Positions 1-27,678 of a DNA stretch of 27,678 nt are shown piece by piece. Numbering within the stretch: position 1 is the stretch's first letter; the number at the start of each line of letters is the position of its first letter. The position numbers were made by a program, and so were the translations under genes. The DNA comes from a virus. Below the pieces are notes generated by a model. It was not told where the DNA came from. It made no database searches and was given only the letters and a program-made list of their open reading frames with translations. The stretch covers positions 1 through 27,678 of the IMG/VR virus record IMGVR_UViG_3300041809_001829. One strand, written 5' to 3'.

Positions 1-145
1 CCAGCGTACCGTTGATGCTCTTTAATTGTAGGCCGTAGCTGGTGAATGTGGTGATGACAAACAGGCGAAAAGCTTCGGCATTAGCCACAAGCTTCTCTAT
101 GTCTATCGATTGCGATCCGTCGCTCAACTGTGGTGTTTGATCCAT
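1..145 (-). CDS. Partial hypothetical protein, N-terminus
   Basis: A leftward reading frame starts at an ATG whose complement is at 143-145 and stays open for 48 codons to the left edge of the window, so only the N-terminus is visible. It begins MDQTPQLSDGSQSIDIEKL and then becomes more hydrophobic (FRLFVITTF). Composition and lack of stops look like a real protein, but I do not recognise a family. The Shine-Dalgarno match upstream is weak (AGGACGG about 12 nt away). It is divergent from the gene at 209, so 146-208 must hold the start signals for both. It could still be a chance open frame because only 145 bases are seen. Confidence 0.45.
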   Translation of the reverse strand, partial: MDQTPQLSDGSQSIDIEKLVANAEAFRLFVITTFTSYGLQLKSINGTL

Positions 146-208
146 TTGGGCTAGCCGTCCTGGCTCTTTCGTAGAATAGCCGTAATTGCAATGGAAGGAG
201 AATGAAAA

Positions 209-487
209 TTGGCCGACGTTCGAGAAGCACTCAACATGCCCTCCGATCACGTCCGGGTTATCCGCGCGCCCTGCCTGGATGATCCCAAAGACGGCAGCAA
301 TAAAGGCTGCGGCCACGAGCGAGTGTACCTCATCCATGCGGACGCGGATCTAGTCGAAGGTGAAGCTCACATGCCTATCATCGCAGCTTTGAACGAGATC
401 CTCGACCACTGCCAGCACTGGCACTTCGGAAAGACGGAAGCCGAATACCAGGCATGGAAACTGTCGGAATCCGGCAAACCGAACTAG
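209..487 (+). CDS. Small hypothetical protein, TTG start
   Basis: A 92-residue acidic protein of unknown function. I chose TTG at 209 because AAGGAG at 195-200 lies 8 nt upstream. The nearby ATGs at 191 and 202 are in other frames and give only short peptides. The sequence contains a Cys/His-rich stretch (C22 to CGH at about 34-36) and a second His/Cys patch near the C-terminus (DHCQHWHFG), so metal binding is possible but unproven. No gene follows for about 1.5 kb, which makes it a lone gene next to a non-coding region. Function cannot be assigned. Confidence 0.6.
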   Translation: MADVREALNMPSDHVRVIRAPCLDDPKDGSNKGCGHERVYLIHADADLVEGEAHMPIIAALNEILDHCQHWHFGKTEAEYQAWKLSESGKPN

Positions 488-552
488 CGTATGGTCCGGA
501 CGAGGTCCCGGCGCCGGTTCCTTTGCGAATACGCCCCGCCCTCCGCGGAAGT

Positions 553-579
553 CCTGAAAAAACGGGCCGCCCAAAGAGC
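553..579 (+). repeat. Direct repeat block, copy A
   Basis: Begins CCTGAAAAAACGGGCCGCCC and ends AAAGAGC. It matches 744-769 except for one extra G and one A/G change. A TATACT box (584-589) follows directly. No standard -35 is present at the right distance, so the block itself may replace it. Role unknown; a phage-specific promoter or protein binding site is the simplest guess. Confidence 0.6.
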
Positions 580-589
580 AGCATATACT

Positions 590-617
590 ACCCCCCGCAC
601 CGGACCCCCCGTACCAG
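590..617 (+). repeat. Tandem 14-bp imperfect repeat
   Basis: ACCCCCCGCACCGG (590-603) is followed at once by ACCCCCCGTACCAG (604-617), differing at two positions. It lies just after the TATACT box of repeat block A. The CCGTACCAGC at its end recurs at 812-821. Function unknown. Confidence 0.5.
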
Positions 618-665
618 CCGGAACCCTACCTTACATCCCCGCGGGGTACCCCCCTTGCGGAACCG

Positions 666-680
666 TGCGAATTCTTCGCA
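666..680 (+). other. Short hairpin in the non-coding region
   Basis: TGCGAA (666-671), loop TTC, TTCGCA (675-680): six perfect pairs with a 3-nt loop. No T-run follows on the plus strand, so it is not a terminator. Its role is unknown. Confidence 0.4.
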
Positions 681-743
681 AAGGGAAAAAAAGCCCGCGC
701 AAAGACCCCGCCTCTCCAGTAGGTAGTATTTCCTCACGGAACC

Positions 744-769
744 CCTGAAAAAACGGCCGCCCGAAGAGC
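744..769 (+). repeat. Direct repeat block, copy B
   Basis: CCTGAAAAAACGGCCGCCC followed by GAAGAGC, nearly identical to 553-579. A TATGAT box (780-785) follows, as TATACT follows copy A. The block is flanked by inverted arms AGTAGGTAGTA (718-728) and TACTACCTACC (803-813), which pair at 10 of 11 positions. Confidence 0.6.
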
Positions 770-1171
770 CTGTGCTGCTTATGATACCTCCCTGAACATG
801 GCTACTACCTACCGTACCAGCGTACTCTACGAGCATGGGTAACCATCCTACACCCTCTCCCCGCTCCCCCTGCGAAGCACGAAATTCCCCCTCCTTCGTC
901 CCTTCACAAGTCCACACTACCCCCTCCAGCCCTGGAGTAGCATGCACCCGCGAGAGCCCGCAGAGCATCGTGCAGCGCTATTTCAGCTATTCGGCTCCGG
1001 TTGCGATGGCACGTCGAGCGCGTCCGTTTTCGCCGCAAATCGGATCGCTTCGTCACGCTCTCGCCCGACCGGTTGCGTTGCCGCCACTTTCCTCTCCGCA
1101 TCTCCAGGCGTCCGCCCACTCCGATCACCCCCCTGTTTAATCCGGAAAGCCCACCAAAGTAAGGGCAGGAC

Positions 1172-1324
1172 ATGTGGGTACCAACGAGTCCCCCCGGAGG
1201 AAAGCATGGATTCAAAAACGGCACGGTGATTTCGGTGGTCTGGCAGAAAACCTTGGTTGAGTGGAGATTCACGGCTGCTAATAAAGATGCACCTCAAAGC
1301 CCCCATAGCCCCCTCCGGAACTAG
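1172..1324 (+). CDS. Possible 50-aa protein in the non-coding region
   Basis: ATG at 1172 lies 7 nt after AAGG (1161-1164) and 9 nt after an in-frame TAA. The frame runs 50 codons to TAG at 1322-1324. The middle of the product (NGTVISVVWQKTLVEWRF) reads like a normal folded protein, but the start and end are Pro-rich and poor. A different frame has a better Shine-Dalgarno (GGAGGAAAGC before ATG 1206) but codes for only seven residues. Because the surrounding region has no other coding signal, it could be chance or a decayed gene. No family recognised. Confidence 0.25.
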   Translation: MWVPTSPPGGKHGFKNGTVISVVWQKTLVEWRFTAANKDAPQSPHSPLRN

Positions 1325-1367
1325 GGTATTACTATCCGAAGTTAACTATTTCTCTCCGGGGCCCCCT

Positions 1368-1395
1368 TTACAAACACACCACGATATACTATACT
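1368..1395 (+). promoter_or_regulatory. Candidate sigma70 promoter
   Basis: TTTACA (1368-1373) and TATACT (1390-1395), each one mismatch from consensus, are separated by 16 bp. An overlapping TATACT lies at 1385-1390. The expected start near 1402 would give a leader with strong hairpins (1414-1439, 1451-1470) reaching the long hairpin and terminator at 1885-2042, or the operon at 2069 if transcription reads through. Confidence 0.5.
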
Positions 1396-1413
1396 TAAAT
1401 CATACCCCTCTAC

Positions 1414-1439
1414 CCCCCGGAGGCTCCCACTTCCGGGGG
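1414..1439 (+). other. Strong hairpin downstream of the candidate promoter
   Basis: CCCCCGGA (1414-1421) pairs perfectly with TCCGGGGG (1432-1439) across a 10-nt loop. No T-run follows. It would be near the 5' end of a transcript from the promoter at 1368. A second hairpin, CCGAT/ATCGG (1451-1455/1466-1470), follows, then CTGCTGT/ACGGCAG (1502-1522). Confidence 0.45.
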
Positions 1440-1807
1440 ATTACACGGGACCGATTCTTTCGGGGATCGGCGTCCTGGCGGTGGTTGGAGGCGTTTCGGC
1501 GCCTGCTGTAGGTCGTACGGCAGTTGGGCTCTCAAGTCCCTCGAAAACGATCTATGGTTCAAAGAATTCGACCCCGCTCCCACCTTGCGACGCCTCATCT
1601 CTCCCCGATGGAAGAAGGTTTCTGGTTGGTCATTGACAATCGAATAAGGCTCCCGGCTTCCGGCGACGGACGTCATCTTAAACCTTTCCTTTCGACAGAT
1701 GGCGTTTTAGCGATTCGGAACGGCGCGCGACTCCGGCAAACGATCCTGGCAGGGCTGCCCCTAGGATTTCGATGCCGGCTGTAATTTTCTGCTCGCGCCG
1801 ACCGCGG

Positions 1808-1837
1808 ACACCAGAAGGTGTTGGCCCTCATCAGGGC
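1808..1837 (+). other. Two consecutive small hairpins
   Basis: ACACC-AGAA-GGTGT (1808-1821) and GCCCT-CATC-AGGGC (1824-1837) stand side by side about 50 nt before the long hairpin. They are probably part of the same structured transcript. Confidence 0.4.
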
Positions 1838-1884
1838 TGAACGCGTCGAATGGCGAAACCGAAGTGGGACCGACTTTTCTTTTT

Positions 1885-1998
1885 GGATTCTGTGCAGGTT
1901 CTGGCGGGATGCGGTTCCGCGCTCGATAACATAGGCGGGGCGTACGACTCGTAACCTCCTAGCAGGGATCGCATTCCGGCAGAGCCTGCACAAAATCC
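1885..1998 (+). ncRNA. Candidate ncRNA: very long imperfect hairpin
   Basis: The arms 1885-1913 and 1970-1998 pair over 29 positions with only two mismatches (C1890/A1993 and G1904/G1979) and two G-U pairs. Pairing continues inward (1914-1918 with 1965-1969). The apical part holds a purine-rich AGGCGGGGCG and a CCTCC that can pair with each other. A Rho-independent terminator follows 15 nt later (2013-2042). A long hairpin plus terminator fits a small non-coding RNA or a leader attenuator for the operon at 2069. The rod shape is reminiscent of 6S-like or antisense-type RNAs, but I see no diagnostic motif. Known family: none recognised. Confidence 0.5.
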
Positions 1999-2012
1999 AG
2001 AACGAGAAGGAA

Positions 2013-2042
2013 GCCTGCCCTATCAGGGGGCGGGCATTTTTT
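2013..2042 (+). terminator. Rho-independent terminator before the early operon
   Basis: GCCTGCCC (2013-2020) pairs with GGGCGGGC (2028-2035), 8 bp with one G-U and a 7-nt loop, followed by A and six Ts (2037-2042). It lies only 26 nt before the ATG at 2069, so it either ends the RNA made from the upstream region or acts as an attenuator for the operon. Confidence 0.75.
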
Positions 2043-2068
2043 CTGTCTGGATTTGCGAGGAGGTTCGC

Positions 2069-2218
2069 ATGGCGAATCTTTTGGAAGGCATCCCGGACGA
2101 GCGGATCGAGGCGGCGGTATTCGCGATCTGCGTTTTGTACGACAGCGGGGTACGATCTCCGGAAGAGATCCGGGCGTACCTCAAGCAGGTATTTTGCGGG
2201 CAGTGGAGGGTGCAATGA
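2069..2218 (+). CDS. Small hypothetical protein (49 aa)
   Basis: First gene of the rightward operon. ATG at 2069 is preceded by GAGGAGG (2057-2063) at ideal spacing. The product has an acidic, helical pattern (EGIPDERIEAAVFAICVLY, then SPEEIRAYLKQVF), which suggests a small all-alpha protein, perhaps a DNA-mimic or partner-binding early phage protein, but there is no recognised family. Its stop overlaps the next start (ATGA at 2215-2218), so the two are translationally coupled. It sits directly after the terminator at 2013-2042. Confidence 0.7.
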   Translation: MANLLEGIPDERIEAAVFAICVLYDSGVRSPEEIRAYLKQVFCGQWRVQ

Positions 2219-2400
2219 AGAATTGGATGAAGCTGTTGGCGATCGTGGCGTTCACGTGGCTGTTGTGGGCGATGACGTCCGGCAGCCGGCACGGATACGA
2301 TGCCGCGGAGCAGAGGCAGCAGCGGGATTACGCCCGGGAATTCGAGCATCGGACGGACTTGGAACAGTTGCAGGACCGGACGGTGGAGGAACTGAAATGA
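2215..2400 (+). CDS. Small membrane-anchored protein (61 aa)
   Basis: Starts at ATG 2215 inside the previous stop (ATGA overlap). Residues 5-21 (MKLLAIVAFTWLLWAMT) form one N-terminal transmembrane helix after a short basic start. The rest is a charged helix rich in Q, R, E and D (AAEQRQQRDYAREF and onward), so it would be a single-pass inner-membrane protein with a cytoplasmic or periplasmic coiled segment. Small phage proteins like this can be lysis helpers or exclusion proteins, but nothing here decides. Its stop overlaps the next start at 2397. Confidence 0.65.
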   Translation: MKNWMKLLAIVAFTWLLWAMTSGSRHGYDAAEQRQQRDYAREFEHRTDLEQLQDRTVEELK

Positions 2401-2471
2401 GAATACGGACTCTGTTTTTACTGTGGCTCTCGGGCGCGATTGCCGAGATCCACGAAACGATCTTCGGTTGA
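2397..2471 (+). CDS. Tiny hydrophobic peptide (24 aa)
   Basis: ATG at 2397 overlaps the previous stop (ATGA 2397-2400), and the frame ends at TGA 2469-2471. The product is MRIRTLFLLWLSGAIAEIHE plus four residues. A basic start and a short hydrophobic core (TLFLLWLSGAIA) suggest a membrane peptide. Translational coupling, and an end only 2 nt before the first hammerhead, support it as a real gene, but its length makes this uncertain. Confidence 0.45.
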   Translation: MRIRTLFLLWLSGAIAEIHETIFG

Positions 2472-2473
2472 GA

Positions 2474-2534
2474 TCGCCCTGATGAGGCCGGATGGCTGCC
2501 GGCCGAAACGCTCCCTGTCACGGAGCGTAGGCGA
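2474..2534 (+). ncRNA. Hammerhead ribozyme, type I, copy 1
   Basis: Stem I TCGCC (2474-2478) / GGCGA (2530-2534). Core CTGATGA (2479-2485), fully canonical. Stem II GGCCGG (2486-2491) / CCGGCC (2499-2504) with loop ATGGCTG. GAAA at 2505-2508. Stem III ACGCTCC (2508-2514) / GGAGCGT (2522-2528). The cleavage-site nucleotide is A2529, so the predicted cut is 2529/2530 (GTA triplet). It lies wholly between the stop of the gene ending at 2471 and the start at 2560. It is the only copy with both the canonical CTGATGA and no inserted base, so it is the best one to test first. Confidence 0.9.
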
Positions 2535-2559
2535 AAGCTGCTCTAAGAAAGGAGAGCGT
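2530..2559 (+). promoter_or_regulatory. Post-cleavage leader with SD hairpin, copy 1
   Basis: The predicted new 5' end can fold GGC-GAAA-GCT (2530-2539). Then GCTCT (2540-2544) / AGAGC (2553-2557) closes loop AAGAAAGG (2545-2552). AAGGAG spans the loop and the 3' arm, 7 nt before ATG 2560. Confidence 0.75.
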
Positions 2560-2829
2560 ATGGCAAGGGTCAAGGATGTAAAGCGGCGCGTCGCGACTTT
2601 TTGGTATGAGGGCGGCGAAAAGCTGCAATTCGAGTTGCTGGCGATCTCGACGGAGTTCGATTTTCTGATCATCTCCGAGGGACCCGGACTGTCGGCCTAC
2701 CTATGGTGGGACGAACGGCGGGAGTGCTGGTCGCACGATGGACACAAGATCGTCAAGGTCACCGGGATTCCGGAGCTGGTGGAAGAACGGGACCTGGTGG
2801 GTGCAGGAAAGAAATCATCGCCCCGATGA
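2560..2829 (+). CDS. Hypothetical protein after hammerhead 1 (89 aa)
   Basis: Start MARVKDVKRRVATFWYEGG at 2560 is set by AAGGAG 7 nt upstream. An upstream in-frame ATG at 2440 would run through the ribozyme and is rejected. The protein is mixed alpha/beta with a Trp-rich middle (YLWWDERRECWSHDGHKIV). No family recognised. Its TGA stop (2827-2829) is at the same time T7-G8-A9 of the core of hammerhead copy 2, so a ribosome ending here would sit on the ribozyme. Confidence 0.75.
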   Translation: MARVKDVKRRVATFWYEGGEKLQFELLAISTEFDFLIISEGPGLSAYLWWDERRECWSHDGHKIVKVTGIPELVEERDLVGAGKKSSPR

Positions 2830-2883
2830 GGCCGTGCGGGCAGCCGGCCGAAACTCCCCGCAGGGATGCGGAGGAGTCGGCGA
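2818..2883 (+). ncRNA. Hammerhead ribozyme, type I, copy 2
   Basis: Stem I TCGCC (2818-2822) / GGCGA (2879-2883). Core CCGATGA (2823-2829), with C in place of the usual U4. Stem II GGCCG (2830-2834) / CGGCC (2845-2849), extended by GC/GC around loop GGGCA. GAAA 2850-2853. Stem III ACTCC (2853-2857) / GGAGT (2873-2877), extended by CCGC/GCGG past a bulged A2872. Cleavage nucleotide C2878 (GTC), predicted cut 2878/2879. The first 12 nt are still coding sequence of the upstream gene. Confidence 0.87.
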
Positions 2884-2917
2884 AAGCCCCCGTGGAAAGG
2901 ACGGGTTCACATACGTT
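2879..2917 (+). promoter_or_regulatory. Post-cleavage leader with SD hairpin, copy 2
   Basis: GGC-GAAA-GCC (2879-2888), then CCCGT (2889-2893) / ACGGG (2901-2905) with loop GGAAAGG (2894-2900). ATG at 2918 is 12 nt after the hairpin. The linear SD spacing of 17 nt is long unless folding or another contact shortens it. Confidence 0.7.
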
Positions 2918-3670
2918 ATGGCAAAGAAAGAAACGAAAACCGCTTCCGCGGCGCCCGTGGCCGCAAAGGTTGTCAACTACGAACTGGTCGGCGCGATGCA
3001 GCAGCGGATCAAGGACCAGGTAGTGGAGTTGTTGGCTTCGGGAGTGAAGCTTGCGGTCGAAGAGGGCAGCACGTTGGCGTCGGAGACGGCTCCGGGGCAC
3101 GGGCGGCTGGCTTTGGAGATCGCGCTCCCCACGGAGTTGATGGACAGGATCAACGAGGTGTTTTCCAAGGAAGCCGGGCAGCACGGACTCGCGCGGGCCT
3201 CGACGAAGATGTTGGGGCGGGTGACATTCGAATTCGCGACGGCGGAGAACGGCAAGGCCGCGGACCGCACGGCGATCGACTGGAACCGGCTGGCGGGTCA
3301 TGTGCCGGCGGACGACAACGATTACAACTTCGCGATGTTGCGCAAGGAGTGGTTGGGGCAGTCGTTCGTGTACGCGATGAACGAATTCGGCGATTACTGG
3401 TACACGATCGTCGGATTGAATCCGGACGCCAACAAGCCGGTCTGCGTCATCTGCAACGACAAGGCGGATAACGACGGGACGGTCTGGAAGCTGGAAGCGG
3501 AGCTGGTCGCCGAGCACGTCAAGAAGATGGCCGGCCGGAAGATCGGTCCGGAATTGACGGCGCGCAAGCCGGACAACTGCGTCATCGCGAAATGGGTGGA
3601 GCCGAAGAAGGCGGCCGCCGCGGCTGCCGCTCCCGCGCAGGCTCACACCGAAGAGTCGAAGGTCGCGTAG
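2918..3670 (+). CDS. Hypothetical phage protein (250 aa)
   Basis: Start MAKKETKTASAAPVAAK at 2918 follows the SD hairpin. The frame is open further upstream, but that part covers the ribozyme. A low-complexity basic/Ala N-terminus (1-20) leads into a helical region (about 25-60) and then a mixed domain with aromatic patches (NEFGDYWYTIVGLNPDANKP). The C-terminus is an Ala/Pro tail (KKAAAAAAAPAQ). Two cysteines (VCVIC) are present without a full zinc site. No known family. It could be a DNA-binding or host-takeover protein, judging only by place and flexible basic ends. Confidence 0.75.
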   Translation: MAKKETKTASAAPVAAKVVNYELVGAMQQRIKDQVVELLASGVKLAVEEGSTLASETAPGHGRLALEIALPTELMDRINEVFSKEAGQHGLARASTKMLGRVTFEFATAENGKAADRTAIDWNRLAGHVPADDNDYNFAMLRKEWLGQSFVYAMNEFGDYWYTIVGLNPDANKPVCVICNDKADNDGTVWKLEAELVAEHVKKMAGRKIGPELTARKPDNCVIAKWVEPKKAAAAAAAPAQAHTEESKVA

Positions 3671-3671
3671 T

Positions 3672-3738
3672 TCGCCCCGATGATGGCTGGATGGCATCCA
3701 GTCGAAACCTCCCCGTCGAGAGACGGTGAGGTCGGCGA
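3672..3738 (+). ncRNA. Hammerhead ribozyme, type I, copy 3
   Basis: Stem I TCGCC (3672-3676) / GGCGA (3734-3738). Core CCGATGA (3677-3683) with an extra T3684 before stem II. Stem II GGCTGGA (3685-3691) / TCCAGTC (3697-3703), loop TGGCA. GAAA 3704-3707. Stem III ACCTC (3707-3711) / GAGGT (3728-3732), extended by CCGTC/GACGG and capped by a GAGA tetraloop (3718-3721). Cleavage nucleotide C3733, predicted cut 3733/3734. It starts 1 nt after the upstream TAG. Confidence 0.85.
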
Positions 3739-3775
3739 AAGCCCCGCGTAGAAAGGCGCGGTCAGGAACAAGAAC
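3734..3775 (+). promoter_or_regulatory. Post-cleavage leader with SD hairpin, copy 3
   Basis: GGC-GAAA-GCC (3734-3743), CCGCG (3744-3748) / CGCGG (3757-3761), loop TAGAAAGG (3749-3756). A second SD-like AGGA (3764-3767) lies 8 nt before ATG 3776 and may be the one used. Confidence 0.7.
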
Positions 3776-3988
3776 ATGGCGAAGAAACAGTTTCGAGTAG
3801 TGCGGATGATGTTGCGGGCGATGGGCGTGCGGTTCAACGCGTACGCGATCGTCGGCGGATTCAGCCTGGCGGTCGAGAACGCGCCGGCGCGCGTGATCCG
3901 GGAGCTCCGGAAGAGCGCGTCGCGGGTGTGGGAGTACGATCGCAAGGGTTATCGTCACGGGACGCGGTTTCATTTCCTGGAGGCGTAA
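3776..3988 (+). CDS. Small basic hypothetical protein (70 aa)
   Basis: Starts at ATG 3776, 8 nt after AGGA. The product is very basic (MAKKQFRVVRMMLRAMGVRF, later RELRKSASRVWEYDRKGYR), with many Arg in helices, so nucleic-acid binding is plausible. No family recognised. It is followed after 2 nt by the gene at 3991, with no ribozyme between, so these two form one predicted processed bicistronic unit between hammerheads 3 and 4. Confidence 0.7.
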   Translation: MAKKQFRVVRMMLRAMGVRFNAYAIVGGFSLAVENAPARVIRELRKSASRVWEYDRKGYRHGTRFHFLEA

Positions 3989-3990
3989 CG

Positions 3991-4254
3991 ATGAAGGCAC
4001 AGTTGAGAGTGCTGCCGCACAGCGAGTTGCCCGGCGAGAGGGTGGTGGAAGTCCACTTCGCCGGGCAGTTGGTGTGCACGGTCGTGGGCGCAGACGGCCC
4101 GGGCGTGCGCATCATTTCGAAGTACCGTCCGCAGATCGACGTGATGGACGCCTTCATGGCTGCCACGATCTGGCCGATGTCGGAGCACCTGTACGGACAG
4201 AAAGCCCCCGCCGTGGGAGCGATCCAGGTCCTGTACAAGTTATCGTCCCGATGA
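3991..4254 (+). CDS. Hypothetical protein (87 aa)
   Basis: ATG 3991 has TGGAGG (3978-3983) 7 nt upstream, inside the end of the previous gene. This is a standard, unstructured ribosome binding site, unlike the ribozyme-led genes. The start has a beta-like pattern (LRVLPHSELPGERVVEVHF) followed by a probable helix (DVMDAFMAATIWPMSEHLY). Function unknown. Its stop TGA (4252-4254) forms the TGA of the core of hammerhead copy 4. Confidence 0.7.
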   Translation: MKAQLRVLPHSELPGERVVEVHFAGQLVCTVVGADGPGVRIISKYRPQIDVMDAFMAATIWPMSEHLYGQKAPAVGAIQVLYKLSSR

Positions 4255-4305
4255 TGGCCGGGCGGCTCCCGGTCGAAATTCCCGGCGCCGTCCGGGAATC
4301 GGCGA
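4243..4305 (+). ncRNA. Hammerhead ribozyme, type I, copy 4
   Basis: Stem I TCGTC (4243-4247) / GGCGA (4301-4305) with one G-U pair. Core CCGATGA (4248-4254) plus extra T4255. Stem II GGCCGGG (4256-4262) / CCCGGTC (4268-4274), loop CGGCT. GAAA 4275-4278. Stem III ATTCCCGG (4278-4285) / CCGGGAAT (4292-4299), eight perfect pairs. Cleavage nucleotide C4300, predicted cut 4300/4301. The TGA of the core is the stop codon of the gene at 3991. Confidence 0.87.
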
Positions 4306-4335
4306 AAGCCCCGGTGGAAAGGACCGGAAAACGAT
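4301..4335 (+). promoter_or_regulatory. Post-cleavage leader with SD hairpin, copy 4
   Basis: GGC-GAAA-GCC (4301-4310), CCGGT (4311-4315) / ACCGG (4323-4327), loop GGAAAGG (4316-4322). ATG 4336 is 8 nt after the hairpin. Confidence 0.75.
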
Positions 4336-4740
4336 ATGGCAAAAAGTATCGTGTGCGGCCTGAACGGCTGCACGCGAGTATTTCGCAACCAGTGGGGATT
4401 GAAGGTGCATCGTTCCAAGACGGCGCATCCGGAGCCGGCTTCTGCCAAAGTGCCGGTGGAGCCCGACCGGGCGCCGGTGCGCGAACCGGATCCGCCCAAG
4501 GACACGGACACCGTCGAGCAGTTGAAGCTGGTCTTGGGCTCGTTGATCGGCAAACGAACGTCGATCGAGTCGGAGATCCGGAAACTGCGGGCCGCGGAGA
4601 TCGAGCAGGTCCTGGTGGAGCAGGAAATCGCGGTGGTCGGCAAGGCCATCGAACAACTGCGGGAGGCGGCCAAATATACTACACAGTGTCAAGCCAGAAA
4701 GATCAACGCTGGAATAAAAGCGGTAGCTACACCGGCATAA
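4336..4740 (+). CDS. C2H2 zinc-finger, coiled-coil protein
   Basis: A 134-residue protein. Residues 7-31 fit a classical C2H2 finger: C7-x4-C12-x3-F16, a hydrophobic L22, H25-x5-H31, giving Cx4Cx12Hx5H. A Pro-rich linker (about 32-57) joins it to a heptad-like helix (about 59-110, EQLKLVLGSLIGKRTSIE and onward), probably a dimerising coiled coil. Classical single fingers of this form are common in eukaryotes and uncommon in phages. DNA or protein binding is likely, target unknown. It follows hammerhead 4, and the gene at 4686 overlaps its end. Confidence 0.75.
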   Translation: MAKSIVCGLNGCTRVFRNQWGLKVHRSKTAHPEPASAKVPVEPDRAPVREPDPPKDTDTVEQLKLVLGSLIGKRTSIESEIRKLRAAEIEQVLVEQEIAVVGKAIEQLREAAKYTTQCQARKINAGIKAVATPA

Positions 4741-4844
4741 TCTCGGCGGGTTATCCGCAGGAGGTGTTGGACTGGTTGGAGGCATGCGAGAAAAAGTTTG
4801 GGGATCGTCCGGATGATCTGACTTACAGCAGCATGAAGGATTGA
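4686..4844 (+). CDS. Small acidic protein, GTG start (52 aa)
   Basis: This frame overlaps the end of the zinc-finger gene by 55 nt and ends 1 nt before hammerhead 5. GTG at 4686 is the only sensible start. GGGAGG (4661-4666) is 19 nt upstream, so initiation may rely on coupling. The protein sequence is convincing (YPQEVLDWLEACEKKFG, then DRPDDLTYSSMKD), a compact helical domain. No family known. The start is the least certain part. Confidence 0.6.
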   Translation: MSSQKDQRWNKSGSYTGIISAGYPQEVLDWLEACEKKFGDRPDDLTYSSMKD

Positions 4845-4845
4845 A

Positions 4846-4899
4846 TCGTCCTGAAGAGGACCGGCGGCTCCGGTCCGAAACGTCGGGAGACGTCGGCGA
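4846..4899 (+). ncRNA. Hammerhead ribozyme, type I, copy 5 (minimal)
   Basis: Shortest copy, 54 nt. Stem I TCGTC (4846-4850) / GGCGA (4895-4899). Core CTGAAGA (4851-4857): U4 is kept and position 7, the most tolerant core position, is A. Stem II GGACCGG (4858-4864) / CCGGTCC (4870-4876), seven perfect pairs, loop CGGCT. GAAA 4877-4880. Stem III ACGTC (4880-4884) / GACGT (4889-4893) with a GGGA tetraloop. Cleavage nucleotide C4894, predicted cut 4894/4895. Confidence 0.9.
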
Positions 4900-4929
4900 A
4901 AGCCTCGCGCGGAAAGGGCGCGAACAAAC
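4895..4929 (+). promoter_or_regulatory. Post-cleavage leader with SD hairpin, copy 5
   Basis: GGC-GAAA-GCC (4895-4904), TCGCGC (4905-4910) / GCGCGA (4918-4923), loop GGAAAGG (4911-4917). ATG 4930 is 6 nt later. Confidence 0.75.
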
Positions 4930-5715
4930 ATGGCGAAGATGCATGGAGATGAAACGACAGTGAAGGCCCTGCCGGACTGCGACTTCTGTCTTGCGGAAAA
5001 GAAGCGGAAGAAGGAGAAGGCCCGTTACGACGGGCGTACCCGGCAGGGGCCTTGGGCGAATATGTGCGTGGCGCATTTCAAGGCGCACGGAATCGGCGTG
5101 GGCGTGGGGAAGGGGCAGCGATTGTGGCTCCCCTCCGAAAAGCACGCGCCCGGCGAGGTTCCGATCGTCGAGCTGCCACCGCATTCCGCGGCGCCTCAGG
5201 AAGCACTGGACCAGTGTTCGGTGTGCGGGCTACCCTGGTTCGTCCGGGTGCTCGAATATATCGCGGGGAAGTCTTACTGCCCCAAATGCCTGCGCGATTG
5301 CTTTCCGCTGCGGAAAGACGGTCCTTACACGTTCGGCGATATCGTGGCGGTCACTTATCCGGCCAGCTGCGAGAACCCGGGCGTGTACATCGGCCGCGTC
5401 CTGACCATTCCCGAACAGAACGTGCTCGAGATCCGCTTCGAATACGACGAGGCGTTCTGCGAGGACGTGCACCTGGCGATGGATGGTTTCGGCGGCTGGT
5501 GGGATCTGGACAACCAGGTCCCGAGTCCCGAGCAGGTGGAGCGCTTGGGAAAGGATGCGTGCATCCGCGTTCGGTTCGGGGTCGAGGCGGAAGCCATCGG
5601 CTACGAAAAACTGCGCCGGGCCCGGATCGGGTACCGGGACGAAGGCAGGCCCACGGAGTCGCAGTTGCGGCCGTGGGGAGGACAACCGAAATCGACCCAA
5701 GGCAATTTGTTCTGA
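4930..5715 (+). CDS. Double zinc-binding phage protein (261 aa)
   Basis: Residues 17-49 hold CDFC (17-20), then YDGRTRQGPWANMCVAHF with C46 and H49. This fits, from memory, a small zinc-binding protein common in actinobacteriophages (CDFC ... YDG.T..GPWA.MC..H, then a Gly-rich GxGxGxGQRL). A second four-Cys site follows: CSVC (96-99) and CPKC (117-120). The C-terminal half (130-261) is a separate beta-rich acidic domain of unknown type. It is probably a fusion of a phage zinc domain with a second zinc ribbon; the function is not known. It follows hammerhead 5. Confidence 0.75.
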   Translation: MAKMHGDETTVKALPDCDFCLAEKKRKKEKARYDGRTRQGPWANMCVAHFKAHGIGVGVGKGQRLWLPSEKHAPGEVPIVELPPHSAAPQEALDQCSVCGLPWFVRVLEYIAGKSYCPKCLRDCFPLRKDGPYTFGDIVAVTYPASCENPGVYIGRVLTIPEQNVLEIRFEYDEAFCEDVHLAMDGFGGWWDLDNQVPSPEQVERLGKDACIRVRFGVEAEAIGYEKLRRARIGYRDEGRPTESQLRPWGGQPKSTQGNLF

Positions 5716-5866
5716 AGGAGGACGCGGCGCAACCGCGTCCCGGTATCCGATGCAGGGAGCCCCAAGAGCACCGGTCCACTACACGTGGAACGGGAGTGGA
5801 GATCCCGGCGTGGGGGGGACGGATCGGATACCCGGAGGCGGTTGCGATACGTAGGCTACCGTCTGC
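5716..5866 (+). ncRNA. Structured leader RNA of unknown class, replaces a hammerhead
   Basis: Located where the other genes of this operon have a hammerhead. Hairpin GGACGCGG (5720-5727) / CCGCGTCC (5733-5740), loop CGCAA. Then GGTATCCG (5742-5749) pairs with CGGATACC (5825-5832). Inside this, an arm can form from CCCC (5760-5763) with the G-run at 5812-5818, CCGG (5771-5774) with CCGG, and TCCACT/AGTGGA. The 5' side reads CTGAAGGAGGAC, like core plus stem II of copy 5, but no GAAA follows stem II. A 34-codon frame (ATG 5750 to TAG 5854) crosses it; its codon choice is unlike the neighbours, so RNA is the better reading. It could be a rearranged hammerhead, another self-cleaving RNA or a regulatory leader. 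Confidence 0.5.
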
Positions 5867-5892
5867 TGCGGTGAAAGGACCGCAAGTGAACA
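5867..5892 (+). promoter_or_regulatory. SD hairpin, copy 7 (without hammerhead)
   Basis: TGCGGT (5867-5872) / ACCGCA (5879-5884) closes loop GAAAGG (5873-5878), 8 nt before ATG 5893. It has the same design as the six ribozyme-linked hairpins, with a different stem sequence. Confidence 0.75.
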
Positions 5893-6702
5893 ATGGCAAA
5901 AAAGAAAACCCAAGGTGCGCTCGCCGAGAAGCTGTCGGCCGCCATCGAGGGCAAGAAGGTCATCAAAGCGACGGATACGACACCGCCTCCCGACGTCCAG
6001 GCAGCGCTGATCACGCTGAAGGGTCTGAAGGCGGGCGACCTGATTACGGTCGAATACGCTCAGGCTCCCGGCCGCGTGCCGGGGATCTATGGCGCGGAAG
6101 TGGTGTCCGTTTCCAGGGACGGCAAGGATGCTTCGATCAAGTTCCTGTTCGCCAACAAGCCGCCGCGCGCCGGCGCGCTCAAGGTGAAGAAGTTCGGGAA
6201 CAACGACGATCGGGTCATCGACGCCGGCGACGAGCGCGAGGTCCAGGTGAGGAGGCCCAATCGAGAGCAACGCGATCAGTTGGAAGCCATCCGCACGAGC
6301 CAGGGCCAGCGCTCTCCCGACATGGCGCCGCTCAAGTTGAACCAGGTGGCGGCGTTCGTGTATCCCAAGGCGCCGGAAGGCGCGGCTTGGGTGCCGGGAG
6401 TTTCGATAGGGATCGTCACCAAGGCGGTGAATTGGGCGTTCGAGGTCACGTTCTATTACGCGGACGTGGAGGAGGGCGACCAGCCGATGGAAACGATTCC
6501 GATGAACCGCGGCGACGATGGCGAATACGTCGACGTGAAGTACGGGTGCAGGCTGGCGATGGTTCGCAAACCAACAGCCGGCGAGGTCGCGGCATTCGAA
6601 GCGGCCCGCAAGGACGTGCTCTCGAAGAGGGCCATCCCAAACGCCCCGAAACCCGCGGGTAGAGTTTCTTCCTCCGCATCGGCCGATGAAGCGGTAGCTT
6701 AG
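5893..6702 (+). CDS. Hypothetical protein (269 aa)
   Basis: Starts MAKKKTQGALAEKLSAAIEG, sharing the MAK start of its ribozyme-led neighbours. After a basic N-terminus it has two beta-rich segments of similar character: about 42-90 (GLKAGDLITVEYAQAPGR ... VVSVSRDGKDASIKFLF) and about 150-225 (LNQVAAFVYPKAPEGAAWVP ... WAFEVTFYYADVEEGD). Each looks like an SH3-like or other small barrel, so it may be a two-domain duplication. The C-terminus is a flexible Ser/Ala/Pro tail. No family recognised. A strong terminator follows 23 nt after the stop. Confidence 0.75.
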   Translation: MAKKKTQGALAEKLSAAIEGKKVIKATDTTPPPDVQAALITLKGLKAGDLITVEYAQAPGRVPGIYGAEVVSVSRDGKDASIKFLFANKPPRAGALKVKKFGNNDDRVIDAGDEREVQVRRPNREQRDQLEAIRTSQGQRSPDMAPLKLNQVAAFVYPKAPEGAAWVPGVSIGIVTKAVNWAFEVTFYYADVEEGDQPMETIPMNRGDDGEYVDVKYGCRLAMVRKPTAGEVAAFEAARKDVLSKRAIPNAPKPAGRVSSSASADEAVA

Positions 6703-6725
6703 TCAGCCCTGCGGCTTTCGCCAAA

Positions 6726-6763
6726 CCTGGCTGGAGACGCCATGCTCCAGCCAGGATTTTTTT
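6726..6763 (+). terminator. Rho-independent terminator
   Basis: CCTGGCTGGAG (6726-6736) pairs perfectly with CTCCAGCCAGG (6745-6755), 11 bp with an 8-nt loop, then A and seven Ts (6757-6763). The last T is also the first base of stem I of hammerhead 6, so only read-through RNA would contain that ribozyme. Confidence 0.9.
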
Positions 6764-6839
6764 CGCCCCGATGAGGACCTGGCGGCCCCGGTCCGAAATT
6801 CAGTACCCGGTCGGAAATGTGAGACCCCTGAATCGGCGA
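6763..6839 (+). ncRNA. Hammerhead ribozyme, type I, copy 6
   Basis: Stem I TCGCC (6763-6767) / GGCGA (6835-6839), extendable by T-A pairs from the terminator T-run. Core CCGATGA (6768-6774). Stem II GGACC (6775-6779) / GGTCC (6790-6794) plus two inner G-C pairs around loop CGGC. GAAA 6795-6798. Stem III ATTCAG (6798-6803) / CTGAAT (6828-6833) with a 24-nt insert, which contains a partial copy of the stem II end (CCCGGTCGGAAAT). Cleavage nucleotide C6834, predicted cut 6834/6835. Confidence 0.82.
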
Positions 6840-6867
6840 AAGCTACTCCCCCGTTTAGAAAGAGACT
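6835..6867 (+). promoter_or_regulatory. Post-cleavage leader with weak SD hairpin, copy 6
   Basis: GGC-GAAA-GCT (6835-6844), then a C-rich spacer and GTTT (6853-6856) / AGAC (6863-6866) with loop AGAAAG. ATG 6868 follows after 1 nt. The stem is the weakest of the set and the SD lacks the final GG. Confidence 0.5.
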
Positions 6868-7284
6868 ATGACTGTTCAGACGAAGAAGAAACAGCCGGAT
6901 ATGGATGAACCCATCCGTGTTCGAGGAGTTGGAGCGAAAGGAGTGAAGTTCGGATCCGTGGAGTATCAGGAGCTGGCCCGGCATCTGATCCTGGAAGCGC
7001 ACGGCGCCTATGGCAGCCGGTCGTTTTTCTGGATCAACCAGGAGCCGTACGTGCTCGAAGAGGAGTTCGACTGGTTCGTGGCAGGGCGCGCCTTCGGTTG
7101 CGTGAAAAGGTCGGAGTTCGGCGCAATTGGCGACTGGACCGACATGCAACTCGGATGGCTGGAGGATTTTTACCTGGTGTACGAGGAGTATCAGGTCGCG
7201 CGGCCGCTGTTGCTCGACGGGGGCGCGATCATGACCAGGGAGCGAGTAGTCCATACGATGAATTTGCTGAAGAGGAGAATTTGA
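6868..7284 (+). CDS. Hypothetical protein (138 aa)
   Basis: Starts MTVQTKKKQPDMDEPIRV at 6868, directly after the last ribozyme leader. It is an aromatic-rich globular protein (SRSFFWINQEPYVLEEEFDW; LGWLEDFYLVYEEYQ), probably all-alpha, ending in a basic tail (LLKRRI). No family recognised. From the next gene on, ordinary Shine-Dalgarno sites replace the ribozyme leaders. Confidence 0.75.
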   Translation: MTVQTKKKQPDMDEPIRVRGVGAKGVKFGSVEYQELARHLILEAHGAYGSRSFFWINQEPYVLEEEFDWFVAGRAFGCVKRSEFGAIGDWTDMQLGWLEDFYLVYEEYQVARPLLLDGGAIMTRERVVHTMNLLKRRI

Positions 7285-7286
7285 CG

Positions 7287-7697
7287 ATGAGCGAAAAGAA
7301 GCACGTAGAGTGCACGCATGTGACGGGCAAGGTCCGCTGCCCGATGTGCCGGTACACCAAGACCGGGCGGCTGATCCGGAATTTCCACGGAACCGACGTG
7401 GTGCTGGCGTTCAGTTCGTACCTTCCGCGCCGGGAGCGCGTGGCGCTGCAACTGATCACCCTGCAGACGGACGGGGCGTTGGGCGAGCCCTTCGCGGTGT
7501 GCACGGTGAACCTGCCGGACGACAAACTGGATTCCGACGAGGTGGCCATCAAGAACTGGAGCGAGAACGAACAGATTCTCGACTGGCTGGTCGACCAGGG
7601 CGTGGTAGAGGTTCCTCACAGGACGGTGCGATCGGGCCACATCGATGTGCCGATCTGCCACCTGCTGATCCACCGCAACGAGGTGGTGCCGGTATGA
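7287..7697 (+). CDS. DUF4313-like small zinc protein (136 aa)
   Basis: ATG 7287 is preceded by GAGGAG (7272-7277). Residues 9-21 (CTHVTGKVRCPMC) give C9, H11, C18 and C21, a likely zinc site. The body reads like the small DUF4313-type domain I know from phages and mobile elements: ALQLITLQTDG, then GEPFAVCTVNLPDDKLDSDE, then AIKNWSENEQILDWLVDQGV. Function unknown for that family. Its stop overlaps the next start (ATGA at 7694). The family name is from memory and needs a profile search. Confidence 0.65.
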   Translation: MSEKKHVECTHVTGKVRCPMCRYTKTGRLIRNFHGTDVVLAFSSYLPRRERVALQLITLQTDGALGEPFAVCTVNLPDDKLDSDEVAIKNWSENEQILDWLVDQGVVEVPHRTVRSGHIDVPICHLLIHRNEVVPV

Positions 7698-8113
7698 AGG
7701 AACTGACGGATTACATCTTCGAGCACACCGCGCGCGGCGAATGCCAGTGCGGCAAATGCGTGGACAAAGGGCCGGACCGCGCGGCCCCCGCGCATTCCGT
7801 GGACCTGCACTTCTTTTGGGTCTCGGCGCAGAACGATCCCACGGCGGACGAACTGTGGGCGTTGCTGGCGCAGGTTCCGGAAGTGATCAACCAGCTGCGC
7901 TTCGGCGCCGATTACATATGGTTGGGCGCGACTCTCGGCTCGCAGGAAGCGGCGCTCATGCTTCTCGGACTCGGGAAGCTGGTGGGGCTGTGGGAAGTGA
8001 TCACGCCGGAACTGTGCGGCAAAACCGGCGAAGACGCGGCGCGCCTGGCTGGAACCGGGATGGTGATGTGCCTCGGGATTGGCCCTTGGGAGAAGACCCA
8101 TGGCAAAGCATAA
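7694..8113 (+). CDS. Hypothetical protein with Cys cluster (139 aa)
   Basis: Coupled to the previous gene by ATGA. The N-terminus has GECQCGKCVDKG (C17, C19, C22), a small metal site. The rest (about 30-139) is hydrophobic and helical (DELWALLAQVPEVINQLRFG; AALMLLGLGKLVGLWEVI). No family recognised. It overlaps the gene at 8100 by 14 nt. Confidence 0.7.
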   Translation: MKELTDYIFEHTARGECQCGKCVDKGPDRAAPAHSVDLHFFWVSAQNDPTADELWALLAQVPEVINQLRFGADYIWLGATLGSQEAALMLLGLGKLVGLWEVITPELCGKTGEDAARLAGTGMVMCLGIGPWEKTHGKA

Positions 8114-8369
8114 GAGGGTCATCCGGAAAAGCATCGTGGTCAAGGTGCAGATTACGATCGTGACCAACGCGCCCGTGGGCGAGGCGGAGGTCCTGGTTTA
8201 CAACCAGGACCGCTCCGTCCAGGGCATGTTTCTATACACCGCGGAGTTGAAGCGCACGCTCCGCGGGAAACTCAAATCGTTCTGGTTCGCGCACACGATA
8301 CCGGACCCAAAAGTGCCGAACGGCTACATCGTTTCGCTGGACCGGCCGGCGCCCTGGCAGGAGTGGTGA
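8100..8369 (+). CDS. Hypothetical protein (89 aa)
   Basis: Start MAKHKRVIRKSIVVKVQITI at 8100, chosen because GGGAG (8088-8092) is 7 nt upstream; the in-frame upstream ATG at 8079 lacks this. Beta-rich pattern (VVKVQITIVTNAPVGEAEVL) with a basic start. Function unknown. Its stop overlaps the next ATG (TGATG at 8367-8371). Confidence 0.7.
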   Translation: MAKHKRVIRKSIVVKVQITIVTNAPVGEAEVLVYNQDRSVQGMFLYTAELKRTLRGKLKSFWFAHTIPDPKVPNGYIVSLDRPAPWQEW

Positions 8370-8701
8370 TGGCAAAACGAGTCACGATTCGAGAAACGTG
8401 CCCCATGTGCGGCGGGCAGTGGAACACCTGCCCGACCTGCGATGCGAAGGGCTACATCATCCGGATAAAGACGCTGGACGATGCTATCAAAAGGCTGGTG
8501 CGGAAACTCGGGCGCCGGCGCGCGATCCGCATCCTACTCACGGCGTTCGATCCGCTCAACGAGAATTACGTGGGGCACAATCTCGCCAAGAAGCTGAAAA
8601 TGGCGACGTGCATCTGTCCGCCGGAGCGGATGGTCCAGGACGGCAAGGACCAAGTTATGGAACAGGATCGCGACATGAATTGTCCGTTCCATGGAAGGTG
8701 A
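8369..8701 (+). CDS. DnaJ-type zinc-motif protein (110 aa)
   Basis: AGGAG (8359-8363) lies 5 nt before ATG 8369. The N-terminus has two CxxC pairs, CPMC (11-14) and CPTC (21-24), followed by DAKG, close to the CxxCxGxG repeats of DnaJ-type zinc domains but with only two of the four repeats. A basic helix (LVRKLGRRRAIRILL) follows, and there are two more Cys clusters (CIC and the final NCPFHGR). It probably binds zinc and perhaps nucleic acid. No family assigned. Confidence 0.7.
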   Translation: MAKRVTIRETCPMCGGQWNTCPTCDAKGYIIRIKTLDDAIKRLVRKLGRRRAIRILLTAFDPLNENYVGHNLAKKLKMATCICPPERMVQDGKDQVMEQDRDMNCPFHGR

Positions 8702-8703
8702 AC

Positions 8704-8868
8704 ATGACGATCAATTGGGGCGGAAGCCCGCTAAAGGTGATATCGCTGTTTGGGGAACTGGTGGCACTAATCGTTTTCAATTTTTTGATAGTGCGGGAAA
8801 CGCTCCGCGTGCGCAGGGAACGCAAACGCATCGAAGCGGAGACGGCCCGGATGAGAAAGGAAAAGTGA
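8704..8868 (+). CDS. Small single-pass membrane protein (54 aa)
   Basis: ATG 8704 follows AAGG by 4-6 nt. Residues about 10-29 (LKVISLFGELVALIVFNFLI) are a transmembrane helix. The C-terminal half is a strongly charged helix (RRERKRIEAETARMRKEK), probably a coiled coil facing the cytoplasm. The shape recalls spanin-like or holin-accessory proteins, but there is no lysozyme nearby, so that role is not supported. Confidence 0.65.
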   Translation: MTINWGGSPLKVISLFGELVALIVFNFLIVRETLRVRRERKRIEAETARMRKEK

Positions 8869-8871
8869 AAC

Positions 8872-9057
8872 ATGGCAGCGCATCCGATCACGGCAAAGCT
8901 CACGATCTGGCACAACCAGAAGAAAAAGGAGCCGCCCATCGAAGTGTATGGGAAGGCCCGGGACATCAACGAACTGCGGAATTTCATCATCCGCAGGTGC
9001 AAAGGCAGCGACAAAGGCACCCCCGCGATGGCGATGATAGCCGAGAGGGAGGTCTGA
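8872..9057 (+). CDS. Small hypothetical protein (61 aa)
   Basis: ATG 8872 with AAGGAA upstream, inside the end of the previous gene. Basic protein (KKKEPPIEVYGKARDINELR) with one predicted helix (NELRNFIIRR). No family recognised. Its TGA overlaps the next ATG (9055-9059). Confidence 0.65.
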   Translation: MAAHPITAKLTIWHNQKKKEPPIEVYGKARDINELRNFIIRRCKGSDKGTPAMAMIAEREV

Positions 9058-10088
9058 TGGAAACGACAGATCCGCCGGCTATAGGCCGCTTTCAGAACCT
9101 GAAAGCCAAGCTACGCGAGAAGGGAATCGATAAGTCGATCGAGCAGGTCATGACGGAACTGTACGAAGACAGCTACCCCGTCCTCATGAAGATGTTCTAT
9201 CCGCGGGTGTACGAAAATATCGGCGGGTATTATCCGCCGAAGTACATCGCGGCGTGGCTTGCGAACATTGTCATAGAAGTGATCACTTCCGGAGATGCGC
9301 TGGAGCAGCCCACGGCGCACCAGTTGATGCTGCCTTCGTTCAAGCGTCTGGTGGAGCAACGGATTCCCATGTTCTTCATCGCGCCGGATTTTTTGAAAGC
9401 GGTGATGATGACCGATTTCAAGGAAGAGCTCGACTGGAATACGATGGACCTACCGTTCGAGTCAGCGATCTTCATGCTGCCGAACGGCGCCGTCGAGCAC
9501 CCTAAGGACGGCGGGTGCGTGTGCATCTGGTACGGCCGCAAGAAACAGGGCGTGTATCCGCCGCTGTTCCCGAATGCGTGGCAGGAGCTAGGCTTGCGGC
9601 ACAGCGCGTTTTCGATGTGCGCCCTATGCCCGGAAAACGGATTGTGGTACGACAGCAACTGGAACGAAGCCTATTCGACCAAGATCCAGTATGAGAACAT
9701 GTTTTGCCTGGCGCAGGGAGGAGTGTGGCCGGAGATTCAGAAAACGAACCTGATCACCGATTCCAGCCTGGAGGAGATCGATCACGCCTTCCTTGAAAAG
9801 ATCGGCGTGATTCTGTTCGGAACGTTTCTCGCCCTGGACGCGCGCCCCGCGCTCCTGACGCCGGCGAGAGTCATCAAGGAGGTGAAGGACAAGAAGTATC
9901 CGGGTAATCGGAAGCAGTTCTGGAGTCCGAATATCATCGGGAAGGATTATCACCTGAAGCGGGCCTTGGGAGGAAAGCACGCTTCGCCGCGGTACCATTG
10001 GGTCCGCGGACACCACAAGCCGAAGATGGAAGGACGCCTCGGCCGCCGCGTGTGGATCGAGCCCTACCAGAGAGGACTATCGCAATGA
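9057..10088 (+). CDS. AcrVA2-like phage protein (343 aa)
   Basis: ATG 9057 is coupled to the previous stop, with GAGGGAGG just upstream. The length (343) is close to AcrVA2 (about 320), the Moraxella anti-Cas12a protein with many distant relatives in mobile elements. The C-terminal signature is present: HASPRYHWVRGH (308-319) then VWIEP (332-336). This matches the H.RRGH ... W.P pattern I recall from AcrVA2 and from uncharacterised phage and plasmid proteins. The middle has LPNGAVEHPKDGGCVCIW, a strand-rich part. It may bind nascent peptide or mRNA as AcrVA2 does, or be a general phage protein that shares only the fold. The assignment rests on remembered motifs. Confidence 0.5.
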   Translation: METTDPPAIGRFQNLKAKLREKGIDKSIEQVMTELYEDSYPVLMKMFYPRVYENIGGYYPPKYIAAWLANIVIEVITSGDALEQPTAHQLMLPSFKRLVEQRIPMFFIAPDFLKAVMMTDFKEELDWNTMDLPFESAIFMLPNGAVEHPKDGGCVCIWYGRKKQGVYPPLFPNAWQELGLRHSAFSMCALCPENGLWYDSNWNEAYSTKIQYENMFCLAQGGVWPEIQKTNLITDSSLEEIDHAFLEKIGVILFGTFLALDARPALLTPARVIKEVKDKKYPGNRKQFWSPNIIGKDYHLKRALGGKHASPRYHWVRGHHKPKMEGRLGRRVWIEPYQRGLSQ

Positions 10089-10360
10089 TGCAACGACTGA
10101 TCGACGCGTTGTTCGGTTGCAGCCATCAACGCACCACGTTTCCGCTGACACCGGCTCGCAGAGGGCCGAAGACCGCCGCGCGCAGCGGTACGTACGTCAC
10201 CTGCCTGGACTGCGGCAAGGAGTTCGCCTACGACTGGAAAGCCATGAGGGTCCACTACGAGGCACTTCCGGAACCCAAGCCGCTGGCGCCGGTGGTGGAG
10301 ATCCCGCGAAAAGAGGATAATGGGGCCAGGCGTTTGCTGAAGAAGTTGAATCGAAGATAG
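10085..10360 (+). CDS. Zinc-ribbon protein, acidobacterial type (91 aa)
   Basis: Overlaps the previous stop at 10085-10088; ATG 10088 is an equally good start. C12 and H14 (GCSHQRTTFPLTP) and C40/C43 (YVTCLDCGKEFAYDW) form a zinc ribbon. Small proteins with this exact layout (CSHRR.TFP.T ... YVVCLDCGKEFPYDW) are, as I recall, common in Acidobacteriota genomes, often unlinked to phages. If so, the phage took it from its host. The C-terminus is basic (RRLLKKLNRR). It is the last gene of the rightward operon and is followed by a terminator. Confidence 0.7.
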   Translation: MMQRLIDALFGCSHQRTTFPLTPARRGPKTAARSGTYVTCLDCGKEFAYDWKAMRVHYEALPEPKPLAPVVEIPRKEDNGARRLLKKLNRR

Positions 10361-10380
10361 GTTGTCGGGCGAAGAGCGAA

Positions 10381-10423
10381 AAGGGACCGGATCTGAGGCG
10401 ACTTGGATCCGGTCCCTTTTTTT
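10381..10423. terminator. Bidirectional Rho-independent terminator
   Basis: AAGGGACCGGATC (10381-10393) pairs with GATCCGGTCCCTT (10406-10418), 13 bp with a 12-nt loop, followed by TTTTTTT (10417-10423). It lies between convergent genes ending at 10360 (+) and 10426 (-). On the minus strand the run after the stem is shorter (TTTTC), so it is mainly a rightward terminator. Confidence 0.9.
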
Positions 10424-10425
10424 GT

Positions 10426-11208
10426 CTAAAGTGCGGCCAGGTCGGCGAGTAATTGCTGACCGTCGAAGTTGGAAGGAGACAGGCCGGTGTACGCGTTGAT
10501 CCATTCCGGCGCGAATACGGCGTAGCCTTCGTCTCCGTACATCTGGAGGAAGTACCACGTCATTTCGTAGACCTGCCCCCATGTGATCTGCTTGAGGCCG
10601 AGAGGGTATTTGGCGTTGAGCCGGTCCGCCAGCACCGGAATGCAATGTCCACCCCAAGATCCCGGCGCGCCGTCGCCCGTGAGGCCGTTCGGCACGCTCC
10701 ACACGGTTCCGTCCTGCGCGGTGTTGGGCAGGTTCGCCCCCAAATAGAGCCCGCCGAACAGGTCGATGGTCTGCGAGACTTCCGCTACGCTGGTGGTGTT
10801 CACCTGCGCAAAGCCGGTGATTTTGTGCAGCTTGCCCCCCACAGGCAGACCGGTCTTGCGCCAGTATTTCAGGAACGGCAGCATCGCGATGCCGTTGTCC
10901 GTGTCTTGCGGGTCCTGCGGATTGTAGCCGAAAATCTCGTAGATCTTCTCGGCGTCGCCGTCGACGGGTGTGATCGGGTTTCCGGTCATGGCAGACCAGA
11001 ACTGAATCAGGTGAAGGGCGCCGGCTACCACGCAATCGCCCAACTTGTCGTTGAGCAGCATGGGCCAGACGTCAGAAGCCTTTGTCCAATCGACAGACAC
11101 CGCCGCGGGAAGGAACGACAGCTTCAGGTACTTTCGAAGCTGGAACGTTCGGGGGTCGATGACGGGCGGGTGCTTACCGAGAGCACGGCCCGGAACAGGA
11201 TGAATCAT
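10426..11208 (-). CDS. Papain-like cysteine peptidase family protein (260 aa)
   Basis: Leftward gene. LNDKLGDCVVAGALHLIQFW places C59 at the start of a helix, as in papain-fold enzymes. GSWGGHCIPVL gives H188, followed by TWG (209-211), the usual third region. I recall similar GDC ... GGHA ... TWG proteins in soil bacteria and phages, annotated as hypothetical or C1/C39-like. No signal peptide is seen. It could process a phage or host protein or be a moron gene. The ATG has AAGGAGG about 13 nt upstream, overlapping the end of the gene at 11215-11412. Confidence 0.6.
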   Translation of the reverse strand: MIHPVPGRALGKHPPVIDPRTFQLRKYLKLSFLPAAVSVDWTKASDVWPMLLNDKLGDCVVAGALHLIQFWSAMTGNPITPVDGDAEKIYEIFGYNPQDPQDTDNGIAMLPFLKYWRKTGLPVGGKLHKITGFAQVNTTSVAEVSQTIDLFGGLYLGANLPNTAQDGTVWSVPNGLTGDGAPGSWGGHCIPVLADRLNAKYPLGLKQITWGQVYEMTWYFLQMYGDEGYAVFAPEWINAYTGLSPSNFDGQQLLADLAAL

Positions 11209-11214
11209 GTCAGG

Positions 11215-11412
11215 TTACTTGCCTCCTTTGGGCAGGGTCTCCGGGATGAGCACTTTGACGCGTGCCACCACGGTTGTACCGCCCGATTCGTCTACGACCG
11301 GAACCGAATGCACCTGCAATCCGGTCGCGTCCTTGAACTGCTGTAGCTGTTGGGTGATGGACGCTTCGAGCTCGGCCACCATCGTTTGCACTTGCGAGAT
11401 CGTCAGATTCAT
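11215..11412 (-). CDS. Small coiled protein (65 aa)
   Basis: Leftward start MNLTISQVQTMVAELEASIT with GAGGA about 6 nt upstream. A helix (residues 5-30) with heptad spacing is followed by a short beta part (VHSVPVVDESGGTTVVARV). Possibly a small oligomeric accessory protein of the neighbouring protease or glycosyltransferase. No family known. It lies between the two larger genes of the leftward cassette with short gaps, so it is co-transcribed. Confidence 0.65.
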   Translation of the reverse strand: MNLTISQVQTMVAELEASITQQLQQFKDATGLQVHSVPVVDESGGTTVVARVKVLIPETLPKGGK

Positions 11413-11423
11413 TGGTTCCTCTT

Positions 11424-12551
11424 TTACACGAGCGGAAATTTGGCGTCGATCAGTTGTACGTCGTCTTCGTTGCGAGACAGGAAGAAGCGCCGCGTGTCGA
11501 CGCGCAATCCCGGTTTGTTGCCCGCCCACTGCCACAAACCCTGCCAGTCTTTCTTGATGTCCGCGTAGGGGTCGAACGAGTGATCGCGCAGGATGGCCGG
11601 CCGCTCGCCATACCCGCGGTGCACCTTGTTGCCGTGCCAGAAGTGAATGGCGTAGTTGTCGAGGCAGCCGATATTGCCGTTCAGCCTGGCGGCGTGCTTC
11701 CGCCATTCGGTGATCGCGCAGCAATAGCCGGGGATCTCGAGCTGCATTTCCTGGTGGACGTCCGGGAGGCCGGCCAGGCCCACAGCCATGTGGTAGTCTC
11801 CGCTGCCGAGGATACAGGTGTCGAGCAGCTGGTTGATGACCTGGAATCCGGACCGGCGCCAGGCCCACGCGCCCCCGGGAGCACCGGGCCAGAATCCGAA
11901 CGGAAACACTTTCGGCTCCTCGCCCGGCTTATAGGCTTTCGGCGGGTAATAGTAGGTGGCCGTCGATACCTTGTTGCCTTTCTGTGCTTCCGCGATTTGA
12001 CGCTTGCGGGATTCCAGAAATTCTTTGGGATGCGTGAAGTTCCAGGCGAACGAGGAGCTGTGGCGGTAGGGCCGGTGTCCCATCCAACTGGTGGCGGTCG
12101 GCGCCGTCAGGTCCGTGAAGGAATTAAACAGCTGGATGAAGTCGTAGTGCTGGAGCAGGTGGATCGACTCCAGGCCCCAATTGTAGCGGGTGAAATGCAT
12201 GTCGCCGTCGACGTAGCCCGCGTACTTCCAGTCGGGCGGCAGCCGGGCGATCATGAGATTGATCGCGTTCTCTTTGTGCCATATCTCGTCCTGAGTACGC
12301 AGCTGGAGAGAATCGATGTCTTCCGGAACGGTGACTTCGAAGGGGCGGTCGCCAAAGGCGATTTCGACCACGTGAAGCCGGATGTTAGGCGCATCGCGGA
12401 AATGCAGGATGGCCTCGTTGGTCAATTCCCGACGAGTCCGCCAACGCCACGGATTCATGTAGGGAATGATGAGGTGGAGCGTTTGTTCTTCAGACCACTC
12501 AGCCCACGGCTGATGGATGTCGCGGTGTCTGCGGTCCTTGAATTCAATCAT
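11424..12551 (-). CDS. GT-A glycosyltransferase-like protein (375 aa)
   Basis: The start ATG at 12551 is preferred because AGG lies 8 nt upstream; a GTG at 12560 is also possible. A short YAGYVDGDMHF segment carries the D115-G-D117 metal-binding DxD. PGGAWAWRRSGF (225-236) and GSGDYHMAVG (249-258) match the acceptor and general-base region of GT2/GT-A phage glycosyltransferases. HFWHG (303-307) is a likely metal/diphosphate His motif. Substrate unknown. It lies in a leftward cassette behind a ribbon-helix-helix regulator, opposite to all structural genes, as moron genes often do. Confidence 0.7.
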   Translation of the reverse strand: MIEFKDRRHRDIHQPWAEWSEEQTLHLIIPYMNPWRWRTRRELTNEAILHFRDAPNIRLHVVEIAFGDRPFEVTVPEDIDSLQLRTQDEIWHKENAINLMIARLPPDWKYAGYVDGDMHFTRYNWGLESIHLLQHYDFIQLFNSFTDLTAPTATSWMGHRPYRHSSSFAWNFTHPKEFLESRKRQIAEAQKGNKVSTATYYYPPKAYKPGEEPKVFPFGFWPGAPGGAWAWRRSGFQVINQLLDTCILGSGDYHMAVGLAGLPDVHQEMQLEIPGYCCAITEWRKHAARLNGNIGCLDNYAIHFWHGNKVHRGYGERPAILRDHSFDPYADIKKDWQGLWQWAGNKPGLRVDTRRFFLSRNEDDVQLIDAKFPLV

Positions 12552-12729
12552 GGAGTTCACCTGCCTTGGTTTCAGGTTTCGGTAGTTGGAGGTAAGCGCG
12601 CAAAGCAGCTTCCACGACCTCCTGGATAGTGGGGGTCGCCCGGTCCTGCGCGGACCGGATCTTTGCCGCTTCCCATACGTTTTCCGGTATGCGGACGTTT
12701 TTCCAGCCCGTACCGGCTTCTTCTGGCAT
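12544..12729 (-). CDS. Ribbon-helix-helix-like regulator (61 aa)
   Basis: WKNVRIPENVWEAAKIRSAQ, a basic strand, then a helix, a turn (RATPTIQEVVEAALRAYL) and a second helix give the RHH pattern of Arc/CopG-like repressors and antitoxins. There is no toxin partner: the next gene is the glycosyltransferase. It is the first gene of the leftward cassette, and a perfect inverted repeat (12745-12760) lies just upstream, so autoregulation is likely. It overlaps the glycosyltransferase start by 8 nt. Confidence 0.6.
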   Translation of the reverse strand: MPEEAGTGWKNVRIPENVWEAAKIRSAQDRATPTIQEVVEAALRAYLQLPKPETKAGELHD

Positions 12730-12744
12730 GAGCTAAAGCTAGCA

Positions 12745-12760
12745 CAAAATTGTTATTTTG
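12745..12760. promoter_or_regulatory. Candidate operator, perfect inverted repeat
   Basis: CAAAAT-TGTT-ATTTTG, centred in the 48-bp divergent gap between the leftward RHH gene and the rightward gene at 12778. The gap is AT-rich compared with its surroundings and includes TATATC (12762-12767), a possible -10 for the rightward gene. A natural site for the RHH protein. Confidence 0.5.
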
Positions 12761-12777
12761 GTATATCATTCGGGCGT

Positions 12778-13143
12778 ATGGACAAAGCCAGTAAGCAAAT
12801 GCGTCGCGTGGTTATGCCGACGCACCACGTCGTGAATCACGTTCAGAGGAACGCTCCGGAGGAGTTCGTCTCTCCCCTGCTCCGCGAAGTGCACGCCGAC
12901 GCACGCACGGGCCGGGTCATCTTCCACATCGAGACCAGCACCGACGTCGTGAAGGACGCCGCCGGCAGGCCGCGGCCGATGGATCACGAAGTTGATTGGG
13001 AGTCCCTGTTTGGCGGTAAAGCCAACGCGCAGGTGAAAGAATTGGCCGACTTCATCCTGGCGCAGTTCCCGGATGAAATCGGGGAGGGCGAGGGCGCCGT
13101 CGATGTGGCGATCAAACTCCTGAGGCGCCTGAAGGTACCATAA
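12778..13143 (+). CDS. Hypothetical protein (121 aa)
   Basis: ATG 12778 has no clear Shine-Dalgarno, so it may start on a near-leaderless mRNA from the divergent promoter region. His-rich start (MPTHHVVNHVQ), then a conserved-looking acidic C-terminal half (KELADFILAQFPDEIGEGEG). No family recognised. It is divergent from the RHH gene and may be under the same operator. Confidence 0.65.
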   Translation: MDKASKQMRRVVMPTHHVVNHVQRNAPEEFVSPLLREVHADARTGRVIFHIETSTDVVKDAAGRPRPMDHEVDWESLFGGKANAQVKELADFILAQFPDEIGEGEGAVDVAIKLLRRLKVP

Positions 13144-13156
13144 GGCAGGAGAGAAT

Positions 13157-13537
13157 ATGCAACACGGCCATCCGCTTCTCGATAATGAGCACAACGCAGG
13201 GCAGCGCACCACCAGCCACAGAGTAGTGGAGGCGGCGCGCCAGCAGGCAGCCATCGAAGGGCAACATCCGGAGCACGGCAAGTTTCAGCGTAAGTTTCCC
13301 GATTCACCGGATGAATGGAAGTCGCACAATCCGCATCTGCACACGTACCGGGCGCCGGGAGGCGATACCGTGACGGTGCATCACCTGACGCGCGCCGCAG
13401 AGCACGCTGCCGCCCGTGAGGGCAAGGAGGTCGTACCGACTCCCCCCGAAGACCGCAAGGTCAAGGTCAATGGCAAGGAAATGTTCGAACCCGCCGCGCG
13501 CGAGTACTTGGGCGCTCGCCACGGCATCGATCTGTAG
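13157..13537 (+). CDS. Hydrophilic His-rich protein (126 aa)
   Basis: ATG 13157 follows GGCAGGAGAG. The protein is rich in His, Glu, Arg and Pro, with little hydrophobic core (HPLLDNEHNAGQ; HNPHLHTYRAPGG), probably partly disordered. The C-terminal KEMFEPAAREYLGARHG is the best-ordered part. Function unknown. Confidence 0.65.
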   Translation: MQHGHPLLDNEHNAGQRTTSHRVVEAARQQAAIEGQHPEHGKFQRKFPDSPDEWKSHNPHLHTYRAPGGDTVTVHHLTRAAEHAAAREGKEVVPTPPEDRKVKVNGKEMFEPAAREYLGARHGIDL

Positions 13538-13555
13538 CCCTTGAAGGAGAACAAC

Positions 13556-14119
13556 ATGAAGGTAACGCGCCGTTCGATTCTGAAGGCGTCCACGGTATCT
13601 TTGACGGGAGGTAGCGCGCTGCTGCTGACAGGCTGTGGCGTTCAGACCGTTCTTTCGAACCTGGAGCTGGTACTCTCGCTGGCGGAGGAAGCGTTCGCCG
13701 TTGCAGCGCCCCTGTTTCCCGGTATCGGGCCGGTATTGACGGGCCTGATCAACAACTACCTGAACGCTGTCTCGACAGCCATCGATCAAACCTCTGCCCT
13801 GATTCCGGCAGACGGGGTTGTCACGCCGGCGATCGCCTCGCAGATCGCAACCCTGTGGGTGAACGTGGTTCTACCCGTCCTACCGGCCGGCTTGCCGCAG
13901 GTGATCGCAAACGCCCTGCTGAAGATCGAGCCCGCCATCGTCGCTTTCCTGAAGAGCATCGGCGTCATTCCGCCCGCGGCAACGGCCGCAACGGTGGGTG
14001 CGCCCAAGAAGTACACGACCACGCTGAAGGCGAACATCACGATCGCGCCGGCCGACGTGTCGAAGGTGCGGAAGTTCCAGCACCGCGCGAAGGTCCTGGA
14101 AGAAGCCACCAAGAAGTAA
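13556..14119 (+). CDS. Twin-arginine lipoprotein (187 aa)
   Basis: ATG 13556 is set by AAGGAGA (13544-13549); an in-frame TTG at 13541 would precede the SD. R5-R6 in VTRRSILKAS, then a weakly hydrophobic stretch and a lipobox L-T-G-C27, mark a Tat-type lipoprotein. The mature part is hydrophobic-helical (LVLSLAEEAFAVAAPLFPG ...), with a Pro/Ala linker and a basic C-terminus. It would sit on the membrane of the infected or lysogenic host. A superinfection-exclusion or host-surface role is a reasonable guess, not shown. The signal resembles those of acidobacterial lipoproteins. Confidence 0.7.
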   Translation: MKVTRRSILKASTVSLTGGSALLLTGCGVQTVLSNLELVLSLAEEAFAVAAPLFPGIGPVLTGLINNYLNAVSTAIDQTSALIPADGVVTPAIASQIATLWVNVVLPVLPAGLPQVIANALLKIEPAIVAFLKSIGVIPPAATAATVGAPKKYTTTLKANITIAPADVSKVRKFQHRAKVLEEATKK

Positions 14120-14136
14120 CGGCGGAGAAAGACCAC

Positions 14137-14850
14137 ATGGATGAGTCAACGCCGCAGGTTACTATAGCTCTGCCCGTCTGGAACAAAGACGAGACCGCCC
14201 GGGTGCTCTGCCGCCGCGCGATCGCGTCCATCGTCAACTACGTCAGGACTCCGTACGAGATAATCCTGGTGGACAATTGTTCCCCATGCGGCGACGTCCT
14301 CAAGGACAATGAGGACCTCCTCGAACGGATCGGCGGAGGCACTGAGTGGCCGCACTACATCGTGCTGACGCTACCCCGCAATACCGGCTTCGGGCCGGCC
14401 GTCAACCGCGCGCTGAAGCTAGCCACAGGCTCCTACTTCTGCCAGATGAATACGGACGCCGAATTGTTGGAGGATTCCGTCTCGCTCCTGATTCACGCCA
14501 TGCAGGTTCACAATCTCGACGTCGGAATGCCGGAACACTTCGAAAACTGCATGGTGTACGGTCTCGGCAAAGACCAGCAGGTGATGGGAGGGGACTGGCG
14601 CTTCGGTGCGTTCTACGTCGCCCGTATTCGCGCGCTGCGCGCCGTGGGAGGCTACGACGAAGCTTTCGAGATGTGCTATTGGGAGGACACCGATCTGTGG
14701 CGCCGCATGGAGAAGGCAGGCCTGCGCATCGCCGGCTGGCGGGGCACGTGGGTCTCGCATTGGGGTGGCGCTTCTTCGCATCCGGAGCGCGATCGCTACT
14801 TCGCCGAGAACCGCGATCGCTACGCAGAACGGTGGGGAATCAAACTTTAG
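14137..14850 (+). CDS. GT2 family glycosyltransferase (237 aa)
   Basis: Classical GT-A, rhamnosyltransferase-like layout: ALPVWNKDE at the start, EIILVDNCSP (41-50), the sugar-nucleotide site NTGFGPAVNRAL (82-93), the DxD-type NTDAEL (105-110), VGGYDEAF (170-177) and WEDTDLW (182-188) with the catalytic acid. A cytosolic enzyme that adds a sugar from a nucleotide sugar to an unknown acceptor. First of a block with the FkbM methyltransferase and two more GT-like proteins. It follows the lipoprotein by 17 nt. Confidence 0.85.
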   Translation: MDESTPQVTIALPVWNKDETARVLCRRAIASIVNYVRTPYEIILVDNCSPCGDVLKDNEDLLERIGGGTEWPHYIVLTLPRNTGFGPAVNRALKLATGSYFCQMNTDAELLEDSVSLLIHAMQVHNLDVGMPEHFENCMVYGLGKDQQVMGGDWRFGAFYVARIRALRAVGGYDEAFEMCYWEDTDLWRRMEKAGLRIAGWRGTWVSHWGGASSHPERDRYFAENRDRYAERWGIKL

Positions 14851-15530
14851 GAGGGTTCCGTGGGTCTTTCGAATCGCAAATCGCGCGGATCGGGTTGCCC
14901 GACCGAGGGGTCCTGATCGACGTGGGCGCGAACCTCGGCGAGTTCTACAGGTGCGCGCAGACTGCCATGTCTCCCACCAGGTCCCTGTGCGTGGAAATGC
15001 TTGGGGATCTCGCCGCTGCCCTGCAAGGCGACAAACTGTTTCACGATCCCGAGATGGGCCGCTTCGTGGTGCACTGCGCCTGCGGCGATAGAACGGACAC
15101 CGCCAAAACGCACCGCGTCGTGTTTCATCCGTCTTCGTCTTTGCTGCCCTGCAACGAGGAAGTTGGGCTACGTCTCGGCCACAACATGCAGGCCGCGGAA
15201 GAGGCACAGCAGGAATACGTTCCGGTGCTGAAGTTGGATGACCTGGCGGAGCTCTACGAGATCAGACACGTGGATCTGCTGAAGATCGACGTGCAGGGGT
15301 ACGAATCTCGAGTACTTCGCGGCGCCGTCGAAGTTCTGAAGGATACCGATCGTGTGATGGTGGAGATTATCGAGGCCCCCCATTACAGAGGCCAGTCGGA
15401 TCCGGAGGAGATTCGAGGACTGCTGCGCTCCGCCGGCTTTCAGTTTTACATGGAACTGAACCGGGACGTGTTCCCGGACAACGGAGAAGTTTTAGAAGTG
15501 GATGAATTGTGGGTGGTCAAAACATGCTGA
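14832..15530 (+). CDS. FkbM family SAM-dependent methyltransferase (232 aa)
   Basis: RGVLIDVGANLGEFYRCA is the SAM-binding motif I, VDLLKIDVQGYESRVLRGA is the FkbM core motif, and MVEIIEAPHY follows. FkbM enzymes O-methylate sugars or antibiotics, which fits the flanking glycosyltransferases. The start is unsure. GTG 14832 overlaps the previous gene by 19 nt without a good SD. The strong AGGAGGG at 14848-14854 precedes a GTG (14860) in another frame that soon stops. TTG 14895 would cut into the fold. A frameshift near 14860-14895 is possible. Confidence 0.75.
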   Translation: MGNQTLGGFRGSFESQIARIGLPDRGVLIDVGANLGEFYRCAQTAMSPTRSLCVEMLGDLAAALQGDKLFHDPEMGRFVVHCACGDRTDTAKTHRVVFHPSSSLLPCNEEVGLRLGHNMQAAEEAQQEYVPVLKLDDLAELYEIRHVDLLKIDVQGYESRVLRGAVEVLKDTDRVMVEIIEAPHYRGQSDPEEIRGLLRSAGFQFYMELNRDVFPDNGEVLEVDELWVVKTC

Positions 15531-16222
15531 TGCCGTCCTTTTCGATTTGCCATACCACCGCGCGCCCTCACGGCTGGCAGGAGGCCTGCAAGGCGTGGAT
15601 CGGCGCCGCCGAGAGCCCTGTCACGCTCGAATACGTTCTCTGCGTAGACGACCGGTGGGGATTCACCGAATTGCCCGGGTGTCCCGTCGACGGGTTCGAA
15701 GGCACCTGGAAGACCGTCTGGAATCGCGGCCGGAAATGCATGGTGGACGGCGCCGCCGAAGCTGCTGCGTCCTCCACGGGCTACGTCCTGATCCTGAATG
15801 CCGACGATATCTTTCCGCCGCCGCGGTGGGATGACGATCTTCTGCAGGTGCTCGCCGGCCGCCCGCGGGAGGACAAGAAGAAGTACGAGCAGTTCGTGAT
15901 CCAAGTATCGAGCGGGACCAAGGCGGACGAGCGCGGCCTGATGGTCATGCCGATCCTGTCCCGGCCCCGGTATCTGGAGCTAGGTTATGCCCTGTATCCG
16001 CTCTACGACGGGGTGTTCTCCGACGACGATTTCAGCGAGCACGCGCAACACGATGGAATCGTTCTCGACGCCAAGCACCTGGTGTTTCCGCACCGCCACC
16101 CGACCTTCAGACAGGACAGGCAGGGGTGGGATGCGGTATACCAGCATCAGAACGCCAAAGAGAAGTACGAGACAGGCTTCGCCATTTTGACGGAGCGCCG
16201 GGCGAATCAATTTCGGTGTTGA
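15524..16222 (+). CDS. Glycosyltransferase-like protein (232 aa)
   Basis: MLMPSFSICHTTARPHGW at the start and LEYVLCVDDRWGF (about 35-47) give a GT-A-like first half. LILNADDIFPPPRWDDDL (89-106) has the metal-binding DD after the strand, typical of GT2. FPHRHPTF in the last third resembles the HxH region of related phage glycosyltransferases. The start overlaps the FkbM stop; ATG 15530 is an alternative. Sugar and acceptor unknown. Confidence 0.7.
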   Translation: MLMPSFSICHTTARPHGWQEACKAWIGAAESPVTLEYVLCVDDRWGFTELPGCPVDGFEGTWKTVWNRGRKCMVDGAAEAAASSTGYVLILNADDIFPPPRWDDDLLQVLAGRPREDKKKYEQFVIQVSSGTKADERGLMVMPILSRPRYLELGYALYPLYDGVFSDDDFSEHAQHDGIVLDAKHLVFPHRHPTFRQDRQGWDAVYQHQNAKEKYETGFAILTERRANQFRC

Positions 16223-16231
16223 GGAGGTTTT

Positions 16232-16423
16232 ATGCCAGGACGAGGCGGAACAGAATCCGCGGCCGACTATCAGGATTACGACCAGGGCGCGAACAGCGCC
16301 GCAGGTCCCAACGAATTCGGAACTGAATTCGAACCGCAACCCAAGCTCCAGGCCGCCGCCGAGGAAGGCGAAGAAGAGGAAGGCGACGATGGAGAAGGGG
16401 AAGAAGAGGAAGAGGACGAGTAA
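16232..16423 (+). CDS. Small highly acidic protein (63 aa)
   Basis: GAGGAGG lies 7 nt before ATG 16232. The C-terminus is almost only Glu, Asp and Gly (EEGEEEEGDDGEGEEEEEDE), and the N-terminus is polar with no core, so the chain is probably disordered. Such proteins may be chaperones for basic partners or DNA mimics. Function not assignable. A 79-nt gap with a GGCGC/GCGCC hairpin arm pair separates it from the next gene. Confidence 0.65.
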   Translation: MPGRGGTESAADYQDYDQGANSAAGPNEFGTEFEPQPKLQAAAEEGEEEEGDDGEGEEEEEDE

Positions 16424-16502
16424 GCGGAATCAAAAGGAAGGCGCCCTGAAGTCCGCACAGCAGAGCGCCCTCTGTACCAATCGAAAGTGAGTTGAGTCCA
16501 GT

Positions 16503-17051
16503 ATGGCACAAGTAGACGTAATCACGCCCTCAATCGCCAGCCGGGAGCAACTGAGAGCGCAATGTGAGGAATCGGTACGCCGGCAGACCTATCCGCACGT
16601 TCGCCACATTATTGGCATGGACACGGAAGGCATCGGGCCCGGGTTCCTGCGTAACAGGCTGGTGAGAGAGCACTCCACTGCGGAATGGTTGGTGTTCCTG
16701 GACGACGACGATCTGTTGGATCCACAGTACATCGAGTGGCTGATGCCGGAATCGAACGTCGGCGCGAACATCATCTATGCGCCCTGCCGCTATCCACCCG
16801 GCGCACCCTGGCGACCGCCCATCGGCAGATTCGACGAGGCTAGGCTGAGGTCCGCCAATTACATCCCGGTCACCGTCCTGATGCGCCGGGATCTGTTCGA
16901 TGCTGTTGGGGGCTTCCGGATCTCCGTGCCATACGAGGATTGGGATCTGTGGCTCCAGATCTGCGATAGACGGCTTGGTAAGTGGGGCTTCTTCTCGCAC
17001 CCCTGCTGGACCTATCGCCTGCATGGCAACGCCTGGACGCCCGTTCAATGA
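16503..17051 (+). CDS. Compact GT2 glycosyltransferase (182 aa)
   Basis: MAQVDVITPSIASREQL ... GFLRNRLVREHSTAEWLVFLDDDDLLDPQY has the GT2 sugar-nucleotide region and a DDDD (67-70) metal site. VGGFRISVPYEDWDLWLQ carries the second acidic motif. At 182 aa it is shorter than usual GT2 domains but complete to that motif. The Shine-Dalgarno is weak (GAGTTGAGT). Its stop overlaps the terminase start (ATGA at 17048). Confidence 0.8.
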   Translation: MAQVDVITPSIASREQLRAQCEESVRRQTYPHVRHIIGMDTEGIGPGFLRNRLVREHSTAEWLVFLDDDDLLDPQYIEWLMPESNVGANIIYAPCRYPPGAPWRPPIGRFDEARLRSANYIPVTVLMRRDLFDAVGGFRISVPYEDWDLWLQICDRRLGKWGFFSHPCWTYRLHGNAWTPVQ

Positions 17052-18784
17052 AAATCGCCGAGGATCATCCGCCCGGGTTCGAAGCAGACGAGCAGATCCA
17101 CGAACAGGTTGCGGATGCCCTCGCCGGCGAAGATATCGGCAGTTCGCGGCGCATCCGGCGTCTGACGCGATCGCAGATGGTGAAGCTCTCGCGGGCGATC
17201 CTCGCATTCTCTGAACAGCTCGCCGACGTCGAGGCTCACCCGTACCAGCGGGAGTTCGGCCAGCGCGTGATCCTTTCCGTCCTGCTTTCCGACTCGGAGG
17301 ACATCACCGGCCTGTTTTCCCGCCAGTCGGGAAAATCGACGATCGTTGCGGTGATTGTCAACGGCATGATGGTGATGCTGCCACTATTGGCGAACCTACA
17401 TACCGATCCGGACAAAGAAGAGTCGCCGCCCGTGTTCGAGGACCCGCGCATTCAGAAATTCAAGCGCGGCTTTTGGGTGGGCATCTATGCGCCGTCGCAT
17501 GAGCAGTCCGGCCTGCTGTTCGACAAGATCCTGTATTACCTGCACTCTGACCACGCCCGGGAGATCATGGCGGACGAGGAGATCGGGATCGAGCTGGACG
17601 ACAAGAAGGACTCCGCGCGCGCCGCGCTGCCCAACGGGTCCTACGCCAAATGCCACTCGTCCGCTCTCCAGGCCAAGATCGAGGGTGCTAGCTGGCACCT
17701 GATCATCGGCGAGGAAGCGCAGGACATCCACGCCTTCGTCTGGCGCAAGTCGATCATCCCCATGGCCGCGTCGACGGCCGCCAGCTTCGTGCAGATCGGC
17801 ACCTGCAACATGGTGCGCAGCGCCTTCTACGACAAGTGCCAGGCGAACGCCCGCCTGGATGCCAAGCAGAAGAACACCATTCTGCGGCTGCACTTCCAGT
17901 ACGACTACGAGGTGGCCGCGAAGTACAACCGCTGGTACCGTGTCCACGTTCAGAAGAAGATGGCCGAGTTGGGCTACGACTCCGACGAGTTCCGGATGTC
18001 GTACCGGCTCCATTGGATTCTCGAAAGGGGAATGTTCGTCGAGCCGACCCTGTTCGACCTGATGGGCAAGAACTACTCCCCGACCACGTACGACCCGGTG
18101 AACGTGGTCTATGTGGGCATCGACGTCGGGAAGTCCGAAAGTTCCACGATTGTAACGGTGGTGCATCCCGACTACACTAAAGGAGGTTTCGTAGGCGAAG
18201 GAGACTTCCGGTGTCACAAGCGAGTTTTGAATTGGCTGGATATTCGAGGCGACGATTACGTCGCGCAGTTCAGCCAGGTCCGGGACTTCCTCGCCAACTA
18301 CCGGGCACTGAAACGGATCATGATCGACGCCACTGGCGTCGGTGCTGCGATGGCGGACATGCTGGCAAATTACTTCCGCGCGCAGTTAGAATCGGGCGAG
18401 CTGGAACTGATCAGGTTCATAGCGGACCCGCAGACCAATCACGACGGTTACACACGCCTGTTACAGGACTTGCAGAACGAGCGATTCGAGTACCCCAATT
18501 CCGAAAGAGCCCGCAAGGGGCAGAAGCAGCGGAATTTCGTTCAGCAGATGACCAATCTGCAGAAGGTATACCGCGGTGCATTCCTGACCGTGGAAGCTGG
18601 AGAAGAAACCCCGTATAAGGACTACTGCTCCAGCCTGATGCTCGGCTGCTTGGCCTGTGATTACGTCTCCGAAGAGAACACGGAGATTACGGAGAGCGAC
18701 AACTTTTTTATGCAGGAAGGCCGGAATCGCCGTCAGCGATCGCGCGGACTTGCATCCGAGAGGGATTTGCCGTTCTATCGTTAG
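17048..18784 (+). CDS. terL: Terminase large subunit (578 aa)
   Basis: DNA-packaging motor ATPase and nuclease. The Walker A-like SRQSGKST is at 91-98 and the Walker B-like HLIIGEEAQD at about 217-226. The C-terminal RNase H-like nuclease has D359 (VYVGIDVGKSES), D427 (RIMIDATGVG) and D525 (YKDYCSSLM). ATG 17048 is set by the ATGA overlap. No separate small subunit is obvious just upstream, where a glycosyltransferase sits. It starts the packaging and structural module. Confidence 0.93.
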   Translation: MKIAEDHPPGFEADEQIHEQVADALAGEDIGSSRRIRRLTRSQMVKLSRAILAFSEQLADVEAHPYQREFGQRVILSVLLSDSEDITGLFSRQSGKSTIVAVIVNGMMVMLPLLANLHTDPDKEESPPVFEDPRIQKFKRGFWVGIYAPSHEQSGLLFDKILYYLHSDHAREIMADEEIGIELDDKKDSARAALPNGSYAKCHSSALQAKIEGASWHLIIGEEAQDIHAFVWRKSIIPMAASTAASFVQIGTCNMVRSAFYDKCQANARLDAKQKNTILRLHFQYDYEVAAKYNRWYRVHVQKKMAELGYDSDEFRMSYRLHWILERGMFVEPTLFDLMGKNYSPTTYDPVNVVYVGIDVGKSESSTIVTVVHPDYTKGGFVGEGDFRCHKRVLNWLDIRGDDYVAQFSQVRDFLANYRALKRIMIDATGVGAAMADMLANYFRAQLESGELELIRFIADPQTNHDGYTRLLQDLQNERFEYPNSERARKGQKQRNFVQQMTNLQKVYRGAFLTVEAGEETPYKDYCSSLMLGCLACDYVSEENTEITESDNFFMQEGRNRRQRSRGLASERDLPFYR

Positions 18785-18797
18785 GTGAGGTGTAACG

Positions 18798-19034
18798 ATG
18801 CCTGCTTACGACAAGAAGACCAGAGCTTATAAAGCGGCCGGCCAGCACGTGGCGGCGGCGATGCACCGGCGCAAGAAGGGTACCATGTACTCTTCGAGCG
18901 GCAAAAAGGTCACCAGTGCGGCGCAGGCGATCGCGATCGGGCTGTCGGAAGAAGGCAAGTCCAACCAGGACGCCTGCATTCTCGGGTCGCACGGCCTGGC
19001 CGGCGGACACGCGGGTTTCGGGAGGTCAATTTGA
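18798..19034 (+). CDS. DUF6496-like small basic protein (78 aa)
   Basis: ATG 18798 with GGTGAGG upstream. KKGTMYSSSGKKVTSAAQAIA fits the small lysine-rich family I know as DUF6496 (K.GTL.S.SGKKVT...QAIAIALSEA), found in phages and bacteria. It probably binds DNA non-specifically. Position right after the terminase suggests a packaging or condensation role, by inference only. Confidence 0.65.
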   Translation: MPAYDKKTRAYKAAGQHVAAAMHRRKKGTMYSSSGKKVTSAAQAIAIGLSEEGKSNQDACILGSHGLAGGHAGFGRSI

Positions 19035-19264
19035 AAAAGGCGATGCGCAAGAAAAGCGGCCAGGACAGCACGGAACTGACCGGGAAGCAAAAGGCCGGTG
19101 GACACGCCGGTCGAGGCCAGACAGGCAACAACGAAACGGGCGGCACCATGGCGCCGACCACGAAGAAGCCGGCAAACGAGGTGTCCCCGAGTCAACCGGC
19201 AGGCGAATATCGCGGCAGCGAGTTCCAAAGCAGGCGCGCGGCCGCGCACAAAGTTTCAACGTAA
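19031..19264 (+). CDS. Small basic low-complexity protein, TTG start (77 aa)
   Basis: TTG 19031 overlaps the previous stop and has GGGAGG 5 nt upstream. Rich in Lys, Gly, Thr and Ala, with no hydrophobic core (GGHAGRGQTGNNETGG); probably disordered. The phrase GGHAG also occurs near the end of the previous gene (GGHAGFG), so the two may share an origin. Function unknown. Confidence 0.6.
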   Translation: MKKAMRKKSGQDSTELTGKQKAGGHAGRGQTGNNETGGTMAPTTKKPANEVSPSQPAGEYRGSEFQSRRAAAHKVST

Positions 19265-19277
19265 AGGAGAACGCAGC

Positions 19278-19748
19278 ATGTCTTTGGGAGTCGCGATTAA
19301 CAGCTTCAGCGTGGACCAGACCCTGAACAGGCTCTTGGTCAACGCCACAGTCGGCGGACACGCGTATCTGTTCGCCAAGGATAACGTGGTCCTCGACCCC
19401 GTCTCGTACCCGCCAGCCACCCTGGCTGCGGCCGTCAACACCGAGTACGGCCTGTACGCGGCGGCGGTCGCAGAGCTGGCGAGCCAGTCCATCAAGGTTG
19501 GCGATCTGCCGGATTTGCCCACCGTGTCGTTCGGCGCCACGCCGGTTTCCAATTCCGGATACGGCCAGGTGTCGATCACCGCCACCGTTTACAGCAACAC
19601 GTTCACGATCACCATGTCGACGCAGGACTTCATCGACTGGTCCCTGGTGACGAACCCGCCCTTCACTCAGCGCGTGGCGCAGCAGCTCGCCCTGCTGGCC
19701 AAGCAGGTCCTGTACGGCGAACTCGCAGGCTACGCCGGCAACTTCTAG
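19278..19748 (+). CDS. Hypothetical virion-type protein (156 aa)
   Basis: Start MSLGVAINSFSVDQTLNRLL at 19278 with AAAGGAGA 8-9 nt upstream. Beta-rich, with Ser/Thr/Ala/Asn strands (YGQVSITATVYSNTFTITM), typical of phage structural proteins. It sits among head and fibre genes. No family recognised. Confidence 0.7.
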   Translation: MSLGVAINSFSVDQTLNRLLVNATVGGHAYLFAKDNVVLDPVSYPPATLAAAVNTEYGLYAAAVAELASQSIKVGDLPDLPTVSFGATPVSNSGYGQVSITATVYSNTFTITMSTQDFIDWSLVTNPPFTQRVAQQLALLAKQVLYGELAGYAGNF

Positions 19749-19756
19749 GAGGAGTC

Positions 19757-19972
19757 ATGGCTCAGAAAGCCCGCCCCGGATCTTCGGGGCTCGAAGACAG
19801 CAGCAACACCGGGCGGGGATTTTCGACACCGCCCGGCAACGCCCGGGTTCCTCCAGGATCTCGATTGGGGAGCCCTCGCAAACGGTTCGTCCAACCGCCC
19901 GAAACCGAAGGCCATGGCAACATGACCAGGTCGGGCCAGGAGCGGACCCGGGTCGATTACGAGACGAGGTAG
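19757..19972 (+). CDS. Small Gly/Pro/Ser-rich protein (71 aa)
   Basis: GAGGAGTC just before ATG 19757 is a good SD. The product is low-complexity and basic (MAQKARPGSSGLEDSSNTGR ... TRSGQERTRVDYETR). It resembles the short disordered proteins at 19031 and 25556, which also sit between structural genes. Function unknown. Confidence 0.6.
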   Translation: MAQKARPGSSGLEDSSNTGRGFSTPPGNARVPPGSRLGSPRKRFVQPPETEGHGNMTRSGQERTRVDYETR

Positions 19973-19975
19973 ACG

Positions 19976-20296
19976 ATGGCACAGATCAACCCGCGCAGGT
20001 TTTCTATCACCACGTTCTCTGGCATGTCGGCCGGCGAATGGGCACCCGTCACGGCTCCTGCCGGCATGTTCAAATGCCACCGTATCGTGATCCAGAACGT
20101 AGACCCCAACAACGACATCTCGGTTTGCACGGATCCGGACGACGCCAACGCGGTCAACAGCTACGTGACGGCGGCTGCGGATGGAGGAGAATTCGAGATC
20201 CAGTTGAACGAGCAGCTCGCCGGTTTGGGACCTGGTGAGCAGATCTGCTACATCCAGGGAGCCGGCGCACAGCCGGTCATCTACGCGTATGAATAA
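19976..20296 (+). CDS. Small beta-rich structural candidate (106 aa)
   Basis: ATG 19976 with GACGAGG upstream. ITTFSGMSAGEWAPVTAPAG ... HRIVIQNVDPNNDISVCTDP reads like a beta-sandwich virion decoration or head-fibre protein. The stop overlaps the next start region (ATG 20289). No family assigned. Confidence 0.65.
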   Translation: MAQINPRRFSITTFSGMSAGEWAPVTAPAGMFKCHRIVIQNVDPNNDISVCTDPDDANAVNSYVTAAADGGEFEIQLNEQLAGLGPGEQICYIQGAGAQPVIYAYE

Positions 20297-21303
20297 GCTC
20301 CTTTTTTCGCTCGTTATCTGCGCGGCCGCCGCGTTCGCGCAGCCCAAACCGGCAACCCTATGGCCGGTGAAAGACTGCATCGGCATGCCGGGAAATACGA
20401 CCGGCCACTACCGCCAGCAGTGCCAGGGCGCGGATGGAACCATCTTCGCCTGCAAGAACACGAACAGATGCGATATAGCCACGGACTGGCGCCTGATCGG
20501 CCCGATCTCCACTGCGGGCAACTTGCTGTATTACTTGCAGAATTCCGTCGTGGCCTCCGGCACGTACACCAGCGGTGGCTCCTTCACAGGTAGTGTTGGC
20601 GCTACGTGCATCGTTACCATAACCAACGGTGGAGGGTCCGGCGCCACAGCCACGGTCGCGCTCACGGGCCCGAACGCGATCGCGGGGGGCACCGCTTTGG
20701 TGATTACGGCTGGCGGGATGCTGTTCACCAGCGCGCCGACCTCCGCCACGCTCACCCGGGGAACGGCAACGGCCTGCTCGGGCACGATCGTGATCGCGAC
20801 CGTTTTGAACGTCCCCATTTCGGATGTGTCCGGAGCTTCGCCGGCATTGGCCACCCCGTACAATCCCAAGAACACGTCGACGTATACCATGACCACCGGG
20901 ACGAAGACTACGACCCTCCAGACATGGGTCACAAGTAGCGGGGTTCCCGGCATCGCTTTTATTCCGGCAGGCCTTCTCGACTGTCACATCCACGTTGCGC
21001 GCACCACTAAGACGGGTAGCTCCGCCGTGCAGTGCGTGTTTCAGGAAGTGGACAGCTCGGGAGCCTTCATAGCCACGATCGGCACCACGGAACCAAGTGC
21101 CGATATTCCGACTGTGGAAACCGAAGCGGATATGGATTTACGCCATGGGGAACGTGTACACCATGGCCTCATCGGCTTCGCGCGTGGCCGTCTTGGTTCA
21201 GCTGGTGCAAACCGGCGTCAGTTCCAATCCGGGCAATTTGAATCTGTACGCCGGCGGGACGGCAGATCCGCACATTTTGATTCCCACCATCATTTCGCAC
21301 TGA
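20289..21303 (+). pseudogene. Signal-peptide fibre-like protein, +1 frameshift
   Basis: ATG 20289 begins MNKLLFSLVICAAAAFAQ, a clear Sec signal peptide with AFAQ cleavage, followed by PKPATLWPVKDCIGMPG, then a Gly/Thr-rich beta region (about 90-180) typical of phage fibre-like proteins. The frame reads well to about 21130 (TTEPSADIPTVETEADM), then turns into Arg/His-rich nonsense. The +1 frame continues it (WIYAMGNVYTMASSASRVAV ... ADPHILIPTIISH) to TGA 21301-21303, which abuts GAGGAGG for the next gene. So a +1 shift near 21130-21140 is needed: a sequencing or assembly indel, a mutation or programmed frameshifting. The signal peptide is odd for a virion protein. Confidence 0.7.
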
Positions 21304-21319
21304 GGAGGTAGCAGAGAAG

Positions 21320-22246
21320 ATGTCGACAGTTATCGTTACGCAGATTGTTCCTTTCGATGCCGATGGATCGCATCTCATCACCGGGACGATCGATGGAACC
21401 GCTCACTTGATGCGGTGGGACAAGCCTTTCAGTCCCGCCGAACTGAATCCAACCGCTGTGGCGCAGGCCTTCCTGGACAATTGGGCCGCGGCCGATCAGA
21501 TGGTCAACAACTTGATCGCGAGCCGTACGGTCAATATCGCCGTGCCACGGTCCCTCACGGCAGTCGCTTGCGTGTTCGGCAACAAGGCCACGATCTATAC
21601 GCAGGTGGGTTACGACCAGGTGCAGATCACCTGCACGATCGGGGGCACCACTTACTACAGCATTCACCGGCTCCGGGACTTGCTGGAGATGGCGTACGCA
21701 CAGCCCGCCTTGCTGCTGCCCGCGATCTGCAAGAAACTCGTCGCCAACTACGTGCAGACGACCGGGAACATGATTCAGTTCGTCGCCACGTTCACCGGCC
21801 TGACTTCGACGACCAGTTCAAGCACCACGACTACGTCCACGACGTCGACCACCACGACTACGTCCACCACGACCACGTCGACCACGACCACTTCGACCAC
21901 TTCGTCCGACGCCCGCCTGAAAGAAATTCTGAGCAAGATCGCGCAGGTGTTCGGCCTGAACGTGTACGCGTTCTACTTCAAAGCCGACCCCGCCAAGACG
22001 GTGCAGATCGGCCTCATCGCGCAGGAAGTTTTCGAGCGGTACCCCGATGCCGTCATCGTGGGCGGCGCCGATCCGGAGAAAGAGCCCTGGCAGATCGACT
22101 ACGGCAAGCTGGCCGTGGCGCTCGGCGAGGACAACGTCAATACCCAAATCCTGGCCGCCCTGGTTGGGCCTTATGTCAAAAGCATCCCGACCACGGTGCG
22201 CCGCAAAATCGTCCGGCCCCCTGCCGATGCTGAAGTGTTGCCGTAA
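21320..22246 (+). CDS. Tail fibre/spike protein with S74 chaperone domain (308 aa)
   Basis: GAGGAGG (21303-21309) precedes ATG 21320. Residues 1-160 are a beta-rich domain, 162-196 a pure Ser/Thr linker, and 197-308 the intramolecular chaperone (peptidase S74): SSDARLKEILSKI, then GLIAQEVFERYPDAVI, then IDYGKLAVAL. S196 and K201 are spaced by five, as in known S74 auto-processing sites, so cleavage before S196 would free the trimeric shaft. The mature protein would be only about 195 residues, a short spike or fibre tip. The Ser/Thr linker could be glycosylated by the nearby glycosyltransferases. Confidence 0.8.
   Translation: MSTVIVTQIVPFDADGSHLITGTIDGTAHLMRWDKPFSPAELNPTAVAQAFLDNWAAADQMVNNLIASRTVNIAVPRSLTAVACVFGNKATIYTQVGYDQVQITCTIGGTTYYSIHRLRDLLEMAYAQPALLLPAICKKLVANYVQTTGNMIQFVATFTGLTSTTSSSTTTTSTTSTTTTTSTTTTSTTTTSTTSSDARLKEILSKIAQVFGLNVYAFYFKADPAKTVQIGLIAQEVFERYPDAVIVGGADPEKEPWQIDYGKLAVALGEDNVNTQILAALVGPYVKSIPTTVRRKIVRPPADAEVLP
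21803..21907 (+). repeat. Ser/Thr-codon low-complexity repeat
   Basis: Repeated ACC/ACG/ACT/TCG/TCC codons encode the 35-residue Ser/Thr linker of the S74 protein. A region of this kind can change length by slippage, so the linker may vary between related phages. Confidence 0.75.
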
Positions 22247-22271
22247 GAAGCCGAAAACCTGCTAACCTCCG

Positions 22272-22305
22272 GTGGACAGCGCTTCTATCGCGGGGCGCTG
22301 TCCAC
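22272..22305 (+). other. Strong hairpin without T-run
   Basis: GTGGACAGCGC (22272-22282) pairs perfectly with GCGCTGTCCAC (22295-22305), 11 bp with a 12-nt loop, between the S74 gene and the GT4 gene. No T-run follows, so it is not a standard terminator. It may stabilise an mRNA end or be an imprecise terminator. Confidence 0.6.
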
Positions 22306-22325
22306 TTCACGAACATTGGAGAGTT

Positions 22326-23570
22326 ATGAGAATAGGCTTGCTTACAGCTTTTTCCGCGATGCTCGACCACTACAGCGTGACGGCTGTGGTGATGGGGCAG
22401 CTGCGGATGATTCACCACGCCGGTCACACTCCGGTCCTGATCGGACTGGAGGACTTCAATTGGCCCGATGCCCCCGATTGGGTGGAAATTCGCGCCGGGC
22501 TGCCGGTTTGGAAAAAGACGGACTACATGAGCCTGTGCGACATCACGCCGGACGACATCGAGGTAGCCAAGAAGGCCTCCCGATGGATGGCCGGCAATCT
22601 CGGCGATCTCGATGCGCTGTTCTCGCACGATATTCTGTTCACCGGCTGGAACCTGCCGCTGAACATCGGCTTGCAGGACGCTACGCCGTTCTTCCCCTTC
22701 CCGCACCTGCATTGGGTGCATTCCGTCCCGGGCGGCGCCATGCGGGACTACTGGCGGGTTCCTCCAGGCGGCAAGCTGGTGTACCCGAACAGCCAGGACC
22801 GGATTCGCGTGGCTGAGCACTTCCACACGTGGCAGGAAAACGTACTGGTGATCCCGCACTCCAAGGACCCGCGGGAGTTCATGATCCGGACGGATCTCGC
22901 GCGCCGGCTTCTCACCGAGTACAACGTCCTCAGCGCCGACCTGATTCAGGTCTACCCGATTCCCACCGATCGCTTCGAAGCCAAGGGCTGCCTGGAAGTG
23001 CTCGAAGTATTCGGCCAGCTGAAGCGTGCCGGCAAGACGGTCCGGGTCATCTTCTGCAATGCCTGGTGCACCACGGACGAGCGCCGCAAGGATGTGAAGT
23101 TCCTGATCAACCACGCGTTCGATCAGGGCCTCACCGACACGGAAGTGGTTTTCACCAGCCGGTTCGCGCCGGAGCATGAAGTAGGCGTCTCGCAGGATGT
23201 GGTTCAGGACCTGATGCAGATCGCCAACCTTTTTATTTGTCCGTCGAAGTCGGAATCGTTCGGCTATTGCGTGGCGGAGGCCGCGTTGAACGGGCAACTT
23301 CTGGTGTTGAACCAGAACCTGCCCATGTTCCAGGAAGTGGCGGGATCCGGCAACGCCTTGCACTTCACGTTCGGCAGCTATCAGCAGGATTTGAAGTACG
23401 ACGACAAGATCAAGTTTTTCCGCGACATGGCGCGCATCATCATCCACACGATGGATTCCGATCATGCGCTCAGAGCGAAAACGTTTTTCCGCCAGCAGTA
23501 CCGGTGGGAGAACATTTGGAGCAAAATCCATTACGCGCTGCTGGCGCAGCCAACGCTAGTGAGAGTATGA
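22326..23570 (+). CDS. GT4-type (GT-B fold) glycosyltransferase (414 aa)
   Basis: MRIGLLTAFSAMLDHYSVT at the start and a C-terminal CPSKSESFGYCVAEAALNG with the E310-x7-E318 motif of GT-B retaining enzymes. HLHWVHSVPGG and the central IQVYPIPTDRFEAKG look like normal GT4 segments. ATG 22326 is used because GGAG lies 6-8 nt upstream. It sits between the fibre gene and the portal, so its acceptor may be a virion protein. Its stop overlaps the next start. Confidence 0.85.
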   Translation: MRIGLLTAFSAMLDHYSVTAVVMGQLRMIHHAGHTPVLIGLEDFNWPDAPDWVEIRAGLPVWKKTDYMSLCDITPDDIEVAKKASRWMAGNLGDLDALFSHDILFTGWNLPLNIGLQDATPFFPFPHLHWVHSVPGGAMRDYWRVPPGGKLVYPNSQDRIRVAEHFHTWQENVLVIPHSKDPREFMIRTDLARRLLTEYNVLSADLIQVYPIPTDRFEAKGCLEVLEVFGQLKRAGKTVRVIFCNAWCTTDERRKDVKFLINHAFDQGLTDTEVVFTSRFAPEHEVGVSQDVVQDLMQIANLFICPSKSESFGYCVAEAALNGQLLVLNQNLPMFQEVAGSGNALHFTFGSYQQDLKYDDKIKFFRDMARIIIHTMDSDHALRAKTFFRQQYRWENIWSKIHYALLAQPTLVRV

Positions 23571-23962
23571 AGCACGTTCACGCCGTCGATTTCGATGCAA
23601 CCCTTGCTGTCCACACAGGCGGGAAGGCGCTAGGGCCACCAGTGCCGGAAATGTTGGATCAGGTGAAGAGGTGGCTGGCGGACGGAGACGAAGTCCGCAT
23701 CTTCACCGCGCGGGTGTCTTCTTCGCACGAACACGTGGAGGACATGCGCAGGGAAATCGAGGACTGGTGCGAAAAGTATTTGGGGCAGCGCCTGGAAGTC
23801 ACAGCCGAGAAAAAGTCGGATATCTACGATATTCACGATGACCGCGCCCGCCAGGTGATTCCGAACAAGGGCATCGTCATTGGTCCGCCACGAGAGGTCT
23901 TCGAGAGCGGATCGACCGTACTGACGGGGAAGCCTGGCGGGCATGCAGGGTACGGGCAATGA
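23567..23962 (+). CDS. HAD-like phosphatase (131 aa)
   Basis: ATG 23567 overlaps the previous stop (ATGA). VDFDATLA (7-14) gives the DxD nucleophile motif D8/D10, FTARV (46-50) gives motif II T47, and KKSDIYDIHDDRA carries the Lys and final Asp residues (K82/K83, D88-D92). This resembles the small phosphatases of phages (pseT-3'-phosphatase or nucleotidase-like) but lacks a cap. Substrate unknown; a nucleotide sugar or an RNA 2',3'-cyclic/3'-phosphate end is possible. The second would be interesting because hammerheads leave 2',3'-cyclic phosphates. Confidence 0.7.
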   Translation: MKHVHAVDFDATLAVHTGGKALGPPVPEMLDQVKRWLADGDEVRIFTARVSSSHEHVEDMRREIEDWCEKYLGQRLEVTAEKKSDIYDIHDDRARQVIPNKGIVIGPPREVFESGSTVLTGKPGGHAGYGQ

Positions 23963-23970
23963 GGAGCTAA

Positions 23971-25497
23971 ATGTCCACATCTGATATGGTCCGATTCACG
24001 CTGAACCGCGTGAATCGTGACTACCCGGTCACTTCCGGGCACGAAATTGACATCTGGCACCAGAACGCGGCCCGGATTCTGCAGTACGGCCGGCTCTGGA
24101 ATTTCTACAAGGGCAACCACTGGAATTACGTTCCCGAAGCCGGAGAGCCGGTCACCACCGCCAATTTCGTGCAGCTGTTCGTGGACAAGCACTGCCAGTA
24201 TTTGATGGGCAACCAGTTCACGATCCATGCCAATTTCAGCGGGAAAACGTTCTCACAGGCCGAGGACCTGTTGAACGAGGAGTGGCAGAAAAACGACATC
24301 GAAGGGCTGGCTTTCCAGATGGGCCAGGTTGGGGGAATCACCGGCGACCTGTGGATCAACGTAGGCATCGACAACGACGCCATTTACGGCGATCGCGTCA
24401 AGATCACCGTCTTTCCGAGTGAATTCGTTTTCCCCGTTTTCTTCAAGAACTCCGATCGCGGGTACTCCGGCCTGCTGGTGCAGTGGCCGGAATCCGAGAC
24501 GGTGTCCAACGCATATGGCCGCGTCCGGGTGCGCACCTATGTCGCCGGGCAATACTGGACCAAGCGGGAGGTGTGGGAGCTGCGCGACGGCGTGCCGATC
24601 GCCAACTCGAAACCGAACCTGCTTAACGAGATTCCGTTCACGCACATCAAGAACGCGATGGTGGGAACGGAGTTTTGGGGGATGTCCGACATCGGCCAGA
24701 TCGTGGACATCAACCGCGAGTTCAACGAGAAGATCACCGACCTTGGCGACATCATCAATTACCACGCGGCGCCGGTCACGGTGATTTTCGGCGCCAAGGC
24801 GTCGACGCTGCAGAAGGGCGCGCGCAAGACCTGGTCCGGCCTGCCGAAAGACGCCAAGGTGGAGAATCTGCAACTGTCCGGCGATCTGTCGGCCGCCAGG
24901 GAGTATCTGGCCAACCTGAAGGACACCCTGTTCCAGTTGGGCTCCATGCCGAAAGTGATTTTCGGCGGCGACGTCGCGATCTCGAACACCACCGGCGTGG
25001 CCCTCGCCATCCAGTTCGCACCGATCCTGGAGCACATGAAGAAGAAGCGGCTCACGTACGGGCCGGGCATCCAGCGCGTGAACTACCACATCCTCAAGAT
25101 CAAGGAGATCTTGGGCCAGTACAAAGCATATGGCCGGCCCATGCCGTACTACAGCGGCGTGAAGTGGCCGGACCCCCTGCCGCGCGACAAGCAGATGAAG
25201 CTGGACGAGCTTTCCAAAATGCAGCAGATGAAACTGCTGGCGCGCATCCGGATCCTCCGCGAGTGCATTCACAACGACATCGCGCCCGCCGAGTTGGAGG
25301 TCAACGACGCGCAGGAGCTGCTGGACGAGGCCGACGAGGAGTTGCAGACGCAGACCGAAATCATGGCCGAGGCCGATGCCAAGGGAAAGGCCAAAGTGCA
25401 GCCTCCTGCACCCTCGAAACAGACCCCCACCGGCGCCGCCGAAAGCAACTCCCGCCAGGCTGAGAAGAAAGCCAATGCACAGGCCACCGGTACATAG
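23971..25497 (+). CDS. Portal protein, SPP1-like (508 aa)
   Basis: GAGGAGC is just before ATG 23971. The opening (RILQYGRLWNFYKGNHWNYV), then NFVQLFVDKHCQYLMGNQFT, fits the SPP1 gp6-like portal family: short N-terminal helices, then the clip and crown region. FNEKITDLGDIINYHAAPV and PGIQRVNYHILKIKEIL lie in the wing and stem part. The C-terminus is a charged tail (EADAKGKAKVQ). Length 508 is normal. It is followed by a small protein, scaffold and capsid, the usual head order. Confidence 0.88.
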   Translation: MSTSDMVRFTLNRVNRDYPVTSGHEIDIWHQNAARILQYGRLWNFYKGNHWNYVPEAGEPVTTANFVQLFVDKHCQYLMGNQFTIHANFSGKTFSQAEDLLNEEWQKNDIEGLAFQMGQVGGITGDLWINVGIDNDAIYGDRVKITVFPSEFVFPVFFKNSDRGYSGLLVQWPESETVSNAYGRVRVRTYVAGQYWTKREVWELRDGVPIANSKPNLLNEIPFTHIKNAMVGTEFWGMSDIGQIVDINREFNEKITDLGDIINYHAAPVTVIFGAKASTLQKGARKTWSGLPKDAKVENLQLSGDLSAAREYLANLKDTLFQLGSMPKVIFGGDVAISNTTGVALAIQFAPILEHMKKKRLTYGPGIQRVNYHILKIKEILGQYKAYGRPMPYYSGVKWPDPLPRDKQMKLDELSKMQQMKLLARIRILRECIHNDIAPAELEVNDAQELLDEADEELQTQTEIMAEADAKGKAKVQPPAPSKQTPTGAAESNSRQAEKKANAQATGT

Positions 25498-25555
25498 GTG
25501 GTAGGATGGAGTTGCGTTTTTGATCACAGTGTTGTAGTTAAACAGAGGAGGCACT

Positions 25556-25741
25556 ATGCAGAAAGCAGTCAATCCGCAGCCCGGGAGCACGCTCAATACC
25601 CGCGGTGTTGGCGTGGAAGCTGGCGCCAGCAAATCGCAGCGCAAGACCGGGTATCGGGCCGACGCCGTCCCGCGCGCTACCGACAACTCGCTGGACCCGG
25701 ACGCTCTGGTCCGCGTGAACACCGATCCGCGCACTACCTAG
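25556..25741 (+). CDS. Small hydrophilic protein (61 aa)
   Basis: GAGGAGG just before ATG 25556. Gly/Ser/Arg/Asp-rich and disordered-looking (NPQPGSTLNTRGVGVEAGAS ... DPDALVRVNTDPRTT). It lies between portal and scaffold. No family known; perhaps a minor head protein. Confidence 0.6.
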   Translation: MQKAVNPQPGSTLNTRGVGVEAGASKSQRKTGYRADAVPRATDNSLDPDALVRVNTDPRTT

Positions 25742-25773
25742 TCCGCGGCTCGACATTTTTCTGGAGACGATAG

Positions 25774-26586
25774 ATGAAATATCCGATGGGCATCCTCCGC
25801 GAGGAGGCAGGAGAAGGAACAGGTTCAGGGGCGGGAAACGGTGGTTCGAGGAGTCATGCTTCAGCCGGTAACGGAACCATCACCGCAGAGGAGTTGGAAA
25901 AGCGTCTAGCAGACGCCAGACGGGAAGAGAAGGCCAAGCTCTACCCCGATATCGACCGTTTAAAACAGGATCTGCAGAAGAAGGATCGCGACCTGGCCGA
26001 CCTGAAGGCGTCCCTAGCGGCCGCCGAAGAGGGAAGCCGGCGCGCTCAATCGTTGGAGCAGAAGATCGCTGATACGGAAAAGAAAATCAACGGCATGACG
26101 GAGCAGTTCTCCAAGGCCATTGACGACGCTCTGGAAAACCAGAAGAAAAGTTTTGAGGAGACGCGCAAGAAGGATCAGCTCGATGCGCGCAAAGAGGCTC
26201 TCCTATCGACCGTGAAAATCAAGGTGAAGACCCGCGGGGCGGACGGCACCGAGGTAGTCAAGGACGATTACGAGGTGATCCCGGAATTGGTGACCGGAAA
26301 CACACCCGAGGAGCTACAGGCCAACTTCGAAAGGTCGCGTCAGAGGTATCAGGAAATTCGAGGGTTAGGGGAAACGACCGCATCGGACAGGCTTGGGGCG
26401 CCACTTCGTGAAGCTCTGCCAAGACCCGTAGTACCGGGTAGCGAAAGTTCGGCAAGTGCAGCTGGTGACGTAGCTGGCGGTATCAGTTCTTGGAGGCGCA
26501 TGAGCCCCCAAGAGTGGGATCAGAAAAAAGGTGACATCAAGGCTAAGATCTTTGCAGACGCAGGGCTCCCAATGAAGAACCGCTGA
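25774..26586 (+). CDS. Scaffold-like protein (270 aa)
   Basis: After a Gly/Ser start, residues about 35-130 form a long charged coiled coil (EELEKRLADARREEKAKL ... QSLEQKIADTEKKING), as in head scaffolding proteins. The C-terminus (EWDQKKGDIKAKIFADAGLP) is a short helix that could bind capsid protein. The role is assigned from position directly before the major capsid gene and from the coiled coil, not from sequence identity. The SD is weak (GGAGA). Confidence 0.7.
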   Translation: MKYPMGILREEAGEGTGSGAGNGGSRSHASAGNGTITAEELEKRLADARREEKAKLYPDIDRLKQDLQKKDRDLADLKASLAAAEEGSRRAQSLEQKIADTEKKINGMTEQFSKAIDDALENQKKSFEETRKKDQLDARKEALLSTVKIKVKTRGADGTEVVKDDYEVIPELVTGNTPEELQANFERSRQRYQEIRGLGETTASDRLGAPLREALPRPVVPGSESSASAAGDVAGGISSWRRMSPQEWDQKKGDIKAKIFADAGLPMKNR

Positions 26587-26616
26587 GTAAGCGATTTTGA
26601 CTTTAGGAGCTAACGT

Positions 26617-27558
26617 ATGGCACTCACAGGCACTGCCACGTCCGGTGCGGTTACCGGTCTGCCGCAGGCGATTTTGAATGTTTATTCGCGCGAGATCCAG
26701 CACCGGGCGTTGCCCGCGATGCGGTTCGAGCAATTCGCGGTGATCAAAGACGAGTTGACCCGCCAGCCGGGCTTGACCATCTACTTCACCATTTATGAGA
26801 ACCTGGCGCTCGGCGGTCCCTTGACCGAAGGCGTCAACATGACCACCCAAGCGATGACGGCATCGCAGGTGTTCGTAACCGTCACCGAGTACGGCAACGC
26901 GGTTGCAATCTCGGAACTGCTGCTTCAGTCTTCGTACGACGACGTCCTCACGGAAGCCGCGTACCAGTTGGGCCGCGATTACGCCCGTGTCACCGACCTG
27001 ATGCTGCGCAATGCCGTGCTGGCTTCCGCCAACACCATCGGCTCCGGCGGGGCCTGGCCGCTGACGAACGTCTCGCAGCCGATCCGCATGGACGACATCC
27101 GCGCCGGCGTCGAACGTCTGTACACGTTGAACGTTCCCAAGTTCAACGGCGATTTCTTCGCCTGCTTTGTTCACCCGCATCAGGCCTCCAGCCTGAAGCG
27201 CGATCCCGAGTGGGTTTCGGCGTCCTCGTACGGAGCGACCGAACAACTGTTCCGCGGGGAGCTTGGCCGATTCGACGACGTACGCTTTGTCGGCACGGGC
27301 CACATGAACAACGGGGCAGTGCTGTCCAACGATCCCGCCTACGACGCCACCCTGGTGGGCGCCGGCGCCGGCAGCATCAACCTGTACAAAGCGTGCCTCA
27401 TGGGCGACAACAGCTACGCATGGGCTGTGGGCCTGCCCGTCGAGATGAGGGACAACGGCGTCGAGGACTTCGGCCGCAAGCACTCGCTCGGGTGGTATTC
27501 GATCATGGGATCGAAGATCATCAACGGCGACAACATCCTCCCGATCGTGTCGGCGTAG
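26617..27558 (+). CDS. Major capsid protein, N4-gp56-like (313 aa)
   Basis: TAGGAGC upstream of ATG 26617. YSREIQHRALPAMRFEQFAV at the N-terminus, TIYFTIYENLALGGPLTEG (E-loop region), VTEYGNAVAISELL, and FACFVHPHQASSLKRDPEW followed by GELGRFDDVRFVGT are the marks of the HK97-fold coat family annotated as N4-gp56. Length fits. It forms the phage head with the portal at 23971. Confidence 0.85.
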   Translation: MALTGTATSGAVTGLPQAILNVYSREIQHRALPAMRFEQFAVIKDELTRQPGLTIYFTIYENLALGGPLTEGVNMTTQAMTASQVFVTVTEYGNAVAISELLLQSSYDDVLTEAAYQLGRDYARVTDLMLRNAVLASANTIGSGGAWPLTNVSQPIRMDDIRAGVERLYTLNVPKFNGDFFACFVHPHQASSLKRDPEWVSASSYGATEQLFRGELGRFDDVRFVGTGHMNNGAVLSNDPAYDATLVGAGAGSINLYKACLMGDNSYAWAVGLPVEMRDNGVEDFGRKHSLGWYSIMGSKIINGDNILPIVSA

Positions 27559-27604
27559 TTAGCGCCTGTTAGGCCAGAGGCTAAATTCAGACAGGAGACT
27601 AAAT

Positions 27605-27678
27605 ATGCCGCAAGGATCGCTTGGCTACGTCGGCGTGCAGCCGATCAACAAAGACGCTGCGCGCGATTTCATCGAAAA
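27605..27678 (+). CDS. Partial protein after capsid, N-terminus
   Basis: AGGAG lies 7 nt before ATG 27605, and the frame is open for 24 codons to the window end (MPQGSLGYVGVQPINKDAAR ...). In head operons this place often holds a decoration or head-completion protein, but too little is visible to say. Confidence 0.6.
   Translation, partial: MPQGSLGYVGVQPINKDAARDFIE

Follow-up and report, generated by a model that had tools for sequence, protein, structure and literature searches.

Six elements between successive genes of one operon, in a bacteriophage from environmental DNA, have the anatomy and position of type I hammerhead ribozymes, a classification supported by sequence comparison, and it is probable in our judgement that the long operon transcript cuts itself at most gene junctions into separate, hairpin-ended mRNAs. 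The window analysed is the whole stretch of 27,678 nucleotides of IMG/VR record IMGVR_UViG_3300041809_001829, which encodes terminase, portal and major head proteins. The genes set apart by the ribozymes extend over 2560-7284 on the plus strand (2560-2829, 2918-3670, 3776-3988 with 3991-4254, 4336-4740, 4930-5715, 5893-6702 and 6868-7284), with a possible small ORF after 4336-4740 that reaches 4844; Pfam and PHROGs provided no name for any operon gene. Bacterial and phage hammerheads, known since 2011, have had no proven job, and this six-copy operon, along with a ten-copy relative having the same leader, makes the idea of mRNA processing directly testable with E. coli reporters.

All six copies, encoded on the plus strand, comprise three helices with both the 5' and the 3' end in stem I, and display the same order of parts: stem I (TCGYC/GGCGA), core C(T/C)GA(T/A)GA, stem II, GAA, stem III, H17 and stem I again. 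Stem III is opened in every copy by the A15.1-U16.1 pair, and H17 is C in five copies, A in one and never G. The consensus core C3 U4 G5 A6 N7 G8 A9...G12 A13 A14 is exact in two copies, where stem II starts right after A9: HHR1 (2474-2534; predicted cut 2529/2530), with core CTGATGA, A at H17 and the stop TGA upstream at 2469-2471, and HHR5 (4846-4899; predicted cut 4894/4895), with core CTGAAGA and the stop TGA at 4842-4844. The remaining four have the core CCGATGA, departing from consensus by U4C alone, and in the same four the 5' side of stem II is longer by one nucleotide. These are HHR2 (2818-2883; predicted cut 2878/2879) and HHR4 (4243-4305; predicted cut 4300/4301), each with the upstream gene's stop TGA inside the core (2827-2829 and 4252-4254, respectively); HHR3 (3671-3739; predicted cut 3733/3734), immediately after the stop TAG 3668-3670 and with a stem I of 6 bp, TTCGCC/GGCGAA; and HHR6 (6763-6839; predicted cut 6834/6835), directly preceded by an intrinsic terminator. 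U4C is a known natural hammerhead variant with considerably lower activity in vitro, and cleavage may be slow or partial where it occurs with the extra stem II nucleotide. Upstream stop codons end between 3 nt before and 11 nt inside the ribozyme, and every predicted cut lies on the 3' side of the upstream stop, wherever such a stop was identified, with the next start 29-42 nt further on. A single shorter cut-to-start value reflects an ATG inside the Shine-Dalgarno (SD) hairpin described below; the true start is likely 2010. A preliminary description of this DNA had placed six type I hammerheads at these sites, as anatomy and covariance model confirm for all six; the cores that it listed are present in all six copies, but U4C in copies 2, 3, 4 and 6 had been overlooked.

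A strict descriptor matched four of the six copies, missing copies 3 and 4 because their stem II is longer by one nucleotide, and gave no match in 200 dinucleotide shuffles. We aligned 16 copies, the window's six among them, and built from these a covariance model, which recovered all six window copies (E-values of 7e-15 to 3e-11, for a model trained on them) and, in the relative, six copies outside the training set, at 50-74 bits; altogether it identified ten copies in this related phage, as well as some in unrelated phages. Four descriptor matches without GGCGA, among all loci scanned, look like chance. A pattern scan of GTDB gave at least 119 stretches, and no strong hammerhead copy was found with the covariance model among the 80 listed (L084-L163); loci from GTDB genomes yielded just two weak matches (E-values 0.004 and 0.008) in a 633-kb search. 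Stems II and III covary strongly, as had been claimed from their differing sequences and maintained pairing: pairing holds in 97.1% of pair cells across 33 copies, compared with 76.1% in shuffles, and the covariation score is 0.593, against 0.159 for shuffles and at most 0.142 for slid structures.

The preliminary description had taken an absence of covariance-model hits as evidence against hammerheads, and this was literally the outcome with Rfam: at gathering and at permissive thresholds, on the window and on single junctions, no ribozyme was matched, and RF00163 applied to whole records gave no real match, with no copy reaching the gathering score. Because canonical-core copies in other phages (L005, L009, L020) are missed as well, this null result says little; a match to RF00163 is not a defining feature of the hammerhead fold itself, and current Rfam hammerhead models miss hammerhead sets of this kind. 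When the cassette was folded without constraints, copies 1, 2, 3 and 6 adopted the three-way hammerhead. For copies 4 and 5, structures without stem I were favoured by ~3 kcal/mol, so that the ribozyme may face competition from the 5' hairpin.

Each copy is joined to a leader that, in addition to the commonality already reported for it, has a two-hairpin build not previously recognized. Leader 1 (2530-2557) consists of the hairpin GGCGAAAGCT at 2530-2539 followed by the SD hairpin GCTCT-aagaaagg-AGAGC at 2540-2557, ahead of ATG 2560. In the next four leaders the first hairpin is GGCGAAAGCC, and the SD hairpins are CCCGT-ggaaagg-ACGGG (leader 2, 2879-2905; ATG 2918), CCGCGT-agaaag-GCGCGG (leader 3, 3734-3761; ATG 3776), CCGGT-ggaaagg-ACCGG (leader 4, 4301-4327; ATG 4336) and TCGCGC-ggaaagg-GCGCGA (leader 5, 4895-4923; ATG 4930). 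Leader 6 (6835-6866; ATG 6868) again begins with GGCGAAAGCT, followed by 8 nt and a weak SD hairpin, GTTT-agaaag-AGAC. A hairpin with the Shine-Dalgarno sequence in its loop follows the hammerhead in all 16 copies of the window and its relative, weakly in copy 6, in support of the earlier claim of a shared leader. Its arms form 79 of 80 pairs, compared with a mean of 42.5 and a maximum of 64 in 10,000 re-pairings. No SD-in-loop hairpin was seen outside these two phages, and a search of viral contigs with the leader-plus-SD pattern returned cassettes from the known relative only.

By folding prediction, most 3' products form two hairpins, and the freed 5' end GGC-GAAA-GCY can form its own hairpin, so that both of the ends created by a cut would carry hairpins. 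The constancy of GGCGAAAGC across phages is partly imposed because it was built into most search patterns; the flanks of the covariance model favour it too. Loop II may also pair with the leader, through RGC and GCY respectively: among 36 copies listed, 35 had both triplets scorable and 32 of these allow three pairs. This suggestion rests on few variable cases, in that 21 of the 36 are the invariant GGC/GCC, and AGC in loop II goes with leader GCT in four of four. An antisense-like sequence, GGCTTTCGCC, at 6713-6722 matches the reverse complement of the leader exactly; the relative has a counterpart, AGCTTTCGCC.

That hammerheads separate consecutive genes, as first proposed, applies to six junctions; the junction before gene 5893 (5716-5892) has no hammerhead and contains another structured RNA in its place (5716-5865, plus strand; fold z -4.4), followed by an SD hairpin, GCGGT-GAAAGG-ACCGC (5868-5883, plus strand), which resembles those after the hammerheads and precedes ATG 5893. 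The homologous junction of the relative is also structured (z -4.05), with little internal sequence in common. Neither inspection by eye nor Rfam fitted the 5716-5892 RNA to an HDV-like, pistol or twister fold, and one extra match to it elsewhere falls in apparent coding sequence and was taken as chance. Junctions with overlapping genes downstream have no hammerheads. To the earlier account of copy 6 must be added the intrinsic terminator at 6726-6762 (plus strand), directly 5' of HHR6, an order kept in the relative (L079:2605-2640).

This relative (G001), whose major capsid protein is 94% identical to that of the window, has its ten hammerheads at successive junctions, with stem II and III sequences unrelated to those of the window; by tblastn, no orthologue of gene 2918 was detected in it. 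No hammerheads occur near distant relatives of gene 4930 in isolate phages. A low-GC phage (L024) carries three hammerheads, whose predicted 3' products open with GGC-AATAT-GCC, GGC-GAAA-GCC or GGCG...CGCC hairpins. In two further phages (L020/L038 and L011), a different class, twister-P5 (RF02684; E-values 7e-9 to 2e-7), is found at junctions next to hammerheads, in the same order of stop, ribozyme, SD and ATG; these elements escaped the preliminary description, and none was found in the window or its relative. The presence of twister-P5 at neighbouring junctions of unrelated phages points to cleavage as the selected function.

From the anatomy, position and covariation of the hammerheads, the leader hairpins, the recurrence in other phages and the other ribozyme classes at neighbouring junctions, we infer cleavage, refolding and effects on stability and translation, as follows. 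The whole operon would be transcribed as one RNA that cleaves itself at the majority of gene junctions; a cassette comprises, in order, the stop of gene n, type I hammerhead, leader and start of gene n+1. In the precursor, GGCGA would form the 3' side of stem I, and the RGC of loop II may be paired with GCY. Upon cutting, the upstream product would retain an intact reading frame followed by hairpins II and III and one unpaired nucleotide; the downstream product would be an mRNA with a 5'-OH end, on which the same ten bases could refold into the 5'-terminal hairpin GGC-GAAA-GCY, abutting the second hairpin that displays the Shine-Dalgarno sequence in its loop. This refolding should hinder reversal of the cut, and hairpin ends with the 5'-OH should slow mRNA decay and uncouple translation of neighbouring genes. 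Such a scheme is consistent with the processing predicted earlier, into mostly single-gene units with 3776 and 3991 kept together. A broader version, which we regard as doubtful, would have every junction served by a self-cleaving RNA of whatever class, the whole operon thereby yielding separate paired-end mRNAs opened by the stem-I-derived and SD-in-loop hairpins, the 5716-5892 RNA representing an undescribed self-cleaving class.

Alternatively, U4C and the competing 5' hairpin might make the ribozymes slow or conditional switches, with uncut polycistronic RNA as the normal state and some junctions cleaving upon a signal such as Mg2+, a ligand, a ribosome terminating over stem I, or the antisense-like GGCTTTCGCC. 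We consider this possible, if on the whole unlikely. The lower in vitro activity associated with U4C, found in four of six copies, would suit it, as would stop codons that abut or overlap the ribozyme, such that a terminating ribosome would cover it, the close free energies of precursor and product, and the exact complementarity of GGCTTTCGCC to the leader, with its counterpart in the relative; the consensus cores of copies 1 and 5, the free variation of stems II and III and the lack of any aptamer-like domain conserved across copies argue against it. That the hammerheads arose by chance, or are inverted repeats between genes whose hairpins resemble the fold without being ribozymes, is hardly credible: the missing Rfam match, which would favour this, extends to canonical-core copies, and the null result in 200 shuffles, the covariance model and pair statistics, and recurrence in unrelated phages all oppose it.

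Two further readings accept the elements but assign them other roles. Cleavage could trigger decay or shut down parts of the message, through loss of a protective 5' end or exposure of new ends, and self-cleavage can indeed lower mRNA levels, as in glmS-type control; we hold this to be very unlikely as the outcome here, given that the cuts would leave reading frames intact and hairpins at the new 3' end, that predicted folds have a paired 5' end and then the SD hairpin, and that the similarly built RiboJ increases mRNA and protein. Slightly less probable still is that the cassettes are chiefly DNA-level modules, either spreading repeats or recombination joints for gene swapping, with ribozyme activity secondary or decaying. 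Fixed ends (TCGYC...GGCGAAAGCY...GAAAGG) are common to the copies within one genome, and the genes between cassettes differ in the two phages, some being orthologous, as such modules would predict; yet stems II and III and the SD arms have diverged past similarity while remaining paired, which requires selection on RNA, and other phages have twister ribozymes, with no sequence in common, at neighbouring junctions.

Self-processing of the operon transcript, the reading that we favour, has parallels in known systems. In phage T7, early mRNA is cut at intergenic structured RNase III sites into stable hairpin-ended mRNAs; these sites are similar in purpose to the cassettes, but require a host protein, whereas the window RNA would cut itself. 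If so, ribozymes can replace host RNases in the making of phage mRNA. Liu and colleagues (2022; cited as reference 57 in PMC12819055) reportedly, as the title indicates, used ribozymes for polycistronic co-expression; that artificial operon would have ribozymes between genes as here, but engineered. Type-P5 twisters (L020/L038, L011) occupy the same stop-to-SD position, on contigs that also have hammerheads, with an unrelated fold.

Although the preliminary description considered a gene-separating hammerhead set to be new, clustered hammerheads flanking genes in prophages of Agrobacterium tumefaciens, Azorhizobium caulinodans and Clostridium scindens were described by Perreault et al. (2011; PMC3088659), who suggested that transcripts are processed to the length of an operon or of a gene, and who observed three arrangements cleaving in vitro and one, that of A. 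tumefaciens, in E. coli. The idea itself, proposed and partly tested in 2011, is thus not new. In those clusters too, single genes or small blocks of phage origin are flanked by several hammerheads; the arrangements tested there are small (a triple in A. tumefaciens), compared with six in the window and ten in the relative at successive junctions, and the portion considered contains no counterpart of the one composite leader that all copies share, many with U4C. What is new is the copy number, the regularity of nearly one per junction and the composite leader. A search of the open-access literature found no paper on phage operons with more hammerheads.

The closest functional analogy is RiboJ, an engineered insulator made of the sTRSV hammerhead and a 23-nt hairpin, which raises mRNA ~2-fold and protein 2- to 10-fold, attributed to the terminal hairpin and exposed RBS (PMC6206723, PMC8794103). 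Both have a 5' UTR hammerhead, a hairpin downstream of it that is held to expose the RBS, and an mRNA that, by prediction for the cassettes, begins with a hairpin after the cut; a hammerhead followed by an RBS-presenting hairpin occurs in all 16 copies of window and relative, the hairpin of copy 6 being weak. The role of RiboJ is to insulate a single gene from the promoter, whereas the natural cassettes sit between genes, place the SD in a hairpin loop and have a freed stem I strand able to form the first hairpin. By analogy, the cassettes may work as the natural counterpart of RiboJ, in which case an insulator of this type arose in nature ahead of engineering.

The six hammerhead motifs of the window (copies 1 to 6: 2474-2534, 2818-2883, 3671-3739, 4243-4305, 4846-4899 and 6763-6839, plus strand) are real, as the preliminary description had proposed: each contains, in order, stem I (TCGYC/GGCGA), C(T/C)GA(T/A)GA, stem II, GAA, stem III opening with the A15.1-U16.1 pair, H17 and the returning stem I strand. 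A strict script descriptor matched four of the six and none of 200 dinucleotide-shuffled versions of the window. A covariance model (R1) built from 16 aligned copies recovered 6/6, with the window copies among its training set and its alignment biased towards its own structure; six untrained copies from a related phage (L013:342, 1036, 2336 and 2823; L079:113 and 2637) scored 50 to 74 bits. The preliminary description had set store by covariance-model hits, and the Rfam hammerhead models gave none in the window; this negative says little, because they also missed hammerheads whose core is the canonical CTGATGA in three other viral contigs (L005, L009 and L020). Stems II and III covary as claimed, both sides changing in 9 of 11 pairs with pairing kept across 33 copies (score 0.593 vs 0.159 for shuffles and no more than 0.142 when the structure was slid), while stem I is nearly invariant and therefore offers no covariation evidence. 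The consensus core occurs in copies 1 and 5; copies 2, 3, 4 and 6 share CCGATGA (U4C), each with an additional nucleotide at the 5' side of stem II. Perreault et al. 2011 (PMC3088659) describe considerably lower in vitro activity with U4C, yet a viroid carrying it was still infectious; cleavage of these four copies may be slow or partial.

Recognisable terminase, portal and major head proteins mark this linear IMG/VR virus record of 27,678 bases as a tailed phage, with only distant relatives among isolates, for example the Streptomyces phages GiJojo and BRock (about 32% identity in portal and terminase). The hammerheads lie in a rightward operon of genes without known function. One of these, 4930-5715, is distantly related to genes of Arthrobacter and Streptomyces phages (phrog_23287, function unknown); in the related phage a further tblastn match, weaker than the first, suggests a paralogue. 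Upstream of the operon are an attenuator-like leader region (1861-2043) that contains a terminator (2013-2035 plus T run) as well as a long inverted repeat and weakly matches Phe_leader (E 0.15), and a promoter-like TTTACA-17-TATACT (1367-1395; 10/12 matches), of a kind present in this region at chance level.

Wherever the upstream gene is clear, its stop codon finishes at most 3 nt ahead of the ribozyme and at most 11 nt into it, falling inside the core in two window copies, and the predicted cut is 3' of the stop in every case. Copy 6 is preceded instead by an intrinsic terminator, an order repeated in the related phage. From cut to next start there are 29-42 nt, a lone value of 22 nt reflecting an ATG inside the hairpin that bears the Shine-Dalgarno (SD) sequence. 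The proposed shared leader was borne out: GGCGAAAGCY followed by the SD hairpin, gapless in 15 of 16 copies from the two phages. This hairpin has 4-6 pairs and a loop with GAAAG or GGAAAGG; 79 of 80 arm positions are paired, against a mean of 42.5 and a maximum of 64 when arms were re-paired among copies (10,000 trials). Most predicted 3' products fold as (((....)))(((((.......))))), and GGCGAAAGCY therefore seems to serve twice, as a stem I strand before the cut and as a 5'-terminal hairpin after it. In another contig, L024, the 5' end of the predicted products still pairs, with different loops (AATAT, GAAA and about ten bases); for two of its three copies this pairing is independent of the search pattern. 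A pairing of loop II (RGC) with GCY may form before the cut: AGC is always accompanied by GCT (4/4) and GGC by GCC or GCT, which is suggestive, not strong.

The junction before gene 5893 has no hammerhead and holds a structured RNA of unknown class (5716-5865; strong fold, z -4.4), with a long stem and an alternative hairpin, GACGCGG-CGCAA-CCGCGTC; the junction ends in the same SD hairpin as the hammerhead leaders. Its counterpart in the related phage (L079:1549-1680) is also structured (z -4.05) and different in sequence; a few compensatory changes are seen, between these two sequences only. The element may be a further ribozyme or have a regulatory role. Directly ahead of the terminator, GGCTTTCGCC (6713-6722) is the exact reverse complement of GGCGAAAGCC, the hammerhead leader sequence, and AGCTTTCGCC occupies the same position in L079; base pairing of GGCTTTCGCC with a leader, whether in cis or in trans, is possible.

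That phage (records 3300036909_000535 and 3300046698_000540, G001 and G002; major capsid 94% identical) carries ten hammerhead cassettes within its first 7.1 kb, four with U4C. It has orthologues of genes 3776, 4930, 5893 and 6868 (41-59% identity), and shows no sequence relationship to the window in stems II and III, not even before the orthologue of 3776. Pattern searches turned up one to three copies each in further viral contigs (L002, L005, L006, L009, L011, L016, L019-L022, L024, L025, L029, L030, L035, L037, L038 and L274); loci retrieved from GTDB genomes with this pattern were chance matches almost throughout. A partial pistol ribozyme match (L005:6484-6530, minus; 27.8 bits, below the cut-off of 34.5) lies on the same strand as the L005 hammerhead. 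In one phage (L020/L038), two junctions carry hammerheads and the two that follow carry twister-P5 ribozymes (E 1e-8 and 2e-7). L011 combines a hammerhead and a twister-P5 ribozyme at neighbouring junctions, each directly after a TAA stop, and in G016 the two classes occur once each, separated by about 16 kb. That different ribozyme classes fill the same role suggests that cleavage is the trait under selection. Self-cleaving ribozymes were already reported to cluster with one another and in the vicinity of Mu-like phage genes (PMC10085705).

Our best reading is that the polycistronic transcript would process itself into mRNAs whose two ends both carry hairpins, the SD lying in those at the 5' end; we infer the cleavage, the refolding and any effects on decay and translation. 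Processing by RNase III in T7 offers a comparison case, and 5'-OH ends would help to protect the products from decay. The novelty claimed for the set stands in part. Hammerhead clusters flanking prophage genes, and the processing hypothesis, were published in 2011, and the same paper showed cleavage in vitro for three such arrangements and in E. coli for one of them (PMC3088659); the window adds copy number, regularity and the composite leader, although a similar set may be described in subscription literature. The cassettes resemble the engineered insulator RiboJ, likewise a hammerhead plus hairpin, which increases mRNA levels about 2-fold and protein levels 2- to 10-fold, gains attributed tentatively to the terminal hairpin and an exposed RBS (PMC6206723, PMC8794103), and by this analogy a benefit of the window cassettes to expression is plausible.
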